Virus record (IMG/VR): IMGVR_UViG_3300046804_002724
Coordinates: 1 to 64,000 of that record
Length of the DNA stretch: 64,000 nt
DNA from: a virus
Strand: one strand, 5' to 3'
Shown: positions 1 to 64,000 of the stretch, one piece after another
How positions within the stretch are numbered: the stretch's first letter is position 1
Layout of the letters: every line of letters begins with the position of its first letter
Notes under the pieces: model-generated
Told to the model about the DNA's origin: nothing
The model's input: the letters and a program-made list of their open reading frames with translations, nothing else
Databases searched by the model: none
Made by a program: the position numbers and the translations under genes

Positions 1-15
1 GTTAGGGTACATCAT
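1..15 (-). CDS. Truncated gene, first five codons only
   Basis: An ATG follows directly after the stop codon of the upstream minus-strand gene (TAA at 18-16, ATG at 15-13). The first codons read MMYPN before the window ends. The tight junction is typical of translational coupling in the same operon. Nothing can be said about function. Confidence 0.35.
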
Positions 16-192
16 TTATTTATCTCCAAACATTTTAGCGATTTCATCTAGTTGTTCATCTGTTAGGTGGTCTATCTCAATAGCCTTAGCAAATCCGAAG
101 AAATCTTCTTCATCTTCTTCTACCTCTGCTACATCATCCCAATGTGCGTATTGGTCTTTTACATCTTCTTGAATTGTATCCCACTTAGTCAT
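16..192 (-). CDS. Small acidic hypothetical protein (58 aa)
   Basis: The reading frame starts MTKWDTIQEDVKDQ and ends with an amphipathic segment containing LTDEQLDEIAKMFGDK. The middle holds a strongly acidic run (EVEEDEEDFF). The start is supported by an AAGGAG Shine-Dalgarno about eight bases upstream and by a TAATG overlap with the stop of the preceding gene. No family is recognised. Highly acidic small early phage proteins are often inhibitors or DNA mimics, but nothing here proves that. It belongs to a compact minus-strand cluster of tiny genes. Confidence 0.7.
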   Translation of the reverse strand: MTKWDTIQEDVKDQYAHWDDVAEVEEDEEDFFGFAKAIEIDHLTDEQLDEIAKMFGDK

Positions 193-296
193 TACTTATT
201 CTCCTTAGAGGTAGTAGCGGATAGGGTTGCGATAGCCTTTTCTAGACTAGCCTTGCGCTGTGCTGTAACTAGCGCCTTGTATTCTTCTAGTGTCAT
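192..296 (-). CDS. Very small hypothetical protein (34 aa)
   Basis: The frame begins MTLEEYKALVTAQRKASLEK and ends in SKENK. It is probably one amphipathic helix. An AAAGG motif lies upstream of the ATG, and its stop overlaps the next start by one base (TAATG). That is good evidence for a real coupled gene despite its size. The promoter at 337-365 lies directly upstream. Function unknown. Confidence 0.6.
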   Translation of the reverse strand: MTLEEYKALVTAQRKASLEKAIATLSATTSKENK

Positions 297-336
297 TATC
301 TGTGACCTTTCGTTAGTTCTAATTGTTATGTCTGTA

Positions 337-365
337 AGACTACACTAAGGGTCTGACATTTTCAA
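337..365 (-). promoter_or_regulatory. Minus-strand promoter P1 with operator-like core
   Basis: On the minus strand TTGAAA (360-365) is followed after 17 bases by TAGTCT (337-342), a -35/-10 pair with a TANNNT type -10. The spacer contains GTCAGACCC, shared with the promoter at 639-668. The transcript would enter the 34-aa and 58-aa genes. The shared spacer suggests common regulation. Confidence 0.5.
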
Positions 366-392
366 CCTTAGCGGAGGTGTGTCGTGTGTGAT

Positions 393-605
393 TTACCTCA
401 CACGATTAGCGAATACCCAACGGCTCTCGTTAGGTGTTAGGTAGCGGTGAGAGATTAGGTTCTCACTAGCCACTAGATAGACATACGCCTTACGGCTAAT
501 GTAGTTTCCATTAGCAAGGCGGAAGATAGAGTTAGACTTAGTATTACTACTAGCCATTTCGTGAGTAGGTTCTACTACTACTGTTATTTCATTTAGTGAG
601 TTCAT
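393..605 (-). CDS. Small hypothetical protein (70 aa)
   Basis: A 70-residue protein starting MNSLNEITVVVEPTHEM. The middle (SIFRLANGNYISRKAYVYLVASE) has alternating hydrophobics suggesting a small beta-rich fold. A strong AAAGGAG site sits just upstream of the ATG. Promoter P2 (639-668) immediately precedes it. No family recognised. It has its own copy of the promoter used by the next two genes, so it is likely expressed at the same time. Confidence 0.65.
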   Translation of the reverse strand: MNSLNEITVVVEPTHEMASSNTKSNSIFRLANGNYISRKAYVYLVASENLISHRYLTPNESRWVFANRVR

Positions 606-638
606 TAGAACTCCTTTCTTTTTTTATCTTATGTCTTT

Positions 639-668
639 AGACTATCATAGGGGTCTGACAAATTTCAA
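639..668 (-). promoter_or_regulatory. Minus-strand promoter P2
   Basis: TTGAAA (663-668) and TAGTCT (639-644) on the minus strand are 18 bases apart, with GTCAGACCC in the spacer exactly as in P1. It lies about 35 bases upstream of the 70-aa gene, which has a good Shine-Dalgarno. The near-identity to P1 argues that both are real and co-regulated. Confidence 0.5.
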
Positions 669-681
669 CTCGCAAAACACC

Positions 682-746
682 CAAATCGGACATTTTGACT
701 ATGAGTTACATCACATTTTGAAAAAATAAGGTGCAAATCGGACATT
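682..746. repeat. Two direct copies of a 13-bp operator-like motif
   Basis: CAAATCGGACATT occurs at 682-694 and again at 734-746. The core TCGGACATT resembles TCTGACATT in promoter P1 (plus-strand view), so these may be further members of one binding-site family. No -10 box is obvious next to these two copies. Confidence 0.45.
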
Positions 747-851
747 ATGGGCGCACTATCTGAAAATTACAATCGTTTTTTATTGTGTATCATACATGAA
801 AAATTTATATTAACATTTTTATAAATCTGAAAAAGTAGTCGACTAGAATAT

Positions 852-865
852 GTTTCACGTGAAAC
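852..865. promoter_or_regulatory. parS: parS-like ParB-binding palindrome
   Basis: GTTTCACGTGAAAC is a perfect 14-bp palindrome. From established knowledge it is identical to the Streptomyces parS consensus and matches the core of the general bacterial parS (TGTTTCACGTGAAACA) at 15 of 16 positions here. It lies in non-coding DNA. No parA or parB is in the window, so if functional it would recruit the host ParB or a phage ParB encoded elsewhere. Confidence 0.7.
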
Positions 866-901
866 CTAGATTTTTTTGGCGGGAAATGATAAGATGTAAT
901 C

Positions 902-979
902 ATGAAGACAATACTCTGGATAGGCATAGTAGCAATCCTAGTTCATATATGTGGCATAGCCATCTATATATTTAACTAG
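902..979 (+). CDS. Single-pass membrane micro-protein (25 aa)
   Basis: The frame reads MKTILWIGIVAILVHICGIA followed by IYIFN and stop. It is almost entirely one hydrophobic helix with a Lys at the N-terminus. The final G of the TAG stop is also the first base of the tRNA. A TAAGAT box (890-895) lies six bases before the ATG, fitting a leaderless transcript, and no Shine-Dalgarno is visible. A chance ORF remains possible. Confidence 0.4.
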   Translation: MKTILWIGIVAILVHICGIAIYIFN

Positions 980-1053
980 GGCCTATAGCTTAATCTGGTG
1001 AAAGCAATTGTCTTATATGCAATCGACTTTGGGTTCAAATCCCAATAGGCCTA
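979..1053 (+). tRNA. trnI(uau): tRNA-Ile, anticodon UAU
   Basis: A complete cloverleaf can be drawn by hand. The acceptor is GGGCCTA (979-985) with TAGGCCT (1046-1052), discriminator A1053. The D stem is GCTT/AAGC, with GG in the loop. The anticodon stem ATTGT/GCAAT (1007-1023) carries the loop CTTATAT, anticodon TAT at 1014-1016. The T arm is TTGGG-TTCAAAT-CCCAA (1029-1045). CCA is not encoded. Anticodon UAU reads AUA. Most bacteria read AUA with a lysidine-modified CAU tRNA, so this phage brings a different decoder that suits its ATA-rich genes. Confidence 0.92.
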
Positions 1054-1056
1054 CTA

Positions 1057-1191
1057 ATGGAAAAAAATATGATCTGTTCATTTTGTGAAAAACATGCATA
1101 CACTAGTATGATCAATAATAAAGGTGTTAAATATTTTCTTTGCGAAAATCATGTAAAAAAAATTAAGACTATTGACAACGATAAAAATTAA
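1057..1191 (+). CDS. Small zinc-finger-like protein (44 aa)
   Basis: The protein contains MICSFCEKHAYTSM near the start and YFLCENHVKK further on. This gives a C-x2-C ... C-x2-H pattern typical of a small zinc knuckle or zinc ribbon. It begins four bases after the tRNA and lacks a clear Shine-Dalgarno. The second Met (1069) is an alternative start. Function unknown; nucleic-acid or protein binding is usual for such knuckles. Confidence 0.55.
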   Translation: MEKNMICSFCEKHAYTSMINNKGVKYFLCENHVKKIKTIDNDKN

Positions 1192-1340
1192 ATGTTACAC
1201 TTAGTTTGGTTTGTGGGGGCTTACACTGAGAACTCAAATGTACTAAGTGTCAGTTTCTCTATCTCGTCAAAGTTTTTAACTTTGGGGGGTAGGGGGGCTT
1301 TCCTAAAAATCTAAATCCCTAAGTATCAATATATAAATAG
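1192..1340 (+). other. Structured G-rich non-coding stretch
   Basis: No gene is seen. There is a 9-bp inverted repeat ACACTTAGT (1197-1205) / ACTAAGTGT (1242-1250) enclosing a GGGGG run. It is followed by a 7-bp hairpin CAAAGTT-TTT-AACTTTG (1268-1284). That runs into two six-base G runs (1284-1289, 1292-1297). Such G runs are rare in this AT-rich genome. It may be a structured RNA, a terminator with downstream element, or a DNA-level signal. Confidence 0.4.
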
Positions 1341-1346
1341 TATAAT
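1341..1346 (+). promoter_or_regulatory. -10 box TATAAT, leaderless spacing
   Basis: A perfect TATAAT lies seven bases upstream of the ATG at 1354, so transcription would begin at or next to the start codon. No Shine-Dalgarno is present. No good -35 was seen. Confidence 0.45.
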
Positions 1347-1353
1347 AATATAT

Positions 1354-2058
1354 ATGATAAATAAAAAATATGATTCATTTTACTTTCTCCATATACCAAA
1401 AACAGGTGGAAGTTATTTTAATGAATATATATCTAGTCAACTAAAAAATATAGAAATATTACCAACAAAAGATAAGCATTCTGGTTGGTCAGATTTAATT
1501 AAAGAATCAACATATATTTTTTCAATTATAAGAGATCCTATAATGTTTGCTTGCAGCATATATTCTCATGTAATTTGTGAAAAAGCGGGATTGCTAAAAG
1601 ATAATCAACCAATTTTAATTCAAGATTTTAAATCAATAAACCTAGATAAAAAATACTTCTTTAAATGGTTAAATTTTAACCAATGGATATATAATGCTCA
1701 AAGTAAAAGCTTTCTACATTCATCTACAAATGATAAATATATTATAGATGATATGATTCAAAAATATATTTTTAATAAAAATGTCGACAAAGAACTTTTA
1801 TACACTAGACTAAATAGAGTTAATTTATTAATTAGACATGAAGATCTATATGACTCTCAAAAAATATATGAAAAAATATGTAAAGATTTAGGAATAAATT
1901 GTGAGGGGCAGATAATAATAGATCGTGATACTTTTTCCAATAAGGCATCTAAAAGTCTCTATACTAGCCTTACAGAGTCAGATAAGGCTATTCTAGAGGA
2001 AATGTTTGCCCTAGATATGGAAATATATCACAGTAATTTTTTTACTCTACTAGACTAG
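1354..2058 (+). CDS. Sulfotransferase-like protein
   Basis: The 234-residue protein has FLHIPKTGGS at residues 11-20, the 5'-phosphosulfate-binding loop (PAPS binding) of the carbohydrate sulfotransferase superfamily. It also has SIIRDP at 57-62, matching the 3'-phosphate motif, with Ser68 following at the expected distance. These enzymes move sulfate from PAPS to sugar hydroxyls. The usual Arg after RDP is replaced (RDPIMFACS), so specificity or activity may differ. It is preceded by a TATAAT box at leaderless spacing. A role in modifying host surface glycan or virion sugars is inference. Confidence 0.7.
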   Translation: MINKKYDSFYFLHIPKTGGSYFNEYISSQLKNIEILPTKDKHSGWSDLIKESTYIFSIIRDPIMFACSIYSHVICEKAGLLKDNQPILIQDFKSINLDKKYFFKWLNFNQWIYNAQSKSFLHSSTNDKYIIDDMIQKYIFNKNVDKELLYTRLNRVNLLIRHEDLYDSQKIYEKICKDLGINCEGQIIIDRDTFSNKASKSLYTSLTESDKAILEEMFALDMEIYHSNFFTLLD

Positions 2059-2061
2059 TTT

Positions 2062-2070
2062 TGGTATAAT
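2062..2070 (+). promoter_or_regulatory. Extended -10 promoter TGGTATAAT
   Basis: TGGTATAAT lies six bases before the ATG at 2077. This is the spacing expected for a leaderless mRNA that starts at the A of the ATG. The same TGNTAKAAT box recurs at many gene boundaries in this window. Confidence 0.55.
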
Positions 2071-2076
2071 GGACAT

Positions 2077-2178
2077 ATGGAAATAATTTTTGGATTTCTT
2101 ATATGTGTAGCTATAATGGGATTTGCATTACATGCATCTATAAGTGAGTATGATTCTAATAAATGGAAGAATAGGTAA
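2077..2178 (+). CDS. Membrane micro-protein (33 aa)
   Basis: The frame reads MEIIFGFLICVAIMGFALHA, then a short polar tail ending KWKNR. It is one hydrophobic helix with a positive C-terminus. The extended -10 box directly upstream places its start at the transcript 5' end, which supports it as a real gene. Function unknown; small holin-like or membrane-regulator roles are possible. Confidence 0.5.
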   Translation: MEIIFGFLICVAIMGFALHASISEYDSNKWKNR

Positions 2179-2240
2179 TATATTGCTTCTATTTTTCGGC
2201 TCACTTCCCGCCGCACTTTTTCACTTATTTGGAGAAATTT

Positions 2241-2834
2241 ATGTTTTATAATGATGATAATGTACAGAAAATAAAAGAAGAAGGTGTATGGCTATATAAA
2301 AACTTTATATCAGAAGATGAATGTGCAAAAATATTGCATGAAGTAGATAAGTTTACTGATAAAGATTGGCAAGATGGCTGGGCCAGACATCAAGGAACAT
2401 TGTTCTATTCCAATAGCCCAGAATCAGAAAAAGAAATTGAGGAGTGGTGGAATAATAAAGTAAGTCCGCCAGTTTTAATACCAACGATTACAAACATAAA
2501 CAAAAAATTAAAAGATTTGTTTTCTCCAGAATTAATATTTTTGCCAGAGTATAAAATTGTAAGATTGGTTCCTGGCCAAAACATGAAAGGTCACAGAGAT
2601 AACAGATCAGCAACAACTACATCTGAGGTTAAACAACAATTTACAATATCTTGTGCCTATACACTTTACTTAAGTAATTTTACTGGCGGAGAAATAAATT
2701 ATCCAGAAATTGGTTATACTCATGTTCCAGAGCCAGGCGATTTAATCATTCACGGGGGAACAGTTTTTCACGAAGTTTTTGATGTATTAGAAGGCAATCG
2801 ATATACAATCACTGGCTGGTTACTGAATAAGTAA
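2241..2834 (+). CDS. 2OG-Fe(II) oxygenase, prolyl-4-hydroxylase type
   Basis: A 197-residue protein with the jelly-roll core of P4H-like dioxygenases. The Fe ligands are H118-x-D120 (KGHRD) and H177 (VFHEV); R187 (GNRYTI) is the 2-oxoglutarate-binding residue. The conserved YLSNFTGGEINYP and EPGDLIIHGG segments lie between. Such enzymes hydroxylate Pro, Lys or other side chains using 2-oxoglutarate and O2. The ATG at 2241 is chosen because GGAG lies six bases upstream; an in-frame TTG at 2229 lacks this. All catalytic residues are present. It is separated from the main oxygenase cluster (18262-23884). Substrate unknown. Confidence 0.85.
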   Translation: MFYNDDNVQKIKEEGVWLYKNFISEDECAKILHEVDKFTDKDWQDGWARHQGTLFYSNSPESEKEIEEWWNNKVSPPVLIPTITNINKKLKDLFSPELIFLPEYKIVRLVPGQNMKGHRDNRSATTTSEVKQQFTISCAYTLYLSNFTGGEINYPEIGYTHVPEPGDLIIHGGTVFHEVFDVLEGNRYTITGWLLNK

Positions 2835-2867
2835 ACCCCATACGGAGGCGGATCCATATGGGGTTTA
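2832..2867. terminator. Hairpin between convergent genes
   Basis: TAAACCCCATA (2832-2842) pairs perfectly with TATGGGGTTTA (2857-2867) around a 14-base loop, overlapping the stop codon of the oxygenase gene. It lies between the plus-strand oxygenase and the minus-strand operon, so it can serve both directions. No long U run follows. Further small hairpins lie at about 2869-2905. Confidence 0.55.
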
Positions 2868-2920
2868 TGCACTTACGTGCCAGTAAGGAGCAAAGCTCTA
2901 CTTACAGTATTTATTGTATT

Positions 2921-3085
2921 TTATCTTTTTTTCAAAGTCAATGTTTTTTTAATTCTTTTTTTAATTAAATAAAAAAAATTAGATATTTTGTATTCTAATA
3001 TTCCTTCTTTTGTTTCAGTCCTATAATGATCAGTATTAAAATATGGACTGTGCATATTTTTTGAAAAGTGATCTCTTGGACTCAT
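2921..3085 (-). CDS. Small basic hypothetical protein (54 aa)
   Basis: The frame begins MSPRDHFSKNMHSPYFNTDH and ends in a very basic, hydrophobic segment (FFYLIKKRIKKTLTLKKR). It follows the minus-strand operon. A TATAAT lies seven bases before the ATG on the minus strand, so it may also have a leaderless transcript. No Shine-Dalgarno. Function unknown. Confidence 0.4.
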   Translation of the reverse strand: MSPRDHFSKNMHSPYFNTDHYRTETKEGILEYKISNFFYLIKKRIKKTLTLKKR

Positions 3086-3093
3086 GTATATAA

Positions 3094-3309
3094 TTATACA
3101 TTATTATCGGACCTAAAGGATGGGGACGGTCCAAGCAAAAACCCCTCCTCATGATATTTAACCATTTTTTGAGTATCTTCCTCGCCAGCTATTTTTGTCG
3201 ATATTAAGACGAGAATATCATATATCCTATGAAGCATAATATAATTTACTAGATCTAAATTTTCCTCTAGCGGTTTATTGTCATTTTCCATTTTTTTCCA
3301 AATATTCAT
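3094..3309 (-). CDS. Hypothetical protein (71 aa)
   Basis: The protein starts MNIWKKMENDNKPLEENLDL; the middle is helical (LVNYIMLHRIYDILVLISTK) and could contact a membrane. It overlaps the end of the preceding gene by 29 bases. Met7 (3291) is an alternative start. It belongs to the lysin operon by position and overlap. Function unknown. Confidence 0.55.
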   Translation of the reverse strand: MNIWKKMENDNKPLEENLDLVNYIMLHRIYDILVLISTKIAGEEDTQKMVKYHEEGFLLGPSPSFRSDNNV

Positions 3310-3469
3310 TTAATTCATTTAGGATTTGATCATAAGAAATGTTTTCTTCTTTACACTTTTCTATATAAACCTTAAATTCTTTTATTACATTTAATGCCAT
3401 AGGTAAAGCTGGCATATGTACACAAGGAATTCTCATTCCTATATTTCTTAACAAATTATTATCGTACAT
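3281..3469 (-). CDS. Hypothetical protein (62 aa)
   Basis: Begins MYDNNLLRNIGMRIPCVHMP and continues into a helical, charged C-terminus (YIEKCKEENISYDQILNELN). It overlaps the upstream gene by 11 bases and the downstream gene by 29, indicating a tightly packed operon behind the lysozyme-like gene. No family recognised. Confidence 0.55.
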   Translation of the reverse strand: MYDNNLLRNIGMRIPCVHMPALPMALNVIKEFKVYIEKCKEENISYDQILNELNEYLEKNGK

Positions 3470-3653
3470 TTTCTATTATGCTTTCTATGTTTTTGTAAAT
3501 TTTAATTCCTATATACTTTTTGTATTCACACGATATGCAATACAAAAAAATTTGATCATCATTATCCATATTTGCAAAAAGAAGGCCTTGATCCAATGGA
3601 CAATCCATGCTTGGAACAAGACCTTCTCTTGCAAGCGTTAAATACTTAGACAC
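3459..3653 (-). CDS. Small Cys-containing hypothetical protein (64 aa)
   Basis: Contains PSMDCPLDQGLLFAN, then FLYCISCEYKKYIG. The C ... C-x2-C arrangement resembles a small zinc ribbon with one ligand missing or supplied by another residue. The start is uncertain: the GTG at 3653 has no good Shine-Dalgarno. An AGGAG overlaps the stop of the lysozyme-like gene further upstream and would fit an ATT start about 18 bases earlier. It is the second gene of the minus-strand operon. Confidence 0.55.
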   Translation of the reverse strand: MSKYLTLAREGLVPSMDCPLDQGLLFANMDNDDQIFLYCISCEYKKYIGIKIYKNIESIIENVR

Positions 3654-3677
3654 TACTTGTATCTTAATATTTAACTC

Positions 3678-4238
3678 CTAACTCTTTGGAAACTCTAAAA
3701 GCCACTTTTTAGTTTCTGGCGTTAAGCCTTTCCACGATGACCAATCTTTGCCGCCATTAGTCATATAATACGTTATCTCTGCGTTGATTACTGGATCAAA
3801 TAACGTGTAGTTACTGTCCAGGTTGAATTTCTCTTTACGATCATCGCCAAGGTTTCCCAGCATGTTGATCTGAAAAATTCCGTAGGAACTGTCTCCAGTA
3901 TTCCTGTTGCCGTTATAAGCCATTGGTCGTCCATGGGATTCCTTTTTAGCTACGGCCCACGCCATTTTAAGGGCGTTTCCTTCAAAACCTACATAAGATA
4001 ATAACTTTACCAAGTCTTTATCTGTAAGTGCCTCTGAAGGCTTGTATACAGTATTGCTGAACTTTTCCAGCGTTTCTTTTTTCAGTTGTGCTTCTGTTTT
4101 ACTTATCTCTGGCTTTATAGTCAGAGCTGATGCATTTGGAATTATATTATCTTGTCCTGAAAACAAAAAAATAATTAATATTCCAATTGCTGTCCAATGA
4201 TGTACAACATCGCTGAACTTTTCTTTTATATTCTCCAT
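3678..4238 (-). CDS. Membrane-anchored lysozyme-like / transglycosylase protein
   Basis: The C-terminal two thirds form a lysozyme-superfamily (SLT-like) domain. It has the catalytic Glu in AVAKKESHG (E100 from the chosen start), then DSSYGIFQINM, and DPVINAEITYYMTNGGKDWSSW near the end. Residues 14-28 are a hydrophobic segment (signal anchor or signal peptide) followed by an Ala-rich possible cleavage site. It should cut peptidoglycan glycan strands, as an endolysin or virion-associated lysin. The start at 4238 follows GGAGG at good spacing. The longer frame to 4277 is excluded because that ATG lies inside the -10 box. It is transcribed opposite to the structural genes. Confidence 0.8.
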   Translation of the reverse strand: MENIKEKFSDVVHHWTAIGILIIFLFSGQDNIIPNASALTIKPEISKTEAQLKKETLEKFSNTVYKPSEALTDKDLVKLLSYVGFEGNALKMAWAVAKKESHGRPMAYNGNRNTGDSSYGIFQINMLGNLGDDRKEKFNLDSNYTLFDPVINAEITYYMTNGGKDWSSWKGLTPETKKWLLEFPKS

Positions 4239-4272
4239 TGGCATTCCTCCATTAGAGAGATAACGAACTATA

Positions 4273-4302
4273 ATCATAACATTGATTTATGGAATATGTC
4301 AA
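4273..4302 (-). promoter_or_regulatory. Minus-strand promoter of the lysin operon
   Basis: On the minus strand TTGACA (4297-4302) and TATGAT (4273-4278) are separated by 18 bases, an almost perfect vegetative promoter. It is 35 bases upstream of the lysozyme-like start and fixes that start. Confidence 0.7.
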
Positions 4303-4395
4303 GTTAGTCAACTAAAAATAAAAATTATAGTTAACTAATAATTACATATATTTTTTAACAAAAAAAATAAAAGTCTTCCTTTCTATATTTTTTTT

Positions 4396-4404
4396 TGGTA
4401 GAAT
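4396..4404 (+). promoter_or_regulatory. Extended -10 promoter TGGTAGAAT
   Basis: TGGTAGAAT follows a T-rich tract and lies about 50 bases before the ribonucleotide reductase ATG. The leader then has AAGGCGGAGAAAAGG as ribosome-binding region. No strong -35; the TG extension may compensate. Confidence 0.5.
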
Positions 4405-4453
4405 TAATATCTTAATTTAAATTTATTAACCGCAAGGCGGAGAAAAGGTATAT

Positions 4454-6388
4454 ATGTCAAAAACTATTGAAAACCCATATGAAAACTTTATTGCATTATC
4501 AAGATATGCAAGATGGATCCCAGAAGAAAATCGTCGTGAAACATGGGGTGAAACAGTAGATAGATACTTTAGTTTTATGTTAGATCATCTTTTTGAAAAC
4601 TATAAATATGAACCAGATTCTAAGTTGATAGAAGAACTTAGACAAGCAGTTTATGATAGAAATGTTATGCCATCTATGAGATCTGTAATGACTGCAGGTC
4701 CAGCTTTATCAAGAGACCATGTTGCTGGATACAATTGTTCTTTTGTTCCAGTAGATAGTCCAAGATCATTTGATGAAACCATGTATATTCTAATGTGTGG
4801 AACTGGTGTAGGGTTTTCTGTTGAATATAAGTACGTTAACAAGCTTCCATCTATTCCAGATTCTTTTGAAAAATCAGATACAGTTATTGTTGTAGAAGAT
4901 TCAAAGCAGGGTTGGGCAAAAGCATATCGTGAATTACTTGCATTGTTATGGACAGGACATATTCCAGCAATTGATGTAAGTAAAGTTCGCCCAGCAGGCG
5001 CAAGACTTAAAACAATGGGTGGACGTTCTTCAGGACCACAACCACTAATTAATCTTTTTGATTTTACTATTGCAAAATTTAAAAATGCTTCAGGTCGTCA
5101 ACTTAAGCCAATTGAAGCACATGACATTATGTGTAAGATTGGTGAGGTAGTAGTTGTTGGAGGTGTTCGTCGTTCAGCAATGATTTCTCTTTCAAATATA
5201 AATGATATTGAGATGGCAGCAGCTAAATCAGGAAATTGGTGGGAAAATAATCCACAACGTGCTTTATCAAATAATTCAGTTGCTTATTCTCGTAAACCAG
5301 AAATGGAACAATTTATTGCAGAATGGAAATCTTTATATGATTCTAAATCAGGAGAACGTGGAATCTATAATGTCGCAGCAGCACAAAAACAAGCTTCTAA
5401 ATTTGGACGTAGAGATCCAGAAATTCATTATGGCACCAACCCTTGCTCCGAAATTATTCTTCGTCCTTATCAATTTTGTAATCTTTCAGAAGTCGTATTA
5501 CGTGAAAAAGATACACCAACAACTGTTGCAGAAAAGGTACGCCTAGCAACAATTCTTGGAACATGGCAATCTACATTAACAGACTTTAAATATCTTAGAA
5601 AAATATGGAAAGACAATACCGAAGAAGAAAGGCTTCTTGGAGTTTCTCTTACGGGGCAGTTTGGAAACAAATTTTTTTCAGGAAAAGAAGATTTAAAAAA
5701 ACTTGAAGAAACTCTTTCAGGACTTCGTGATTATTCACGAGAAATAAATAAAGAAGAAGCTGAAAAGATTGGAATTAAAGAATCAGCAGCCATTACTTGT
5801 GTAAAACCATCTGGTACGGTTTCGCAATTAGTGGGAGTTTCTTCTGGAATGCATGCATGGCATTCTCCTTATTATATTCGTACTGTACGTGGAGATAAAA
5901 AAGATCCATTATCAACATTTTTAAAAGAAGTTGGGATTCCCGTAGAGGATGATGTAATGAAACCAAACGATACTTATGTTTTTTCATTTCCAGTAAAAGC
6001 TCCAGAAGGAGCGGTAACTAGAAATGAATTGACAGCTATCGAACATTTAAATACTTGGTTAATTTATCAACGTGCTTGGTGTGAACATAAACCATCAATT
6101 ACTGTTTCAGTTAAAGAACATGAATGGATGGAGGTTGGAGCGTGGGTATATAAGAATTTTGACGAAGTCTCTGGAATTTCATTTTTACCACATTCCGATC
6201 ATACTTATAAGCAAGCACCATACCAGGAAGTAACTAAAGAACAATATGAGGACCTTCTTTCAAGAATGCCTAAGAATATTCGTTGGGAAGATTTGTCATT
6301 TTATGAAACTGAAGATGGAACATCTACAAATGCAACATTAGCATGTAGTTCTGATGGAAATTGTGAACTTGTAGATATTACAGCATAG
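4454..6388 (+). CDS. nrdJ: Adenosylcobalamin-dependent (class II) ribonucleoside-triphosphate reductase
   Basis: A 644-residue protein of the monomeric B12-dependent RTPR family (the Lactobacillus enzyme is about 739 aa). Conserved elements are GYNCSF (C95, redox Cys), TNPCSEI (thiyl-radical C331 and E333) and FCNLSE (C342, second redox Cys). KPSGTVSQL and SGMHAWHSPYY also match. The C-terminal pair C631-x5-C637 re-reduces the active site. It converts ribonucleotides to deoxyribonucleotides without oxygen, using host-made cobalamin. All catalytic residues are present, so it should be active. Divergently placed from the lysin operon with its own promoter. No intein or break is seen. Confidence 0.93.
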   Translation: MSKTIENPYENFIALSRYARWIPEENRRETWGETVDRYFSFMLDHLFENYKYEPDSKLIEELRQAVYDRNVMPSMRSVMTAGPALSRDHVAGYNCSFVPVDSPRSFDETMYILMCGTGVGFSVEYKYVNKLPSIPDSFEKSDTVIVVEDSKQGWAKAYRELLALLWTGHIPAIDVSKVRPAGARLKTMGGRSSGPQPLINLFDFTIAKFKNASGRQLKPIEAHDIMCKIGEVVVVGGVRRSAMISLSNINDIEMAAAKSGNWWENNPQRALSNNSVAYSRKPEMEQFIAEWKSLYDSKSGERGIYNVAAAQKQASKFGRRDPEIHYGTNPCSEIILRPYQFCNLSEVVLREKDTPTTVAEKVRLATILGTWQSTLTDFKYLRKIWKDNTEEERLLGVSLTGQFGNKFFSGKEDLKKLEETLSGLRDYSREINKEEAEKIGIKESAAITCVKPSGTVSQLVGVSSGMHAWHSPYYIRTVRGDKKDPLSTFLKEVGIPVEDDVMKPNDTYVFSFPVKAPEGAVTRNELTAIEHLNTWLIYQRAWCEHKPSITVSVKEHEWMEVGAWVYKNFDEVSGISFLPHSDHTYKQAPYQEVTKEQYEDLLSRMPKNIRWEDLSFYETEDGTSTNATLACSSDGNCELVDITA

Positions 6389-6391
6389 TAG

Positions 6392-6419
6392 TATAATAAA
6401 TTTATGGGCTAACCCATAA
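6392..6419 (+). promoter_or_regulatory. Promoter -10 and 5' hairpin before the holin-like gene
   Basis: TATAAT (6392-6397) is followed at once by the hairpin TTATGGG-CTAA-CCCATAA (6402-6419). The transcript would start with or just inside this stem-loop. That may protect the 5' end; no T run follows to make it a terminator. An AGGAGG Shine-Dalgarno follows before 6453. Confidence 0.45.
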
Positions 6420-6452
6420 TTCTGGGCAAAACGTTCAGAAACAGGAGGATAT

Positions 6453-6659
6453 ATGAAAGACTTGAATAAAATGTTAGAACAGGTATTAGCAGCATTATCA
6501 ACGTATGGAAGAGCTTTTGTCTCAGCCGTGCTTGCTCTATATATGACTGGGAATACAAATCCTAGTGATTTGGTTAAGGGTGGCATTGCAGCCATTGTTC
6601 CAGTAATTTTAAAGGCATTAAATACTAATGAGCCTGCATTTGGGTTTAAGAAAAAGTAA
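6453..6659 (+). CDS. Holin-like small membrane protein (68 aa)
   Basis: Begins MKDLNKMLEQVLAALSTYGR, then two hydrophobic stretches (AFVSAVLALYMTG and DLVKGGIAAIVPVILKAL). It ends with a basic tail (GFKKK). Two membrane segments, small size and a positive C-terminus are typical of phage holins, which open the membrane for the lysin. A strong AGGAGG site precedes it. The lysozyme-like gene is nearby but on the other strand. Assignment rests on topology only. Confidence 0.55.
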   Translation: MKDLNKMLEQVLAALSTYGRAFVSAVLALYMTGNTNPSDLVKGGIAAIVPVILKALNTNEPAFGFKKK

Positions 6660-6684
6660 TAATTTAGCCAACTAGATTAGAAAG

Positions 6685-6716
6685 GCTCTTGTGATAAAAT
6701 TGTCACAAGAGCTTTT
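6685..6716 (+). terminator. Rho-independent terminator
   Basis: GCTCTTGTGA (6685-6694) pairs perfectly with TCACAAGAGC (6703-6712) around an 8-base loop, followed by TTTT. It ends the holin-like transcript just before the fibre operon. Confidence 0.8.
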
Positions 6717-6737
6717 CCAATTAGGAGACTTTAGCAA

Positions 6738-7088
6738 ATGGCAGTACAAAAGAATTGGGAAGTGGATCAAAATACCACTTTCAAATTTCAGGTTCAATAT
6801 ACAGAAGACGATGAGGTAACCCCCATCGATCTTACTGGTGCAACCGCAAAAATGCAGGTAAGAGATACAAAAGGTGGCAGTAAATTAGCCTTTACCTTAA
6901 CATCACCTGTCGGCGGTATTACAATTGATGGCCCAACAGGCACATTAAATATAGTAATGACCCCTACTCAAACCAATAAGCTATTTTATCCTAAATCATC
7001 ATATGACGTTATGGTTGTTGATTCCAATGGAAACAAAATCAAAATTGTGGAAGGCTTTATGACTTTGAGTAGGTCGGTAACTATATAA
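6738..7088 (+). CDS. Small virion / tail-associated beta-sandwich protein (116 aa)
   Basis: The protein has the pattern DQNTTFKFQVQY ... PIDLTGATAKMQVRD ... GITIDGPTGTLNIVMT ... SYDVMVVDSNGNKIKIVEG. This is seen in many phage baseplate or fibre-associated domains (BppU-N-like and relatives). It opens the fibre cluster and its stop overlaps the next ATG (TAATG), so the two are translated together. Likely a structural adaptor; exact place in the virion unknown. Confidence 0.55.
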   Translation: MAVQKNWEVDQNTTFKFQVQYTEDDEVTPIDLTGATAKMQVRDTKGGSKLAFTLTSPVGGITIDGPTGTLNIVMTPTQTNKLFYPKSSYDVMVVDSNGNKIKIVEGFMTLSRSVTI

Positions 7089-7546
7089 TGGCTAATGAAA
7101 AAATAATAGTAACAGAAAATAAAAACAAAGTTATAGTATCAACTCCAGGACCACAAGGACCAAGAGGGCGTACCATTTTAAATGGCACAGGCGCACCATC
7201 TTCCAACCTAGGTTATATTGGAGATTTTTATTATGACATTTCAACTACAAGATTTTATGGGCCTAAAATTTCAGAAACTACTTGGGATGGTGCTAATAAC
7301 TTTTTACTTCAAGATCCAGCATCAGATTATGCAAGAGTTTTAAGTTGGGAACTTACTCAAGTTCAATATAATTCACAAGAACAATATTACTATATCGATT
7401 TACAGCACGATCTAAACTTTTATCCAAATGTCACTATCAAAGATAGTACTAATGAATTAGTTGAAACTGGAATTGAATATGTAACAGCAAATAAAATAAC
7501 ACTGACGATGGCGCAACCCTTTTCTGGGAAAGCATATTTGTCATAA
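7088..7546 (+). CDS. Tail fibre-associated protein with short collagen-like motif
   Basis: The N-terminus carries STPGPQGPRGR, a short collagen-like Gly-Pro-X stretch (residues about 18-28). It is followed by a module containing GDFYYDISTTRFYGPK and a C-terminal region (HDLNFYPNVTIKD, KITLTMAQPFSGKAYLS) typical of phage fibre tips. It is translationally coupled to the gene before it. The collagen-like stretch is too short to be certain of a triple helix, but it is a possible prolyl hydroxylase target. Confidence 0.55.
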   Translation: MANEKIIVTENKNKVIVSTPGPQGPRGRTILNGTGAPSSNLGYIGDFYYDISTTRFYGPKISETTWDGANNFLLQDPASDYARVLSWELTQVQYNSQEQYYYIDLQHDLNFYPNVTIKDSTNELVETGIEYVTANKITLTMAQPFSGKAYLS

Positions 7547-7558
7547 AAGGAGAAAGAA

Positions 7559-9100
7559 ATGGCAAGAAAATTTTTAGTTAGTTTAGACCTCAATAAAAAT
7601 GAGTTGCTAAATGCTAGATTACAAAATCTGTCTTCCGACCCATCTTCGCCAGTCGCAGGTCAGATTTATTATAATACTTCAGCAAAAGAAACTCGTTTCT
7701 ATGATGGAACACAATGGATTGCAGGAGGAGCAACAAAATACGGTTTATTAGCAAATAGACCTTCTGCATCAAAAGGCGGAATTTTATATGTAGCCACAGA
7801 CACACAAACTCTATATATAGATAATGGTACCTCATGGGTTCAGATATCAGTAAATCCTCAAGATTTAACAGATGCAATAAACGATCACAACAATAACACC
7901 TCTGGAGTTCACGGTGTTACTGGTAATGTTGTAGGAACAACAGATTCTCAAACATTAACCAACAAAGTTTTAGGCTCAAACACTAGCCTTGGAAGCGCAT
8001 TAGATGCGGATGGATACCAAATCCACTGGGTGGGCGATCCAACGGATAATAAGGATGCTGCGAATAAAGAATATGTAGATACTCAGGTAAATAACCATAA
8101 CTCTTCAACAAGCGACGTACACGGAATTACTGGAGATGTTGTTGGAACTACAGATTCACAAACATTAAGCAATAAGACAATTTCAGATGCTTTAAAGTTT
8201 AACGATGGTTCAAACGATAGCACAATTGATGTAGATGGAAATAATTTCTATATTAATGCTAATAATAATTTACAATTATCTACAGCAAATGGTGATATAG
8301 AGTTACAGCCAGACGGATACGCTAAAGTATACGGAGATAGAATTGTTACTCAGGAAGCTAACCAGACTTTAACAAATAAAAGCCTAGGATCTGGAACACA
8401 ATTATCATCTAATTTAGATGCAAATTCAAATAAGATTGTAAATCTTACTGATCCTACTGCAAATCAAGATGCTGCTACAAAAGCGTATGTTGATTCTCAA
8501 GTTTCAGATTCATTGCTTACATTTTATGGAACAGAAGATGAAGTAGAAGTTTCTAAGATTGGTAATGATGTAACAATTGGTTTACCAGATAACGTAACAG
8601 TAACTGGAGAAATTACAGCATCAACAGCACATATTACTGGAGATGTTCAGATTGAGGGAGACCTTAATGTAACAGGATCTATTAATGCTGTTAATACTAC
8701 TCAGGTAAATATTTCTGATAATGTAATTAATTTAAACAGCGATATGCCAGAAGATCAGTCTCCGACAGTAGATGCTGGAATTAAGGTACACCGTGGTACA
8801 GAATCAGATGTACAGCTTTTATGGAATGAAACATCAGATCAATGGACATTGACCAATGATGGATCAAACTATCATTCTATTGCAAGAAAATTTGCAGGAA
8901 ATATTGGAAATGGAGTAGCAACTTCATTTACAGTAACCCACAATCTTGGAACAAAGGATGTAACTGTTCAAATATTTGAAAATAATGAAGTTTATGCACA
9001 AGTTGAGGCAGACGTAGAACATACATCAACATCTGCTGTTACAATTAAATTTGCAGAAGCTCCAGCTACAAATGAGTATAGAGTAGTAATTGTAGGATAA
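7559..9100 (+). CDS. Tail fibre protein (513 aa)
   Basis: A repetitive phage fibre protein. Two copies of a display motif (YYNTSAKETRFYDGTQWI and YVATDTQTLYIDNGTSWV) are followed by repeats of HGxTGxVVGTTDSQTLxNK and by DAANKEYVDTQV / [12 protein letters not shown]. The C-terminal domain (NIGNGVATSFTVTHNLGTKD ... NEYRVVIVG) is a common beta-sandwich end of fibres. It has a clear GGAGAAAG ribosome-binding site. Probably trimeric and host-recognising or structural; receptor unknown. Confidence 0.75.
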   Translation: MARKFLVSLDLNKNELLNARLQNLSSDPSSPVAGQIYYNTSAKETRFYDGTQWIAGGATKYGLLANRPSASKGGILYVATDTQTLYIDNGTSWVQISVNPQDLTDAINDHNNNTSGVHGVTGNVVGTTDSQTLTNKVLGSNTSLGSALDADGYQIHWVGDPTDNKDAANKEYVDTQVNNHNSSTSDVHGITGDVVGTTDSQTLSNKTISDALKFNDGSNDSTIDVDGNNFYINANNNLQLSTANGDIELQPDGYAKVYGDRIVTQEANQTLTNKSLGSGTQLSSNLDANSNKIVNLTDPTANQDAATKAYVDSQVSDSLLTFYGTEDEVEVSKIGNDVTIGLPDNVTVTGEITASTAHITGDVQIEGDLNVTGSINAVNTTQVNISDNVINLNSDMPEDQSPTVDAGIKVHRGTESDVQLLWNETSDQWTLTNDGSNYHSIARKFAGNIGNGVATSFTVTHNLGTKDVTVQIFENNEVYAQVEADVEHTSTSAVTIKFAEAPATNEYRVVIVG

Positions 9101-9101
9101 C

Positions 9102-9476
9102 ATGTCAAGAAAATTTAAGTCTTTACTTAACTTAACTACACTAGCCTCCGACCCAGTTGGGTCGGAAGGCGATGTGTTTTTTAATACAACAGATAAAGCC
9201 TTAAAAATTCATAATGGTACTACATGGGTTATTCTTTCACAAAATACAGATCCAACACCTTTTTATATGCACACGCATACATATGATGGAGATGTTCATA
9301 CTATTGATATATCTAATCCTATAACATTTAAAGATATAAATAATGAGGATCCCGCAACCGTGCAAGAAGAAATTCCTGCTATAATTGGTATGGATGGCGG
9401 TAGCCCAAATTCATTATATAATAATCCAAGTTTTGTAAACTTGACATTATTAGACGGAGGAGAAGTTGGCAACTAA
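9102..9476 (+). CDS. Small fibre-like protein (124 aa)
   Basis: The N-terminus (MSRKFKSLLNLTTLASDPVG ... GDVFFNTTDKALKIHNGTTW) is a shortened paralogue of the start of the 7559 fibre gene. The rest is a short acidic segment. A perfect 20-base palindrome lies inside the coding sequence (9147-9166). It ends overlapping the TTG start of the next gene. Likely a small fibre or capping protein. Confidence 0.55.
   Translation: MSRKFKSLLNLTTLASDPVGSEGDVFFNTTDKALKIHNGTTWVILSQNTDPTPFYMHTHTYDGDVHTIDISNPITFKDINNEDPATVQEEIPAIIGMDGGSPNSLYNNPSFVNLTLLDGGEVGN
9147..9166 (+). repeat. Perfect intragenic palindrome
   Basis: TCCGACCCA (9147-9155), GT, then TGGGTCGGA (9158-9166) form a GC-rich 9-bp stem inside a coding region that is otherwise AT-rich. 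It codes for SDPVGSE. It could act as an RNA hairpin slowing translation or transcription early in this gene, or as a DNA-binding site. Confidence 0.6.
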
Positions 9477-10017
9477 TTTCCCAACGAGTTTAGATAATTT
9501 ATCTAATCCTCAAGGTACAGATAGCCTAGCAGGCCATGCTGCATTGCATGGAAATGTTAATGATGCTTTAGAAGCATTGCAAGCAAAAGTTGGAGTTAAT
9601 AACTCTGGCGATTCTAATTCTATTGATTATAAAGTGAGTCAACTAGAATCTCAATTATCAAATCTAGATAATCAATCCGATAGCACATTAAGCATTCTTG
9701 GGCTAGAAGGAAATAACGATTTAACAATCACTGGTCTTGAAAATAAGACAACCGTAGACACATTTAATGCTGATATTTACAGAACAGTTAAATATGATTT
9801 ACAAATAACAAGGGGAAATGAATATTATTCATCTACTTTTCTTTTACTAAATGATGGAACAAATATAAACGTATCAGAAACTGACATTATTTCAAATACT
9901 AATAATGTTTTAGCAACTGTTACATTTGAAACAAATTCAGGTATAATTGGATTATGCGTTACGCCTACGACATCTGCTGTAACAGCAAGATACGTAAGAT
10001 TAGCGCTTAAATCCTAA
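9466..10017 (+). CDS. Short tail fibre protein (183 aa)
   Basis: TTG start with GGAGGAGA directly upstream. The protein has the fibre motif HAALHGNVNDALEALQAKVG, a coiled-coil stretch (YKVSQLESQLSNLDNQSDST) and a C-terminal beta domain (RTVKYDLQITRGNEYYSSTF ... ARYVRLALKS). The C-terminal domain has relatives at the ends of many phage fibres. It overlaps the previous gene by 11 bases. Likely a trimeric fibre or fibre tip. Confidence 0.65.
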   Translation: MATNFPTSLDNLSNPQGTDSLAGHAALHGNVNDALEALQAKVGVNNSGDSNSIDYKVSQLESQLSNLDNQSDSTLSILGLEGNNDLTITGLENKTTVDTFNADIYRTVKYDLQITRGNEYYSSTFLLLNDGTNINVSETDIISNTNNVLATVTFETNSGIIGLCVTPTTSAVTARYVRLALKS

Positions 10018-10034
10018 ATTGGGAGGTTGTCAGA

Positions 10035-11657
10035 GTGGCAACAGTAAATAAAAATTTTAGAGTAAAAAATGGTCTGGTAGTTGAAGGAAATACAGCTACC
10101 GTAAATGGCTATGATATATTAACAAAGGCATCAGCAGATCAATCTTATATTATTGATCTTATTGGTGGCACAGCCACTTCAGCAAATACAGCCAATACAG
10201 TTGTAAAACGTGACGCCTCTGGCAATTTTTCTGCTGGAACAATCACAGCAACATTTAGTGGAAATTTAACTGGCGACGTAACTGGTACAGTTTCAAGTCT
10301 TTCAAATCATGACACAGGTGATTTAACAGAAGGTTCTAACCTTTATTTCACAGATACTCGTGCAAAAGAATCAGCAGCAGATCTTCTTGTAAATGCAACA
10401 AAAACTAATATACAAATTACAGGAGACGAAAACGGTTTAACCATAACTGCCGAAAATGGTGTAGCAGATTCTACAACAGATGATTTGGCAGAAGGTTCAA
10501 CAAGATTATATTTCACAACTTCACGAGCACGTGAGGCAATTTCTGGCGGAACAGGAATTTCTTATAACGACTCAACTGGAGTAGTATCAGTAGATAATAC
10601 TATTGCTACTAAAACATATGCAGACAATGCAGCATCAAATGCAGTAAACGCCCTTAGCACAGATGATATTGAAGAAGGATCTTCAAATGTTTACTTTACA
10701 AATGGTCGTGCAAGAAATGCAGTATCTGCTGGAACAGGTATAACATACAGCTCAGCAGACGGTGTTATTAGTGTAACATCTGGAACATACGATGCATATG
10801 GAGCTGCTTCAACAGCAGAAGGAAATGCAAATACATACACAGATAATGCTATAAATGCATTAACTACAGATGATATTGAAGAAGGTTCTTCAAATAAGTA
10901 TTATTCAGATTCTCTTGCAAGAGCAGCCGTAAGCGCTGGTTCAGGTTTAGACTATAACTCTTCAACTGGTGAATTTTCTGTTGATACTACAACAATTGCT
11001 AATAAATCATATGTTGATACAGCAATATCTAATTTAGTAGATGGAGCTCCAGGGCTTTTAGATACATTAAATGAAATTGCAGCAGCAATTAATGACGATG
11101 CAAATTACTTTACAACAGTAGCAAATAGCATTGCTGGCAAACTAGCATTAGCTGGCGGAACTATGACTGGAGCATTAGTTCTTGCTTCAGATCCAGTAAA
11201 TGCTTTAGAAGCAGCAACAAAACAATATGTTGATTCAGCTCAATCAGCTGCTCAATCAGCTGCAGAATCTACAGCTCAAGGTGCATTGAATGATGTACTT
11301 GATGGAACAACAGACTTTACAGCACTTGATGTAAATTCAGTTTCTCGTCAAATTGCAGCTACCACAGGTAATATAGTAACAGCTGCAGCAACAACAGCAA
11401 TAAGCTGGGCAAAAGCAGATTATAGAACTGCTAAAATTCTTGTTAAGGCAAAAAATGGATCTCACACACATGTATCAGAAGTTATAGTAACACTTGATAC
11501 TTCAGATAATATTGCTCTTAATGAATATGCAATTACAACAACAAATGGACCACTCATGACAATTGATGCTGATATTAACAGCGGAAGTGTAAGACTTCGT
11601 GTGACTCCAGAAAATAATAATACAGAGGTAATAGCTCACGCTACACTTCTAGTCTAA
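10035..11657 (+). CDS. Tail fibre protein with YFT-RAR repeats (540 aa)
   Basis: GTG start after GGGAGG. The N-terminus (VNKNFRVKNGLVVEGNTA) is a common phage fibre head. The body holds four copies of the repeat xGSxxxYFTxxRARxAxSAGTGIxY, the well-known fibre repeat, at about residues 105-305. Then comes [29 protein letters not shown] and a C-terminal beta domain (AKILVKAKNGSHTHVSEVIV). It is a long fibre by family knowledge. No chaperone domain is visible. Confidence 0.75.
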   Translation: MATVNKNFRVKNGLVVEGNTATVNGYDILTKASADQSYIIDLIGGTATSANTANTVVKRDASGNFSAGTITATFSGNLTGDVTGTVSSLSNHDTGDLTEGSNLYFTDTRAKESAADLLVNATKTNIQITGDENGLTITAENGVADSTTDDLAEGSTRLYFTTSRAREAISGGTGISYNDSTGVVSVDNTIATKTYADNAASNAVNALSTDDIEEGSSNVYFTNGRARNAVSAGTGITYSSADGVISVTSGTYDAYGAASTAEGNANTYTDNAINALTTDDIEEGSSNKYYSDSLARAAVSAGSGLDYNSSTGEFSVDTTTIANKSYVDTAISNLVDGAPGLLDTLNEIAAAINDDANYFTTVANSIAGKLALAGGTMTGALVLASDPVNALEAATKQYVDSAQSAAQSAAESTAQGALNDVLDGTTDFTALDVNSVSRQIAATTGNIVTAAATTAISWAKADYRTAKILVKAKNGSHTHVSEVIVTLDTSDNIALNEYAITTTNGPLMTIDADINSGSVRLRVTPENNNTEVIAHATLLV

Positions 11658-11673
11658 CAATTAAATATTAATT

Positions 11674-11697
11674 GGTGGGGGATTAAGTTCCCCCACC
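11674..11697 (+). terminator. GC-rich hairpin between fibre genes
   Basis: GGTGGGGG (11674-11681) pairs with CCCCCACC (11690-11697) around an 8-base loop. No T run follows, so it may be an attenuator, an RNA processing site or a transcript 3' end rather than a classical terminator. It is followed by a further GGGGG near the GTG start at 11722. Confidence 0.5.
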
Positions 11698-11721
11698 TAA
11701 AATTCGGGGGAAATTGAACTC

Positions 11722-12042
11722 GTGGCAACAAATAATAAAGATTTTAAAGTTAAAAATAACCTTGTAGTCCAATCAGGACAGGTTACATTAGGCGACGTAC
11801 CCCTAGCATTTAATGCTGAAAATAATAAATTAAGAATTCAAGTTAACGGACAATGGATAGATATATCAGATTCTAATGATCTATCATTTATGGATGTTAA
11901 TTTGGCAATTGATTATAATGGATCGCCAATATATTCTATTGGCGGAGACGGGGTATACGTTGACACCTATAAAATGGCTGACGGCGGAACCCCAAATAGT
12001 TCATCATTTGCTTATACATTTGATTCAGGAGTGATTTCCTAG
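11722..12042 (+). CDS. Small fibre-like protein (106 aa)
   Basis: GTG start. The first 50 residues (NKDFKVKNNLVVQSGQVTLG ... NKLRIQVNGQWIDI) resemble the N-terminus of the 10035 fibre gene, so it is a short paralogue carrying mainly the attachment head. The C-terminal segment contains YKMADGGTPNSSSF. Possible roles are a capping or adaptor fibre. Own ribosome site is weak (GGGGGAAATTGAACTC). Confidence 0.5.
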   Translation: MATNNKDFKVKNNLVVQSGQVTLGDVPLAFNAENNKLRIQVNGQWIDISDSNDLSFMDVNLAIDYNGSPIYSIGGDGVYVDTYKMADGGTPNSSSFAYTFDSGVIS

Positions 12043-12055
12043 TAAAATGAGCAAA

Positions 12056-12064
12056 TGGTATAAT
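12056..12064 (+). promoter_or_regulatory. Extended -10 promoter TGGTATAAT
   Basis: TGGTATAAT sits in the short gap before the giant fibre gene at 12090, with AGGGG in the leader as ribosome site. Same box type as at 2062 and 47140. Confidence 0.55.
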
Positions 12065-12089
12065 TCTAATATAGGGGATATAAAATAAA

Positions 12090-15000
12090 ATGGCAACAGT
12101 AAGAATTCAACTTAGAAGAGGCACATACGACCAATGGGATTCAGCAAATCCTACATTGGCAGCAGGAGAAATTGGTATTGAAACAGATACCAATAATTTT
12201 AAATTTGGTGATGGAGAAACAGCCTGGAGAGACCTTAGCTATGCGCTAACAAATTCAGATGATTATGTTTTAACATCAGGTTTATTTGGTCAAGCAGATG
12301 GAGTTCCACAATTAGATAACAATGGTTATATTAAAGCCATTAATCTTCCTCCATTAGCAAAAGTTACTGTTAACTCTGTAGCAAATCAAGCGGCTCGTTT
12401 AGCACTTACTGTTGAGCCAGGCGATATTGCAATTCAAACAGATAATGGAACAACATATGTTTTAGCTTCATCCCCAGCAACAAACAATGCAAACTGGAAA
12501 GAAATTTCAGCAACGGCAGCAATTAATGCTTCAATTGCTGCTCACGAATCTGATACAACAGATGTACATGGAATCGCTGATACAGCAGCACTTGCAACAA
12601 AAACTTATGCTGATACAGCAGCATCAAATGCACAGTCTGCTGCAGCATCTGCATTATCTTCACACGAAGCAGATACAACAAATGTTCACGGAATTGCAGA
12701 CACAAGTATTTTAGTAACAACAACTGCAAATCAAACATTAACTACAAAAACTTTATCGTCTCCAGTATTGACTGGAACACCAACTGCTCCAACAGCAAAT
12801 GCAGGAACAGATACTACTCAAATTGCAACAACTGCATTCGTTCAAGATGCAATTGAATCTGTTGTTGGCGCTGCGCCATCTGCATTAAATACTCTTGTAG
12901 AAATAGCAACTTCTTTAAATAATGATGCAGACCTTGCAGGAACATTAACTTCATCTATTTCTACCAAGGTTGATAAATCAGGCGATACAATGACTGGCGT
13001 TCTTAATATGGGAACAAATAAAATTACAGATCTTGCAACAGCAACAGCAATTTATGATGCTGCAAATAAATTTTATGTAGATCAAAGATCAATGGCTGAT
13101 GTTGGCGCACATAATAGTGCAACTACAAATATTCACGGTATTGGAGATGTAGCGGATTTAGTTTATACAGATGATTCAAGATTATCTGATGAAAGAACTC
13201 CTGTAAACCTTTCAGTATCTACAGATAAACTTGCAAATCTTTCAGTTACAACTGCTAAACTAGATGATGACTCAGTAACAACTAATAAAATTGTTGACAA
13301 TGCTATTACATCAGATAAACTTGCAACAGATTCTATAACATCAGTTAAAATTCAAAACAATGCAGTAGAAACTGATAAACTTGCAAATAATGCTGTTACA
13401 TCAGGAAAAATTGCAACAGATTCTGTTACATCAGGTAAAATTCAAAACAATGCAGTAGAAACTGATAAAATTGCAAATGATGCAGTTACAAGTGCTAAAC
13501 TTGCAAATGATGCAGTTACAACTGCCAAACTGCTTGATGATGCAGTTACAACTGCCAAGATTGAAACTAATGCTATCACAACAGAAAAAATTATAAATGA
13601 TGCAATTACAACTGATAAAATTGCAGATTCTAATGTTACAGAAGCAAAGATTAACACATCTGCTGTAACTACAAATAAAATTAACAATGGTGCAGTTACA
13701 ACTGACAAGTTGGCAGATGGTGCAGTAACTTCTGGCAAAATTGCAGATGGAACTATTGTAAATGCAGATATATCTGCATCAGCAGCAATTGATTGGACTA
13801 AATTAGCAGTTTCTTCAACAGTTTCTGCTACCGAATTAGGATATGTTGATGGTGTTACATCAGCAATTCAAACTCAGCTAGATGCTAAATTAGCTTCAGC
13901 CACTGCCGCTTCAACCTATGCGCCAATCGCTTCACCAACATTTACTGGCACAGTATCTGGCGTTACAAAAACCATGGTTGGCCTTGGCAACGTAGACAAT
14001 ACCTCAGATGCTAACAAACCAGTATCAACTGCTACACAAACTGCTTTAGATCTTAAGGCAAATTTAGCTGGACCAACATTTACTGGAACAGTTGTTCTTC
14101 CAAGCACAACAAGTATTGGAAATGTTTCGGCAACTGAAATTGGATATGTAGACGGAGTTACATCCGCAATTCAGACACAACTAGATGCTAAATTAGCTTC
14201 AGCCACTGCCGCTTCAACCTATGCGCCAATCGCTTCACCAACATTTACTGGCACAGTATCTGGCGTTACAAAGACTATGGTTGGCCTTGGTAATGTAGAC
14301 AATACTGCAGATGTGGATAAGCCAGTATCAACTGCTACACAAACTGCTCTTAATGCCAAATTAGCATTAGCTGGCGGAACAATGACAGGGGCATTAACAC
14401 TTTCAGGTGCACCTTTATCAGATTTACATGCAGCAACAAAAGCATATGTAGATGCAGCAGTTAATAATATTAACGTACACGAATCTGTAGTTGCAGCTAC
14501 CACAGGAAACGTAAACCTCACAAATGCAGTAGATAACAATAAGACACTCGATGGAGTAACTCTTTCTACTGGAAATCGTATTCTTGTAAAGAATCAGAAT
14601 ACTGCTTCTCAAAATGGTGTCTATATCGTAGCATCAAGCGGTGCACCAACACGTGCAACAGATTATGATGCAGCAGGAGAAGTTTCCGCTGGTGACTTTA
14701 TATTCGTCAAGGGCGGAACAGTAAATGCTAATACAGGATGGATTCAAACAGCAGATGTTACAACTGTTGGAACAGATTCACTTACATTTACGCAATTCTC
14801 TGGTGCTGGTACATATACAGCAAATAATGGTTTGACGCTAACTGGTACAACATTTAGTATCAATACAGCAGTTACAGCAGATTTAACAAGTGCTCAAACA
14901 TTAACAAATAAAACATTAACAAGTCCAACATTAACTACACCAGCTCTTGGAACCCCAGCATCTGGTGTTATGACAAATGTTACAGGACTTCCATTAACAA

Positions 15001-15716
15001 CAGGTGTAACTGGAACTCTTCCAGTTGCAAATGGTGGTACAGGAATTACATCACTAGGTACTGGTGTTGCAACAGCCCTTGGAGTTAACGTAGGTTCTTC
15101 TGGTGCATTTGTTGCAAATGGTGGAGCATTGGGTACACCATCAAGCGGTACACTTACAAATGCTACAGGATTGCCAGTAAGCACTGGTATTTCAGGTCTT
15201 GGAACTGGTGTAGCCACATTCCTTGGAACTCCTTCATCTGCAAACCTTGCTTCAGCAATCACAGATGAGACAGGTTCTGGTGCATTAGTATTTGCAACAA
15301 GCCCAACGCTTGTTACACCTACTTTAGGTGCAGCATCTGCAACAAGCATTGCATTCTCAGACGGAACACAATCTAAAGAAGGCGTTCCTTCAAGAACAAC
15401 TATTGTTCAAAAATCTGCAGCATATACTTTATCATCATTAACTGAAAGAGATAATCTAATTGAAATGAACTCAGCATCAGCTGTAACATTAACAATTCCT
15501 TTAAATTCTGCAGTAGCTTATCCAGTAGGAACATCTATAGATATCTTAGCAACTGGAGCTGGACAAGTTTCAATTAACGGAACAGCTGGAGTTACAATTA
15601 ACTGTACCCCATCAGGTGGTACAAACATAGCAAAATTACGTACACAATGGTCTTCTGCAACTCTTTTCAAGAGAGCTACAGATACTTGGGTAGTAATGGG
15701 CGACCTATCAGCATAA
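12090..15716 (+). CDS. Large tail fibre protein with decapeptide repeats (1208 aa)
   Basis: The N-terminal domain ([20 protein letters not shown] ... [19 protein letters not shown]) is the hallmark head of phage fibres. The centre (residues about 374-553) is 18 consecutive decapeptides of the form xxAVTTxKIx. Next come two near-identical modules around [14 protein letters not shown], one part duplicated exactly in DNA. Then come a module with [20 protein letters not shown] and a C-terminal domain ([20 protein letters not shown] ... [12 protein letters not shown]) that resembles phage fibre receptor-binding ends. Repeat content suggests a long flexible or beta-helical shaft. Length variation by recombination is likely. 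Confidence 0.8.
13209..13748 (+). repeat. 18 tandem 30-bp (decapeptide) repeats in fibre gene
   Basis: Counting codons from 13209 gives 18 consecutive 10-codon units with Val/Ile-Thr at positions 3-4, Lys at 7 and Ile/Leu at 8. DNA copies are diverged but several are almost identical (for example 13389-13448 versus 13299-13358). This repeat is typical of phage fibre shafts. Confidence 0.8.
13878..13969 (+). repeat. 92-bp exact repeat, copy 1
   Basis: This 92-bp segment is identical to 14181-14272, 303 bp downstream in the same reading frame (101 codons). Exact identity among silent sites points to recent duplication or gene conversion within the fibre gene. Confidence 0.85.
14181..14272 (+). 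repeat. 92-bp exact repeat, copy 2
   Basis: Second copy of the segment at 13878-13969. Recombination between the two would remove or add exactly 101 codons without a frameshift. Confidence 0.85.
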
Positions 15717-15732
15717 TAAATTAGGAGTAAAA

Positions 15733-17118
15733 ATGGCAACAATAAGAAAAGGTAATAAGTCAGCTGCACAAGATAATTTTATTGGACCAAATCCAGTAAC
15801 AAATCTTGTTGCAACAGACGTAGGTTCTGGAAGAGCATATAATAACGGAAGAATAGATCTTTCATGGACTAATCCAACAACAGGAAATACGCCAACAGGG
15901 TATAAAATAATTAGGGGTGGCACAGAAATTGCAACTGTAGCACATCCAACTAATACTTATTCAAATACTGGCTTATCTTCAGCAACTTTATATTCTTATA
16001 CAGTAACCGCATATGATTCATATGCTTCAGCTTCTACATCAAATACTGCTACTGCTACTGCAACTACTGTTCCAGCAACAATGTCTGCTCCAACCGCAAC
16101 AGCTGCTGTTGATGCAGATACTGTAGCATGGACTGCTCCAGCTGATGGCGGTTCAACAATTATAGATTATTATATTGAATCTAATGAAAGTCCAGTAAAA
16201 ACAAAAACAGTAACTCAGGCTGGATCAGGAAATACAAACGTTACTAACGAAGCAAATACTTCTCAAGCATATAGAGTAAGAGCTAGAAATGCAAATGGAA
16301 GCGGAGATTTTTCTGGGTATTCTAACTCAGTTACAACGCAAGCTCCGTCTTTCTTTGGGCCACCAAGCTTCTTTAGCCCACCAGGATTCTTTGGACCACC
16401 AAGCTTCTTCGGTCCTCCAAGCTTCTTCGGTCCTCCAGGATTCTTCGGTCCTCCAGGATTCTTCGGTCCTCCAAGCTTCTTTGGTCCTCCAGGATTCTTC
16501 GGTCCTCCAGGATTCTTCGGTCCTCCAGGATTCTTCGGTCCTCCAGGATTCTTCAGTCCACCGTCATTTTGGAAGAGCGTTGGAATTAATACACTCTTAA
16601 GAACACCAAATGGAATGGTTTCGGCTGGACAAATTCAAGTAGGGGATGAAGTAATAGGACTTCAAATACCTGGAATGCCAGATAATTATTGGTTATTAGA
16701 TGATGGAACACATGGAACCTATCAAGATTTTGTGTATACTCCAGAACAAATAGAAAATGCAACAGAAGCAATTGTTACAGTAGTTGGTAAAAGACTACAC
16801 GAAACAGTTGGCGCCGTTGCGGTTAATGGTGATATTTATACAATAAATCACTTAATTCTTGCAAAAAGAGATGGGGAAATTAGAACATTAAATACCACTA
16901 CATTGCAAAATACTGATTTAATATATAACTATCAAACTAAAGACTTTGTACCTATTGAATCTTTAGAGCTTAATTCAGAAATTACAATTCAGTCTTATTC
17001 TATAAACGTAGAACCATGGGATTTCTACTTTACAGAAAATGGATTAACATTTGATATGCAAGCTCTGGAATCATCACTATCTGGTTCGAATGATCCAGAT
17101 GGACCAGGACCACTATAA
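15733..17118 (+). CDS. Fn3 - hexapeptide repeat - Hint-like domain protein
   Basis: A 461-residue protein in three parts. Residues about 15-112 and 115-205 are two fibronectin type III-like domains ([40 protein letters not shown]). Residues 205-276 are twelve hexapeptides P-(S/G)-F-F-(G/S)-P. Residues 282-441 resemble a Hint (hedgehog/intein) domain: [13 protein letters not shown] ... IQVGDEVIG at the start, block-B YTINH (T370, H373), and [13 protein letters not shown] at the end. The usual Cys1 is Ser282 and the usual terminal His-Asn is Phe440-Asp441, so self-splicing is doubtful; cleavage or a structural role remain possible. AGGAG precedes the ATG. It lies just upstream of the oxygenase cluster. 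Confidence 0.7.
16345..16560 (+). repeat. Twelve tandem 18-bp repeats
   Basis: Twelve 18-bp units of type CCAGGATTCTTCGGTCCT or CCAAGCTTCTTCGGTCCT encode hexapeptides with two prolines and two phenylalanines. Inner units are nearly identical in DNA, indicating recent expansion; outer units have diverged. A thirteenth partial unit follows. Confidence 0.92.
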
Positions 17119-17127
17119 AATTAATCA

Positions 17128-17667
17128 GTGAAGTTTAAAGTAGGTGAATCTGGAAAAGAAATAGATAAGAATATTTCTTATCAATCTTTTCCAGAAACAC
17201 TATATAAAGAAAAAATATGGGGTCATTTTGCATTTATTCATGACAAAGAATACCATATAAGAACAATATGTTCAGCATATAACACTGACAGATACGAACC
17301 TGGAACTATAGTTGTTTCAAATAAAGTATTTAATGAATTTCCAATAGCACAAAGTGCATGGAATATGGATAATAAAATTAGTAGAATGTATGTCGATCCA
17401 TTTTACAGAAATAAAAAAATTGCTACCTATAGCGTAATAACTAACGATATGTTGGCTGTAAAATTAGGATATGAAATATGGTCTATTATATATGGTGAAA
17501 AAGGTGGAACCGAAGCAGGAGATCAATTATATAATAGTATATATAATTTAGGTTTTGATGAAAAAAAGGTAGAAATAAATTATCAAGATATATTTCAGTA
17601 TAGAAATTTTTCACACCCAGTGAACTACATAGATAAGAGAATTGTTTATGTTGAATCAGCAATATAG
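17128..17667 (+). CDS. GNAT-like N-acetyltransferase fold protein
   Basis: The middle segment ISRMYVDPFYRNKKIATYSV matches motif A of GNAT enzymes (beta strand, then V-x-P-x-x-R-x-x-x-I, then helix). It is followed by LAVKLGYEIWSIIYG like motif B. N-terminal strands (WGHFAFIHDKEYHIRTICSA) fit the fold. GNAT enzymes transfer acetyl or acyl groups from CoA; the substrate cannot be read here. GTG start with a poor Shine-Dalgarno. First gene of the oxygenase-containing cluster. The Gly-rich CoA loop is imperfect, so activity is uncertain. Confidence 0.5.
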   Translation: MKFKVGESGKEIDKNISYQSFPETLYKEKIWGHFAFIHDKEYHIRTICSAYNTDRYEPGTIVVSNKVFNEFPIAQSAWNMDNKISRMYVDPFYRNKKIATYSVITNDMLAVKLGYEIWSIIYGEKGGTEAGDQLYNSIYNLGFDEKKVEINYQDIFQYRNFSHPVNYIDKRIVYVESAI

Positions 17668-18226
17668 TAAAATAAAATTTATTAAAAATAAATTAGACAT
17701 TGATTTTAATTTAGAAAATGTAGAATCAATGTCTTTTAAAAAAGATGAATTATATTATGTTGAAAACAACAGTTTAGTAAAACAAAAAGAAATATTTAAT
17801 TTTTCAAAAAATATATTCTCAATTTATGTAGATGAATGTTTTGATTTATATAAAAATATTTCTATAATTCTTAAAGAAGTTTGTAATCAATATGATATAA
17901 ATATTGAAAAACAAAAATATATGATTTTTGGCAAACTTTCAACGTATGGAGAAAATACAAATAAAAATTGGTATGATTTTCCAGGAATAAATATACCGCA
18001 GCTGCACGGGTTTTATTTTATAGATGATCAAGAACATTCTGTTTCATTTAAAAACAATAATAATGTAATTAAAGAAAATTTTTATAAAAATGAAATATTT
18101 ATAAATAAACCAACAGATCTAATTAATATAAAAGTAAAAAATGAATGTAAGATTGTAGAATTTTATATTTATCCAATGTTAATGTTAAAACACAATGAAC
18201 CAGGGGTCTGGATTCCAATCATTTAA
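17648..18226 (+). CDS. Hypothetical protein, possible degenerate jelly-roll (192 aa)
   Basis: No firm family. The C-terminal part (LHGFYFIDDQEHSVSFKN ... NEIFINKPTDLINIKVKNE ... EFYIYPMLMLKH) has the strand order of phage 2OG oxygenases. It lacks an HxD pair and a 2OG-binding Arg. It overlaps the GNAT-like gene by 20 bases and leads into the oxygenase cluster. Met3 of the longer frame (17648) is preferred to the TTG at 17642. Confidence 0.45.
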   Translation: MLNQQYSKIKFIKNKLDIDFNLENVESMSFKKDELYYVENNSLVKQKEIFNFSKNIFSIYVDECFDLYKNISIILKEVCNQYDINIEKQKYMIFGKLSTYGENTNKNWYDFPGINIPQLHGFYFIDDQEHSVSFKNNNNVIKENFYKNEIFINKPTDLINIKVKNECKIVEFYIYPMLMLKHNEPGVWIPII

Positions 18227-18232
18227 GATAAA

Positions 18233-18241
18233 TGATATAAT
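18233..18241 (+). promoter_or_regulatory. Extended -10 promoter TGATATAAT
   Basis: TGATATAAT lies in the only real gap of the cluster, 20 bases before the first oxygenase ATG. AGAGG follows as ribosome site. All genes from 18262 to 23884 follow without further gaps, so this likely drives them. Confidence 0.55.
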
Positions 18242-18261
18242 GTCTATAGAAAAGAGGATAT

Positions 18262-18960
18262 ATGTTACCAAATGCAGAATATTTAGCAACAGGAATAATG
18301 GTGTATAGAGATGTCTTTAAAAAAGAAGATAACTACATAGATAGATTAGAAAAAGCACTTGGATCTGAAGAAAACGTAAAATATAGTTGGCGTCCAGGAT
18401 ATACTGGGTATGGTGCAAAAAATTTAAAATATAGAGATTGCGTTGATTTTAAGATTAAGGTTAACGAAGATGAATCTCTTTCCGCACACATGGACAATAT
18501 AAGAAAAGAAGATCAGGATGATTTAGATAGAGATTTAATTAGAATTTGGCAAGATGCTTATTATGCACAATTACCAGCGGTAGATGACTATAGAAATATG
18601 TTTGGAATAGCACCACTAAAATATTGGGAATCTTTTAATTTTATTAGATATAATGAGGGTCAACACTTTCAAATTCATTCAGATCACGGATATTCATACA
18701 CCTGCGTTTTATCTCTTGTTGGATATTTAAACGATGACTATGAAGGTGGAGAATTACATTTTGATAAACTTGGCTTAACAATTAAGCCTAAAGCTGGAGA
18801 TTTATATCTTTTCCCTTCATCATATATATATTCTCATGCAGCAATGCCAGTAACATCTGGAACAAAATATTCAATTGTAACTATGCTAGATTATTTAGAA
18901 ACAGCTCATACTCCAGAATATAGAAACCTGGAGGCAAAATATTCTGGGTCATTACTTTAA
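18262..18960 (+). CDS. 2OG-Fe(II) oxygenase, P4H type (cluster member 1)
   Basis: A 232-residue dioxygenase. Fe ligands are H139-x-D141 (QIHSDHGYS) and H192 (YSHAAM). Lys202 (GTKYSIVTM) replaces the usual Arg that binds 2-oxoglutarate. The segment GYLNDDYEGGELHFDKLGLT is the classic P4Hc beta core, and IKPKAGDLYLFPSS the following turn. It should hydroxylate an unknown substrate using 2OG and O2. Its stop overlaps the next start (TAATG), showing coupling to the DUF6065 gene. Confidence 0.88.
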   Translation: MLPNAEYLATGIMVYRDVFKKEDNYIDRLEKALGSEENVKYSWRPGYTGYGAKNLKYRDCVDFKIKVNEDESLSAHMDNIRKEDQDDLDRDLIRIWQDAYYAQLPAVDDYRNMFGIAPLKYWESFNFIRYNEGQHFQIHSDHGYSYTCVLSLVGYLNDDYEGGELHFDKLGLTIKPKAGDLYLFPSSYIYSHAAMPVTSGTKYSIVTMLDYLETAHTPEYRNLEAKYSGSLL

Positions 18961-19658
18961 TGTATAATATTAAAGCATTTAGATTAAATGATTTAGGAAA
19001 TATATCTCCATCATCAGTAAAAAGAGATTGGATGGATTACACCTACGATAGACATGCCTATAATTGTTTTCCAGTAACTCTTACAAATTCTTTAGGTTGG
19101 AGCGTTTCTTTTCCAGAAGAAATTTCATTTATTTGGGATGGCATTTCAGATAGTTCTTCAGAACATGTCAAAGTCCTATCTGGAGAAAAATATGTTTCCA
19201 CTAGAAGAGCAAACGGAACTATTAGTTTTAATATAGGAATGGGCTTTAAAACTGAAAAAGATTTAAGTTTATTATGCATGCCCACTCCAAATATGTTTAT
19301 ACGTGGAGCACAATGTTTTACAACATTGATAACAACATCTTTTTTTCACGGAGATTTTCCAGTTGTTTGGAAAATTACAGAACCTATGATTAAAATTACA
19401 ATTCCAGCAAATACTCCTGTTGCAAATATAATACCAATTTCATTAACTAACTTGCAAAATTCTGAAATAGAATTTGTAAATATTAATGAGATGCCATCAA
19501 CTAATTGTGATCATGAAACTACAATGAAAAAAATTAAAGAAGCAACAGACAACGGCGGATGGACAAATTTTTATAGAGATGCAGTAGACGCATGTGGAAA
19601 TGTTTTAGGAGAACATGAAGTTAAGGCAATAAGGTTAAAGGTTTTAAATAATGGCTAA
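18960..19658 (+). CDS. DUF6065 family protein
   Basis: The sequence fits the DUF6065 pattern as I know it. The N-terminus has KRDWMDYTYDRHAYNCFPVT and TNSLGWSVSFPEEISFIWDG, followed by GTISFNIGMGF. The C-terminal part has TPNMFIRGAQ, FFHGDFPVVWKIT and IPANTPVANIIPI. No function is established for the family; the strand-rich pattern suggests a beta-sandwich. It lies between two 2OG oxygenases with overlapping starts and stops, so a shared pathway is likely. Members occur beside oxygenases in other phages to my knowledge, but I cannot check that here. Confidence 0.75.
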   Translation: MYNIKAFRLNDLGNISPSSVKRDWMDYTYDRHAYNCFPVTLTNSLGWSVSFPEEISFIWDGISDSSSEHVKVLSGEKYVSTRRANGTISFNIGMGFKTEKDLSLLCMPTPNMFIRGAQCFTTLITTSFFHGDFPVVWKITEPMIKITIPANTPVANIIPISLTNLQNSEIEFVNINEMPSTNCDHETTMKKIKEATDNGGWTNFYRDAVDACGNVLGEHEVKAIRLKVLNNG

Positions 19659-20367
19659 AATTACATTTCATTCAAATAGAACATATAATACTACGCAAAA
19701 TGAATTAAATCCTCAGCCAACCAAAAAAAATATGCCAAAATGGTTTGTGGAATCAAGTAGACATTGGTTTCCAGAAAATAAAGAAACATTATCTTTTAAA
19801 GCTTGTCCAGCAATTGTAGATGCTTTTTTAACGGGATATGTTTTAAAAACTCCTTGTGACATTAATTTTTCAAAAAATTCTATTAGTGATTTGTTTAAAG
19901 GTCATGTTGAAACCTTTAAGGCAATAACCGAAAAAGGGTATGAGGATTTTTGTGGATCAAGACCAACAATGCCAGGTTTTCCAATACCTCCAGGATTTGA
20001 AAAACATTTTCATTGGTATCCTAATTGGATGCCAGGATTAGAGCCTGGGTATAGTGCACTTTATGTACATCCTTTAAATAGATACGATTTACCATTCATT
20101 ACCCTCTCTGGTATAATAGATAATGATAAGATGAATACCCCAGGATTAATGCCATTTTTTTTAAAAGAAGGTTTTGAGGGGGTAATTCCAAAAGGAACAC
20201 CATATGTTCAAATTATTCCATATAAAAGAGAAGAATGGGAATCTTCTGAAAAAATGTATTCACTAGAAGAAATAGTTGAAAGACATGAATACCAAGCTAA
20301 TAAGTTTAGAGTTCCAGAAGGTGGAGCATATAAGAAAAAAGTTTGGTCTAGAAAGAGGTATGATTAA
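19651..20367 (+). CDS. Hypothetical protein, probable relative of DUF6065
   Basis: A 238-residue protein with KKNMPKWFVESSRHWFPENK, SFKACPAIVDAFLTGYVLKT and PGYSALYVHPLNRYDLPFIT. It also has NTPGLMPFFLKEGFEGVIPKG followed by TPYVQIIPYKREEW. The last part parallels the DUF6065 C-terminus (FPVVWKIT ... IPANTPVANIIPI), so the two are probably distant paralogues with the same fold. It overlaps the DUF6065 gene by 8 bases with AAAGG as ribosome site. Function unknown. Confidence 0.6.
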   Translation: MAKITFHSNRTYNTTQNELNPQPTKKNMPKWFVESSRHWFPENKETLSFKACPAIVDAFLTGYVLKTPCDINFSKNSISDLFKGHVETFKAITEKGYEDFCGSRPTMPGFPIPPGFEKHFHWYPNWMPGLEPGYSALYVHPLNRYDLPFITLSGIIDNDKMNTPGLMPFFLKEGFEGVIPKGTPYVQIIPYKREEWESSEKMYSLEEIVERHEYQANKFRVPEGGAYKKKVWSRKRYD

Positions 20368-21086
20368 TGAATATGATGAAATGGGACACAAGTGGAAACA
20401 TGTCCAACTTTAATGCTAAATCCATAACTCCCTCTGGATTTTTTGGCATTTCTGACAAAAATATTGTAGAAGTAGAAAACTTTATTACAGAAGAAGAGCA
20501 AAAAACCCTATTAGATTTTGCAAAAAATAATTCATCATTTGATGATCCTCCAACAGAATATAATGAAAATGGAACTGTTATTTACGACGAAAGACCATGG
20601 GTTAATAGGGTAGCAACTGGCGAAACTTTATTAAAAAATGGACCACATATAATACCTTTGTTGTTGGGCATCACGGATAGATTTAAAAAAATCATAGAAA
20701 ATTTTTTTGAAGTTGAAGTTATATGTACTGGACCCGCAATTGTCAGATGGCCTGTAGGAGCTAGACAGGAACCTCATGCCGATAAAGAATTACATGAAGG
20801 TCCAGATGCTGGAACTCCAAATTCTTTTCCTTGGTATGATATTGGAACAGTTTTTTATCTGAACGATGATTACGAAGGTGGAGAATTATATTTTCCAAAA
20901 CAGGGTATAGAATTTAAACCTAAAGCACGAGCAGGATATTTTTTCCCAGGAGATATGAATTATATTCATGGAGTAAGGCCTATACTTAAAGGATGTAGAT
21001 ATACTACTCCATATTTTTGGACTATAACAAAATTACCAGAAAAATTTAACGGACCAAAGGATTTTATAAATGAGTCAAATTACTAA
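20367..21086 (+). CDS. 2OG-Fe(II) oxygenase, P4H type (cluster member 2)
   Basis: A 239-residue dioxygenase. Fe ligands are H137-x-D139 (QEPHADKE) and H201 (NYIHGVR); R211 (CRYTTP) binds 2-oxoglutarate. Core strands FYLNDDYEGGELYFPKQG and FKPKARAGYFFPG are present. The N-terminal part (EVENFITEEEQKTLLDFAKN) is the usual helical P4H entry. All catalytic residues are intact. Its start is coupled to the previous stop; it overlaps the next gene by 17 bases. Confidence 0.9.
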   Translation: MNMMKWDTSGNMSNFNAKSITPSGFFGISDKNIVEVENFITEEEQKTLLDFAKNNSSFDDPPTEYNENGTVIYDERPWVNRVATGETLLKNGPHIIPLLLGITDRFKKIIENFFEVEVICTGPAIVRWPVGARQEPHADKELHEGPDAGTPNSFPWYDIGTVFYLNDDYEGGELYFPKQGIEFKPKARAGYFFPGDMNYIHGVRPILKGCRYTTPYFWTITKLPEKFNGPKDFINESNY

Positions 21087-21789
21087 ATATAAGGAAGAGT
21101 GTTTCTCAATAGATAATTTTTTAAGCAAACATGAATGTGATGCTATCATTGCATATACAGAATGGCTTGTTGAAAATAACATATTAGAATGGAATCAAAT
21201 TTCTTTTTATGATTCTTTCGCTATGGGATTTTGGCCATACGATCCAAATTTACAATATTTTGGATTACCTCAAAATTATTTTCATGATATTTTAAAGCCA
21301 AAAATAAAAGAAGCTTGTGAAAATGTATTAGGAAAAGAAGTTGCAGAGGTTAGTTATCATGCACAAAAATGGACTGACGGAGCTTATGCATCTTTTCATT
21401 CAGATAATTCAGATGAAGATGGAAATCCAACAGAGTTTGAAAGAAGTAAATATGCTGCTTTTATTTATCTAAATGATACTTTTGAAGGTGGCTATCTAAA
21501 TTTTAAACACCATGATGTAAAGATACATCCTAAACCTGGCATGATTGCTATTTTTGCTGGCGGATATACAAACGAACATGAAGTTACAAAAGTTCATAAT
21601 GGAACAAGATATACAGTAGGTTCTTTTTGGGATAATGCAGATGCTACATATACTGAAGAGCAAATTAAAGAAAGAGAAGAAAGATTAAAGAAAACAAGAG
21701 CAGAACAAGATTTAACTTATAAACAATGGGCAGAAGAAAAAGAAAAAGGAATTGTTCAGGAATATATAGGAAAATATGGTGAAAAATGA
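21070..21789 (+). CDS. 2OG-Fe(II) oxygenase, P4H type (cluster member 3)
   Basis: A 239-residue dioxygenase with H110-x-D112 (SFHSDNSD), H170 (NEHEV) and R180 (GTRYTVGSFW). Core segment AAFIYLNDTFEGGYLNFKHH and IHPKPGMIAIFAGG are typical. The last 45 residues are a charged helix rich in Glu and Lys, absent from its neighbours, perhaps for partner binding. Overlaps the next gene by four bases (ATGA). Confidence 0.9.
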   Translation: MSQITKYKEECFSIDNFLSKHECDAIIAYTEWLVENNILEWNQISFYDSFAMGFWPYDPNLQYFGLPQNYFHDILKPKIKEACENVLGKEVAEVSYHAQKWTDGAYASFHSDNSDEDGNPTEFERSKYAAFIYLNDTFEGGYLNFKHHDVKIHPKPGMIAIFAGGYTNEHEVTKVHNGTRYTVGSFWDNADATYTEEQIKEREERLKKTRAEQDLTYKQWAEEKEKGIVQEYIGKYGEK

Positions 21790-22640
21790 ATAAAATAGAA
21801 ATATATCCAAGAGTTACTGTATATAAAAATACATTACCACGAAATAAAGACTATACAAATCTTTTAAAAAAATCTGAAAAAGAAGATCCAAAATATTTTT
21901 TCCAAGAGTGGGCAGACTGGTATGGATTTGGTACCATGATGAATTTGCCAATGAATAACCCAGGAATACCATATGAAATTAATTCAGATGATGAATATGC
22001 ATTATTACAAAAAGATTTTTTACAAACTATAACAGACGCATATTATGCTTGTACTGCAGATTATGCAATATCAAACAATATTCAATTGCCAAACTGGGTA
22101 AATAATGGAATTTCAATATGTAAGTATTGGGAAAGTCCACCACAAAATACAATGGCAATGCATTACCACACAGATTATAGAGGATTTGACGCAGAATCAC
22201 CAGGTAAAAAATATGCAATAACATGTACAATTTATATAAATGATGACTATGATGGCGGAGGATTATCCTTTCTTAAAGAAGATTCTGGTGAGGTTATAGA
22301 CTATAAACCAGAAGCTGGAGATATAGTTATATTTCCATCAGGAGATCCAATAACTGGAGCATCACATTATTTCCATGGTGTAGATCGTGTAGATAACGGA
22401 GAAAAATATTTTATAAGATGTTTTTGGTCATATGATTTTGAAGGAACTCCAGAATGGCATGCCAATAAAGAAAAGTATGGCGAAGAGTGGGAAAAAATGG
22501 ATTCTGAGAGAATGAAAGAAGAGATACATTCTGGAAAATGGCATAAGTATTTAGTCAAGCCAGGAGAAGTTGATCCCAAGCTTGATAGATCAACACCATT
22601 TTTCTTGAAGGATAAAAATGCATATAAAAAAATTAGATGA
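21786..22640 (+). CDS. 2OG-Fe(II) oxygenase, P4H type (cluster member 4)
   Basis: The longest of the cluster (284 aa). Fe ligands are H128-x-D130 (MHYHTDYRG) and H197 (SHYFHGVD); Lys207 (GEKYFIRCFW) stands at the 2OG-binding position. Core TCTIYINDDYDGGGLSFLKE and YKPEAGDIVIFPSG are clear. The C-terminal extension of about 65 residues is charged and unique. It overlaps the next gene by 23 bases. Confidence 0.9.
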   Translation: MNKIEIYPRVTVYKNTLPRNKDYTNLLKKSEKEDPKYFFQEWADWYGFGTMMNLPMNNPGIPYEINSDDEYALLQKDFLQTITDAYYACTADYAISNNIQLPNWVNNGISICKYWESPPQNTMAMHYHTDYRGFDAESPGKKYAITCTIYINDDYDGGGLSFLKEDSGEVIDYKPEAGDIVIFPSGDPITGASHYFHGVDRVDNGEKYFIRCFWSYDFEGTPEWHANKEKYGEEWEKMDSERMKEEIHSGKWHKYLVKPGEVDPKLDRSTPFFLKDKNAYKKIR

Positions 22641-23232
22641 TAATGTTATTTATTATGAAAATGTTTTGGAATATCCAGAAAATTTTATCAATAAGATAGA
22701 GGAATTAGAAGTATTAAATAGTAATACCACTCAGGTTTCAAGGTGGTCTGAATGGAATGCCAGCAATGAAAATAAAAGGTACGGTATTACAAAAAATGGA
22801 AATTTTTCTTCTATGCAATATGCAACTAAAGAAGATATAGAAACTTCCCTACTAGTTTATAAAATAAAAGCTATTTCAGATTTATGTTTTGCTAATTATA
22901 TGAAAGAAACAGGTTGTAATTTTTTAAAATTACCAGATTATTTTAGTATAAGAAAATATGATATTTCTGTTGATATGGGTGCCCATGTAGATTCAGAAGA
23001 TCCAACAGATAAATCTCATCCAGTAGTTTCTGGAGTTTTATATTTAAATAATGACTATGTAGGCGGAGAAATATATTTTCCAGAACAAAATATTAAAATT
23101 AAACCAGAGGCTGGAAGCATGGTTATGTTTCCAGCACATAGACCATATTTGCATCACCCTCTCCCAGTAATAGAAGGAAGCAAATACATGGTTCCATTTT
23201 TTTGGTACCCAATGGATACCGTTTGGAAATGA
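22618..23232 (+). CDS. 2OG-Fe(II) oxygenase, P4H type (cluster member 5)
   Basis: A 204-residue dioxygenase with H123-x-D125 (MGAHVDSED), H179 or H180 (YLHHPLP) and Lys189 (GSKYMVPFFW). Core GVLYLNNDYVGGEIYFPEQN and KPEAGSMVMFPA are typical. AAGGA precedes the ATG inside the previous gene. It is the closest relative of the decayed gene that follows, judging from NVIYYENVLEYPENFINKIE against TVYFKNVLSEPDKLIEFINE. Confidence 0.88.
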   Translation: MHIKKLDDNVIYYENVLEYPENFINKIEELEVLNSNTTQVSRWSEWNASNENKRYGITKNGNFSSMQYATKEDIETSLLVYKIKAISDLCFANYMKETGCNFLKLPDYFSIRKYDISVDMGAHVDSEDPTDKSHPVVSGVLYLNNDYVGGEIYFPEQNIKIKPEAGSMVMFPAHRPYLHHPLPVIEGSKYMVPFFWYPMDTVWK

Positions 23233-23233
23233 A

Positions 23234-23884
23234 ATGGGTCCTAAAAAAAATTTTTGGTCAATATTATATGAAAGGTCTCAACGTAAAATGATGTACTTGC
23301 CAACAATTATGGGCGATAGAACTGTATACTTTAAAAATGTTTTATCAGAACCAGATAAACTTATAGAATTCATAAATGAATGCGACCTGGATGAATCTAC
23401 TCATAATTTTATTTCAAAGTGGAAAAGTGTTACAGAAAAAATACAAACAAAAGAGTTTATAAAAAATGAAGATGGAATATCTAAAAGAAATATTCAAAAA
23501 CTTATTTACATATATAATAGTTTTTATAGAGTAATTTTATTTTGTAAAGAACATTATTTAAATTTTGCAATGAAAGAATCTACAGATCTATTTGATTTAT
23601 CATTAATAAAAATATCGGCATCTGAAAATTTTGAAAATATTTTTAAAGAAGAAGATGAAGATACTATTAATTTTTATATACTAATAAATCCAGAAGAAGA
23701 CGGAATACCAATGTGTGTTAACAAAAAACATAACATATACATAAATCCAGAACCTAATACAGCAATAATGATTCCAGGCAATATAGAGCATTATATTTGT
23801 GTTAATAAGAAAAATGATTTATATTATATTAAAGGAAAATTTAATTTAAATGGAGATAGGTTAGTAAAAACTAACATATTATAA
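23234..23884 (+). CDS. Decayed 2OG oxygenase paralogue (non-catalytic)
   Basis: The full length can be aligned by eye with the gene before it: TVYFKNVLSEPDKLIEFINE at the start, then INFYILINPEEDGIPMCVNK, IYINPEPNTAIMIPGNIEHY and LYYIKGKF. The HxD pair is gone (SENFENIF at the expected place), as is the GG of the core. Only H186 remains. The frame is still open, so it is retained as a protein, perhaps a regulatory or structural partner of the active enzymes. Start uncertain; Met19 (23288) is an alternative. Confidence 0.65.
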   Translation: MGPKKNFWSILYERSQRKMMYLPTIMGDRTVYFKNVLSEPDKLIEFINECDLDESTHNFISKWKSVTEKIQTKEFIKNEDGISKRNIQKLIYIYNSFYRVILFCKEHYLNFAMKESTDLFDLSLIKISASENFENIFKEEDEDTINFYILINPEEDGIPMCVNKKHNIYINPEPNTAIMIPGNIEHYICVNKKNDLYYIKGKFNLNGDRLVKTNIL

Positions 23885-23885
23885 A

Positions 23886-25646
23886 ATGTATTATTCAGCA
23901 ATATTAAAAGATTCGCCAGTTGGTTTTTGGAAATTAGACGAACCATCTGGTGCAATTGCCTATGATTATTCTGGTTGTGGAAATGATGGGCAATACATCG
24001 GTGGAATAAACAAAGTAGACCTACCATTAGTCCCAGGTGGATTACACTCTAATAAAATTACAGAAAATCAAACAATTGATTTTAATATAACAAAAGATTT
24101 TTCTGGACAGCTAGGAGTTGGTGGATTTGGAATACAAAAAACAGAGGATAATGATTTTTCTTTTGAAGTTTGGTTTCATCCCAAAAATATAACAGGGCTA
24201 ACGCCTATACTCGCAGATAATTCTGGTATTGGTATATATTGGGATAATGGAAATATTGTTTTTAAATTAGAATCTGAAAGAATTGATTATGCAGTCCCGT
24301 ATAGAAATAAATCATTTCACGTCGTTGCAACATATGAAATAAATGTAATAAGATTATATGTTGATTCTCAATTAGTTGTTTCTAAATTTATAGATCCAAT
24401 AATATTTTCAAATGAAGAATTATCTATTAAAAGTGGTCCATCGGCAACAGGCGAATATTTTTTAATAGATTCTCCAGCCATATATAGATATTCTTTAAAT
24501 ATTAATAAAGTAATTTCTCACTACCAACATGTAGATACAAATACTAGTGTTCAAGTTGTAAAAAGTAATTTTGGACAGCTATTTAAATCAACATTGCAAC
24601 ATCAATATCAACCAGATCAATTTGCATGGCCATCATATATTCCATTTAACCTTTTTGAAAATGATAATATAATACACAGAAAAACAACAAATAGTTTATA
24701 TTTAAGCGGAACTACAAATGCATATTTTTTAACATCAATAGGACCATCATCATCTAAAAATTATATTTCATCAAAAATAGAATGGTTTGGCGGAGAAGGG
24801 ATATCTGTATACTCTTCACTAAATTATGATGGAGAAAACACTATATGGGAAGAATGTACAAATGGATCTTATATCCCAGGCATATGTCTTGGACAAACAT
24901 TTTTAAATGAAAAAGAAATATATTTTAAGGTAGAGTTTAATTCAGATGACATAAATTTATATGTTCCAGAATTATATTATATTGGCGTATATCTTTATGA
25001 AGATAAAAAACTTTATTCTCATAACGGAAGATCTTTTATTTCAGTATCAGAAACTGAATCTGTTCCGTGTTGGGATGTAGATTTTTCTAACAGAGAATAC
25101 CAATTAATTTCTAGAAATTATGATAATGGAATTAGATCTTTGGGGGCGGGATTTTACCTAGAAACAGTAGATGAAAATCAATCTATAGAATTAATATTTA
25201 CACCCAAATCTTTAGGATCTGGATATTTAATTTATAATAATACTGATAGTTTAGAGTATAGTGTATCTTGGATGTCTAATGGAGCTTTAACAAAATCTAA
25301 TATATCTGGCTTATATATAAATGGTCAAGATGTATCTTTGGCAACAAATATATCTTCTTATTTAAACATCGATGAGCCAAATTATATATTAATAAAAACA
25401 AATAACCCCATCACTGGTCAAATATGGTTTAATACAAAATCAGAAAATTCAGTCAGAACTGGTACCCTGGATAATAACTTATACAGCCTTATTGCAATTT
25501 ATGAAAGCGAAAACATAGAACATTTAACTAATTATAATATTTATATAGGTAATGAAAGCATCTCAAATAGCCCATCTGTAATGACATTAAACGATATTGG
25601 GCCTTCCACATATGATTTTGACTGGGTTGTGTTAGATAACGCTTAA
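23886..25646 (+). CDS. LamG / concanavalin-like adhesin or fibre protein (586 aa)
   Basis: The N-terminal domain (SPVGFWKLDEPSGAIAYDYS ... FSFEVWFHPKNITGLTPILA ... KSFHVVATYEINVIRLYVDS) is a LamG-type jelly roll, a common sugar-binding or structural module in phage fibres. Two further beta-rich regions follow (residues about 245-400 and 400-586, including SIELIFTPKSLGSGYLIYNN), likely related jelly rolls. It begins just after the oxygenase cluster and ends before the head genes. Probable virion surface protein; ligand unknown. Confidence 0.7.
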   Translation: MYYSAILKDSPVGFWKLDEPSGAIAYDYSGCGNDGQYIGGINKVDLPLVPGGLHSNKITENQTIDFNITKDFSGQLGVGGFGIQKTEDNDFSFEVWFHPKNITGLTPILADNSGIGIYWDNGNIVFKLESERIDYAVPYRNKSFHVVATYEINVIRLYVDSQLVVSKFIDPIIFSNEELSIKSGPSATGEYFLIDSPAIYRYSLNINKVISHYQHVDTNTSVQVVKSNFGQLFKSTLQHQYQPDQFAWPSYIPFNLFENDNIIHRKTTNSLYLSGTTNAYFLTSIGPSSSKNYISSKIEWFGGEGISVYSSLNYDGENTIWEECTNGSYIPGICLGQTFLNEKEIYFKVEFNSDDINLYVPELYYIGVYLYEDKKLYSHNGRSFISVSETESVPCWDVDFSNREYQLISRNYDNGIRSLGAGFYLETVDENQSIELIFTPKSLGSGYLIYNNTDSLEYSVSWMSNGALTKSNISGLYINGQDVSLATNISSYLNIDEPNYILIKTNNPITGQIWFNTKSENSVRTGTLDNNLYSLIAIYESENIEHLTNYNIYIGNESISNSPSVMTLNDIGPSTYDFDWVVLDNA

Positions 25647-25669
25647 TTTTGTCATATTGGTTGACAAAA
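25647..25669. terminator. Inverted repeat after the LamG gene
   Basis: TTTTGTCA (25647-25654) pairs with TGACAAAA (25662-25669) across a 7-base loop. It follows the stop codon by one base and lies before the promoter of the head genes. The stem is AT-rich, so it may be a weak terminator or a protein-binding site. Confidence 0.45.
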
Positions 25670-25692
25670 AGCTGGACTTGAAGTGTTTAAAG

Positions 25693-25701
25693 TGGTAGAA
25701 T
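25693..25701 (+). promoter_or_regulatory. Extended -10 promoter TGGTAGAAT
   Basis: TGGTAGAAT lies eight bases before the ATG at 25710 with no Shine-Dalgarno between, again giving a near-leaderless transcript. It is the first promoter of the head module. Confidence 0.55.
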
Positions 25702-25709
25702 AAGTACAT

Positions 25710-26054
25710 ATGGACATTAAAAAAACGAGTGCAAAATTTCAACAAGGTGAAACACGCCTTGGAACATACGTTTGGGAAATGCCAGATGGAAGATGGATCG
25801 GTGACGACGATGGAAATTTTCTATCTATATTGGCAATGCGTGGCGACAGAGTAAAAATGAATATGCTTGCGGATGCCGTAAGACATTATGGAATAGATGT
25901 TGGCCAACCATTATTTCTTGAAGGTAGAAGAAAAATTGATGACGAAGAATTTGAATATCAAAAGCAAAGATTGAATTGGGGATTAACTCCAGATCCGTTA
26001 GACATTGGTGTTTATAAAGATGAAATGAAAGCAGCAAAAAGGAATAAAAGATGA
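25710..26054 (+). CDS. Hypothetical protein upstream of portal (114 aa)
   Basis: Contains TRLGTYVWEMPDGRWIGDDD and LSILAMRGDRVKMNMLADAV, a conserved-looking pattern, then a charged C-terminal helix. It overlaps the portal start by four bases (ATGA). I do not recognise a named family. The position where many phages have a terminase or a portal accessory gene suggests a packaging or head-related role, but no nuclease or ATPase motif is present. No terminase gene is in the window. Confidence 0.6.
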   Translation: MDIKKTSAKFQQGETRLGTYVWEMPDGRWIGDDDGNFLSILAMRGDRVKMNMLADAVRHYGIDVGQPLFLEGRRKIDDEEFEYQKQRLNWGLTPDPLDIGVYKDEMKAAKRNKR

Positions 26055-27631
26055 TTCAGTACGAAGAAGATGAACAATCAACTAATATAGAGATATCAAA
26101 TGTGGCGGATTGGATGAAATTTAATTCTCCAGCTACAAATAATTCAAATGACCCATTTTTAGTTGAAGGTGAAGAAATACTTAAACTAAATGGCCTTGGT
26201 CCATCTTTCAGACGAAAAGTAAGTAGAGATATTCAAAAAAGATTTACTGGAACAGATGGAGCGGCAACACAACAATTATTAATACAGCAAGCTGTAAGCG
26301 GATATGCTTTATTTGATCTTGTTCAGCCAGAATATAATTTAGATTATTTATCTACTATCTATGAAATTTCTCCTTACAATTATGCTGCAATTAATGCCAA
26401 AGTATCTAACATTGTGGGATTGGGTTTTGATTTCATTGAGTCTAGAAAAACTACAGATATGTTAGATTCAATAGAAGATGAAAAGCAATTAGAAAGAGCC
26501 CGCAGAAAATTAAATAGAATTAAACAAGATTTGCATCAATGGCTTGAGGACTGCAATGAAGAAGAAACATTTAAAGAAACACTTATTAAGTTTTACACCG
26601 ACGTAGAAGCCACTGGTAATGGCTATCTGGAGGTCGGTAGAACCACTGGCGGAAAGATTGGATACATAGGACATATCCCATCAAAGACAATGCGTGTAAG
26701 ACGCCTTAGAGACGGTTTTGTGCAGTTGCTGTATGGCAAGGCAGTATTCTTTAGAAATTTTGGAGATACAGAAACAGCAAACCCAATTGCAGGTTCTACT
26801 GATCGTCCAAATGAAATTATTCATTTAAAGAAATATACTCCAAAAAATAATTATTATGGAATTCCAGACATTATCGCAGCTCAAAGCGCCATGGCAGGAA
26901 ATGAGTTTGCTGGTAAATATAATCTTGATTATTTTGAAAATAAAGCAGTTCCAAGATATATTATTACTGTTAAGGGTGCAAAATTATCTACAGAATCTGA
27001 GCGTAAGTTATTAGAATTTTTCCAGGTTGGATTAAAAGGTAAAAACCATAGATCTTTATATATTCCTTTGCCTCCAGACTCTCCAGATTCTAAGGTTGAA
27101 TTTAAGATGGAGCCAATCGAAGCGGGACAACAAGAATCCTCATTCAACGTTTATAGAACGTCAAATAGAGATGAAATATTAATGGCCCATAGGGTTCCGA
27201 TTAATAAAATTGGAACTGCTACAGGAATATCATTAGCAAATGCTAGGGATGCAGATAAAACATTTAAAGAGCAAGTTTGTGCTCCAGCTCAAGATATATT
27301 AGAAAAGAAATTAAATAAGATAATTGAAGAAATGACTGATGCATTAAACCTTAAATTTAATGAGTTAAGTTTAACTGATGCTGATACCCAGTCTAAAATT
27401 GATGAAAGATATTTAAGATTACAGGTAATTACTCCTAATGAAATTAGAGTAAGAATGGGTATGGTTCCTAGAGATGGTGGCGATGAGGTTGTAGATTTAC
27501 AGGCTCAGGCAGCAGAAATTAAAGCCCAGGCTATGCAAAGTAGGGCACGAGATGGGGAACGGGCAGCAAATTCACCAGATAATTCTGGAGAAGGTAGGAA
27601 TGCCAAGGGCGACGGAAGACAAGTCGAGTAG
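26051..27631 (+). CDS. Portal protein
   Basis: A 526-residue protein with features of PBSX/HK97-type portals. These are YEISPYNYAAINAKVSNIVG (first core), GYLEVGRTTGGKIGYIGHIP (wing), YYGIPDIIAAQSAMAGNEFA (stem helices), and EILMAHRVPINKIGTATGIS. It forms the dodecameric ring through which DNA enters and leaves the capsid. The C-terminal tail is Gln/Ala-rich and polar. Its place just before protease and capsid is canonical. Confidence 0.88.
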   Translation: MIQYEEDEQSTNIEISNVADWMKFNSPATNNSNDPFLVEGEEILKLNGLGPSFRRKVSRDIQKRFTGTDGAATQQLLIQQAVSGYALFDLVQPEYNLDYLSTIYEISPYNYAAINAKVSNIVGLGFDFIESRKTTDMLDSIEDEKQLERARRKLNRIKQDLHQWLEDCNEEETFKETLIKFYTDVEATGNGYLEVGRTTGGKIGYIGHIPSKTMRVRRLRDGFVQLLYGKAVFFRNFGDTETANPIAGSTDRPNEIIHLKKYTPKNNYYGIPDIIAAQSAMAGNEFAGKYNLDYFENKAVPRYIITVKGAKLSTESERKLLEFFQVGLKGKNHRSLYIPLPPDSPDSKVEFKMEPIEAGQQESSFNVYRTSNRDEILMAHRVPINKIGTATGISLANARDADKTFKEQVCAPAQDILEKKLNKIIEEMTDALNLKFNELSLTDADTQSKIDERYLRLQVITPNEIRVRMGMVPRDGGDEVVDLQAQAAEIKAQAMQSRARDGERAANSPDNSGEGRNAKGDGRQVE

Positions 27632-27672
27632 TCCTACTCAACTAGTTATTTGCCTTTAGATATATAGAAGTC

Positions 27673-27678
27673 TATAAT
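27673..27678 (+). promoter_or_regulatory. -10 box TATAAT at leaderless spacing
   Basis: TATAAT ends eight bases before the ATG of the protease gene (27687). A TTTGCC 18 bases upstream may act as -35. No Shine-Dalgarno is present, so the protease mRNA is likely leaderless. Confidence 0.5.
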
Positions 27679-27686
27679 ATACACAT

Positions 27687-29018
27687 ATGACCATTGAAAA
27701 ATCACATTGGTCTTCAAATGGAAATGTTATTAATTTAGCAGTTCCATTTACGAAGGTCAATAGAGAAAAAAGAACAGTCTCAGGATTTGCTACATTAGAC
27801 AACCTGGACCAGACTGGTGACGTTGTCACAATGGAAGCAAGCATGAAAGCTTTCGAAAATTTCCGTGGTAATTTGAGAGAAATGCATCAACCAACTGCTG
27901 TTGGAAAAGTTGTTTCATTTAGACCAGAAACATATTATGATCCAAAATCAAAACAATTTTACAACGGTGTATATGTAGATGCATACATTTCAAAGGGCGC
28001 ACAAGATACTTGGGAAAAAGTATTAGATGGAACTCTTCAAGGTTTTTCAATCGGCGGAAAAATTCTAGATTCAGACAATGAAGTTAATAAAGCTACAGGA
28101 CAAAGTGTTCGTTTTATTAAAGACTATGCATTAGTAGAGTTATCAATAGTTGATTCACCAGCAAATGAACTTTGTAACATATTGTCTATTGAAAAAGTAA
28201 ATGGTCAAATGATTTTTAAGGGTATTGCTGCAGATGTAAAAATGCAAAACATTTTTTATTGTGCAGATAGTGATTCTGTTTTTATGTCTACAGAATCAGA
28301 ATATGTTTCTCCCGTAACTGGTAAAAAAACAGAACTTATCGGTTGGGTTGAATCAAATGATGTAAACAAATCAAAAGAGATAGATAAGATTCTTGATTCT
28401 TATAAATCAAGATTGAAAACGTTGCCTGATACACAAATTGCAAAACAGGCAAACGCAGAAGGAGGTAATGAAGTGGAAAACGTAGAAGTTACAAATACAG
28501 AAGAGACTGTAGAGAAATTACGTGCACCAGAAGCAGCATCAGCTGCTGAAGAGGTCGCAGTAGTTGAAACTCCATCAGTTGAAAAAGTAGAAGAATCTAC
28601 AGACGACAACACTTCTGCCGAAGTTCTGGAACAAGCAGCCGATGTATCAGACGCACAGGACGAAGAGCCTGATTTTGCTAAGATGCTCGGTGACCTTAAG
28701 GGTTTCTTCTCAGAGACTTTGGAAAAAGCCTCTGAAGCTAACGCAGCTCAGGTTACAGCTATTAAAGATACAGTTGAAACTTTTAGCAAGGGCGTAGATG
28801 CTCGAATTTCAGAATTAGCAGAAAAACATACAGCACTCTCAGATGCAGTCAATGCAATTAAAAATACCATTGATGGCGTAGAAAAGAGAGTAGATGCAGT
28901 TGAATCAGAAACTGCAATTAAGAAGTCCTTAGACCTTGGCGGGTCTCGGGAAGTAACAATAAAAAAATCAAAATGGAACGGCACTTTCCTCGGTTCCGTT
29001 AGTGAATTAATAAAATAA
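27687..29018 (+). CDS. Prohead protease fused to scaffold
   Basis: Residues 15-175 are an HK97-type prohead serine protease: EMHQP gives catalytic His67 and GFSIGG gives Ser121, with REKRTVSGFATLDNLDQTGD and ALVELSIVDSPANE also conserved. Residues about 270-425 are acidic and then coiled-coil (EEVENVEVTNTEETVEKLRA region; AAQVTAIKDTVETFSKGVDA; ISELAEKHTALSDAVNAIKN). That is the expected nature of a scaffold. The product would shape the procapsid and then cleave itself and other head proteins. It lies just upstream of the capsid gene. Confidence 0.88.
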   Translation: MTIEKSHWSSNGNVINLAVPFTKVNREKRTVSGFATLDNLDQTGDVVTMEASMKAFENFRGNLREMHQPTAVGKVVSFRPETYYDPKSKQFYNGVYVDAYISKGAQDTWEKVLDGTLQGFSIGGKILDSDNEVNKATGQSVRFIKDYALVELSIVDSPANELCNILSIEKVNGQMIFKGIAADVKMQNIFYCADSDSVFMSTESEYVSPVTGKKTELIGWVESNDVNKSKEIDKILDSYKSRLKTLPDTQIAKQANAEGGNEVENVEVTNTEETVEKLRAPEAASAAEEVAVVETPSVEKVEESTDDNTSAEVLEQAADVSDAQDEEPDFAKMLGDLKGFFSETLEKASEANAAQVTAIKDTVETFSKGVDARISELAEKHTALSDAVNAIKNTIDGVEKRVDAVESETAIKKSLDLGGSREVTIKKSKWNGTFLGSVSELIK

Positions 29019-29035
29019 GGTAGGTGAAAAAACTA

Positions 29036-30070
29036 ATGAGTAATGAACTATTAGCTAAAGCAGCAGCAGCTGATGCAACCCTTACAGGTAGCATGGTTGG
29101 AGCAGCAGATCCTTCTGACGGTATCCACGTAGGTTCCGAAGGTAAAGGTGGTTTGCTTAATCCAGAGCAGTCTGCTCGATTCTTAGATTACATGTTCGAT
29201 GCAACAGTAGTCGGAAAACTAGCACGTACAGTTCGAATGAGAGCTGATACGACTGAGATTGATCGCATTGGCGTAGGTGAGAAGCTTATGAAGCTTGCTT
29301 CAGAAGCTGAAAACACAGGCACAAATGCAGGTGTTACTTTCTCCAAGATTTCTCTCACAACAAAGAAGCTTCGTCTAGATTGGGAACTCTCAACTGAGTC
29401 TCTTGAAGACAATATTGAAGGTGCCGATCTCGAAGACCACATTGCAAGACTTATGGCAACACAGGCAGGTAATGACCTTGAGGACGTAGTCCTTAATGGA
29501 GATACTTCTCTAAGCTCAGACAATCTATACAAGGCTTTTGACGGTATTGTTAAGATTGCAAAGGCAAACGGCCACGTAGTCGATGCAGATGGAGCAGCAG
29601 TTTCACGTGCAGTGTTCAACAGTGCACTTAAGGCTCTCCCACGTAAGTACAAGCAGCGCAGACCAGATCTTCGCTTCTTGTCAGGATCTAACTTGATTCA
29701 GGATTATTTGTATTCAACATCACAAAATATCCAGAACGTCAACCCACAGGATATTGCAGCAAGCATCATCCGTGGAGATACTGCAGGTCTCGGTGGACCA
29801 GCTGGCTTCACAGCACCATTCGCATTTGGTATTCCAATTGTTGAAGTTCCTTTATTGAAGGAAACTCAAGGCGAATCTGGTAATCTCGGAGATATCCACT
29901 TGACATTCCCAAATAACGTTGTTATTGGTATCAAGCGTGACGTAACCGTATACCGATTCTTCTGGCCAAAGAAAGACTCAATTGAATATACAATGTATAC
30001 TCGTGTTGGGTGCCAAATTGAGCAAGCAGATGCATGGGTCGTTGTTAAGAACGTTCAGGTTGCTTCCTAA
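29036..30070 (+). CDS. Major capsid protein (HK97 fold)
   Basis: A 344-residue protein. The N-terminal arm (SEGKGGLLNPEQSARFLDYM) leads into the typical KLARTVRMRADTTEIDRIGV strand. An E-loop region (KISLTTKKLRLDWELSTESL) and a spine-helix region (DHIARLMATQAGNDLEDVVL) follow, with P-domain pieces in RFLSGSNLIQDYLYSTSQNI and VVIGIKRDVTVYRFFWPKKD. Codon use is richer in C-ending codons than its neighbours, a sign of selection for high expression. The ATG at 29036 is chosen over the GTG at 29024, which would sit too close to the AAGG. Confidence 0.9.
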   Translation: MSNELLAKAAAADATLTGSMVGAADPSDGIHVGSEGKGGLLNPEQSARFLDYMFDATVVGKLARTVRMRADTTEIDRIGVGEKLMKLASEAENTGTNAGVTFSKISLTTKKLRLDWELSTESLEDNIEGADLEDHIARLMATQAGNDLEDVVLNGDTSLSSDNLYKAFDGIVKIAKANGHVVDADGAAVSRAVFNSALKALPRKYKQRRPDLRFLSGSNLIQDYLYSTSQNIQNVNPQDIAASIIRGDTAGLGGPAGFTAPFAFGIPIVEVPLLKETQGESGNLGDIHLTFPNNVVIGIKRDVTVYRFFWPKKDSIEYTMYTRVGCQIEQADAWVVVKNVQVAS

Positions 30071-30094
30071 TTAATAAATAGGAATTAAACTGCT

Positions 30095-30128
30095 GAAAAG
30101 CCCCCAAATTAATTTTTGGGGGCTTTTC
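30095..30128 (+). terminator. Strong Rho-independent terminator after capsid gene
   Basis: GAAAAGCCCCCAAA (30095-30108) pairs perfectly with TTTGGGGGCTTTTC (30115-30128), loop TTAATT, followed by CTTTT. The 14-bp stem is the best terminator in the window and isolates the highly expressed capsid transcript. Confidence 0.93.
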
Positions 30129-30143
30129 CTTTTAATTTACTAA

Positions 30144-30152
30144 TGATATAAT
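30144..30152 (+). promoter_or_regulatory. Extended -10 promoter TGATATAAT
   Basis: TGATATAAT follows the capsid terminator and restarts transcription of the connector genes; AAAGGAG precedes the next ATG (30178). Confidence 0.55.
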
Positions 30153-30177
30153 TAATGAACATACCAAAGGAGATAAT

Positions 30178-30576
30178 ATGTCATTTGACACATTAAAGGT
30201 AAAAGATTTAAAGCAAATTGCTAATGATTTTGCCGTAGATACAGATGGACTAAAGAATAAAGCAGATATTATTGCCGCATTGGCAGAAGAAGGCGTAACG
30301 TGGTCCGTTTATAACAATACTAAAAAAAGTATAGAAGATGCTGCAGAAGATGCACCAGAAATTTTACCAAAGTTTGATCCAAACAAGAAACTTGAAAAAG
30401 ATACTGTTTTGGTTAGAATGACAAGAAATAATTTTAGATATGACATTAAAGGATTTACTTTTACAAAAGAACATCCTTTTGTGGCTATGAGCCCAGATGT
30501 AGCTCAACAAATTTTTGATCAGGAGGAAGGGTTTAGGTTGGCATCGCCAAAAGAAGTACAGGAGTACTACAACTAA
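30178..30576 (+). CDS. Head-associated protein with SAP/HeH-like N-terminus (132 aa)
   Basis: Residues 1-45 (FDTLKVKDLKQIANDFAVDT ... NKADIIAALAEEGVTW) form the two-helix HeH/SAP/Rho-N-like fold, often DNA-binding. The C-terminal half (TVLVRMTRNNFRYDIKGFTF ... HPFVAMSPDVAQQIFDQEEG) is a small beta domain found in head proteins next to the capsid gene. Likely a head decoration or head-tail junction protein. Confidence 0.6.
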   Translation: MSFDTLKVKDLKQIANDFAVDTDGLKNKADIIAALAEEGVTWSVYNNTKKSIEDAAEDAPEILPKFDPNKKLEKDTVLVRMTRNNFRYDIKGFTFTKEHPFVAMSPDVAQQIFDQEEGFRLASPKEVQEYYN

Positions 30577-30585
30577 GCCTAATAA

Positions 30586-31566
30586 ATGGCAGAGATACTA
30601 TTAAATTCTCAATCACCAATAACACACCAAATATTTTGGAATGGCGATATAGCAATACCAAACGATAACCCAACGGTAGATCTGTATGATATCACCGATG
30701 ATCCTGCTATAGATCCAGCTATTAACCCAGCAGTTATTTTGGAAACATTAGAAACTGTACCAGATGAAAACAATCCAGGCACATATATTGCATATATACC
30801 TTTTCAGTATACAAATAGAAATAGAACCCTAAGACTAGTTTGGGAATATTATATTGGTGAAAAGTATGTGTCTAGATCAGATGAGGTGTTTATAGTAACA
30901 CCTTATGTTGATTTTAATCATGTGCAAGATTTAGGGTTTAGCATAGATTCTTCAGATCCAAACTATAAAACATATAAAGAACTGATTGCAGCAGAAAGAT
31001 ATGCTAGAAAGCAAATAGAGGCTTTTACAGTACAAAAATTTTTCTTATATGATGATGTGGTAGTTCTTAATGGTTTTGACTCAAATGTTCTTCCTCTTCC
31101 ATATAAAATAAATAATTTACATGAGCTTTATGCTAATGACTCCCTACTAGTTAACAATATTTTAAGTATTAATAATTGGGGTTACCCAGTAGAAGTCACC
31201 CCAACTGGATATGGTATTAAAGTCAATACATCTTCAATGGTAGATAATGCTACGTACATAGCAAACGGAATGGTGGCCCCATCAATATATGATAGTTCTG
31301 GGGTATTTAGATCAGATGTTTCGTATAAAGTTCAGGGTAGATTTGGATGGGAAAAGGTTCCAGATGATGTAGAACTAGCAGCAATTGAATTAATGAAGGA
31401 TTATTTTGCAAAAGATCAAGTTTGGAAAAATAAATATGTTAAAAATATTTCAACATATGATTGGCAATTTGAATTTACGTCAGAAGTCTACACTGGCACA
31501 GGAAATGCATACGCAGATAAATTATTAGCAGACTATGTAATGGTTAGCAAAGTACAGGTAATATAA
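30586..31566 (+). CDS. Head-tail connector / adaptor (326 aa)
   Basis: The N-terminal 110 residues form an Ig-like module (HQIFWNGDIAIPNDNPTVDL ... YTNRNRTLRLVWEYYIGEKY). The rest resembles head-tail adaptors of the HK97 gp6 type: YKELIAAERYARKQIEAFTV, then a beta part and a final helix KVPDDVELAAIELMKDYFAK. This helical piece binds below the portal. Its stop overlaps the next start (TAATG). Confidence 0.7.
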   Translation: MAEILLNSQSPITHQIFWNGDIAIPNDNPTVDLYDITDDPAIDPAINPAVILETLETVPDENNPGTYIAYIPFQYTNRNRTLRLVWEYYIGEKYVSRSDEVFIVTPYVDFNHVQDLGFSIDSSDPNYKTYKELIAAERYARKQIEAFTVQKFFLYDDVVVLNGFDSNVLPLPYKINNLHELYANDSLLVNNILSINNWGYPVEVTPTGYGIKVNTSSMVDNATYIANGMVAPSIYDSSGVFRSDVSYKVQGRFGWEKVPDDVELAAIELMKDYFAKDQVWKNKYVKNISTYDWQFEFTSEVYTGTGNAYADKLLADYVMVSKVQVI

Positions 31567-31994
31567 TGCTTGATTTAATTGATTCTATGCTATCTATGCA
31601 ATTAGATTTGTATAGACAGTATGAGCAGCAAGATAAAGATACAGGTGCCATTAAAAGAGAATGGCAATATCAAAGAACTTTAAACTGTTATGCAAAAGGA
31701 ATTATAAGTAACTCTTCAACAAGTAGATCATCTGACAAACAAATATTATCTAATAAATATTCAAATGAACAAATAATACAAGTTAGAACTTCTGAAAAAA
31801 TTACGATGCGTGATAAAGTTACAAATATAAGAGATATAAATGGAAATGTTGTTTGGACTGAATTAAACTATCCAAGTGAAACGCCAACAGTTTTTGAAAT
31901 TATTGGAGTCACCCCAATAACAGATCCATTTGGCAATACAATAGGATACAACTCTTCAATGAAGAGATCGGAGAATCAGCAAATTGGCTTCTGA
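31566..31994 (+). CDS. Head-tail connector / stopper-like protein (142 aa)
   Basis: MLDLIDSMLSMQLDLYRQYE at the start is followed by IKREWQYQRTLNCYAKGIIS, EKITMRDKVTNIRDINGNVV and a beta-rich end (FEIIGVTPITDPFGNTIGYN). Size, fold pattern and second place after the adaptor suit a head-tail stopper or closure protein. It overlaps the next gene by 11 bases. Confidence 0.6.
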   Translation: MLDLIDSMLSMQLDLYRQYEQQDKDTGAIKREWQYQRTLNCYAKGIISNSSTSRSSDKQILSNKYSNEQIIQVRTSEKITMRDKVTNIRDINGNVVWTELNYPSETPTVFEIIGVTPITDPFGNTIGYNSSMKRSENQQIGF

Positions 31995-32775
31995 GGCACT
32001 AGCACTTCAAGCTGCAAGCGGACTGGTTAATTTAATGTCTGGGCAGCCTGTAAGCGGTACCATAAAAGATAGTACGGTTGCACAAATATCAGCAGCAATA
32101 TTTTATAAAACTAATGTGATGGCTAAGCTTACATCAAATATAGGATTTCAAACATTATTTACAAATACAATATTTAATCAGGTAAATAAAGATTTTGGCG
32201 AATATATAGATGCAAAAGCAAGAGCAAATAATAGATCATTTCATCATATTTATGAATGGGGAAAAACGGGAGATAGTTCCGCTAGACTTTTTAAACTAAA
32301 TAAAATTTCTCAAGATGGATTATCTTTAAAAATAAATTATGATTTAATGGATTCTAAATCCTTTGTACCTTCATCAAATTCTAAACGTAGACATGTTTTT
32401 ATTAAAAAGGCTTCAGTTATGGAAGAAGGAAGATCAGTTGTAATTAAACCAAGACATGCCGAACGCCTAGTTTTTGATATAAATGGATATACCGTATTTA
32501 TGCCAAAAGGAGAATCTGTGACAGTAAATAAACCTGGAGGAGTTTCTACAAAAAATTCATTTTTATCATCATATAAATATTTTTTTACGGGACAGCTAGT
32601 AAATCTTTCAATAAAAAAATCAGGATTTCAAAGAATATTTAATTCAAAAATGACAAAGGCATTAGATTTGCCAGTACAAATTAAAACAGTCAAATATAAA
32701 TTTTCTGCAAATAGTGTAGCGGATGAAGCAGATGCAGCATTAATTGCAGCATTTGCGGGAGGCATGAATGGTTAA
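31984..32775 (+). CDS. Head-tail joining / minor tail protein (263 aa)
   Basis: TTG start with GGAG upstream. Contains NNRSFHHIYEWGKTGDSSAR, KRRHVFIKKASVMEEGRSVV and AERLVFDINGYTVFMPKGES. This is reminiscent of HK97 gp10-like tail completion proteins, expanded in size. It lies between stopper and terminator, the place of such proteins. Family assignment is by context. Confidence 0.55.
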   Translation: MASEALALQAASGLVNLMSGQPVSGTIKDSTVAQISAAIFYKTNVMAKLTSNIGFQTLFTNTIFNQVNKDFGEYIDAKARANNRSFHHIYEWGKTGDSSARLFKLNKISQDGLSLKINYDLMDSKSFVPSSNSKRRHVFIKKASVMEEGRSVVIKPRHAERLVFDINGYTVFMPKGESVTVNKPGGVSTKNSFLSSYKYFFTGQLVNLSIKKSGFQRIFNSKMTKALDLPVQIKTVKYKFSANSVADEADAALIAAFAGGMNG

Positions 32776-33277
32776 TTATAAATTAGATGCAATGTTTGAG
32801 CTAAGAAAGTACTTATGGGAAAAACTTAAGGACAATAAAATATTTGACGAGGACGATTATTGGTCGGATAATCTTAATGAAAATATTATCCCAATAGTTC
32901 CAGTTCAACAAGCCCCAGAAATGAATCAATTTTTAAGCGGGAAAAAACACATAGTCTACGATAAAATAGGTATGTCCTATGAGAATAACTGGCTAATATG
33001 CTGTGAGCAAATAATATTTACAATATATTCTACAGATCTAATCGACATAGTAGAGATTAGAAACTTTATGACAGATGAATTTAGAAGAATGGATGATTCT
33101 GCTAGGGATATAAATTACTGGGATAATCTGTCAGATAAGTATAAATTCTATAGTATATTTATAGCAGACATATCCCCAACTGCTCCGTCAGAAGAATTGC
33201 AAGGCTTTTTTTCTACGGATATAATATTAGAGCTTAAATATTCAAGAATCACAGATAGTGTGGGCAGATTTGCCTAA
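32768..33277 (+). CDS. Tail terminator-like protein (169 aa)
   Basis: MVNYKLDAMFELRKYLWEKL is the usual N-terminal helix of tail terminators. The middle (NNWLICCEQIIFTIYSTDLI) forms the beta sheet, and YKFYSIFIADISPTAPSEEL precedes a final strand (STDIILELKYSRI). This protein caps the tail tube and joins it to the head. GGGAGG ribosome site inside the previous gene. Its place just before the tail tube gene is canonical. Confidence 0.65.
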   Translation: MVNYKLDAMFELRKYLWEKLKDNKIFDEDDYWSDNLNENIIPIVPVQQAPEMNQFLSGKKHIVYDKIGMSYENNWLICCEQIIFTIYSTDLIDIVEIRNFMTDEFRRMDDSARDINYWDNLSDKYKFYSIFIADISPTAPSEELQGFFSTDIILELKYSRITDSVGRFA

Positions 33278-33380
33278 TTTGCTTTAGGCCATATTGTACC
33301 GTAAAATTGGCTATAGAGGAAAGGGCCTAGCCAGCCACAAAATATATATATTTATTTCATGAAATAGGAGGTTTAAACTC

Positions 33381-34115
33381 ATGGCAGCACAAAACGTAGG
33401 TAATGCTAAAAACATTCTCGTCGGTGCATCACCATTGTTCCTATCTGTTGAAGATTCAACAGTTGCAGGTTACGATGAAAGCATGGAAGCAGGTGTAGCG
33501 AATACATTCGTATCAAACAAAAATCGTTACGTACCAGCATTTGATACAGCAGCTTCTTACACAGATACCCTTAATTCAGTTGCAGTAACGACTGGAGCAA
33601 CACAGGGAACAACACCAAAGGATGGCGGAGCATACCGCAACGTAGGTTATACAAACAATGGTCTTCAGATCACTTATAACCCAACATATGATTCAGTAAC
33701 AGTAGATCAGCTACTTGATACAGCTAAGCTGTTCAAGTCTGCGATGGAAGTTATGATTGCAACAGAAATGTCCGAAGGTACATTGGAAAATATTCTTATT
33801 GTTTTCGGTCAGGGTAAAGCAACATTAACAGAGGGAGACAACGATGAGTTGGGTCTAGAGGCAGGTGCACTTGGTGCAGCTCCAACAGAGCGTCAACTTA
33901 TTGCAGTAGGAAAAGCTCCAACAAATGCTTCTCCAAATACTGAGCGTGTATATTATGCACGTCGTGTTCTTTCTGTACAACAGTCACAGTTCTCTTTGGC
34001 TCGTACAGCTCCAACAACATTCCCAGTAACATTCCGTCTTCTACCATCTGGTGAGTCATCTCATGCAGGTTCAGAATACGGTAAGATTATTGACCGTGCT
34101 TGGACACCAGCTTAA
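33381..34115 (+). CDS. Major tail tube protein
   Basis: A 244-residue protein with AAQNVGNAKNILVGASPLFL at the start, GAYRNVGYTNNGLQITYNPT, VDQLLDTAKLFKSAMEVMIA and RQLIAVGKAPTNASPNTERV. Size, position between terminator and chaperone, an isolated transcript (103-base leader, AGGAGG, strong terminator) and C-ending codon preference like the capsid gene indicate the abundant tail tube protein. Confidence 0.82.
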   Translation: MAAQNVGNAKNILVGASPLFLSVEDSTVAGYDESMEAGVANTFVSNKNRYVPAFDTAASYTDTLNSVAVTTGATQGTTPKDGGAYRNVGYTNNGLQITYNPTYDSVTVDQLLDTAKLFKSAMEVMIATEMSEGTLENILIVFGQGKATLTEGDNDELGLEAGALGAAPTERQLIAVGKAPTNASPNTERVYYARRVLSVQQSQFSLARTAPTTFPVTFRLLPSGESSHAGSEYGKIIDRAWTPA

Positions 34116-34142
34116 TAATTAAATTTAATTATTAAAATTAAG

Positions 34143-34160
34143 GCCCCCAGAAATGGGGGC
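34143..34160 (+). terminator. Rho-independent terminator after tail tube gene
   Basis: GCCCCCA (34143-34149) pairs with TGGGGGC (34154-34160) around GAAA, followed by TTTAAT. The GAAA tetraloop makes the stem very stable. It parallels the terminator after the capsid gene. Confidence 0.88.
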
Positions 34161-34188
34161 TTTAATCATTGTATCTGTAAAATGCTTA

Positions 34189-34197
34189 TGCTATAAT
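34189..34197 (+). promoter_or_regulatory. Extended -10 promoter TGCTATAAT
   Basis: TGCTATAAT between the tail tube terminator and the chaperone gene. AAAGGAGG follows before the TTG start at 34224. Confidence 0.55.
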
Positions 34198-34223
34198 AAT
34201 TAAGATCCTAAAGGAGGATAAAA

Positions 34224-34556
34224 TTGGCTACAAAAGTATATGATGTAGAAGAAATTGAATTACAAAATGGCGACAAAGTAAAGTTAAAGCCATTATCAAT
34301 CAAGCAACTACGTAAGTTTATGGAAGTTGTAAAAAAGACACAAGACTCAAATGATGAAAATGTAACACTTGGTATTTTAGTTGAGGCATGCGGTGTAGCA
34401 TTAGAAACTCAACTTCCCGATCTTGTTGCAGATAGAGACAAACTAGAAGACGCATTAGACGTTCCAACTATTAATCGCATTCTTGAAGTATGCGGTGGAA
34501 TTAAGATGGACGACCCAAACCTGATAGCGGCAGCGGTACTGGCTGGTCAGAACTAG
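34224..34556 (+). CDS. Tail assembly chaperone, short form (gpG-like, 110 aa)
   Basis: TTG start after AAAGGAGG. Contains VEEIELQNGDKVKLKPLSIK and QLRKFMEVVKKTQDSNDENV, the usual chaperone N-terminal pattern, then a helical body (INRILEVCGGIKMDDPNLIA). It helps the tape measure fold and recruits tube subunits. The frame ends at TAG 34554-34556; a slippery heptamer at 34514 gives the long form. Confidence 0.85.
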   Translation: MATKVYDVEEIELQNGDKVKLKPLSIKQLRKFMEVVKKTQDSNDENVTLGILVEACGVALETQLPDLVADRDKLEDALDVPTINRILEVCGGIKMDDPNLIAAAVLAGQN

Positions 34557-34885
34557 ATCTAGCCGCATTAGAGGGTGAAGTATTTCTTCTTGGGCATTGG
34601 AAGAATTACGAAGAGTTAGAAGAAAATTTATCAATGCCTGAGCTCGTTCAAACATTGAAATCAATGAATGAAAAAGAGCATAACCAGCGAAAGTTTACAG
34701 CATCATTAAAAGGTATTAACTTAGATGATGCAGTAGAAGAAAAAGAAGGTCCCACCTTTGATGATATAAAAAGAAGAGCTATGGGAATTAATGCATCACA
34801 AGATGATGTGGTTAGTTTACAAGGTTCTTTTGCCAGCGAAGCTGGATTTGGAATCGGTATGGGGTTGGGATACTCTAAGGAGTAA
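34224..34885 (+). CDS. Tail assembly chaperone, long form by -1 frameshift (gpGT-like, about 220 aa)
   Basis: The first 99 codons are shared with the short form. At C-CCA-AAC (34514-34520) a -1 slip moves reading into a frame that stays open from 34505 to the TAA at 34883-34885, adding about 121 residues (PDSGSGTGWSELDLAALEGE, then VFLLGHWKNYEELEENLSMP onward). The join is 34224..34520, 34520..34885. The downstream part binds the tail tube in well-studied relatives. The downstream frame has no credible start of its own before 34634, which supports frameshifting. Confidence 0.85.
34514..34520 (+). promoter_or_regulatory. -1 frameshift slippery heptamer CCCAAAC
   Basis: CCCAAAC is read C-CCA-AAC in the zero frame, an exact X-XXY-YYZ site. 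Both tRNAs can re-pair after slipping one base back. It lies 12 codons before the zero-frame stop, as expected in tail chaperone genes. Confidence 0.88.
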
Positions 34886-34888
34886 TTA

Positions 34889-37800
34889 GTGGCCGACGAG
34901 CAAATTGTAACGAGTATAGTTGCCAAAGCTGACTTGTCTAGCCTTGTGTCTGAAGTACACAGGGCTACCTCTAGTTTACAACAATTACAAAGAGAATTAA
35001 ACGCATCCAACAGATCTATAGCATCTGCAACTAAAGTTGCTAATAATTTATTTAGAGATACACTTGTTGGCAGTGGAATGTTTTCAAGCCACTTTGTTAA
35101 TTTAAATTCTGATGTTGATAAATTTGGAAAAAATCTTGATGCTGGAAGATTAAAGCTTAAAGATTATTTTTCTACTTTTCAAACTCATTTAAGAACATCT
35201 AAAGGCTATATAAGAGAACTTGCTAAAGAGCAGGTAATGCTTGAAAATTCTATATTGCAACCATTAGGCAGGAACGCACAAGGCTTAATGCAATATAACG
35301 TAATGATTCCAAGAGGCCTGGATTTAGTTAAAAATAGAACTCAATTAGCTCGTATGGAAATGCAGATAATGAATAGAGCATTATCTGAAGGAGCAACGTC
35401 ATTAATTAACTGGGGTAAAAATACTCAGTGGGCAGGTCGTCAGTTAACCGTAGGTTTAACAGTGCCTCTTTCTATGTTTGGTGCTCAAGCTGCAAAAGCT
35501 TTCAGAGAAGCGGACCAAGAATTAACTAGATTAGTTAAAGTTTACGGAGATTTATCTGGAGCAACTTCTCAAGAATTAGCACAAATAAGAAAAGATGTTA
35601 TTACAACTTCTAAAGAATTAGCAAGCGGAATGGGTGTTTCATTTAAAGAAACAATTGGTCTTGCAGCAGACATTGCAGCAACTGGAAAGCAAGGAAATGA
35701 ATTACTTGGATCTTTAAAAGAAACAACAAGATTAGCAGTTCTTGGAGAAGTTGATAGAGCAGAGGCAATGAAGGCTACTCTTGCAATTCAAACTGCATTT
35801 AAATCAAACACTAAAGAATTAACAGAATCAATTAACTTTTTAAACGCAGTTGAAAACCAGACCTCAACAACTCTTGGCGATCTTGTTGAGGGAATTCCAA
35901 AAGCTGGTACTGTTATTAAACAGCTTGGCGGTAGTGTTAAAGATCTTGCTTTATATCTTACTGCTATGAAAGAAGGTGGAGTTAGTGCTTCAGAAGGAGC
36001 AAACGCCCTAAAGTCTGGACTCGCTTCTATGATTAATCCAACTAAACAAACAGTAACAATGTTTAAGAGTTTTGGCATAGACGTAATGGGAATGGTTGAA
36101 CGAAATACTGGCAACACTACAGGCATGATTTTAGAATTGCAAAAAGCATTAGATGGTTTAGATCCATTAAGTAAAGCAAGAGCACTTGAACAAATGTTTG
36201 GTAAATTCCAATTTGCAAGAATGTCTGCATTATTTAATAACCTTGGAAAACAGGGAAGTCAAACATTACAAGTAATGCAATTAATGAACGCCAGCGCAAA
36301 AGATTTAGCAAATGTAGCAAGTCGAGAATTAGGAATGGTAACTGAATCAGCTTCTGGAAAGTATAGAAGAGCTATCGAAGGATTAAGAGCAAATCTTGCA
36401 GATATGGGAGAAGGTTTCTTGGGAATTGCTACTAAATTCATTAATGCATTTTCAAAAGTTTTAGAGTTTTTTAATAATTTACCAGAGCCAATTAAAAAAG
36501 CAGTTACATATTTAGGTGGATTTACTGCAGTTATTGGACCAGTTATTATGTTAACTGGTGTACTTGCAAACTTTTTTGGATATATAACTAAAGGAATAGT
36601 TCAGCTAAAAGCATTTTTCCAAAGAGCACATGGATGGAAGATGCTTACTCCAGAAATGATTGCTACTCAAAAAGCCGCCGAATTAGTAGAAAAATCATTT
36701 TATTCAGATGCTCAAGCAGCAGAAGTTTTGCATGGAGCATTAACTAAATTAGTTTCAGATTATATGAATTTGCAAACAGCAATGTCAAAAGGATCTGTTC
36801 CAGTTAATCCATTAGTTTCAACTTCCGCTGGAAATGTAATAATGAATCCAATTAGAAGAGAGGTTGATCCTAATAGTCCATATGTTGGCGCAGAAGATAC
36901 TAGAGCAATGTCTCATATTAACCCAAGAGATATTAACAATCCAGCTTCTCTTATGGGAGTTGTTCCTGGAGCATTACCAGTAAATAGAGGAATTGCAAAA
37001 ACTCCACAGATTTATATGCACGATAGATTACCAGATGTTCCTGGATTAACAAGTGTTAAGGGGATTTCCACAGGTATAGTTGCTGGTGAAGCAGCAAGAT
37101 TCCATGCATTAATGGCTACACTTGGAATGCAAACAGAGGCAGAGGTAGCATCACTTAAAAAAACAATTGCACTTGGCGGTACAGTTAGCTCAGAATTATT
37201 AGCAACGTTTGACGACATATTGCCTATGACAACAAGGTTAGCAGACAATGCAGCAACTGAATCTGCAGCAATAGTTGCACAATTACGTGCAGGAAAGCTT
37301 ACTGTAGATCAAGCTAAAACTGAAATTATGGCAATTAATGCACAACTTGAAGCTTCGTTGCAATCTGAAATATCTACATATGCATCATCAAGAGGAAGAA
37401 CAATTGATTTTACAAAAGCACCTTTAATGAATCAGCCAGTTGTTGATGCTAATGCACAATTTACATTAAGAGATTTGTATAAAAAAGAAGGCAACAAAGC
37501 TGTTATGGAAGAATTTGGTAGATTGCGTGGAATTAGAACTTTTGGCGCACCATATAGCATTCAGACAACAAGGTTTCCTAAATTTGAACAGGGTGGATCT
37601 GTTGAAGGGTTTGGCCCAAACAAAACAGTAGTATCAGGATCAACATCAATTAATTATGATGATAGACTTGGTAGAGTTCCACTAGGTGGATATGTATTAA
37701 ATCAAAGTGCATCGTTAGACTCAGGCAATTCAGATTTAATTGCAATGGCACCATATACATTTGAAAATGGTGGAGAAATAACAGCAGCATTAACTCCAGG

Positions 37801-40800
37801 AGAAGTTGTATTTGGACCTAAAATACATAGGGTTCCAGGTTTATATGATGCATTAGAAGCGGCAAATAATGGTTATAATTTTGGCGGGCAGATCATGCGT
37901 AATAAAGGAAATTATGGACAAGAAGCAAAAGAGAGTCCAGCATATTACAGAAAACAGTTAGGCGAACTTGTTAAATTTATAAATAGTCCAGCATATGAAG
38001 ATTCAGTAAGAATGAGAATGGTTATGTTGGATGCTGCAGAATTAATTCAATATGGAAAATTATCTCCAAAAGATGCTGTTGATAAAGCTTTTGTTAATTT
38101 CCAATCTGCAAAAAATAAATCGGGTGGAAGCCTAGAAGCTTTTATTAAAGAAAGAATAAAGCAAGTAAAAGCCTTGGAAAGAAAATATCCTGGACTAAAA
38201 CATCCAAACAGAACAAGTACTAGAGTGCCAAATAGCTCAGCATTAAATTTAAATATTTCAAAATTAAAAAATCTAATGTTGACAGATCCAAGATTTGCAA
38301 ATGTTGCTCAAGAATTAGAAAGTATGATTGTATTTGATCCCAAAAAGGTAAATACCGCTGGTGTGCCTTATTTGCAGATGCGTGATACAAGAGGAATTAA
38401 AATTGGTCAAGCAAGAGCCCACTTATTAAGACATGGAGAAGTCGGGTATGCAACAAGAGGACATATGGGTGTTGCAGCAGTTTTAGATGCAGAATTAAAT
38501 TCAATGATGGCAAGATTAGATCAAATAGGTTTAAGACCAGATGTTTTACATTTAACTCAATCCGATGCTAAAGAATCATTAAATAATTTAATTAAAAAAG
38601 CTGGAATGGGCAATATGACAACGCTAGATGATATAGCAGTAGCTTTGTCAGATCCAGGAAATAAATTCCCAAGTAAAAAAGAACTTGCAGATATAAAAGC
38701 TGGAAGAGCACTTCCTTTAAGGGCTACACCAGAACAAAAAAATTCATTAAAAATGTTACTTCAAGCTGTTTCTGAAAGAAAAAGATGGGTTTTGCGAGGA
38801 AGACCTCCAGTTCCAGTTCTTGCTTCATTCAATAAGGGTGGCGGAGTAGTAACACCTGGAAGGCCTAATTATGGAAACATAATGTCCTTATTGTCTCCAG
38901 AAAAAATGCTTAAAATTTTAGCAACATCAAAAGAATTTAGTAGTAGTGTTGCAAAGGGAAGTTTTGCAGGGATGCAACCAGTCAAATATGGACACATGGT
39001 TTCACCAAGTACTGGAATGAGTTACCCGATACCTGGTGTTTCTGGTCTGTATAAAGATGCAGAAGGAAATTTAAAATTCTTTAAAGGCGTTCCAAATGAA
39101 ATAACTGCTAAAGCAGAAATATATGGAACTAGAATGGCTAGAGAAGTATTTGGTCTCGAATCACCAGAACAAACTATTAGAACTATCCTTAACCCACTAG
39201 ACCCTTCTGGTAAAAGTAAACTTTTAGGATTAGAGTCTCCATTCGATCCTAAATTTGCTACTGGCGGAACTGGTTTTAATGAAGATCAAATGATTAGACA
39301 AACAATTGCTTCTTTAATTATGGGAAATAAAGATTTATCAAAATCAAATGTTTTTGGAAATATACTTGCCGATGTTGGACCAGCAGGAGTTTTTTCTAGG
39401 GCATCAATGAATACTGCTTATGCAGAATCAATGAATTCGATGGAAAAACAAGCAATGATTAATTTACTTGCGGTTAGGGGCGGAGCAAGAAAAGATTTTG
39501 CTTATTCTACTGCCCCTATTGCAGCAGGAATGACTGCAAGACAGTATGGAAGTAAAATGCGCTCTGCAATGAAATCAATGCATCCAAAATTAATTAATTT
39601 CATTAAATCTATTCCAGAATCTGATAGAGCTCCATATATTGCTTTGCTAAAAAGATTTGAAGAAGGAATGGATGTAAATTGGAGCAAATACCACTCAATA
39701 CATTCAAATCCAAAGTTTAATTCTGGTGGTGGAATAATTAGAACAGGAAAGTATGGTTATGGAAGACCAGGAAATCCTGCAGCAAGGGCAGCATGGGAAG
39801 CAAAACAACGTGCACAAAGAGAAAGAGATTTAGAGGCAGCTAGGTCTAGAGCTGCATCTCATCAAGTTTATGGACAACAAGCATTAACAACAGGACTTGG
39901 AAGAGAGGCAGTTAGACAAGGAACTACAAGTTTCTATAATCCTGGACAAGTACTTAGAAATCAAATGATTGATCCATTCCGTAATTCGGCATGGATGAAA
40001 GCATCATATATACAAGCATCATTTTCATCTCTAACTACCACTATAGGTCAAAGTGTAATAAGATTAAATCTTGAACTTATGGCAGCTACTAAGAGAATAA
40101 CAAACACAGTAAGAATTATGTCAGCAAATGCAAGATTAAACCTTTGGACTGGATTAGGCGGAGCGATTGGTTCCACAATAGCTTATGGAAGAAATAAAAG
40201 AACTGAAATATATGGAGAGGCAAGAAATAGGTGGGTAAATGCCTATGGAGTAAATCCACAAACAGGACAACCAGTTGGTTGGAGACCTGGAATGATGACT
40301 GGACCATTGGGATTAACACAATGGAAATCTCAGCATATAGAGGGTCAAGGAACATTAGACACAAGAAAATCTGGATACTATGGATTTAGAAAAAATGAAT
40401 ACAGATTAAATGGTGAAACAATAACAAGACAAGAGGCTGCAGCAAGAGGCCTAATTGCACCAAGAGGACAAATTGGCATGGGTGCACAAATGGGAATTAG
40501 CATGGCTGGAATGGCAGCTGGAAGTGCATTGATGTCAAGTGGAAAAACTGGTTTGGGAATGGGAGTCATGGTTGGATCTAGCATTCTTCCAATGATGGGG
40601 CCACAAATAATGGCTGGAATGACTAAATTAAAAACAGCTACATTGGCAGCTGGAAATGCGTTTAGAGCTGGTGGTGGAGGAGTGAAAGCTTTTGTAACAG
40701 CTTTAACAACATTAAAGGCAGCAGGTCCCTTATTAGCAATAACAGCAATAGTTGGAGCAGTTGCATTCTTAATTAAAAAAACAAGAGAGTGGAATAAAGA

Positions 40801-43249
40801 TGCTCAATTAAGATTTGGAATGAATGCAAAAGCTGCATCACAGGCTGGAATAGAATATACAAAGCTTGCAGATAAAATTAATTTAGTAAAACAAAAACAA
40901 TCTGCACTTCAGAATGTTGGTAAAAATGGAGTTGCTTTTGGCGGAATAACTGGACTAAATATGTCTATTGCAGAATTAAAGAAATATAAAGAAGATGCTA
41001 CTAAAAATCTAGGGGAATTTGTAGATTCATTTAATAGAGCAGATTCAGGCAACATAGCAGAACTTGCAACAAACATTAAAGCTCAGTTTATAGCAGCGGG
41101 CATGAGCGTAGAAGAAGCAAATAAAAAAATTATGGGAATGATAGCAGCCTCTAAAAATTCTACTCTTGCGGTCAAGGTATTAACAGATACAACATTTAAA
41201 GGAATTCAAGATTCATCAACTGCAGCAGAATATTCTTACAAGCATTTAAATCAATTGATAGAAACTGGAAATTCTGGAACTGGACAATATAAGACAAAGA
41301 TTATTGAAGGAATTTCTTCCGTAATAGATTTAACAGACAAATCTATATCTGCCATTAGTGCTCAAAAAGATGCCGCTGGAAATCTCAAGGGAGAATATGT
41401 TGCACTTGAAGAAGTGATTAATAGAATGAAATCTGCAGGTGGATTTGAAGACACCATAGGACTTACAGCATTTGCTCAATTGCCAGCAGAGTTACAGGCA
41501 ATATCAGATCAAAGCGATACAATTGCTGGAATTTATGCAAAATGGAGATTGTTAACAAAGGGCGTTCAGATTAATCTAAAAGAAATTAGTTCAGAAACAG
41601 CATTGGCTATTGATAAATTCTTAACAGCATTTACCGCAGCTCAAGATCAATTAATAGAAGCTGGTAAATCTGCATTTAAATCTGGATTAGGATTTGCTGG
41701 AATAGATGGAACTTTTAAAAAGGTTGGCTATACAATGGCAAGCCTTCAAGATATTATTATTAAAACTGGTAGAGAGGCTGCAATTGCTCAGCAAAAAGCA
41801 TCTCAGGCTGCTCAAGATCAAAATGATAAATTACAAAAACAAATTGATTTAATTCGTGAAGCTGCAAATGCAAAATTAGCTGCAATTGATGCAACAGAAA
41901 GAAAAGATACATATGAAATACAATTACAAAAATCAAAACTTGATTATCAAGACGCTATAGCTAAGGGTGATTTCCAGGCTGCAGAAAGAGCAAGATTAGA
42001 ATTAGTTCAATTACAAAAAGCAAGACAGGCAGAAGAAGCAAAATTAGCAATACAAGAAGAAGCTGCAAGAAAAGAAAAAGCTTTACAGGAACAGCAAAAG
42101 AAAATTGCCGATGCAGAAAAGAAAAGACAAATTGCTTATCAAAATATTCAAAATGAAGCTGCAAGAGCGCAAGAAGCTTTAACAAAAATTACTAACTATT
42201 CACAACAGTATAAAGATCTTTTATTACAAAAACAAACAAATGAATTTATTACAGATCCAAAACTTAAGGCTTCTGCACAAACTCAAACAGATAATCAATT
42301 AACTGCTTTAGTTAAAGAAATTCAAAAAGCAGCTACAATTACCAAGGGTAATCCTGGTTACGATATAGCTGGAGATATTAAAAAAGCATTTAGTCAATTC
42401 TTTGATTCTGCAGGTAAAGCATTAACATTTGATTCATCAAAGCAAGTTCCAACATACGGTACAACAGGATTACAATTAACTACTGTAACTACAAAGGGAA
42501 CAATGGGTGATGTTTTAAATAAAGACTTATCAATTGTAAAACAACAAGCAACTTTAATTACAGGTGGAATGACTTTGAAACAATTAGGTGATTTGCTTGT
42601 TAAAGAATTAGGAAATGGTAAATCGGGCTCGTCTAGCGGCAAAATGAACCCAGGCAAGTACGCAACCGCTGGATACAACAATACGGGAATGATGGATCCA
42701 AATGCTCCTAAAGGTGGAACCGTTGTTACTCAAAGTGGAAAAACTTATATCTACAGTAATGATGGAATTCCTTTCGACACATCTTCAACTGCTGGAAGAT
42801 ATATTGCCTCACAATTAGGCGTTAATTTAAATACAGTGCAACCAATTAAGCTTGCCCCTGGAGGCGTGGTTTTTGGACCAGGTACTGGAACTTCTGATTC
42901 AATACCAGCAATGCTATCAAATGGAGAATTTGTTATAAATGCTAAATCTGCACAAAATATTGGTTATGATAATCTTCATACTTTAAACAGAATGGCTTTT
43001 GGTGGAATTGTCGGTAACGCTACTCTTCCAAGATATAATGTAGGAGGCCTACTTGCAAAATCACAGCGACTAATGATGCATACTGGTGGCACTGCAAGTA
43101 ATGTTACAATAGGTGATATAAATGTTTATGCTGCCCCTGGAATGGATGAAAAAGCTTTGGCTAAAGCTGCAGCAAGAGAAGTGTTTGCAGTAATGTCTGA
43201 CAAGCAATTACAAATGGGACAATCAAAAATAGTAGGTAGGATAAGATAA
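34889..43249 (+). CDS. Tape measure protein with embedded kinase-like domain (2786 aa)
   Basis: GTG start after AAGGAG. Residues about 150-480 are the conserved phage tape measure core (INWGKNTQWAGRQLTVGLTV; FREADQELTRLVKVYGDLSG; EALKSGL-type helices). Residues about 560-580 and 1955-1975 are hydrophobic; residues about 2310-2450 are coiled coil (QIDLIREAANAKLAAIDATE). Several F-x-x-GG linkers (about 899, 958, 1314, 1610) and the C-terminal GTGTSDSIPAMLSNGEFVIN mark modules. One module (1314-1610) looks like a protein kinase/HipA-type fold: K1399 (KFFKG), E1410 (KAEIYG), D1482-x4-N1487 (GNKDLSKSNV) and D1495 (ADVG). At about 1.5 angstrom per residue this predicts a very long tail. Confidence 0.85.
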   Translation: MADEQIVTSIVAKADLSSLVSEVHRATSSLQQLQRELNASNRSIASATKVANNLFRDTLVGSGMFSSHFVNLNSDVDKFGKNLDAGRLKLKDYFSTFQTHLRTSKGYIRELAKEQVMLENSILQPLGRNAQGLMQYNVMIPRGLDLVKNRTQLARMEMQIMNRALSEGATSLINWGKNTQWAGRQLTVGLTVPLSMFGAQAAKAFREADQELTRLVKVYGDLSGATSQELAQIRKDVITTSKELASGMGVSFKETIGLAADIAATGKQGNELLGSLKETTRLAVLGEVDRAEAMKATLAIQTAFKSNTKELTESINFLNAVENQTSTTLGDLVEGIPKAGTVIKQLGGSVKDLALYLTAMKEGGVSASEGANALKSGLASMINPTKQTVTMFKSFGIDVMGMVERNTGNTTGMILELQKALDGLDPLSKARALEQMFGKFQFARMSALFNNLGKQGSQTLQVMQLMNASAKDLANVASRELGMVTESASGKYRRAIEGLRANLADMGEGFLGIATKFINAFSKVLEFFNNLPEPIKKAVTYLGGFTAVIGPVIMLTGVLANFFGYITKGIVQLKAFFQRAHGWKMLTPEMIATQKAAELVEKSFYSDAQAAEVLHGALTKLVSDYMNLQTAMSKGSVPVNPLVSTSAGNVIMNPIRREVDPNSPYVGAEDTRAMSHINPRDINNPASLMGVVPGALPVNRGIAKTPQIYMHDRLPDVPGLTSVKGISTGIVAGEAARFHALMATLGMQTEAEVASLKKTIALGGTVSSELLATFDDILPMTTRLADNAATESAAIVAQLRAGKLTVDQAKTEIMAINAQLEASLQSEISTYASSRGRTIDFTKAPLMNQPVVDANAQFTLRDLYKKEGNKAVMEEFGRLRGIRTFGAPYSIQTTRFPKFEQGGSVEGFGPNKTVVSGSTSINYDDRLGRVPLGGYVLNQSASLDSGNSDLIAMAPYTFENGGEITAALTPGEVVFGPKIHRVPGLYDALEAANNGYNFGGQIMRNKGNYGQEAKESPAYYRKQLGELVKFINSPAYEDSVRMRMVMLDAAELIQYGKLSPKDAVDKAFVNFQSAKNKSGGSLEAFIKERIKQVKALERKYPGLKHPNRTSTRVPNSSALNLNISKLKNLMLTDPRFANVAQELESMIVFDPKKVNTAGVPYLQMRDTRGIKIGQARAHLLRHGEVGYATRGHMGVAAVLDAELNSMMARLDQIGLRPDVLHLTQSDAKESLNNLIKKAGMGNMTTLDDIAVALSDPGNKFPSKKELADIKAGRALPLRATPEQKNSLKMLLQAVSERKRWVLRGRPPVPVLASFNKGGGVVTPGRPNYGNIMSLLSPEKMLKILATSKEFSSSVAKGSFAGMQPVKYGHMVSPSTGMSYPIPGVSGLYKDAEGNLKFFKGVPNEITAKAEIYGTRMAREVFGLESPEQTIRTILNPLDPSGKSKLLGLESPFDPKFATGGTGFNEDQMIRQTIASLIMGNKDLSKSNVFGNILADVGPAGVFSRASMNTAYAESMNSMEKQAMINLLAVRGGARKDFAYSTAPIAAGMTARQYGSKMRSAMKSMHPKLINFIKSIPESDRAPYIALLKRFEEGMDVNWSKYHSIHSNPKFNSGGGIIRTGKYGYGRPGNPAARAAWEAKQRAQRERDLEAARSRAASHQVYGQQALTTGLGREAVRQGTTSFYNPGQVLRNQMIDPFRNSAWMKASYIQASFSSLTTTIGQSVIRLNLELMAATKRITNTVRIMSANARLNLWTGLGGAIGSTIAYGRNKRTEIYGEARNRWVNAYGVNPQTGQPVGWRPGMMTGPLGLTQWKSQHIEGQGTLDTRKSGYYGFRKNEYRLNGETITRQEAAARGLIAPRGQIGMGAQMGISMAGMAAGSALMSSGKTGLGMGVMVGSSILPMMGPQIMAGMTKLKTATLAAGNAFRAGGGGVKAFVTALTTLKAAGPLLAITAIVGAVAFLIKKTREWNKDAQLRFGMNAKAASQAGIEYTKLADKINLVKQKQSALQNVGKNGVAFGGITGLNMSIAELKKYKEDATKNLGEFVDSFNRADSGNIAELATNIKAQFIAAGMSVEEANKKIMGMIAASKNSTLAVKVLTDTTFKGIQDSSTAAEYSYKHLNQLIETGNSGTGQYKTKIIEGISSVIDLTDKSISAISAQKDAAGNLKGEYVALEEVINRMKSAGGFEDTIGLTAFAQLPAELQAISDQSDTIAGIYAKWRLLTKGVQINLKEISSETALAIDKFLTAFTAAQDQLIEAGKSAFKSGLGFAGIDGTFKKVGYTMASLQDIIIKTGREAAIAQQKASQAAQDQNDKLQKQIDLIREAANAKLAAIDATERKDTYEIQLQKSKLDYQDAIAKGDFQAAERARLELVQLQKARQAEEAKLAIQEEAARKEKALQEQQKKIADAEKKRQIAYQNIQNEAARAQEALTKITNYSQQYKDLLLQKQTNEFITDPKLKASAQTQTDNQLTALVKEIQKAATITKGNPGYDIAGDIKKAFSQFFDSAGKALTFDSSKQVPTYGTTGLQLTTVTTKGTMGDVLNKDLSIVKQQATLITGGMTLKQLGDLLVKELGNGKSGSSSGKMNPGKYATAGYNNTGMMDPNAPKGGTVVTQSGKTYIYSNDGIPFDTSSTAGRYIASQLGVNLNTVQPIKLAPGGVVFGPGTGTSDSIPAMLSNGEFVINAKSAQNIGYDNLHTLNRMAFGGIVGNATLPRYNVGGLLAKSQRLMMHTGGTASNVTIGDINVYAAPGMDEKALAKAAAREVFAVMSDKQLQMGQSKIVGRIR

Positions 43250-43833
43250 TGAGTTTTGAAAATTTACCAAAAGGTTCAGTTTTATACATAGAGGCAAAAG
43301 ACCCATTATGTATTACCACATACTCTCCTGCCAAATTTGCATATCCTGGAGCTGACGCAAATTCATCAACCGCAGGCGGACAAGATTATAACTCTATAGT
43401 AGCAACTAGAAATATATTGCTGCCAGCAGATAAAGATGTTTTAAAATTTAGAAGAGTTTCAGAACACAATAGATCTGAATTTTCAATTGGAAATAATAGA
43501 TTAAAACAATCTGCTAGAATGGCAAATGGAACACTTAGAGAATTTATTGTTGCAGATAAAAAAACATTTTCAGTATCTTGGTCAATGCTACCATCATTTA
43601 GAAATGAAACTGTGGACGGAGCTTGGGGGGCAGAAGATTTAAAAACTTTTTATGAAAGCCTTGCAGGCAAAAAATCATTTAGAATAAAAATTAATACATC
43701 TAAATTATCTACTGCTGCCGAAGCTTCTACTGATAATATTTATACAGTTGTTTTTACTGATTTCAGCTGTACTTTATCTAAAAGAGGTGTACAGCCCTAT
43801 TGGAGTGTTAATTTTTCATTGGAGCAGGTATGA
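43249..43833 (+). CDS. Distal tail-like protein (194 aa)
   Basis: Follows the tape measure with a one-base overlap (TAATG), the usual place of the distal tail (Dit) protein. Contains LPKGSVLYIEAKDPLCITTY, KTFSVSWSMLPSFRNETVDG and KKSFRIKINTSKLSTAAEAS with a final strand pair (VVFTDFSCTLSKRGVQPYWS). The beta-rich pattern fits a tail-tube-like hub fold. Short for a full Dit. Confidence 0.6.
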   Translation: MSFENLPKGSVLYIEAKDPLCITTYSPAKFAYPGADANSSTAGGQDYNSIVATRNILLPADKDVLKFRRVSEHNRSEFSIGNNRLKQSARMANGTLREFIVADKKTFSVSWSMLPSFRNETVDGAWGAEDLKTFYESLAGKKSFRIKINTSKLSTAAEASTDNIYTVVFTDFSCTLSKRGVQPYWSVNFSLEQV

Positions 43834-46800
43834 TAACTGTTTCTGATGCTGTAAAAAATATATTTAAAAAAGAATATTCAGTTGTAGTTTCTACTGGCGG
43901 AACGATAGAATATAATTTAAATAATATGGTAGATAAAATAACAGCTACTTCTTCTGGAGCAGATCACTCATTATCTAATGCTTTTAAAAATTTATTTCCT
44001 ATAGATAGTATATATTCATCATATCGACCACTAAAGCCAGGAATTAAATATTATATTTATACATCTGAAACCTCCCCTGGAATTCAAACTGATACTCCTC
44101 CAAATTCATTTGAAGCACCAAGATCAATTGGAACACCAACAAAACCTAGGTTATATTATCCAGGACCAGATACAACATATAAATATTGGTTGGGTCCAAA
44201 AAATGCAGATATTAATATTTCTTTAGAATATTTTAATAATGAAACAACTCCAGGTGTTAAATTAACTCCATGTAATAAAATAATTGCAAGGTTTGAAACT
44301 TCTCATGACACACCAACATCTTGGACAATTAAGGGAACAAAATCTGATAATACAGAGGTAACCCTGGCAACTGGTTCTTCAATAAATTCAAATGGAGAAG
44401 CAATAGCATATTACAATGGAACAGAATGGTCCACCACAGAACCATCTAAGTATACATCAACTCAATCATTTAAAAAAATATCATTGTCTGCTGTTAATTC
44501 AAATACTGGAAAATTTTTAGCAGTATTAGAATTAAGTCCAAGATGGGTTATCGATATAAGCGATGACATACAGGATTTTGAAATATCAAAAGAAACTACT
44601 ATAAATGATGATTCAATTTTACCCGTTGGAACCTTATCGTCAAATTTGTTATCTTTAAATATTGCTAAATTTGATGAATCAAATAATATTTTACAAGAAT
44701 ACAATAGAGATTCAGAGATAGATTCATCAGTCATGTACCTAGATAAAAATGCAATTATTTCTCCATATATTGTTGTAAATGATGGATCATCTGACGTAAA
44801 AATACAACAAGGAAAATATTACATGGTCGAGTGGTCTTTATCAGAATTTGGCTCATCTTCCATAAGAGCATTAGATTCAAGTAAAATATTGCAAGATACA
44901 ATTGCGCCATTAATTTTAGTTCAAGATATGCCAGCAACTGCAATAATTAGAAGAGTATTAGATTCAATAGGTTATTCAAATTATAATATTAATATTGCAC
45001 AAAATGATAAATCTATTCCAGTAGTTAGATATTTTTGGACAAAAGATGGGCAAACGGTGTGGGAATGTTTACAAGATTTATGTAGAGATATGCAAATAAA
45101 TATGTTTGTTGATAATAATGATATTATGCAAATCTATAGCAGAGATGCAATATATGATTCTCAAAGAACAAAAGATTGGATTTTTACAAATGAAGAAATT
45201 TCTTCAAACGGTTCAGTTTCATATATACCAAATATAATTAGTTTAAATAAAAAAGAAAAAGTAGCTGGAAATTCCGTTAAAGTTTTATGGTCAGCTCCAG
45301 GAGTAAGTGGATATGTTGCAAACAATGCTGCACCTGTTTGGATTTCTTCAGAAGACGGATTGGCAGCAGGAACTTTAGCAACAAACTTAAATGAAACAGA
45401 AACGGGATATATAAATATAAATCTTCAAAGCGTAGATCAATTAATTGATTCAGATTTAATTATTCCAGATTTTTCTGGATTTTTGTTGATAGACACAGAA
45501 GTTATTGAATACGAAGGTTTAGAATTTGAATATTACAAGGCCTCAGATAGTACAAAACAAACAGTTTTAATAACAAACGCTTCTGATTTTTGGAAACATT
45601 ATTCTTTAGCAAAAACAGATGCACAAAACATTAACACTTTTAAAGCCAGTGGAAGATATAAAATTAAAAAAAGAGCAGCTTTAGGCACATCTGCAAAATC
45701 ACATAATGGAAATGGTAATGCTACTGTATCCGTATATGGACCAATAGATTTAACCGCTCCAGGCGATGTTGCATTTAAGGGAGATTTAAATCAAATTTAT
45801 TCTTCAGCAAAAGATGCTTGGAATGCAAAATCTTCAAAAATTGGTAAATCATTTTATCCAGTAACTAATTTTGATAAAAGTAAAAGTCATTACACATCTG
45901 GAGTAATTGCTTTTGATTCAATAACAACATCTTCTAAACCAGGTTTTTATTCAATAGGAACAAGAATGTTTTTTGATAATCAATTTGATACGGGACTGAA
46001 AGATTCCTATTCAACAGATCAAGTAGGTGGATTTACTGTATTTGCAGGAGATAATGGCAAAAAGGGTTACCATGTAATAGTAAGTACCACTGCAGGCTCC
46101 AGATCATCTAAAGACATTAGAATTTTAAAAACAACAGCTAATGGTTTAACAACAGTATTAAAAGATTCTCAAACAAATGCTATAAGCACATTTGCAGGGG
46201 TATACGCTGCACAGTCTTATAATGTAGATGTATTAGTTAAATCCACATATGGAACGGGCGGGTCCTTGGTTAAAAATACACTTACTATTTTTATTAATGG
46301 ATTTAGAATTGATGCAGAAGATACAGCATCTCCATTGTCTCCATCAAATAAGGTTGGTTTATTATGTGGACAAGGAATTGTATATTATGATTACGTATAT
46401 GGTTTAAATATTCCAGAAAAATCTAATTTAACTGATATCGATTATACAAGCTTAAACTCAAAAGGTTCTTATAAATACAATGGAGTTTATTCAGATGATA
46501 CGATATCTATGCTTTTTGGAGACCTAGTATATAGTTCAGGTGAAACTAGAGATTCAAGAAATGGATCTTTAAAAGAATTTGGTTCTGTGGTTAGACAAAT
46601 AAAAAGAATTAAAGTTAGATATGATTCTGCAAATCCAGCGATACCGCTCTATCTTTCATCTGGTGTCAATAAAAATGTTAATATAATGTCAAGCAAATTA
46701 CAACCATTTACAGCGGAAATGCTTGTAATGAACAACACCTCTGGATTTGTAAATCTTGCAGATGGGCAGTATAATACTTTTCAAGTAGTTGGAACTCCAA

Positions 46801-47126
46801 TTGTAGATGGCGGTGTAGTTGAATATTCAACAGACAGTCCAGACAGCAGGGCAAAAAAATATCCAGTACAATTTGATTCGACTTGGATTCAATCTGCTAC
46901 AGATGCAAAGTCTCTTGCCGACTGGATTACCTCAACTCAATTAAATAAAGGACAAAGCGTAGAAATGGAAGTTTTTGGAAACCCACTCATAAATCCTGGA
47001 GATATTATTGGAATAAATTATCCATTACAAGATTTATCTGTTTCAAATAAAACTTATATTGTTACTTCAGTTAGACTAGGATTTTCTCAGGGGGTGAATA
47101 CCAATATAGTCTGTAGAGCTATTTAA
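43830..47126 (+). CDS. Large minor tail / tail tip hub protein (1098 aa)
   Basis: Overlaps the distal tail gene by four bases (ATGA). Residues about 385-460 (RYFWTKDGQTVWECLQDLCR ... IMQIYSRDAIYDSQRTKDWI) match the hub-domain style of baseplate/tail hub proteins (gp27-like). Residues about 660-870 contain a lectin-like beta domain (AKDAWNAKSSKIGKSFYPVT; GYHVIVSTTAGSRSSKDIRI). The end (VEMEVFGNPLINPGDIIGIN ... YIVTSVRLGFSQGVNTNIVC) is typical of hub proteins. Probably the central tail tip. Confidence 0.68.
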   Translation: MITVSDAVKNIFKKEYSVVVSTGGTIEYNLNNMVDKITATSSGADHSLSNAFKNLFPIDSIYSSYRPLKPGIKYYIYTSETSPGIQTDTPPNSFEAPRSIGTPTKPRLYYPGPDTTYKYWLGPKNADINISLEYFNNETTPGVKLTPCNKIIARFETSHDTPTSWTIKGTKSDNTEVTLATGSSINSNGEAIAYYNGTEWSTTEPSKYTSTQSFKKISLSAVNSNTGKFLAVLELSPRWVIDISDDIQDFEISKETTINDDSILPVGTLSSNLLSLNIAKFDESNNILQEYNRDSEIDSSVMYLDKNAIISPYIVVNDGSSDVKIQQGKYYMVEWSLSEFGSSSIRALDSSKILQDTIAPLILVQDMPATAIIRRVLDSIGYSNYNINIAQNDKSIPVVRYFWTKDGQTVWECLQDLCRDMQINMFVDNNDIMQIYSRDAIYDSQRTKDWIFTNEEISSNGSVSYIPNIISLNKKEKVAGNSVKVLWSAPGVSGYVANNAAPVWISSEDGLAAGTLATNLNETETGYININLQSVDQLIDSDLIIPDFSGFLLIDTEVIEYEGLEFEYYKASDSTKQTVLITNASDFWKHYSLAKTDAQNINTFKASGRYKIKKRAALGTSAKSHNGNGNATVSVYGPIDLTAPGDVAFKGDLNQIYSSAKDAWNAKSSKIGKSFYPVTNFDKSKSHYTSGVIAFDSITTSSKPGFYSIGTRMFFDNQFDTGLKDSYSTDQVGGFTVFAGDNGKKGYHVIVSTTAGSRSSKDIRILKTTANGLTTVLKDSQTNAISTFAGVYAAQSYNVDVLVKSTYGTGGSLVKNTLTIFINGFRIDAEDTASPLSPSNKVGLLCGQGIVYYDYVYGLNIPEKSNLTDIDYTSLNSKGSYKYNGVYSDDTISMLFGDLVYSSGETRDSRNGSLKEFGSVVRQIKRIKVRYDSANPAIPLYLSSGVNKNVNIMSSKLQPFTAEMLVMNNTSGFVNLADGQYNTFQVVGTPIVDGGVVEYSTDSPDSRAKKYPVQFDSTWIQSATDAKSLADWITSTQLNKGQSVEMEVFGNPLINPGDIIGINYPLQDLSVSNKTYIVTSVRLGFSQGVNTNIVCRAI

Positions 47127-47139
47127 TATAGTCTATAAA

Positions 47140-47148
47140 TGGTATAAT
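47140..47148 (+). promoter_or_regulatory. Extended -10 promoter TGGTATAAT
   Basis: TGGTATAAT six bases before the ATG at 47155, the same geometry as at 2062/2077. No Shine-Dalgarno: a leaderless mRNA for the next gene. Confidence 0.55.
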
Positions 47149-47154
47149 GAATAA

Positions 47155-47514
47155 ATGACAGAAAAAAATAATACAGCTGGAGTCTCTACACCAATTATAG
47201 GTGACGAGACAGATAAGTATTATTTAAATAAGCTATGGCTATCAGATCAAAAAGACAAATCAACATCAAGCTTACTGACACCTTTTGGAAGTCAAGCAGG
47301 TGGAGACAACCCGCCTCCTCCACCACCTCCACCACCAGGAACAAATAGGCCACAGTTAGATGATATACAAAAACCAATTTCGCAAGAAATATATTATGAA
47401 AATAACGTAGCCAAAGTAAAGGTTTCTATGAGGGTATATATCTCATCAGAAGATGAAGTTAAAAAGTTTGAAGTAAAAAGCACTAAGCCAGTTTCTCAAG
47501 GAGGTAAGGTATGA
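47155..47514 (+). CDS. Small proline-rich tail protein (119 aa)
   Basis: Begins MTEKNNTAGVSTPIIGDETD and carries a run of nine prolines (residues about 57-65) that separates a helical N-terminus from a beta C-terminus (ENNVAKVKVSMRVYISSEDE). Its stop overlaps the next start (ATGA). The polyproline rod suggests a linker or spacer in the tail tip. Function unknown. Confidence 0.55.
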   Translation: MTEKNNTAGVSTPIIGDETDKYYLNKLWLSDQKDKSTSSLLTPFGSQAGGDNPPPPPPPPPGTNRPQLDDIQKPISQEIYYENNVAKVKVSMRVYISSEDEVKKFEVKSTKPVSQGGKV

Positions 47515-48368
47515 TAACCAAATTTGGTAAAAGATTTTTAATTGACTTCATAGCTGGAAATAGAACATTTTTTGATAAAGTGTTAGCTGTTGGAATTGCA
47601 AAAAATTCAGAATATGAATTAGTAGATACTAATAGCAGATTGGGTTTTGAATTTTATAGTGTTCCAGTTTTATTTGGTGGCATAGACATAGATACATCCG
47701 TAGTTCCATACACATATACTGCGATATATAGTACAAAACTTCCTACAAATTTAGCTGGTAAGATAAATGAAATAGCAATATACCCTGGAAGAAGATCCTC
47801 ATCCAATACATATGGAAATCAATTTATAACTACATTTGAATCAGCATTTGAATGGATGCCTTCTCCTGTATTGAATCAAACTGATTATAGGGTTGGAAAT
47901 AGCTCATTAGATTTATCATCAGATGGGGTATCAGAAAAAGAATATATTGCAACAATACCAAATTTTGACATGTCTGGGTATAGTAATTTTGATACATTGT
48001 CATTTTCTTATAAAGTAAATGATTCAAATTTAGCGGAAGTTAAAATTAGACTTTATAGCTCTGTAGTTGATTATTATGAATTTAATTTTGTAAATCATAT
48101 AGTTGGGTGGAATATAAAAGATATTCAAATAGCAGACATGATATCTAATGGTAATCCAGATCCATCTTTGATTAGTAAAGTTGGAGTAATGGTTGTGCCA
48201 GTAGGATCATCTACATCAATTACAGTAGATGGATTAAGAATAAACGATGAGGATACTTTTGATCCCGCATATGGCATGATAGCCAGATCTAATATAGATG
48301 AAGTTGAAAAAGTTGCTGGTAGAGAGTTAACAATAGAATATAAGTTAGATTTAAATTTTGGTGAGTAA
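47511..48368 (+). CDS. Minor tail protein (285 aa)
   Basis: Starts ITKFGKRFLIDFIAGNRTFF, a pattern of phage tail proteins that sit under fibres. Then comes a beta-sandwich (FDTLSFSYKVNDSNLAEVKI ... SSVVDYYEFNFVNHIVGWNI ... SSTSITVDGLRINDED) resembling a carbohydrate-binding or galactose-binding-like module. It lies in a tail tip operon with overlapping genes. Likely structural; ligand unknown. Confidence 0.6.
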   Translation: MITKFGKRFLIDFIAGNRTFFDKVLAVGIAKNSEYELVDTNSRLGFEFYSVPVLFGGIDIDTSVVPYTYTAIYSTKLPTNLAGKINEIAIYPGRRSSSNTYGNQFITTFESAFEWMPSPVLNQTDYRVGNSSLDLSSDGVSEKEYIATIPNFDMSGYSNFDTLSFSYKVNDSNLAEVKIRLYSSVVDYYEFNFVNHIVGWNIKDIQIADMISNGNPDPSLISKVGVMVVPVGSSTSITVDGLRINDEDTFDPAYGMIARSNIDEVEKVAGRELTIEYKLDLNFGE

Positions 48369-48370
48369 TA

Positions 48371-51300
48371 ATGGCTAATTTTTTTGACCTTAATCCTAAA
48401 CAAACAAAGTCAACAGACGGTAAATATATAGATTTAGTATTTACTGATTTTGTTCCGTCTACAGATTATGGTCTTACTTTTGCATGGGTTTATGAAGACC
48501 CTAAACTAGGAGTCAGTGGCGAATCCAATATATTTAATTTTACAACAATTGGAGAGCCAGAACTTGCGGCACCACATTTTACATCAGAAGATCTATATGG
48601 CATCAATTCAATTTTGTATATAAATTGGAACGGCAAAGATGCTCTTGGGCAAGACTACATTTCTGGAAAAATTAAACAAGTTAATGTTTGGATTAAAGGC
48701 GGAGATTTTGGAGAAGAGTTTAAACAGTATGGTACATCGTTTACAAAAGCTGGAACATTACAAATAAATGCTACGCAAAAAGCAACATATTGTGTAAAGT
48801 TACAGGCCGAAGGAACTACATCTGGTTTATTGTCTCCATTTTCAGAAGCATTTTGTGTTACATTATTAAAACAACCAAAAGCAGTTTATGATGTTAGACA
48901 TGAGTGGGACAACTCTGGAAACTTATCTTTATTTTGGAAATTTGATCCAACATTTAAAGACTCAACAAATGATAATACTTTAGCAGATTCTTTTGGTCTT
49001 CAACTTCTCGATGATACAAATGATGTTGATGCAACATGGTGGACATCCGTAGAAAAAGATAAAATACCTCCATTAGAACAAAAAATAATTATATCTGCAA
49101 ATCAATTGCAAAAAGTTTTTGGTCAATTTACAGCATTTGAAATAGACTATACAGGTGCAATCTATGTAAGAGATAAAAATTTGCAAACAAGTTTTGTAAC
49201 TGGATATTCTGTAAGTAAATATTCTGATCCTTTAACTGCGCCAACTATATCGGCAGTCAAAGCCCCCATGGCCTATAATGTTTCATACACAGCAAATTCT
49301 TTATTTGATAAGATATACGTAGAAGAAAGTACAAACGGCGGCTCCACATGGACAAACGTAGCAGTTACATCAGCAAATCCAGCATATATAGCTACAACAA
49401 ATTCTTTATCAAGAAATGTTAGAGCTAAGTTTTCTAAAAAATTAGGTGGGTTTACAGACTATAGCAATACTGTAACTGTAGTTCCAGACAAAATAGATCC
49501 AACAGACACAACTCCGCCAACAAATCCAACAGATGTTTCTGCAACGGCATCCGTAGATTTAAATAATAAAACAGGATTTAGTGTGCAGGCAACAATTTCT
49601 TTTACAAAATCTTCTGATGCTGATTGTAGAGGATATAGAATAAGATGGACAACGCAAACTACAAATCCAATTTATGAATATGGTTATGTAGATCACCCAT
49701 CTAGCGGAACTACGGTTTCTTTTACTGTTTCAGGATTAATACCAGATGTTACATATTATTATCAAGTTGCAGCAGTAGATCAATTCAATAATACACAATC
49801 ATATACTACTTCAGGAACGTTTGTTGCACAAGATTCGATAGCAACAGCAGAGGGTTCACTTGCAAGATTAAAGTCATATATTTCTATAGGCGGAGCAACA
49901 GGAGATTTATTTAAATTTGGTACTGGTATATCTGAATCAATTAATACAAGTACAACAACAACACCATCGTTATCCTCTGGAACGTATCATGGTATTTTAC
50001 TAAATAAAACAGGAAATAAAAATAATTTTTGGTTAACAACAGGTCAATTAAGAGTTGGTACAGATACTCAGTTTATGTATTTCAATGGAACTGATTTATA
50101 TTTAACTGGAGATATAAATGCTAGATCTGGAAAAATAACTGGAAATCTAACAATGACTGGTGGCGGATCTGTAATTGCAAGAACTGCAGATGGATCAGCA
50201 AATAAGGTTACATTAAGTTATGCAGGTTTATTTGCATATGATGCAAATGGAACAGAAACTACACAAATTATTTCAAATGCAGCTGCTGGCGCAGCAACAT
50301 TTACAACAACAAAAGCTTTAATTGGAAATTGGACTGTGGATACAAATACAATTTCTGCAGGCGGTGTTACGTTAAATTCAGCAGGATCAATAGTTGCAAC
50401 TAATAGCGGATCATATGTTGGCATTAAGCCTAGAGTTTCTGCAGGAACAGATATTGTTCTTTGGTCAGGAAATACAGCAAGTCCAGCAATCAATAGTGCA
50501 TCATCAGGACAAGCTGGCTTTCAGGTAAATGCAAATGGACAACTGTACGCTACTGGAGCTATTATATCTGGAGTTATTACAGCAGATTCTGGATCATCTT
50601 TGGGTGGATTATTAAGTGATACATCTAAAGTATACTATTCATCAACAACACCAACAGCACCAACAGGTGGTTTTAAAGTTGGAGATTCTTGGGTAGATAC
50701 ATCATCTAACAACGTTTTAAAAATTTGGAGTGGTAGTCAGTGGGTAGTTGCTCAAGATTCAGAAGCTGCAAAATCAATTGCAATTACAAAAAACAAAACT
50801 ACATACGGATCAACACAGCCAGTAAATCCTATTTCAGGAGATGTGTGGTTTGACACAAACACTGGTATTAATTACTTTAAAGTATATAACGGTACTTCAT
50901 GGGTAAGAATGAAAGATTCAGACATCACTGCTGCACAAAGTGCAGCTGCTACCGCACAATCAACTGCAGATACTAAGGCACAAACTACATATGGAACTAC
51001 AGCCCCAGTAAGCCCTAAATCTGGGGACATATGGTTTGACACTAATTTTAGTTATTTTAAACGATATAATGGAACTTCATGGGATAGAATGAAGGATGCA
51101 GACATAACCGCTGCTGCAGCTGCTGCAGCTGCTGCTCAGGGAGACGCTGGTACCGCATTATCAAAAGCAGCAAAATTTGGAGTAGACGGATCTTTAGTTC
51201 AAAGTTTAGGAATTAAATTAAACGATGGCGGATCAATATATTCAACTTATACAGGGGGAGCAAAAAGCTCATATTCTAGCGACAGCACACCTGGATTTTT

Positions 51301-52036
51301 TATTGGTTGGGAAAATCAAGCTGGAGTAATATATCCTGCCTTTAATGTTGGAAATGCAAATGCATATGTAAAATATTCAAATTATACTCAAGCACTTGAA
51401 GTAAAGGGAACAGTTAAAGCTACAGCAGGATCTTTTGATGGAAACGTGACAGCAGGTGGAGGAGCAATAACAATTGGACCTTCTGGAATTTCAACCACAA
51501 GCAATAAATTTAGAATTGATACTTCAGGTAACGCATATTTTAGCGGAACATTAGAAGCTGGAACAGTATTATCAAATGGACAAATTAGCGGAGGTACAAT
51601 CAGTGGTTCTACAATAACAACCAATGGAACTGGTTGGGGTAGAGTTAGATTAAATAGTTCTAATAATACTTTAGAATTTTTAAATGATGTAGATACTGTA
51701 ACAGGTGCAATTTACCAGTTTAATAATGGAGGAGAATTACTTTTACAGCATGGAAATAAAACTGCATTTAATTACCCAGCATCTTCTGCTTATATGACAT
51801 TAAATCCAAGCACAATATCTTTAGGATATACTGACGGAAATGGGTATTCAAGATACACTATAAGTATTGCAAGTACTGGAGAATTTAATTTTTATGGTAA
51901 GGAAGTAAAAACTAATTATGGCGGAGCAATAGGAACTGGTAACTATTACATAAGAAATATAGGCATGGGAACTGGTCCAAAAACAACAACCGACACAGAC
52001 GGTCTGCGTGGCGATGTATGGATTCAATACGCATAG
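48371..52036 (+). CDS. Large tail tip / receptor-binding protein with Fn3-like modules (1221 aa)
   Basis: The N-terminal third has Fn3-like repeats (DLVFTDFVPSTDYGLTFAWV; PTNPTDVSATASVDLNNKTG; DVTYYYQVAAVDQFNNTQSY). The middle has GDINARSGKITGNLTMTGGG, the beta-helical style of tail tip protein ends. Two copies of a display module (GDVWFDTNTGINYFKVYNGT and GDIWFDTNFSYFKRYNGTSW) are linked by Ala-rich helices (DITAAAAAAAAAQGDAGTAL). The end (IGMGTGPKTTTDTDGLRGDV) resembles fibre tips. Probably the main tail tip protein with host contacts. Confidence 0.7.
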   Translation: MANFFDLNPKQTKSTDGKYIDLVFTDFVPSTDYGLTFAWVYEDPKLGVSGESNIFNFTTIGEPELAAPHFTSEDLYGINSILYINWNGKDALGQDYISGKIKQVNVWIKGGDFGEEFKQYGTSFTKAGTLQINATQKATYCVKLQAEGTTSGLLSPFSEAFCVTLLKQPKAVYDVRHEWDNSGNLSLFWKFDPTFKDSTNDNTLADSFGLQLLDDTNDVDATWWTSVEKDKIPPLEQKIIISANQLQKVFGQFTAFEIDYTGAIYVRDKNLQTSFVTGYSVSKYSDPLTAPTISAVKAPMAYNVSYTANSLFDKIYVEESTNGGSTWTNVAVTSANPAYIATTNSLSRNVRAKFSKKLGGFTDYSNTVTVVPDKIDPTDTTPPTNPTDVSATASVDLNNKTGFSVQATISFTKSSDADCRGYRIRWTTQTTNPIYEYGYVDHPSSGTTVSFTVSGLIPDVTYYYQVAAVDQFNNTQSYTTSGTFVAQDSIATAEGSLARLKSYISIGGATGDLFKFGTGISESINTSTTTTPSLSSGTYHGILLNKTGNKNNFWLTTGQLRVGTDTQFMYFNGTDLYLTGDINARSGKITGNLTMTGGGSVIARTADGSANKVTLSYAGLFAYDANGTETTQIISNAAAGAATFTTTKALIGNWTVDTNTISAGGVTLNSAGSIVATNSGSYVGIKPRVSAGTDIVLWSGNTASPAINSASSGQAGFQVNANGQLYATGAIISGVITADSGSSLGGLLSDTSKVYYSSTTPTAPTGGFKVGDSWVDTSSNNVLKIWSGSQWVVAQDSEAAKSIAITKNKTTYGSTQPVNPISGDVWFDTNTGINYFKVYNGTSWVRMKDSDITAAQSAAATAQSTADTKAQTTYGTTAPVSPKSGDIWFDTNFSYFKRYNGTSWDRMKDADITAAAAAAAAAQGDAGTALSKAAKFGVDGSLVQSLGIKLNDGGSIYSTYTGGAKSSYSSDSTPGFFIGWENQAGVIYPAFNVGNANAYVKYSNYTQALEVKGTVKATAGSFDGNVTAGGGAITIGPSGISTTSNKFRIDTSGNAYFSGTLEAGTVLSNGQISGGTISGSTITTNGTGWGRVRLNSSNNTLEFLNDVDTVTGAIYQFNNGGELLLQHGNKTAFNYPASSAYMTLNPSTISLGYTDGNGYSRYTISIASTGEFNFYGKEVKTNYGGAIGTGNYYIRNIGMGTGPKTTTDTDGLRGDVWIQYA

Positions 52037-52045
52037 GATAAAAAA

Positions 52046-54901
52046 ATGTCAGATATTTTTGTTAAAACTGCAGGATCTGGTTCGACTGGATGGAAAAAAG
52101 CAACAAATATTTTTGTTAAAATTGCTGGTCTTGGATCAACTGGTTGGAAATCTGCTGTAGGAGTTTGGATAAAAAATGTAAGCCAGTGGGTTAAAGTTTG
52201 GCCGCTATCTGGTATTTTTGCAACAAGAGTTCCATATATAGGTTATTTTTCATCAGACGCATATTCTGCAAGAATGCCAAATGCAACATATCCAACGGTC
52301 AGAATAGGGGATTCATATTTTGGTAACAATGCTCAATGGGATTTAAATGGCTGGACTGCCTCATCTTATACCTATAAGTGGAAATTATATGACCAGTATG
52401 GCTCTGACTTAGGAATTGTATTAAAAAGCGGCACTGGATCTGGATGGACAAGTACAACTGGACAAGATGAATTACCAACTACAATATGGACATCAACTAA
52501 TTCAACAAATTCAGATAATAATTATTTAGGATTTGAAGCAACTGCGGTAAGTTCCACCAGTAGTCAATATAATGGCTTGTCTATTTCTAATAAAATAAAA
52601 ATTTTACGATTAAGGCCAATAAATTCAACTGCAACATTAAGCACAAATTCACCAACTGTAGGAACTCCAATTACATATTCATCAACATGGGTCTCAGGAG
52701 AAGCTTATAAGGAAGATTCTACAAGAACAACAATATATTGGTATACCAATTCAACTTCCTCAACAACTGGAGGTACATATGTTGGGTCTGGTTCATCTTA
52801 TACGCCATCTAGCCCAGCGGATGTTGGTAAATATATATATGTTGAAGAAACAAGATATAATTCTGGGACAGATTATGATTTAGGACTTACAACAGGAGTA
52901 TCTGCAACAGCAATAACAACTTCTACTGTTCAAAACCCAAGCTATCAACTAACTGGATATCAAAGAAGAATAACCTTACCATCAGCATTTAATCCTGGAA
53001 CTACCATTTATGTTTCAACAAATGGTTTTGTAAACTGGGGAGGAGCAGATCCAGGAGGAAGTATTTCTATACCAAACGCTTCAAACTCTGGAATAACACT
53101 AGCACCATTATCTGCAGACTTAAGACAGGGTTCTACAACAAGTTCTTCTACTACATCCATCGGCGGACTTTGGTATTATGCTGATGTTTCTAATTATTAT
53201 ATAACTTGGTATGGAAATCATTATCAAGATGCTGCTCAAGTTGCACGATATCAAATAAAATTTTATTGGGGCGCAAGCTATGCAGATGTTTATTTTATAA
53301 ATAATAGTTTAACATCAGTAACTCCAAGTACCACTGCTATTCAAAATAATTCAAATATAATATATACATGGTCAAATAGCACATCTCAATCATCTACTTT
53401 ATTATCAACAGCAAGTATGAATAGGGTTTCTGATCAAGACGGAGTAGACGATGGAAGAACTATATTAACAGCTTCTCAGCCAATTGCTCCATCAGGCGGA
53501 TCAGCGTCCATATCTGGAGGAACTACTCCAACAACATTATTAACTTTATCTAAAACGGACGCAACTGGTACTCCTACTCCAACAGCATCTTGGGTTTGGA
53601 GAAAAGCAGATGGAGGAACTGGAGGAAATTCTTTTTCTGGAGGAACAATACTTCAATATAATGGAACCACTTACACAATACAAAATTCTGATGTTGGGTA
53701 CTCAATACGTGCCGAAGTAACTTGGTCAAATGGAATTTTACCAAATCAAATAGTAAATACAAATGCAATAGTTGCCACAGCTGGTTCTTATACAGTAACT
53801 TGGAATGCAACAGCAAATGGCGGATCTGGTGGAGGATCAACTACGCAAACAGCTGGTATTGCACATACCGCACCATCTGCATTAAAAACTTCATTTGTTG
53901 TCTCATATTCAAGCACGGGACAAACTTCAGGAACTGTACCTTCTTCAACTCAGGGATATTATCAAACAAATGGATATTATGATACATCATCATTAAGTTA
54001 TACTTATGGGCCAATTGCAGTAGGTGGTTCATTTACGCCTCCATCTTCTATAACAATGTATGCAAGATACTCATCATCTAGCAATGCAGTCACTTTAGCA
54101 ACTCAAGGAACTCTTTTGCAAACTGGCTATACATTTGGTGGATGGAATATTGGAGGAACTACATACGCAGCTGGATCAAGTTATACTCCAACTGGAAATG
54201 TTACTGCAACAGCAATTTGGACGGCAAATTTAACTCCCCCTTCTGGCGGAACAGTATCAATAGGTACAAATACTGGAAATTACCAAGTTGGTAGCGTTAT
54301 TACTGTTTCAACTTCTGGTTGGTCACCAACTCCAACAGGTTACGTTTTAGAATTACATAATGGAACAAATCCAGTATTAACAAGTGATCCATCAAGAACG
54401 CTTTCTATGTCAAACTCAACAACAGGAACTTATACAATTACATCATCAGATGTTCCAAATTATTTTAAAGCTTGGGCAACTGCAAGTAATTCAGCTGGTT
54501 CAAATACCGCAGCATCATCACAAGTGGGTCCAGCAACAACTGCATTTGTTGCACCATCTGCACCAGCACCATCTTTACAATTTTTAAGAACAACATCTTC
54601 ATCAAGATTAGATTGGTATTGTGATTATCCTTCTATATCAGGAAATGGATCTATATCAAGTATGCAATTTGAAATTAGAACAACTGCTGGAGGAGGAACT
54701 CTACTTGCAAGCGGAACAAGAGCGTATCCAGGTGCTGGAAGCTATCCATATTCAGCCGCAGGCACTATATGGGCATTTAGAATGGGTACGGCAGACGGAG
54801 ATATAGCTTATTCTTCTTCAGCAAGATACGGTAGAGCAAGAGTTGTTATGTTAGGATCAAATGGTAGTACATATTATGGAACATGGTCTGGATGGTTATA
54901 A
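52046..54901 (+). CDS. Large adhesin-like tail protein with InlB-type repeats (951 aa)
   Basis: The N-terminus repeats FVKTAGSGSTGWKKATNIFV and VKIAGLGSTGWKSAVGVWIK, a short tail attachment repeat. The middle is Ig-like (PTVGTPITYSSTWVSGEAYK), and residues about 570-730 hold repeats like those of bacterial surface adhesins (InlB B-repeat / Flg_new type: TGYTFGGWNIGGTTYAAGSS). Two more Ig-like domains follow (PPSGGTVSIGTNTGNYQVGS). It is very rich in Ser, Thr, Gly and Tyr. Likely an exposed tail protein for cell-surface adhesion; possible recombination with bacterial adhesins. Confidence 0.7.
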   Translation: MSDIFVKTAGSGSTGWKKATNIFVKIAGLGSTGWKSAVGVWIKNVSQWVKVWPLSGIFATRVPYIGYFSSDAYSARMPNATYPTVRIGDSYFGNNAQWDLNGWTASSYTYKWKLYDQYGSDLGIVLKSGTGSGWTSTTGQDELPTTIWTSTNSTNSDNNYLGFEATAVSSTSSQYNGLSISNKIKILRLRPINSTATLSTNSPTVGTPITYSSTWVSGEAYKEDSTRTTIYWYTNSTSSTTGGTYVGSGSSYTPSSPADVGKYIYVEETRYNSGTDYDLGLTTGVSATAITTSTVQNPSYQLTGYQRRITLPSAFNPGTTIYVSTNGFVNWGGADPGGSISIPNASNSGITLAPLSADLRQGSTTSSSTTSIGGLWYYADVSNYYITWYGNHYQDAAQVARYQIKFYWGASYADVYFINNSLTSVTPSTTAIQNNSNIIYTWSNSTSQSSTLLSTASMNRVSDQDGVDDGRTILTASQPIAPSGGSASISGGTTPTTLLTLSKTDATGTPTPTASWVWRKADGGTGGNSFSGGTILQYNGTTYTIQNSDVGYSIRAEVTWSNGILPNQIVNTNAIVATAGSYTVTWNATANGGSGGGSTTQTAGIAHTAPSALKTSFVVSYSSTGQTSGTVPSSTQGYYQTNGYYDTSSLSYTYGPIAVGGSFTPPSSITMYARYSSSSNAVTLATQGTLLQTGYTFGGWNIGGTTYAAGSSYTPTGNVTATAIWTANLTPPSGGTVSIGTNTGNYQVGSVITVSTSGWSPTPTGYVLELHNGTNPVLTSDPSRTLSMSNSTTGTYTITSSDVPNYFKAWATASNSAGSNTAASSQVGPATTAFVAPSAPAPSLQFLRTTSSSRLDWYCDYPSISGNGSISSMQFEIRTTAGGGTLLASGTRAYPGAGSYPYSAAGTIWAFRMGTADGDIAYSSSARYGRARVVMLGSNGSTYYGTWSGWL

Positions 54902-54902
54902 A

Positions 54903-55067
54903 ATGAGTATAGAAAAAGAATATAAAGTCTACGTAATTGAACAAAAAATAAAGTCTTTATTGGGCAAAAAGAAATTAATTTTAGAGGGGTCTTTTACAGA
55001 TTCTTCTACTGAATTAGATATAAATAATCAAATTCAGGTATTGACTAATATGCTTGAAATGTTATAA
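54903..55067 (+). CDS. Small coiled-coil protein A (54 aa)
   Basis: Reads MSIEKEYKVYVIEQKIKSLL and later DINNQIQVLTNMLEML. The true start is the ATG at 54903 right after the stop of the adhesin gene, not an earlier in-frame ATG inside it. The pattern of helix, KKK-LILE turn, then INNQIQVLxxxLxxL is shared with the next gene, so they are paralogues. Its stop overlaps the -10 box of the next promoter. Function unknown. Confidence 0.6.
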   Translation: MSIEKEYKVYVIEQKIKSLLGKKKLILEGSFTDSSTELDINNQIQVLTNMLEML

Positions 55068-55068
55068 T
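55041..55068 (+). promoter_or_regulatory. Promoter TTGACT-N16-TGTTATAAT
   Basis: TTGACT (55041-55046), 16 bases, then TATAAT (55063-55068) with TG extension. It overlaps the end of coiled-coil gene A and drives gene B; AAGGAGG precedes that ATG. Confidence 0.65.
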
Positions 55069-55084
55069 ATACAAGGAGGATAAA

Positions 55085-55309
55085 ATGACCACACTATCAA
55101 AAAACGATAAAATTCAAATTGTTGAATCTCGTGTAAGAGGCCTAGAATATAAAAAGTTTGGGCTAGAAATGGATTTGCTTATGGAGAATGCAAAAAATAC
55201 TCCAGAACCTGAGTCTGTTTCTAAAATAGAAGAAGCTATTGCAGAAATAAACAATCAATTGTCTGTTCTAAATTCAGAACTTTCAACCGTAAATGAATTG
55301 ACTGAATAA
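55085..55309 (+). CDS. Small coiled-coil protein B (74 aa)
   Basis: Contains IQIVESRVRGLEYKKFGLEM, then a linker (NAKNTPEPESVSKIEEA) and INNQLSVLNSELSTVNELTE. The helix-turn-helix coiled-coil design matches protein A (EQKIKSLLGKKKLILE ... INNQIQVLTNML). AAGGAGG ribosome site. Probably an antiparallel helical hairpin that pairs with itself or its paralogue. Function unknown. Confidence 0.65.
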   Translation: MTTLSKNDKIQIVESRVRGLEYKKFGLEMDLLMENAKNTPEPESVSKIEEAIAEINNQLSVLNSELSTVNELTE

Positions 55310-55313
55310 AAAT

Positions 55314-55487
55314 ATGGATAAATTAGAATTAGTTGTTGCTGCATTACAAGAAAGAATTGGTCAATTGGTTTCGGGGTATGAAACACAAATTGCAGTTCTT
55401 AGAGCAGAAATAACAGAATTAACACAAAAAGAAATAGCTAAAGAAGATTATGAAAAGTCTTTAGATGCTAAATTAGAAGAGGTATAA
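55314..55487 (+). CDS. Small coiled-coil protein C (57 aa)
   Basis: Reads MDKLELVVAALQERIGQLVS ... QIAVLRAEITELTQKEIAKE ... YEKSLDAKLEEV: heptad-patterned almost from end to end. It begins four bases after the stop of protein B and ends one base before the next ATG. The helical design is like A and B but simpler. A structural or spanin-like adaptor role is possible; no membrane segment is present. Confidence 0.6.
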   Translation: MDKLELVVAALQERIGQLVSGYETQIAVLRAEITELTQKEIAKEDYEKSLDAKLEEV

Positions 55488-55488
55488 A

Positions 55489-55926
55489 ATGGCAGAAGTT
55501 TTTGCTGACGGCGAACCAGTAGATCCACAAAAATTAAGAAATTTACAGGCACAAATTAACGAAGTACGTGCCACAGCGGGTAATGCTTATAATTTAATTA
55601 GCACAACCGTAAATGGTTCTACAAAAAATTATACATTTCATACCAGGTCTGGCGTTGCAGAAATTAAAAATATTAAAAGCGGTGATACTGAAAGAGAAGT
55701 CTCATGCGGATTCACATGGGATTCAAGTAAATATGAAGATCCCGTTACTGTTGCTACAATTAAATATGAAAATCCAGGCGCTGATGACATAAGACTTGCA
55801 ATCAAGGGGGAATTTGAACCAAAAATTCAAGTTTATTATAAGGATGGAAACACAAAAACTCCAGGCGCATTATCTCTACTTAGAATTAATTGGATAAGTT
55901 CTGCAAGATATAAAGTAGAAGAGTAA
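55489..55926 (+). CDS. Hypothetical small tail protein (145 aa)
   Basis: Starts with a helical segment (PVDPQKLRNLQAQINEVRAT) as found in phage fibre N-termini. It then becomes beta-rich: KNYTFHTRSGVAEIKNIKSG, REVSCGFTWDSSKYEDPVTV and ALSLLRINWISSARYKVEE. It is the last gene of the late block, followed by the promoter of the replication genes. Likely virion-associated; no family assigned. Confidence 0.5.
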   Translation: MAEVFADGEPVDPQKLRNLQAQINEVRATAGNAYNLISTTVNGSTKNYTFHTRSGVAEIKNIKSGDTEREVSCGFTWDSSKYEDPVTVATIKYENPGADDIRLAIKGEFEPKIQVYYKDGNTKTPGALSLLRINWISSARYKVEE

Positions 55927-55929
55927 CTA

Positions 55930-55957
55930 TTGACAGCATTGTAGTATATGCTACAAT
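55930..55957 (+). promoter_or_regulatory. Canonical promoter of the replication operon
   Basis: TTGACA (55930-55935), 16 bases, TACAAT (55952-55957). It is the best sigma-70-type pair on the plus strand, 46 bases before the first replication gene. All genes downstream follow without gaps above about 50 bases, so it probably drives the operon. Confidence 0.78.
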
Positions 55958-56003
55958 ACAATTCATATTAACTATCTGTTAATGTAATATATTGAGGAAA
56001 TAA

Positions 56004-56804
56004 ATGACAAATGATTTAAGGTGGATGTTGTCATCCGACCAGCAATTCCCGTACCAAGATGATAAAGCAATTGCCCTGTGGTTTAAGGTAATGAAATGGT
56101 TTAAGCCAGATGTTGTAGATTATCTTGGAGATACAGATGATCAAGCATGCTATAGTAAATATACAGAAGGAAGATCTGCAGAGTTTTTAAATTTTCATAA
56201 AACAGATAGTAAAGATCTTATTGTTCCAATGATGCGCCATGAAGCAAAGGGTGCTCGTGATTTTTATGCTAAAACAAGAGAAATGTTGCCAGACGCACAA
56301 CTATTTTCAGCTTTAGGAAATCATGATATTCGTATTTTTAATTATGTAGATGCAAAACTTCCTGATTATATTAATGAAGTTACTCCAGAAGCTTTATGGA
56401 GTTTAGATTCTTTAGGATATGAATATATTCATTATAATGAATTACCTAAGCGTCGTTTTGGAGATATACATGTCCACCATGGGTTGTCAATTGCAGATAC
56501 TGGTGCTGTTAGAAAAGATATGAATGATCTTCAGATATCATTGATTCGTGGACATTCACATAGAATTGCTTCTCATTTACAAACATATGAATTACGTAAT
56601 AATGGAGAGGGTGAAACTATCCGTGGTTATGAAATTGGTCATATGTGTGATGAAAAAGGTCCAGGTATGAAATATATGCAGCACCATGATTGGCAAAAAG
56701 GATTTGCCATTGCTCATATTGTAAATGATTATCCTCATATTCAAATGATTCATATTGCTCCAGATTACTCATGTGTTGTAGATGGTAAGGTGTTTACTTT
56801 ATGA
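56004..56804 (+). CDS. Calcineurin-like metallophosphoesterase
   Basis: All metal-binding blocks are visible in order: MLSSDQQFPY (first Asp), YLGDTDDQ (GD motif), ALGNHDIR (GNHD), HVHHG and RGHSHR (GHxH). This two-metal fold cuts phosphodiester bonds in DNA, RNA or nucleotides. The position at the head of the replication operon suggests a nuclease or 2',3'-cyclic phosphatase role in DNA metabolism. The substrate cannot be read from the sequence. 266 aa, complete; its stop overlaps the next start (ATGA). Confidence 0.88.
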   Translation: MTNDLRWMLSSDQQFPYQDDKAIALWFKVMKWFKPDVVDYLGDTDDQACYSKYTEGRSAEFLNFHKTDSKDLIVPMMRHEAKGARDFYAKTREMLPDAQLFSALGNHDIRIFNYVDAKLPDYINEVTPEALWSLDSLGYEYIHYNELPKRRFGDIHVHHGLSIADTGAVRKDMNDLQISLIRGHSHRIASHLQTYELRNNGEGETIRGYEIGHMCDEKGPGMKYMQHHDWQKGFAIAHIVNDYPHIQMIHIAPDYSCVVDGKVFTL

Positions 56805-56989
56805 TGAAATGTGGAAGATGTAAGGGAAGAGTTTTTGTTGATCGTGTATTTTCACAAAAACTTCATGTTGAGCTATTCTGTATCTTGTGCGGAAAGCGTT
56901 GGATGATAAATAAAGATACGAGTGCATTGGGACGATGGCTGGAAAAAGTAGAAAACAACAAGCTAAAAGATTTAGCTATTTCTTCTTAA
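56801..56989 (+). CDS. Small zinc-ribbon protein (62 aa)
   Basis: C-x2-C at MKCGRCKGRVF and C-x2-C at FCILCGKRW form a classic zinc ribbon of about 35 residues, followed by a helical tail. Coupled to the phosphoesterase gene (ATGA). Such ribbons bind nucleic acids or polymerase partners. Function unknown. Confidence 0.65.
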   Translation: MMKCGRCKGRVFVDRVFSQKLHVELFCILCGKRWMINKDTSALGRWLEKVENNKLKDLAISS

Positions 56990-57414
56990 ATAACAAAATA
57001 CATAAAGTATTAAGTTATTCAAGAGCAAAAGATGAATTAATTGCTTGGTGTTATCCAGAAAAAAAACGTGTATTGTATTCATATTCTCAAGTTATTAAAA
57101 ATATGGAAAATGCTTATTCAACTAAGCAGGTTGCACAAATATTGAATAAGCATAAAATAACAATTGAAGATTATATATTAGAGAAGAAAATTAAATATCC
57201 TCAAAAGGTATATCCAATTGGAAATCCTGAGAGTGACTGGTATAAATTTATGTATAGCGAATCAGACATTATGGACATACATCAATTTATTTTAGAATCT
57301 GGATATTCAAAAAACATGCCTTCTAAAACTGAGTTAAGGGCACTTCTCAAAAATAATATTATATTGTATACTAAGACTGATTCTGGCTTTGTGCCAGTAT
57401 GGAAGGCGGATTAA
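56935..57414 (+). CDS. MerR-like helix-turn-helix DNA-binding protein
   Basis: YSTKQVAQILNKHKITIEDY is a MerR/excisionase-type helix-turn-helix. The flanks (FFLNNKIHKVLSYSRAKDEL; AWCYPEKKRVLYSYSQVIKN; MPSKTELRALLKNNIILYTK) match a family that I know from actinobacteriophage replication regions. It is thought to bind DNA as a regulator or replication accessory. The start at 56935 overlaps the zinc-ribbon gene by 55 bases; the family-like N-terminus supports it, though this is a long overlap. Confidence 0.75.
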   Translation: MAGKSRKQQAKRFSYFFLNNKIHKVLSYSRAKDELIAWCYPEKKRVLYSYSQVIKNMENAYSTKQVAQILNKHKITIEDYILEKKIKYPQKVYPIGNPESDWYKFMYSESDIMDIHQFILESGYSKNMPSKTELRALLKNNIILYTKTDSGFVPVWKAD

Positions 57415-57521
57415 TGTCAAGCAGAGTTGTTGTCTGTGAGATATGTAAAAAAGAAATAGAATTGCGTTGGGGCATATTTGGTCACGACACATTGAGTAGA
57501 CATAGAAAGGCGGAACACTAA
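57414..57521 (+). CDS. C2H2-type zinc finger micro-protein (35 aa)
   Basis: MSSRVVVCEICKKEIEL ... GHDTLSRHRKAEH shows C-x2-C-x12-H-x5-H, the spacing of a classical C2H2 finger. It starts at the stop of the MerR-like gene (TAATG) and ends on the next start (TAATG). It is too short for automatic gene calling but has coupling at both ends. DNA binding is plausible. Confidence 0.65.
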   Translation: MSSRVVVCEICKKEIELRWGIFGHDTLSRHRKAEH

Positions 57522-57730
57522 TGAATAAGAACACTCAGGTTAGAGTAGATCTTTCTTTTACTAGAAATCTTGGTAACTTCGAAAGTATTAAGATTGGTAT
57601 TGGCGTTGACGATTTTGTTAGAGATGGCGAAACCGTAGATGATGCTACTGAAAGAGTTTATAAATTTGTAGAAGCTAAGCTTATATCTAAAACTCAAGAA
57701 GTAGAAGAAGAACTAAATGGCAACAAATAA
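57521..57730 (+). CDS. Hypothetical replication-region protein (69 aa)
   Basis: MNKNTQVRVDLSFTRNLGNF, then IKIGIGVDDFVRDGETVDDA and a helix (TERVYKFVEAKLISKTQEVE). A compact beta-alpha protein, possibly similar to small proteins found in other actinobacteriophage replication operons. Stop overlaps the next gene by 14 bases. Function unknown. Confidence 0.6.
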   Translation: MNKNTQVRVDLSFTRNLGNFESIKIGIGVDDFVRDGETVDDATERVYKFVEAKLISKTQEVEEELNGNK

Positions 57731-58028
57731 AGAACCATATATTCTCCTTTCTATTTATGAAGGTCTTTACGCTGAAAAATATAATAAAAAACCTAGAATA
57801 AATAAATATAGAGAAAAATGGGCTATGCAAGATGTCATTGATAGTGTAGGATATCATCGTGCAAAAGAAATACTACAGTATTATTTTAAAACAGGTAAAA
57901 GTGGTCACCCACTTTCTTTCTTTTATAATAATTTTGATAGGCTTGAAGACATGATGGTTCAAATTGAAAGAGATAAAGAAAACAGGGAACGCCTGCTTGA
58001 ACAGACAAGAAAATTGGTTAGTGAGTGA
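57717..58028 (+). CDS. Putative helicase-associated / loader-like protein (103 aa)
   Basis: YILLSIYEGLYAEKYNKKPR and NKYREKWAMQDVIDSVGYHR are a helical pattern common in small proteins just upstream of phage DnaB-type helicases. The C-terminus is a long charged helix (MVQIERDKENRERLLEQTRK). Its stop overlaps the helicase GTG start. A replisome-organising or helicase-loading role is inferred from position only. Confidence 0.5.
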   Translation: MATNKEPYILLSIYEGLYAEKYNKKPRINKYREKWAMQDVIDSVGYHRAKEILQYYFKTGKSGHPLSFFYNNFDRLEDMMVQIERDKENRERLLEQTRKLVSE

Positions 58029-59293
58029 ATACAGAAGCGGAATTAATTTCAGCAGTATGCAAGAATAAAGATATAAGCACACTACTTGCAGATAATGCAG
58101 ATGATTTATTTAATTCACATAAAGATATTTGGGATGCCCTTAAATCATATTACTATAAATTTAAAGCTGTGCCAGAGGTTGGTGTATTACAGGATAAATT
58201 TAAAGATTTTGAACCTGTTGCAACAAAGGCAGAAACTGGATACTACTTAGATAAATTAAAGAATGAATTTATATCAAGCAAGATTAAATCTGTTTTAATA
58301 CAGGCTGGGTCTGCTTTAAAAGAAGATGCAGCATCTAGAGTTCTTGCAAATATGCAATCTCAACTTGCTACATTAAGTAGGTACACAAATAATGTTAGAG
58401 ATGTTGATATTGTGGATATTGAATCTGCAGAAAGACATTATCAGTCTGTAAAAGATAGATCTTTAGCAATGGGTGGAAGTCCAGGCATCATGACGGGAAT
58501 CGATGCAATTGACAGGGCATACCCTACTGGAATGGCCCCAGGACACCTTATAGTGGCCATAGGCTGGCCAGGAAGAGGTAAGACATGGTTTACATCATAT
58601 CTTGCCTGTAAAGCCTGGGAACAGGGCTTTAAGCCAATGATAGTTTCTCTTGAAATGGCTCCAGAGAATATGAGAGATAGAATTTATACTATGCTTGGTT
58701 CAGGATTATTCCGTGCAAGCGATTTATCAAAAGGAGATATTAATTTAGATGACTTCAAATCATGGGGAAAGAAAACCACGGAAGGCAAGAACAGCTTTAT
58801 TCTTGTTTCTAATGAAGGCACAGCGGAGGTCACTCCAGCAACAATTCAAGGAAAGATTGATCAACACAAACCAGATTTAGTTATTCTTGACTATCATCAA
58901 TTGTTTAATGATAATAAAAGAAGTAATTCTGAGGTAGAGCGAAATAGAAATATTTCTAGAGATTTTAAATTACTTGCAGTTTCAAATAACATTCCAGTTA
59001 TTGATATTACTGCTGCTACTGCTGACGATGTTTCTGATCAAGACGAGCCTCCAATGATGAGCCAGGTGGCTTGGTCAAAGGCAATTGAATATGATGCTGA
59101 TATGGCTATGGCTATTCATAGACACCCAAATACAGATTTGATTGAGGTGGTTTCTAGAAAGAATAGACACGGTCAAGATTTTAGATTCTTTTTAGAATGG
59201 GATATTAATAGAGGTATTATTAAACCAATTTATGAAAATTTACCAGAATTAAATAATGACGACTCACAAAAAAATAAAAAGATTTCAAGTTAA
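58025..59293 (+). CDS. dnaB: DnaB-like replicative helicase
   Basis: GTG start. A 422-residue RecA-type motor: Walker A GWPGRGKTW (residues 180-188), MIVSLEMAPENMRDRIYTML (H1a), Walker B LVILDYHQLF, SQVAWSKAIEYDADMAMAIH (H3) and SRKNRHGQDFRFFLEWD (H4). The N-terminal 120 residues are a helical domain. It would unwind phage DNA as a hexamer at the fork. The adjacent primase is a separate gene, so primosome function is split between proteins. Confidence 0.9.
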   Translation: MNTEAELISAVCKNKDISTLLADNADDLFNSHKDIWDALKSYYYKFKAVPEVGVLQDKFKDFEPVATKAETGYYLDKLKNEFISSKIKSVLIQAGSALKEDAASRVLANMQSQLATLSRYTNNVRDVDIVDIESAERHYQSVKDRSLAMGGSPGIMTGIDAIDRAYPTGMAPGHLIVAIGWPGRGKTWFTSYLACKAWEQGFKPMIVSLEMAPENMRDRIYTMLGSGLFRASDLSKGDINLDDFKSWGKKTTEGKNSFILVSNEGTAEVTPATIQGKIDQHKPDLVILDYHQLFNDNKRSNSEVERNRNISRDFKLLAVSNNIPVIDITAATADDVSDQDEPPMMSQVAWSKAIEYDADMAMAIHRHPNTDLIEVVSRKNRHGQDFRFFLEWDINRGIIKPIYENLPELNNDDSQKNKKISS

Positions 59294-59558
59294 CGTAGAA
59301 TTTTTAGATGATTCTGATTTAATTAGAATTAAAAATCAATATATTAACTTGTTAACATCTCAAATGAAAGATAAGGGTTATGTACCAGTACTTGACATAG
59401 ACCCAGCCTTTTCTGTAGAATTTACAGGCGAGACATGGAAGTTTTTAATGACTATCCATGGTATATATGTAGGAAAGAAAAAAGCATGGCATACGCTAGG
59501 AATGACACAAGGGAAACTAACTCCACGTACACAAGTTCCCAAGTCAAAAGTGTTATAA
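59256..59558 (+). CDS. Hypothetical protein between helicase and primase (100 aa)
   Basis: Contains RFQVNVEFLDDSDLIRIKNQ and KFLMTIHGIYVGKKKAWHTL. It overlaps the helicase end by 38 bases and the primase start by 73. Both genes use different frames over the shared segment. No family recognised. A weak ribosome site makes it less certain than its neighbours. Confidence 0.5.
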   Translation: MTTHKKIKRFQVNVEFLDDSDLIRIKNQYINLLTSQMKDKGYVPVLDIDPAFSVEFTGETWKFLMTIHGIYVGKKKAWHTLGMTQGKLTPRTQVPKSKVL

Positions 59559-60484
59559 AGTCTTTAGGACTTGATATATTATCTGAGTCTAATGATAATG
59601 CTTCGATGTTTTGCCCATTCCATAATAATACACACACCTATAGTTTTAGTATTAATTTAATTAATGGAGCTTGGCTTTGTTTCAATCCATCCTGCGGTGT
59701 ATCTGGAGGTTTAGTTGATCTTGTAAAGAAGATATTGAATAAAAATGATTTTCAAGCATTAAGATTTATTGCAAGTAAACAAGTAACTTCCGAAGAAGCC
59801 TTTGAAGAAGAATTAAAAGATTTACTTGAGGATAAACCTAATTTTGTAGAATTTTCACAGACCACTCTAGATTCTTTATACAATAGTTTAGGTAAAAATC
59901 AAAAAGCCCAGTCATATTTTGAAAACAGGGGCATCAACCTAGACTCAATGCATTATTTTAAATTAGGATATTCAGAAAATTTAGGAATGGTTACAGTACC
60001 AGTACACAGTCCAGATGGATTACCAGTTGGCCTTGTTGGAAGGTCTATTACAGAAAAAAAGTTTAAAAATAGTACAAACCTGCCTAAGAGCAAAACGTTA
60101 TTTAATATTCATCGTGCTAAAAGAATTGGAAGCAATGTAATAATTGTAGAATCTTGTTTTGATGCAATTAGAATTCATCAAGCAGGATTTCCAAATGTTG
60201 TTGCTACGCTTGGAGGACATATATCTACTGAGAATGTAATACTTCTAAATAGATATTTTAATAAAATAATTATTATGACAGATTCAGACGAGGCGGGAAG
60301 AAAGCTTGGATTAAATATAGCAAATAGGCTTAAATCAAAAAACATCTTGTGGGCTTCGTCAGAATATGGTAAGATATATCCACATGATGCAAAAGATGCT
60401 GGCGATATGACAGATGATGAAATAAAGCTATGTATAGATAATGCAGTTTCCGATTTTGAATATCGATCTTGGATACCATCATAA
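59486..60484 (+). CDS. dnaG: DnaG-like DNA primase
   Basis: The N-terminal zinc domain has CPFHNNTHTYSFSINL then CFNPSC, a CHC2-type finger. The TOPRIM catalytic domain has VIIVESCFDAIRI and KIIIMTDSDEAGRKLG, the acidic metal-binding motifs. It makes RNA primers. At 332 aa it lacks the helicase-binding C-terminal domain of DnaG. The longer frame starts at 59435, but GGAAAG lies before the ATG at 59486 and the extra residues match nothing, so the latter is preferred. Confidence 0.85.
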   Translation: MAYARNDTRETNSTYTSSQVKSVIKSLGLDILSESNDNASMFCPFHNNTHTYSFSINLINGAWLCFNPSCGVSGGLVDLVKKILNKNDFQALRFIASKQVTSEEAFEEELKDLLEDKPNFVEFSQTTLDSLYNSLGKNQKAQSYFENRGINLDSMHYFKLGYSENLGMVTVPVHSPDGLPVGLVGRSITEKKFKNSTNLPKSKTLFNIHRAKRIGSNVIIVESCFDAIRIHQAGFPNVVATLGGHISTENVILLNRYFNKIIIMTDSDEAGRKLGLNIANRLKSKNILWASSEYGKIYPHDAKDAGDMTDDEIKLCIDNAVSDFEYRSWIPS

Positions 60485-60494
60485 TAAATTAACA

Positions 60495-60511
60495 GACAGA
60501 TATATACTGTC
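60495..60511. promoter_or_regulatory. Operator-like dyad before the ssDNA-binding protein gene
   Basis: GACAG (60495-60499), ATATATA, CTGTC (60507-60511) form a near-perfect dyad in the short gap before the ssDNA-binding protein gene. AGGAG follows. A regulator binding site or an RNA hairpin for translational control are both possible. Confidence 0.35.
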
Positions 60512-60529
60512 AAGTATAGGAGATACAAA

Positions 60530-61198
60530 ATGGGTATAGTAAAAGGTCTTAAGGACTTAAATAAAGCACTAGACAAGCCACAGTCTGGTGGCGGAGAATC
60601 AAGTAAGGCAAAATGGGTTAAGCTTGATGATGCGGAAAGCGTAAAGATTCGTTTTCTTCAAGAGTTAGATCCAGATTCACCAGAGTATAATGATAAGCTA
60701 GGTCTTGGATTTATTGCTGTAGAGCACACAAATCCAAAAGATTATCGTCGCAAAGCTCTTTGTACAATGGAAGATCAGGGTAAGTGTTGGGGTTGTGAAC
60801 AACACAGAAAAGATTATAAAGCTGGATGGAAGGGTCGTTCAAGACTTTACATCAATGTGCTTGTTGATGATGGCAAGGAAGAGCCGTATGTTGCAATTCT
60901 TTCACAGGGAAGCAGCGGTAAAACAGTTACTCCAACTCTAATCGAGTATGCTGGAGAAATGGGTTCAATTACAAATCTTATGTGGAGAATTAAGCGTACA
61001 GGAACTAAAACAGATACAAGTTACACAATTATTCCACTTGCAAAAGATGAAGAAAAGTTTGACACTTCTTCTTTAGAATTATACAAGTTGGAAGAGGTTG
61101 CTATTCGTGACCTACCTTATGCAAATCAAGAGTCCTTCTTTCTAGGTGAAGGCGGACAAGAGGAATCAGACGCTACATCAAGTAATGTAGACTGGTAA
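60530..61198 (+). CDS. Zinc-containing single-stranded DNA-binding protein
   Basis: KWVKLDDAESVKIRFLQELD opens an OB-type core, interrupted by ALCTMEDQGKCWGCEQHRKD (Cys3-His zinc site) and followed by RSRLYINVLVDDGKEEPYVA and DTSYTIIPLAKDE. The end is acidic with a terminal aromatic (EESDATSSNVDW), the usual partner-recruiting tail. The plan resembles T4 gp32-type proteins. It should coat single-stranded DNA at the fork and lies between primase and polymerase. Confidence 0.75.
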   Translation: MGIVKGLKDLNKALDKPQSGGGESSKAKWVKLDDAESVKIRFLQELDPDSPEYNDKLGLGFIAVEHTNPKDYRRKALCTMEDQGKCWGCEQHRKDYKAGWKGRSRLYINVLVDDGKEEPYVAILSQGSSGKTVTPTLIEYAGEMGSITNLMWRIKRTGTKTDTSYTIIPLAKDEEKFDTSSLELYKLEEVAIRDLPYANQESFFLGEGGQEESDATSSNVDW

Positions 61199-61218
61199 TT
61201 AGAAAAGGCGGAGAGTTA

Positions 61219-64000
61219 ATGTCATTTGTACATCTACATGTGCATTCCTATTATTCATTAATGGATGGCCTTAACTCTCCTGCCGATTTAGTAAAAGCAG
61301 CAAAAGATGCTGGCCAACACGCTATTGCTATTACAGATCATGGTACACTATCATCACATAGAGATTTTCAAATAGCTTGTAAGGAACAGGGCATAAAGCC
61401 AATTCTTGGAGTAGAGGCTTACATATCTCCAACAGATAGATTTGATAGATCATCTAAAACAGATAAATCAATCCAAGCGTACAACCATATTATTTTGCTT
61501 GCTAAAAATAAAAAGGGTTTAGAGAATATTAATACTTTACAAGAACTTGCTTGGAATGAAGGTTTTTATCATAAGCCACGAATTGATAGGGAGATTTTAA
61601 ATGAGTACAAACAGGGTATTATTGTCTTGTCTGGATGTCTTAATGGTCTCATTTCTAAGGCTATCGAAAGGGGCGATTTTTCTGAAGCTAAAATTACTCT
61701 CAAAGATTTTCAAAAAAATTTCGGTGAAGATTTTTATGTTGAGGTTCAATCTCACAATCCAAAAGAAGTAAATGAAAAGTTATTAGAGTTAGCAGATGAG
61801 CTAAAGATTAAAGCGGTAGCAACAGGAGATGCTCATTTTGCTAAAGGTGAAGATAAAGTATTAGAAGAAGCAATGCTTATCTTATCTACAAATCCAAAAA
61901 TGGATAAAGAAGCAGATTTCGATATGTCTAGACAAATGACAAATATGTTAGATAGATTTAATTATTTGTATCCAGATAGAAGAATTTCATTTCAAGATTA
62001 TAATTTATTTATTCAAACACATGATGAGATTTCAGCAGATTTTCATAACGCAGGAATTCAACGCACAGATATATATTCTAATACCATGGAAATTGCAGAC
62101 AAAATAGAGGATTATGATTTTTACAGAGCATTAGATTTATTACCAGTCCCCAAAACAAATGCAGATGAAAAGCTAAAAGAATTGGCATACGAAGGTTTAA
62201 AATCAAAAGGATTACATGAGGATATAAATTATATTGAACGTGTAGAAGAAGAATTAAAAATTATTAAAGATAAAAAGTTTGCTTCATATTTTTTAGTTAT
62301 TGCTGATATGATTAATTGGGCTAAAACAAATTCTATTATGGTTGGACCAGGTCGTGGTTCGGCAGCAGGATCTTTAGTTTGTTATTCTTTGGGAATTACG
62401 GATGTTGATCCAATTAAATACGATTTACTATTTTTTAGATTTATTAATCCAGATAGAAATGACTTCCCAGATATTGATACAGATTTTGAGGATAGGCGCC
62501 GTAAAGAAGTTAAGAATTATTTGAAGAAAAAATTTAAACACGTTGCTTCTATTTCTACATTTACTTATTTTAAAGATAAGGGTGTAGTTAGAGATGCAGC
62601 CCGTGTATTTATGGTACCACTTTCAGATGTAAATCGTGCATTAAAATCAGTAGATACATTTGAAGATTATTTGGATTCACCAAATACAAAAGAGTTTAGG
62701 GCAAAGTACCCAGAGGTGACATGGTTAGCTGAAAAACTTCGTGGGAAAATCAGAAGTGTTGGTGTCCATGCTGCTGGAGTTGTTGTAGCAAAAGATGATA
62801 TTAGAAAGTATGCTCCAGTAGAATCTCGTGAGGATGCACAAGATAAAGTTTCTGGAAGAATACCAGTGGTTGCTTACGATATGGATACTGTTGCAGACAT
62901 TGGTCTTATTAAATTAGATGCACTTGGATTAAAAACTCTTTCTGTTATTTCAGATACGATAGCTTCAATTAAAGAAAGAACTGGAAATCAGATAGTGCTT
63001 TCAGAAATACCATTAGATGATATGAATGTGTATAAAAATTTAAGTGAAGGTTATACCAAAGGTGTATTTCAGGCAGAAGCAACTCCATATACAAATCTTT
63101 TAATTAAAATGCAGGTATCTACATTTGAAGATCTAGCAGCATCAAACGCTCTTGTAAGACCAGGAGCTATGGATACAGTAGGTCTTTCATATATTAAAAG
63201 AAAACATGGTCAGGAAGCAGTAAAATATATTCACCCAATAATGAAACCATTTACTGAAAATACTTATGGGGTTATTATATATCAGGAACAGGTTATGCAA
63301 GCATGCGTATACCTTGGCGGACTAACTTGGTCAGAAGCTGATAAGGTTAGAAAAGTTATTGGAAAGAAACAAGATGCAAAAGAACTCAGTCCATTCAAAG
63401 ATAAGTTTATTCAGGGCGCTTCGAAGCATATCAGCAAAGAAGAATCAGAGCACCTATGGAAAACATTTGAAGCACACGCAGGTTACTCATTCAATAGGTC
63501 TCACGCTGTTGCTTACTCTATGCTTTCTTATTATACCGCTTGGCTTAAGCATCGTTATCCTCTTGAATTTTTATTCTCGATCCTCAAGAACGAAAACGAC
63601 AAAGACGCAAGAACAGAATATTTAATTGAAGCTAAAAGACTTGGGCTTAAAGTAAAACTTCCACATATTAACGAGTCTGATATTTATTTTTCTTTGCAAA
63701 AAGATTCAATTAGATTTGGTTTGGCAGAGGTAAAGTTTATATCGGACACTATTGCAAATAAAATTATTGATCAAAGACCATTTAAAGATTATGCAGATTT
63801 TATCGCAAAAGCTTCAAAAAAAGGTAGTGGAATTAACTCTAGGGCAATTTCTGCATTAAATGCAATTGGTGGTGCAGCTTTTGATGATAATCCAAGAAGC
63901 GGTAAAGAGGTAGAATCTTATTATGAATATCTCGGCATACCGTCTTTTAATATTGCTACCCTAAGCCCCAAGATTAAAGCTCAGGCCAGACCAATTAGTG
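61219..64000 (+). CDS. dnaE: DNA polymerase III alpha subunit (C-family), cut by window end
   Basis: The start reads MSFVHLHVHSYYSLMDGLNS, a PHP domain with intact metal ligands (H5, H7, H9), followed by AIAITDHGTL. The catalytic palm has FPDIDTDFEDRRR with Asp420 and Asp422 and GPGRGSAAGSL upstream. GYSFNRSHAVAYSMLSYYTA is the fingers signature. At least 927 codons are present; the frame is open to the window end. GGCGGAGAG precedes the ATG. A phage-encoded bacterial-type replicase is less common than family A or B enzymes and implies interaction with the host clamp. Complete except for the C-terminus. Confidence 0.92.
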   Translation, partial: MSFVHLHVHSYYSLMDGLNSPADLVKAAKDAGQHAIAITDHGTLSSHRDFQIACKEQGIKPILGVEAYISPTDRFDRSSKTDKSIQAYNHIILLAKNKKGLENINTLQELAWNEGFYHKPRIDREILNEYKQGIIVLSGCLNGLISKAIERGDFSEAKITLKDFQKNFGEDFYVEVQSHNPKEVNEKLLELADELKIKAVATGDAHFAKGEDKVLEEAMLILSTNPKMDKEADFDMSRQMTNMLDRFNYLYPDRRISFQDYNLFIQTHDEISADFHNAGIQRTDIYSNTMEIADKIEDYDFYRALDLLPVPKTNADEKLKELAYEGLKSKGLHEDINYIERVEEELKIIKDKKFASYFLVIADMINWAKTNSIMVGPGRGSAAGSLVCYSLGITDVDPIKYDLLFFRFINPDRNDFPDIDTDFEDRRRKEVKNYLKKKFKHVASISTFTYFKDKGVVRDAARVFMVPLSDVNRALKSVDTFEDYLDSPNTKEFRAKYPEVTWLAEKLRGKIRSVGVHAAGVVVAKDDIRKYAPVESREDAQDKVSGRIPVVAYDMDTVADIGLIKLDALGLKTLSVISDTIASIKERTGNQIVLSEIPLDDMNVYKNLSEGYTKGVFQAEATPYTNLLIKMQVSTFEDLAASNALVRPGAMDTVGLSYIKRKHGQEAVKYIHPIMKPFTENTYGVIIYQEQVMQACVYLGGLTWSEADKVRKVIGKKQDAKELSPFKDKFIQGASKHISKEESEHLWKTFEAHAGYSFNRSHAVAYSMLSYYTAWLKHRYPLEFLFSILKNENDKDARTEYLIEAKRLGLKVKLPHINESDIYFSLQKDSIRFGLAEVKFISDTIANKIIDQRPFKDYADFIAKASKKGSGINSRAISALNAIGGAAFDDNPRSGKEVESYYEYLGIPSFNIATLSPKIKAQARPIS

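Follow-up and report, generated by a model that had tools for sequence, protein, structure and literature searches.

Few unexplained enzymes of aquatic phages are as common as the 2OG-Fe(II) oxygenases of PHROG 61, for which the roles proposed until now are metabolic. According to the accessible parts of the marine-phage papers (PMC3037559, PMC12774648), cyanophage genomes often encode several of them, their structure resembles that of human EGLN3, and they have been linked to 2OG or nitrogen metabolism or their role has been left open; these parts name neither a fibre substrate nor a DUF6065 partner. Bacterial and viral prolyl 4-hydroxylases (P4H; PDB 3itq, 5hv0; PF13640) share a double-stranded beta-helix, an HxD...H motif and a basic 2OG anchor. 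In Mimivirus, an amoebal giant virus, repeat structural proteins, the collagens, are encoded together with homologues of collagen-modifying enzymes that act on lysyl residues (PMC9546862). In T-even phages, gp38 is a small gene located directly after the fibre gene and serves the fibre tip. The literature searched contained no phage prolyl hydroxylase acting on fibres and no paper on DUF6065; within it, fibre modification is a role so far unassigned to these very common phage enzymes.

The locus described here resembles each of these systems in part. Its oxygenases belong to the same PHROG as those of marine phages and carry the hallmarks of P4H, but five enzymes and a pseudo-enzyme form one apparently coupled block with DUF6065 proteins, beside a gene for a repeat fibre that is their putative substrate. 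The pairing of repeat protein and modifying enzymes recalls Mimivirus, whereas here tailed phages, a PPxFF repeat, multiple P4H-like enzymes and DUF6065 are involved. The likeness to gp38 is one of position only, the cluster genes coding for oxygenases and for proteins with a predicted dUTPase-like fold.

Organization of the cluster

The window, a 64,000-nucleotide stretch of a freshwater phage (IMG/VR record IMGVR_UViG_3300046804_002724), encodes between positions 18262 and 23884 five intact 2OG-Fe(II) oxygenases (OG1-OG5), two DUF6065-type proteins (D1 and D2) and one oxygenase relative devoid of iron ligands (Table 1). The original prediction had given these coordinates and this content correctly but counted four intact oxygenases, where PF13640 and the ligands identify five. 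The intact enzyme that it placed outside the cluster, OG0, does keep all four residues but is the sixth and not the fifth; its gene starts at 2229, with an ATG at 2241. The cluster frames overlap or abut by 1-23 bases, an arrangement consistent with the translational coupling already proposed. The cluster lies between the fibre and portal genes, and the DNA genes are far off, at 56-61 kb.

Table 1. Features of the oxygenase cluster and its surroundings (positions in the window)
Feature	Coordinates	Strand	Basis
OG0, intact 2OG-Fe(II) oxygenase apart from the cluster	2229..2834	+	PF13640 2.7e-07; H122, D124, H181, R191
Tail fibre/tip protein (15733), proposed substrate	15733..17118	+	fn3 2e-08, weak collagen, tail PHROGs
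PPxFF hexapeptide repeat array, residues 209-274	16357..16554	+	repeat position within the 15733 protein
OG1, intact 2OG-Fe(II) oxygenase	18262..18960	+	PF13640 4.6e-16; H139, D141, H192, K202
D1, DUF6065 protein, predicted dUTPase fold	18960..19658	+	PF19541 3.3e-30; structure model
D2, remote DUF6065 relative, predicted dUTPase fold	19651..20367	+	phrog_7084; structure model
OG2, intact 2OG-Fe(II) oxygenase	20367..21086	+	PF13640; H137, D139, H201, R211
OG3, intact 2OG-Fe(II) oxygenase, charged C-terminal extension	21070..21789	+	PF13640 2.4e-10; H110, D112, H170, R180
OG4, intact 2OG-Fe(II) oxygenase, C-terminal extension	21786..22640	+	PF13640 1.1e-10; H128, D130, H197, K207
OG5, intact 2OG-Fe(II) oxygenase	22618..23232	+	PF13640 1.4e-09; H123, D125, H179, K189
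Pseudo-oxygenase (23234), without Fe ligands or 2OG-binding residue	23234..23884	+	2OG profile 3e-37 (profile set may include 23234 orthologues)
LamG/concanavalin-like lectin-fold protein, directly downstream of the cluster	23886..25646	+	PF13385 2e-08

Active sites and paralogy of the oxygenases

OG1, OG3, OG4, OG5 and OG0 exceed the curated PF13640 cut-off, and OG2 falls on either side of it (26.2 bits by hmmscan and 28.1 bits in the genome search, for a cut-off of 27). The HxD...H iron triad and the basic 2OG-binding K/R are present in OG1-OG5 and OG0. Across the 56-132 orthologues of each cluster enzyme these positions are essentially invariant, barring K/R swaps and alignment gaps; among OG1 orthologues, for instance, H and D are each found in 132/132. 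The paralogue clades have SH-aLRT support of 97-100 for OG1-OG4 and 93 for OG5, sequences of one type from diverse phages grouping with each other. OG1-OG5 are ancient, distinct paralogues, and these clades support the earlier view of different roles rather than redundancy. The differing C-terminal extensions on which that view had drawn are clear only on OG3 and OG4.

When compared with solved structures, the 2OG profile matched exclusively peptidyl hydroxylases or PKHD-type hydroxylases (P3H1, P4H, PiuC, LH3, EGLN1). The solved proteins nearest to OG1 are prolyl 4-hydroxylases such as 3itq (3.5e-06) and 5hv0.

The 23234 gene, previously taken for a decayed paralogue, turned out to be conserved. 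Its 216-aa frame is intact, its dN/dS against the nearest relative is 0.12, and the HxD...H triad is likewise absent from the orthologues in all relatives examined. The gene therefore encodes a conserved pseudo-oxygenase kept by purifying selection, and decay was rejected.

Predicted fold of the DUF6065 proteins

The expected DUF6065 gene and its probable relative were both recovered. D1 matches PF19541 with 105.8 bits for a cut-off of 26.6. D2 has no match to this profile by hmmscan; it matches phrog_7084, shows the conserved stretches GIIDxD and GTPxxQxxPxKRExW, and is related to D1 by a profile comparison, though weakly, and by a shared predicted fold. Structure models predict that both proteins adopt the dUTPase fold. 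The top PDB matches of the D1 model (pLDDT 79.7) are all dUTPases, with Z of 11.0, the D2 model reaches Z of 10.4 against dUTPases, and dUTPases make up all 50 among the matches listed for each protein.

The resemblance to the dUTPase/dCTP deaminase fold is visible by structure but not by Pfam. A Pfam search with the D2 set gave no dUTPase match and nothing useful, the DUF6065 profile retrieved chance matches only among PDB sequences, and hhalign against dUTPase returned probabilities of 0.8% and 0.3%; the mixed D1 and D2 alignment was too diverse for use as a search query. Neither protein has the complete dUTPase catalytic motifs or matches a dUTPase sequence profile. In D2, GIIDxD resembles dUTPase motif 3, of which the Tyr and the Arg-Gly are missing, whereas the motif is absent altogether from D1.

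The repeat fibre upstream of the cluster

Upstream of the cluster, the 15733 gene encodes N-terminal fn3 domains followed by eleven copies of (G/S)PP(G/S)FF. The repeat, written more generally as [ASG]PP[GSA]FF, is kept in orthologues, where its first position is Ala in 45%, Ser in 32% and Gly in 14%. In loci retrieved independently of the repeat, PP was found between FFs in 229/229 cases and FF between PPs in 232/234. The protein scores below the cut-off of Collagen PF01391 (22.7 against 27.2 bits) and lacks an unbroken Gly-X-Y pattern. A degenerate Hint-like C-terminal domain may be read by eye, with no Hint match in Pfam.

Linkage of the repeat, oxygenases and DUF6065

To assess this association without reference to the enzymes, IMG/VR was scanned for DNA encoding PPxFFxPPxFFxPP, with the collagen GPx pattern as a control. 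A 2OG oxygenase was found in 95/119 PPxFF loci and in 9/120 GPx loci (p about 1e-32, overstated since PPxFF phages are related and their contigs are not independent). In 20/21 PPxFF loci with no less than 3 kb of flank on each side, an oxygenase lay within 3 kb of the repeat; the median distance was 70 bp. Among contigs of at least 30 kb, DUF6065 and 2OG oxygenases, the latter numbering 3-15 per contig, occur in all 26 with PPxFF; of the collagen-repeat contigs, 8/33 have 2OG oxygenases and 2/33 have DUF6065. Collagen as a common substrate class was rejected, as most collagen-repeat contigs are devoid of both families. In the reverse direction, starting from DUF6065, the repeat was present in 29 of the 32 loci with 2 kb of upstream flank; the other three have a Phe/Pro-rich stretch (L019) or TPTP (L060, L061). 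An OG1-type enzyme directly precedes DUF6065 in most relatives.

The earlier suggestion of virion modification is strongly supported by this linkage, a scan for the repeat alone being sufficient to find the enzymes and the cluster accompanying a repeat fibre gene in dozens of phage lineages, and treating glycan, nucleotide and host-protein targets as equally open was too generous, these being much less supported. The co-occurrence of DUF6065 with 2OG oxygenases, put forward as a test, is positive in phages but does not extend to haloviruses, in which DUF6065 adjoins thymidylate synthase, nor to Gammaproteobacteria contigs. Since DUF6065 occurs in both without neighbouring 2OG enzymes, a role as their partner is not universal.

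A possible role in fibre maturation

The presence of an oxygenase/DUF6065 block beside a Pro-Pro/Phe-Phe repeat fibre, here and in many relatives, suggests that these phages modify their own host-binding fibres. With moderate confidence, we favour the reading of the cluster as a fibre-maturation cassette, in which the oxygenases, in partnership with the DUF6065 proteins, would hydroxylate the repeats of the adjacent fibre, likeliest at proline. During virion production, OG1-OG5, working with Fe(II), O2 and 2-oxoglutarate, would add hydroxyl groups within the low-complexity repeat carried by the adjacent tail-tip fibre; in the present phage this is the (G/S)PP(G/S)FF array. D1, D2 and the ligand-less oxygenase could act as non-catalytic partners, keeping the fibre, probably a trimer, in place or in register for the enzymes, or aiding its folding. 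The phage could gain from a more soluble or more stable hydrophobic PPxFF rod, or from a change in receptor binding. A bolder version, possible yet rather doubtful, is that in the host-binding fibre tip a single PPxFF repeat receives a hydroxylation pattern from oxygenases of differing position or residue preference, with a trimeric scaffold of dUTPase-fold DUF6065, put to new use, and the pseudo-oxygenase as guides; the product would be a new kind of post-translationally modified fibre rod.

The linkage offers a concrete, testable oxygenase substrate, namely the repeat of the neighbouring fibre. If fibre maturation is the true role, phages would have an equivalent of collagen hydroxylation, DUF6065 would gain a fold and a context, and receptor-binding fibres could depend on chemistry invisible in sequence alone.

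It is also conceivable, albeit unlikely, that the tail fibre/tip adhesin is modified at other residues (Asn, Asp, Lys or Phe) and that the repeat merely marks a kind of fibre. Peptide hydroxylases of this fold mostly target Pro, Lys, Asn or Asp. Fibres beside DUF6065-2OG pairs are not always Pro-rich, some being glycine-rich (the L324-L403 clade) or built of proline-free NQGSQ repeats (L315); moreover, the lysyl hydroxylase LH3 is among the structural relatives, and OG3 weakly matches, below threshold, the peptide-maturation 2OG oxygenase YhhC. Against this, what multi-enzyme PPxFF phages strictly retain of the repeat is PP and FF, and the repeat core contains no Lys, Asn or Asp.

Adjacent genes may be transmitted jointly even if their products do not act on one another. 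It is nevertheless improbable that the linkage reflects shared ancestry alone, with one successful block carried along by the tail module and no functional tie to the repeat. The relatedness of the PPxFF contigs, in which the oxygenases nearest the repeat fall into about 10 clusters at 50% identity and 32 at 70%, speaks for such a history. Against it, the neighbourhood is kept despite varying gene orders and strands, with an inverted oxygenase between the fibre and OG1 in some cases. Furthermore, unrelated phages have similar fibre-2OG-DUF6065 trios with other repeats, namely QPGNP (L312), ANQP (L313) and collagen-like or glycine-rich ones (L186, L206).

We give equally little credence to a role in host metabolism, whereby the oxygenases would shift the 2-oxoglutarate level or modify host proteins in infection. 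PMC3037559 proposes it for the 2OG-Fe(II) oxygenases numerous in cyanophages; yet a single enzyme would be enough to lower 2OG, whereas five ancient, distinct paralogues are kept here, between fibre and portal genes. Least probable of all is nucleotide or DNA chemistry, in which DUF6065 would act on dNTPs like dUTPase and the oxygenases would oxidise bases like TET/JBP: the predicted fold, the thymidylate synthase beside halovirus relatives and weak, sub-threshold Tet_JBP matches of OG1 and OG3 point that way, but D1 and D2 have incomplete dUTPase motifs and no sequence match to dUTPase, and the neighbours of the cluster are fibre genes, the DNA genes being distant.

Surroundings of the cluster

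Promoter and terminator scans gave results no better than shuffles, and no credible family was found for the 17128 and 17642 genes. A nucleotide search of the phage collection gave no match. D1 and the 15733 fibre have no match among cultured phages, which leaves no cultured relative of known host. The lectin-fold gene 23886 is fast evolving, with a dN/dS of 0.35 and 45% identity to its nearest relative.

Organization of the oxygenase cluster

The virus record holding the window (64.6 kb) has the gene content of a tailed phage, with the oxygenase cluster placed between a fibre gene on one side and the portal gene on the other.

Positions of the features discussed in the window
Feature	Position
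Oxygenase OG0	2229
Fibre genes	7.5-17 kb
Repeat fibre gene	15733-17118
Small conserved gene separating fibre from cluster	17128-17667
Small conserved gene separating fibre from cluster	17642-18226
Cluster, eight frames, abutting or overlapping	18262-23884
OG1 (+)	18262
D1, DUF6065 protein	18960
D2, remote DUF6065 relative	19651
OG2 (+)	20367
OG3 (+)	21070
OG4 (+)	21786
OG5 (+)	22618
Pseudo-oxygenase	23234
LamG (lectin-fold) protein, directly downstream of cluster	23886-25646
Portal gene	26051
Head protease gene	27687
Capsid-type protein gene	29024
Large tail genes	34.9-55 kb
Replication genes	56-61 kb

Five of the eight cluster frames match PF13640 and keep the HxD...H ligands and the basic 2OG anchor, one more than the four intact enzymes of the original prediction; OG0, outside the cluster, is also intact. 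Within each orthologue group (n = 56-132), alignment gaps apart, the H, D and H columns are constant, with K or R at the anchor. The pseudo-oxygenase is recognized by the 2OG profile, yet lacks the ligands. Its description as a decayed paralogue was wrong: the ligands are missing in its relatives too, and a dN/dS of 0.12, versus 0.03-0.16 for the active enzymes, indicates purifying selection.

In a tree of 81 oxygenases, each cluster enzyme of the window groups with its distant-phage counterparts (SH-aLRT support 99 for OG1, 97 for OG2, 99 for OG3, 100 for OG4 and 93 for OG5). Since each clade spans distant phages, the paralogues are ancient and have been maintained separately; this argues against redundancy, in line with the original proposal of distinct roles. 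Relatives with a solved structure comprise peptidyl hydroxylases (P3H1, P4H, LH3, EGLN1) and PKHD-type hydroxylases (PiuC). A role in 2OG and nitrogen control has been proposed for related cyanophage enzymes (PMC3037559), and a recent survey describes EGLN3-like enzymes as widespread in marine phages, in passages that name no substrate (PMC12774648).

Close relatives keep the order fibre, two small genes, OG1, D1, D2, OG2, OG3, OG4, OG5, pseudo-oxygenase, LamG, portal; in more distant ones the block is enlarged or reordered. The L048 locus carries eight 2OG and three DUF6065-type genes. Neither small gene has a family match, and the product of the first resembles a GNAT acetyltransferase by eye (YVDPFYRNKKIA). 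The LamG protein (45% identity, dN/dS 0.35) evolves much faster than the neighbouring genes, a pattern expected for a receptor-contacting part.

Linkage of the oxygenases to repeat fibres

The repeat fibre protein combines fn3 domains with eleven (G/S)PP(G/S)FF units (residues 209-274). This strikingly hydrophobic PP/FF repeat is present in nearly all orthologues having that region. Among loci fetched through DUF6065, where the repeat was not a criterion, PP stands between FF units in 229/229 cases, and FF between PP units in 232/234. Collagen was ruled out, since the first position of the repeat holds Ala, Ser or Gly.

IMG/VR was then scanned for DNA encoding PPxFFxPPxFFxPP, oxygenases playing no part in selection, and the collagen GPx pattern was scanned in the same manner as a control. 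A 2OG gene occurs in 95/119 PPxFF loci versus 9/120 collagen loci, and a DUF6065 gene in 79/119 versus 3/120; many PPxFF loci lacking a 2OG gene are cut ends. On contigs of at least 30 kb, both genes accompany the PPxFF repeat in 26/26 cases, versus 8/33 (2OG) and 2/33 (DUF6065) for the control. Where the repeat gene has 3 kb of flank on both sides, an oxygenase lies within 3 kb in 20 of the 21 loci; the median distance between the two is 70 bp. Because the PPxFF contigs are interrelated (about 10 clusters at 50% identity and 32 at 70%, by nearest oxygenase), p-values for this comparison are too small. The neighbourhood persists, although gene order and strand vary.

Outside the PPxFF phages, other fibres show the same association. 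In both DUF6065-bearing collagen-control contigs, DUF6065 adjoins a 2OG gene, itself following a QPGNP- or ANQP-repeat fibre. At L060, a TPTP repeat protein precedes 2OG, D2 and 2OG genes, and at L186 and L206 DUF6065 and 2OG genes lie near a collagen-like or glycine-rich repeat fibre. In the L324-L403 clade, DUF6065 adjoins a 2OG gene in 75/80 loci; the examples inspected have fibre tips rich in glycine upstream of the pair. An extra gene of this clade (e.g. L328:4848-5402) has an HTD...H pattern and may, from this motif, be one more oxygenase. The L315 fibre repeats, NQGSQ and SGTNQQYNAAY, are proline-free. Given such varied repeats, the general rule is DUF6065 plus 2OG plus a low-complexity tail fibre; proline is the best candidate residue in PPxFF phages, not a universal one.

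We consider it rather probable that this linkage reflects fibre maturation. The oxygenases would hydroxylate the fibre repeat, most likely on prolines, assisted by the DUF6065 proteins and the pseudo-oxygenase; hydroxylation could keep the repeat soluble, stabilize the rod or change binding. The enzyme family is ordinary, the assembly is unusual and the linkage is strong.

Predicted fold of the DUF6065 proteins

D1 and D2 were modelled from separate alignments of their own (pLDDT 79.7 and 82.2, respectively). In separate PDB structure searches, dUTPases and dCTP deaminases rank top, and all 50 VIA matches listed for each are dUTPases (Z up to 11.0 for D1 and 10.4 for D2). In a viral structure library, uncharacterized phage proteins rank first and dUTPases next. 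D2 retains a GIIDxD stretch resembling dUTPase motif 3, having lost the next Tyr and Arg-Gly, and D1 lacks the motif; none of the sequence methods used matched the DUF6065 proteins to dUTPases. dUTPases are typically trimers, and a putative trimeric DUF6065 partner would suit a trimeric fibre.

Gammaproteobacteria contigs (MAGs, L302-L309) carry stand-alone DUF6065-type genes, about 40% identical to phage D2, with no neighbouring 2OG gene; those of L306 and L308 form tandem pairs. In Hafunaviridae haloviruses, a D2 relative adjoins thymidylate synthase (L021:8848-9738, HRTV-7 gene 38; L022:8848-9717, HSTV-2 gene 40) and, given the predicted dUTPase fold, may be an unrecognized nucleotide enzyme.

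C-terminal region of the repeat fibre

Read by eye, the C-terminus of the window fibre is Hint-like, lacking in this lineage the first Cys and the final His-Asn; no Hint domain was matched there by Pfam. By the same reading, the L048 (3995-5311), L042 (3585-4868) and L051 fibres keep CVEENT...HNK, so self-processing may still be possible in them.

Follow-up and report, generated by a model that had tools for sequence, protein, structure and literature searches.

A predicted kinase-fold domain embedded in a phage tape measure protein

The tape measure protein (TMP) of a phage sets the length of the tail and is normally expelled toward the infected bacterium, and the enzymatic modules known from TMPs are wall hydrolases, which cut the cell wall. 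The locus examined in this study raises the question of whether a TMP may also carry an enzyme of a different kind into the host. The stretch of DNA analysed (hereafter the window; 64,000 nucleotides) covers nearly the whole of a virus record of 64,644 bases, and an earlier, sequence-only reading of it had proposed a kinase-like domain, bounded by two F-N-x-GG linkers, within the TMP. The gene in question is recognisable as a TMP gene by its PhageMin_Tail domain, its very long open reading frame (ORF), and its position after tail tube and chaperone-type genes; it lies in a tail operon, and portal, head protease, and putative head genes are also found ahead of it. Over residues 1-650, the product is similar to TMPs from phages of Streptomyces and Gordonia (tblastn). 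The features of the TMP gene are as follows.

34889..43249, + strand: TMP gene, GTG start, ORF of 2786 amino acids (aa), carrying the kinase-like domain
35609..36202, + strand: PhageMin_Tail (TMP core), residues 241-438, Pfam E 1.6e-27
36500..36586, + strand: predicted hydrophobic (membrane-compatible) segment 1, residues 538-566, from a hydropathy scan
37766..38824, + strand: variable module beside the kinase, residues 960-1312, swapped or truncated in many of the kinase-bearing relatives
38828..38845, + strand: N-terminal glycine linker FNKGGG, residues 1314-1319
38897..39706, + strand: kinase-like domain, modelled core, residues 1337-1606, from the AlphaFold2 model and PDB fold matches
39716..39733, + strand: C-terminal glycine linker FNSGGG, residues 1610-1615
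40475..40783, + strand: glycine-rich hydrophobic region, residues 1863-1965, including predicted membrane-compatible segment 2 (1941-1965)

The two linkers flank the module as had been claimed (FNKGGG at 1314-1319 and FNSGGG at 1610-1615), and the feature is real, but the start originally given for it lies one base off the codon boundary at 38828. Of the two hydrophobic segments predicted, one (538-566) precedes the kinase-like domain and the other (1941-1965) follows it, the latter being adjoined by the glycine-rich stretch. The variable module at 960-1312 also has glycine linkers around it and contains LLRHGE and RGHMG motifs; it was considered as another recognisable enzyme and set aside, as inspection of its patterns gave no convincing catalytic pattern.

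Relatives of the domain were collected from IMG/VR in three scans. Search patterns containing none of the five residues named in the sequence-only reading (K1399, E1410, D1482, N1487, and D1495) were used in scans 1 and 2 and yielded 57 unique sequences including the window, while scan 3, with a divergent sub-alignment, brought the total to 203 loci. Dereplication left 79 sequences, which with the window make up the 80 compared here; most of these are 29-60% identical to the window. The motifs were found in the places expected, with GLYKDAEGNLKFFKG beginning at residue 1386 (K=1399), KAEIYG at 1408 (E=1410), GNKDLSKSNV at 1479 (D=1482, N=1487), and ADVG at 1494 (D=1495). The positions that define the domain are listed below.

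39014..39052, + strand: glycine/serine loop GMSYPIPGVSGLY, residues 1376-1388, linking the first two strands
39083..39085, + strand: K1399, predicted ATP-binding lysine of beta-3, invariant in 80/80, in model strand 1395-1400
39116..39118, + strand: E1410, predicted partner of K1399 in helix C, invariant in 80/80, in model helix 1404-1419
39233..39238, + strand: E1449-S1450, end of beta-5 and hinge, E in 80/80 and S in 78/80; LES stood in a search pattern
39332..39349, + strand: catalytic-loop motif D1482-L-x-x-x-N1487, with D, L, and N invariant in 80/80 and the D-N spacing fixed at 5
39371..39379, + strand: D1495-V-G1497, predicted DFG-equivalent metal-binding motif, with D and G in 80/80, always 8 after N1487

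All five named residues are invariant among the homologous TMPs, both in the first set (57/57) and in the widened one (80/80). K1399 was partly selected for in the scan-3 set only, because one scan-3 pattern held the VFVKPM stretch, and E1449 falls within the patterns of all three scans. Within the glycine/serine loop, G1376, S1378, and G1386 are invariant in the 80-sequence alignment, and the spacings K-E (11), D-N (5), and N-D (8) are constant across it. Invariance is otherwise uncommon, being found at 24 of 282 alignment positions and at 7 of the 61 D/E/K/N residues of the domain, with the five named residues among those seven (hypergeometric P = 3.5e-6). Since all five are invariant and few other D/E/K/N residues are, the motif set is not a product of chance. 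Compared to the closest relatives, dN/dS is 0.17-0.24, an approximate range because dS is near 1 there.

A first AlphaFold2 model, for which 26 sequences were used, had a mediocre pLDDT of 76 and was poor near the catalytic loop, while the model from 80 sequences reached a pLDDT of 94.7 and a pTM of 0.91, with the catalytic-loop region now good. In this model, there are strands at 1370-1373, 1386-1389, and 1395-1400 (holding K1399), a helix at 1404-1419 (holding E1410), and further strands at 1429-1434 and 1444-1451 (holding E1449). These are followed by a helix at 1465-1478, the loop D1482-N1487, a short hairpin, D1495-V-G1497, and then helices to residue 1606, several of which (1518-1606) form the modelled C-lobe beyond the DVG motif. 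The order of secondary-structure elements is that of kinases and the invariant residues are in register with the predicted elements, so that the features expected of a protein-kinase-like fold are all predicted: two lobes, a beta-3 lysine, a helix-C glutamate, a catalytic-loop Asp/Asn, and a DFG-equivalent aspartate. When the model was compared to the PDB with Foldseek, kinases or kinase-fold enzymes accounted for 50 of the 50 matches listed. The best E-value among these belonged to the FAM20C-type casein kinase 4kqa (6.8e-4), the only listed match below 0.001; CtkA (3akk; probability 1.00, E 1.2e-3), PI4KIIalpha (4hnd), HipA (3dnt), CylM, SidJ, and many MAP kinases were also listed. The TM-scores of 0.15-0.40 and the modest E-values indicate that the relation to known kinases is remote. 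On the basis of this confident model and the uniform fold matches, which bear out the kinase fold proposed for the segment, residues ~1337-1606 almost certainly adopt a kinase fold.

In contrast to this agreement in fold, assignment to a named sequence family was not supported. Searches with hmmscan of Pfam, NCBIfam, and PHROGs returned no credible match to the domain, only chance-level or unrelated ones, and the same was true of PDB sequences searched with phmmer and hmmsearch. The Pfam family PI3_PI4_kinase (PF00454) had no match in the domain and none was found when it was sought in the window's own genome. HipA_C likewise had no Pfam match, and hhalign against seven HipA sequences gave probabilities of 0.3-1.2%. 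Membership in the HipA family was therefore rejected, there being no profile match and no DxHxKN motif (DLxxxN here); a piece from helix C to the hinge aligned to HipA with an E-value of 0.042 in one comparison, a weak result that was not counted. The sequence-only reading had matched the order and spacing of the residues to HipA, actin-fragmin-kinase, and PI3K-like folds. The order K..E..D(x4)N..D, with D and N five apart, is indeed shared with the fold matches HipA and CtkA, but the other spacings are not, as K181-E203 (22) and N314-D332 (18) of E. coli HipA compare to 11 and 8 in the TMP domain. The HipA motif D309-x-H311-x-K313-N314, invariant in seven HipA sequences, is replaced by DLxxxN, and unlike HipA the domain is embedded in a TMP, with no stand-alone form found. 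The proposed assignment thus holds for the fold, with CtkA, HipA, and PI4KIIalpha among the top matches, but fails at the level of a HipA profile match, and the FAM20C-type kinase ranks as high as these three, so that no one kinase subfamily is favoured. The lack of any Pfam, NCBIfam, PHROG, or PDB sequence match or HipA profile match points to an unnamed family with a kinase fold. The best reading is a new atypical-kinase family that is a modular cargo of TMPs and is probably ejected at infection.

The setting of the relatives is consistent with such a cargo. In 76 of the 79 dereplicated relatives, the domain shares a single ORF with an N-terminal part that is clearly of TMP type; of the remaining three, one has a partial TMP N-terminus and two have none, and all three ORFs end at a contig edge. 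The domain was inside a TMP at every intact locus examined, no stand-alone copy was present among the ORFs scanned, and no kinase-profile match fell outside TMPs in 80 loci recruited by the TMP N-terminus. The domain was not found in annotated GenBank phages queried with the domains of the window and two relatives (L043 and L040), and one pattern scan with a profile in bacterial and archaeal genomes gave 50 pattern matches, none of them a relative. No published report of a kinase in a TMP was found in the open-access papers searched. Among 42 complete homologous TMP ORFs with N-termini 61-84% similar, the kinase-like domain is present in 5 and absent in 37. The TMPs lacking it are mostly 2050-2500 aa long, and most are ~600 aa shorter. 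Pairwise alignments of TMPs with and without the kinase match up to ~905-1363 and again from ~1775-1870, with the kinase slot missing and the GG-linker stretch still present at that slot. In a divergent TMP clade the domain lies nearer the N-terminus, at about 730-1100 or 950-1480. Four related TMPs (L198, L199, L200, and L202) contain, besides the kinase, a cytidylyltransferase-like domain of the HIGH superfamily (CTP_transf_like, E 5.1e-9) at ~720-870, which in L199 spans 721-870 with the motifs HQPFTTAH and SATKLR; its presence supports the view that TMPs hold exchangeable enzyme modules. In one close relative (L041:7908-9071), the kinase region is split over several reading frames, reflecting either sequencing errors or decay.

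Kinase-like domains in other viral proteins provide partial parallels. The first model had matches in the viral structure library BFVD to a 1201-aa portal protein (A0A6J5S481), a PI3K/PI4K-annotated protein of HSTV-2, and an uncharacterised 1479-aa protein (A0A4D6E245) of Gordonia phage GodonK. The match L7TJZ0 (E 7.9e-4, first model) has the same length, 490 aa, as gp16 of HSTV-2, a haloarchaeal tailed virus. As in the TMP, a kinase-like domain is fused to another viral protein; in gp16 this domain is PI3/4-kinase-like and the protein belongs to the head-tail module (motifs FKP, GNDDRHYGN, and IDSG; PF00454 E 1.5e-5; relatives annotated as phosphatidylinositol kinase). However, gp16 is not a TMP, and its gene is flanked by those for the major head and tail tube proteins. 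It was rejected as a sequence relative, as hhalign against the family profile gave no match despite the similar-looking motifs. Polyvalent phage proteins also include a kinase domain within a large multidomain protein for which entry into the host along with the DNA has been predicted (Iyer et al. 2017, PMC5512222). Those kinases are S/T/Y-kinase-like and have lost the whole C-terminal subdomain, and the term 'tape measure' does not occur in that text (PMC5512222); compared by description only, the TMP domain differs in its modelled multi-helix C-lobe. Given HSTV-2 gp16 and the polyvalent-protein kinases, kinases on proteins of virus structural modules are not unheard of, and the structural matches suggest that several virion proteins may contain fused domains of this kind. 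The FAM20C-type kinase, despite its leading E-value among the listed PDB matches, is a eukaryotic secretory (Golgi) enzyme with 10% identity to the TMP domain (TM 0.34-0.40) and has the fold alone in common with it. TMPs with wall hydrolases resemble the present case in that their enzyme module is possibly active at entry, but the module here is a predicted ATP-dependent transferase instead.

A kinase fold, an intact catalytic set, and a setting restricted to TMPs are established computationally, and the domain is likely to be a catalytically active phosphotransferase. In the proposed mechanism, the domain would be a complete two-lobed, optional cargo that this siphophage TMP holds between glycine linkers, in the interval bounded by its hydrophobic segments. 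The N-lobe with K1399 and E1410 would bind ATP, D1482-N1487 would serve as the catalytic loop, and the DVG at 1495 would bind metal. In SPP1, the tail has been described as releasing its TMP before the DNA, and periplasmic egress and a membrane channel have been proposed for R4C (PMC8718954; PMC10276861). In addition, a T6SS effector depends on a glycine zipper for its translocation, and zippers of this kind are present in some prophage TMPs (PMC10240207). Since the expelled TMP carries an intact-looking kinase-fold domain, the phage may introduce a phosphorylating enzyme when it infects, and delivery in active form would be plausible from what is known of TMP ejection. The domain would most likely bind ATP-Mg and phosphorylate either a host target or the TMP itself while the TMP is expelled at DNA entry, and this phosphate transfer could help the incoming genome ahead of any phage gene expression. 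The weakest step is the presumption that, as the phage enters, the kinase segment comes to be exposed at one face of the host membrane: in the cytoplasm, ATP would be at hand and action could precede phage gene expression, while in the periplasm the segment would be without ATP. A further hurdle is the size of the globular domain (~270 aa), which would need to fit into the tail tube or unfold there and refold after exit. Action in the new host after ejection is slightly favoured. Taken as a whole, a TMP-borne kinase-fold cargo enzyme that transfers phosphate upon expulsion of the TMP at entry is the best explanation, with a probability of roughly 0.6.

It is also possible that the domain uses ATP for a different transfer onto a host target, such as AMPylation, glutamylation, or phosphorylation of a lipid, nucleotide, or sugar. 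The kinase fold can catalyse AMPylation, as in SelO, and a lipid kinase (PI4KIIalpha), a glutamylase (SidJ), and CylM appear beside protein kinases among the fold matches. The substrate class is not readable from the motif, since D-L-x-x-x-N replaces HRD or DxH. Nothing specific speaks against another transfer, but the close fold matches are mostly protein kinases, and we regard this alternative as unlikely. The fusion to a structural protein at every intact locus, never as a separate gene, could instead reflect a role within the cell that makes the phage or on the tail itself, such as TMP autophosphorylation or control of tail assembly, rather than in the next host. This is an improbable explanation, as 37 of the 42 complete homologous TMPs build tails without the domain, which is therefore dispensable for assembly.

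Embedding in a structural protein would also suit a pseudoenzyme that retains the kinase fold for structure or binding without catalysis, and catalytic activity is so far a prediction. Unlike in typical pseudokinases, however, the ATP- and metal-binding positions are all invariant down to 29% identity, and the low dN/dS also argues against this reading, which we regard as very improbable. Finally, the absence of an HMM or PDB sequence match is what would be expected if the motifs were a coincidence in ordinary TMP sequence, an idea that is barely credible in view of the high-confidence model, the exclusively kinase-fold matches among those listed, and the selective invariance of the five residues.

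If the cargo-enzyme explanation is correct, the TMP would be an enzyme carrier in addition to a ruler and a channel, and some phages of this type would phosphorylate or otherwise modify a host component during entry, before transcription. More broadly, and only tentatively, the TMPs of a broad environmental phage group could be modular effector carriers, whose linker-spaced enzymes exit before the DNA and modify the host prior to gene expression. The domain adds an unnamed kinase family, found here only in viral TMPs, and raises the question of how a folded enzyme passes through the tail tube. Elsewhere in the window, the packaging genes are preceded by a series of ORFs (18262-23232; ~200-285 aa each) that includes at least five interrelated ORFs of the 2OG-Fe(II) oxygenase type and is accompanied by a DUF6065 protein; this series is possibly a cluster for host-surface or nucleotide modification.
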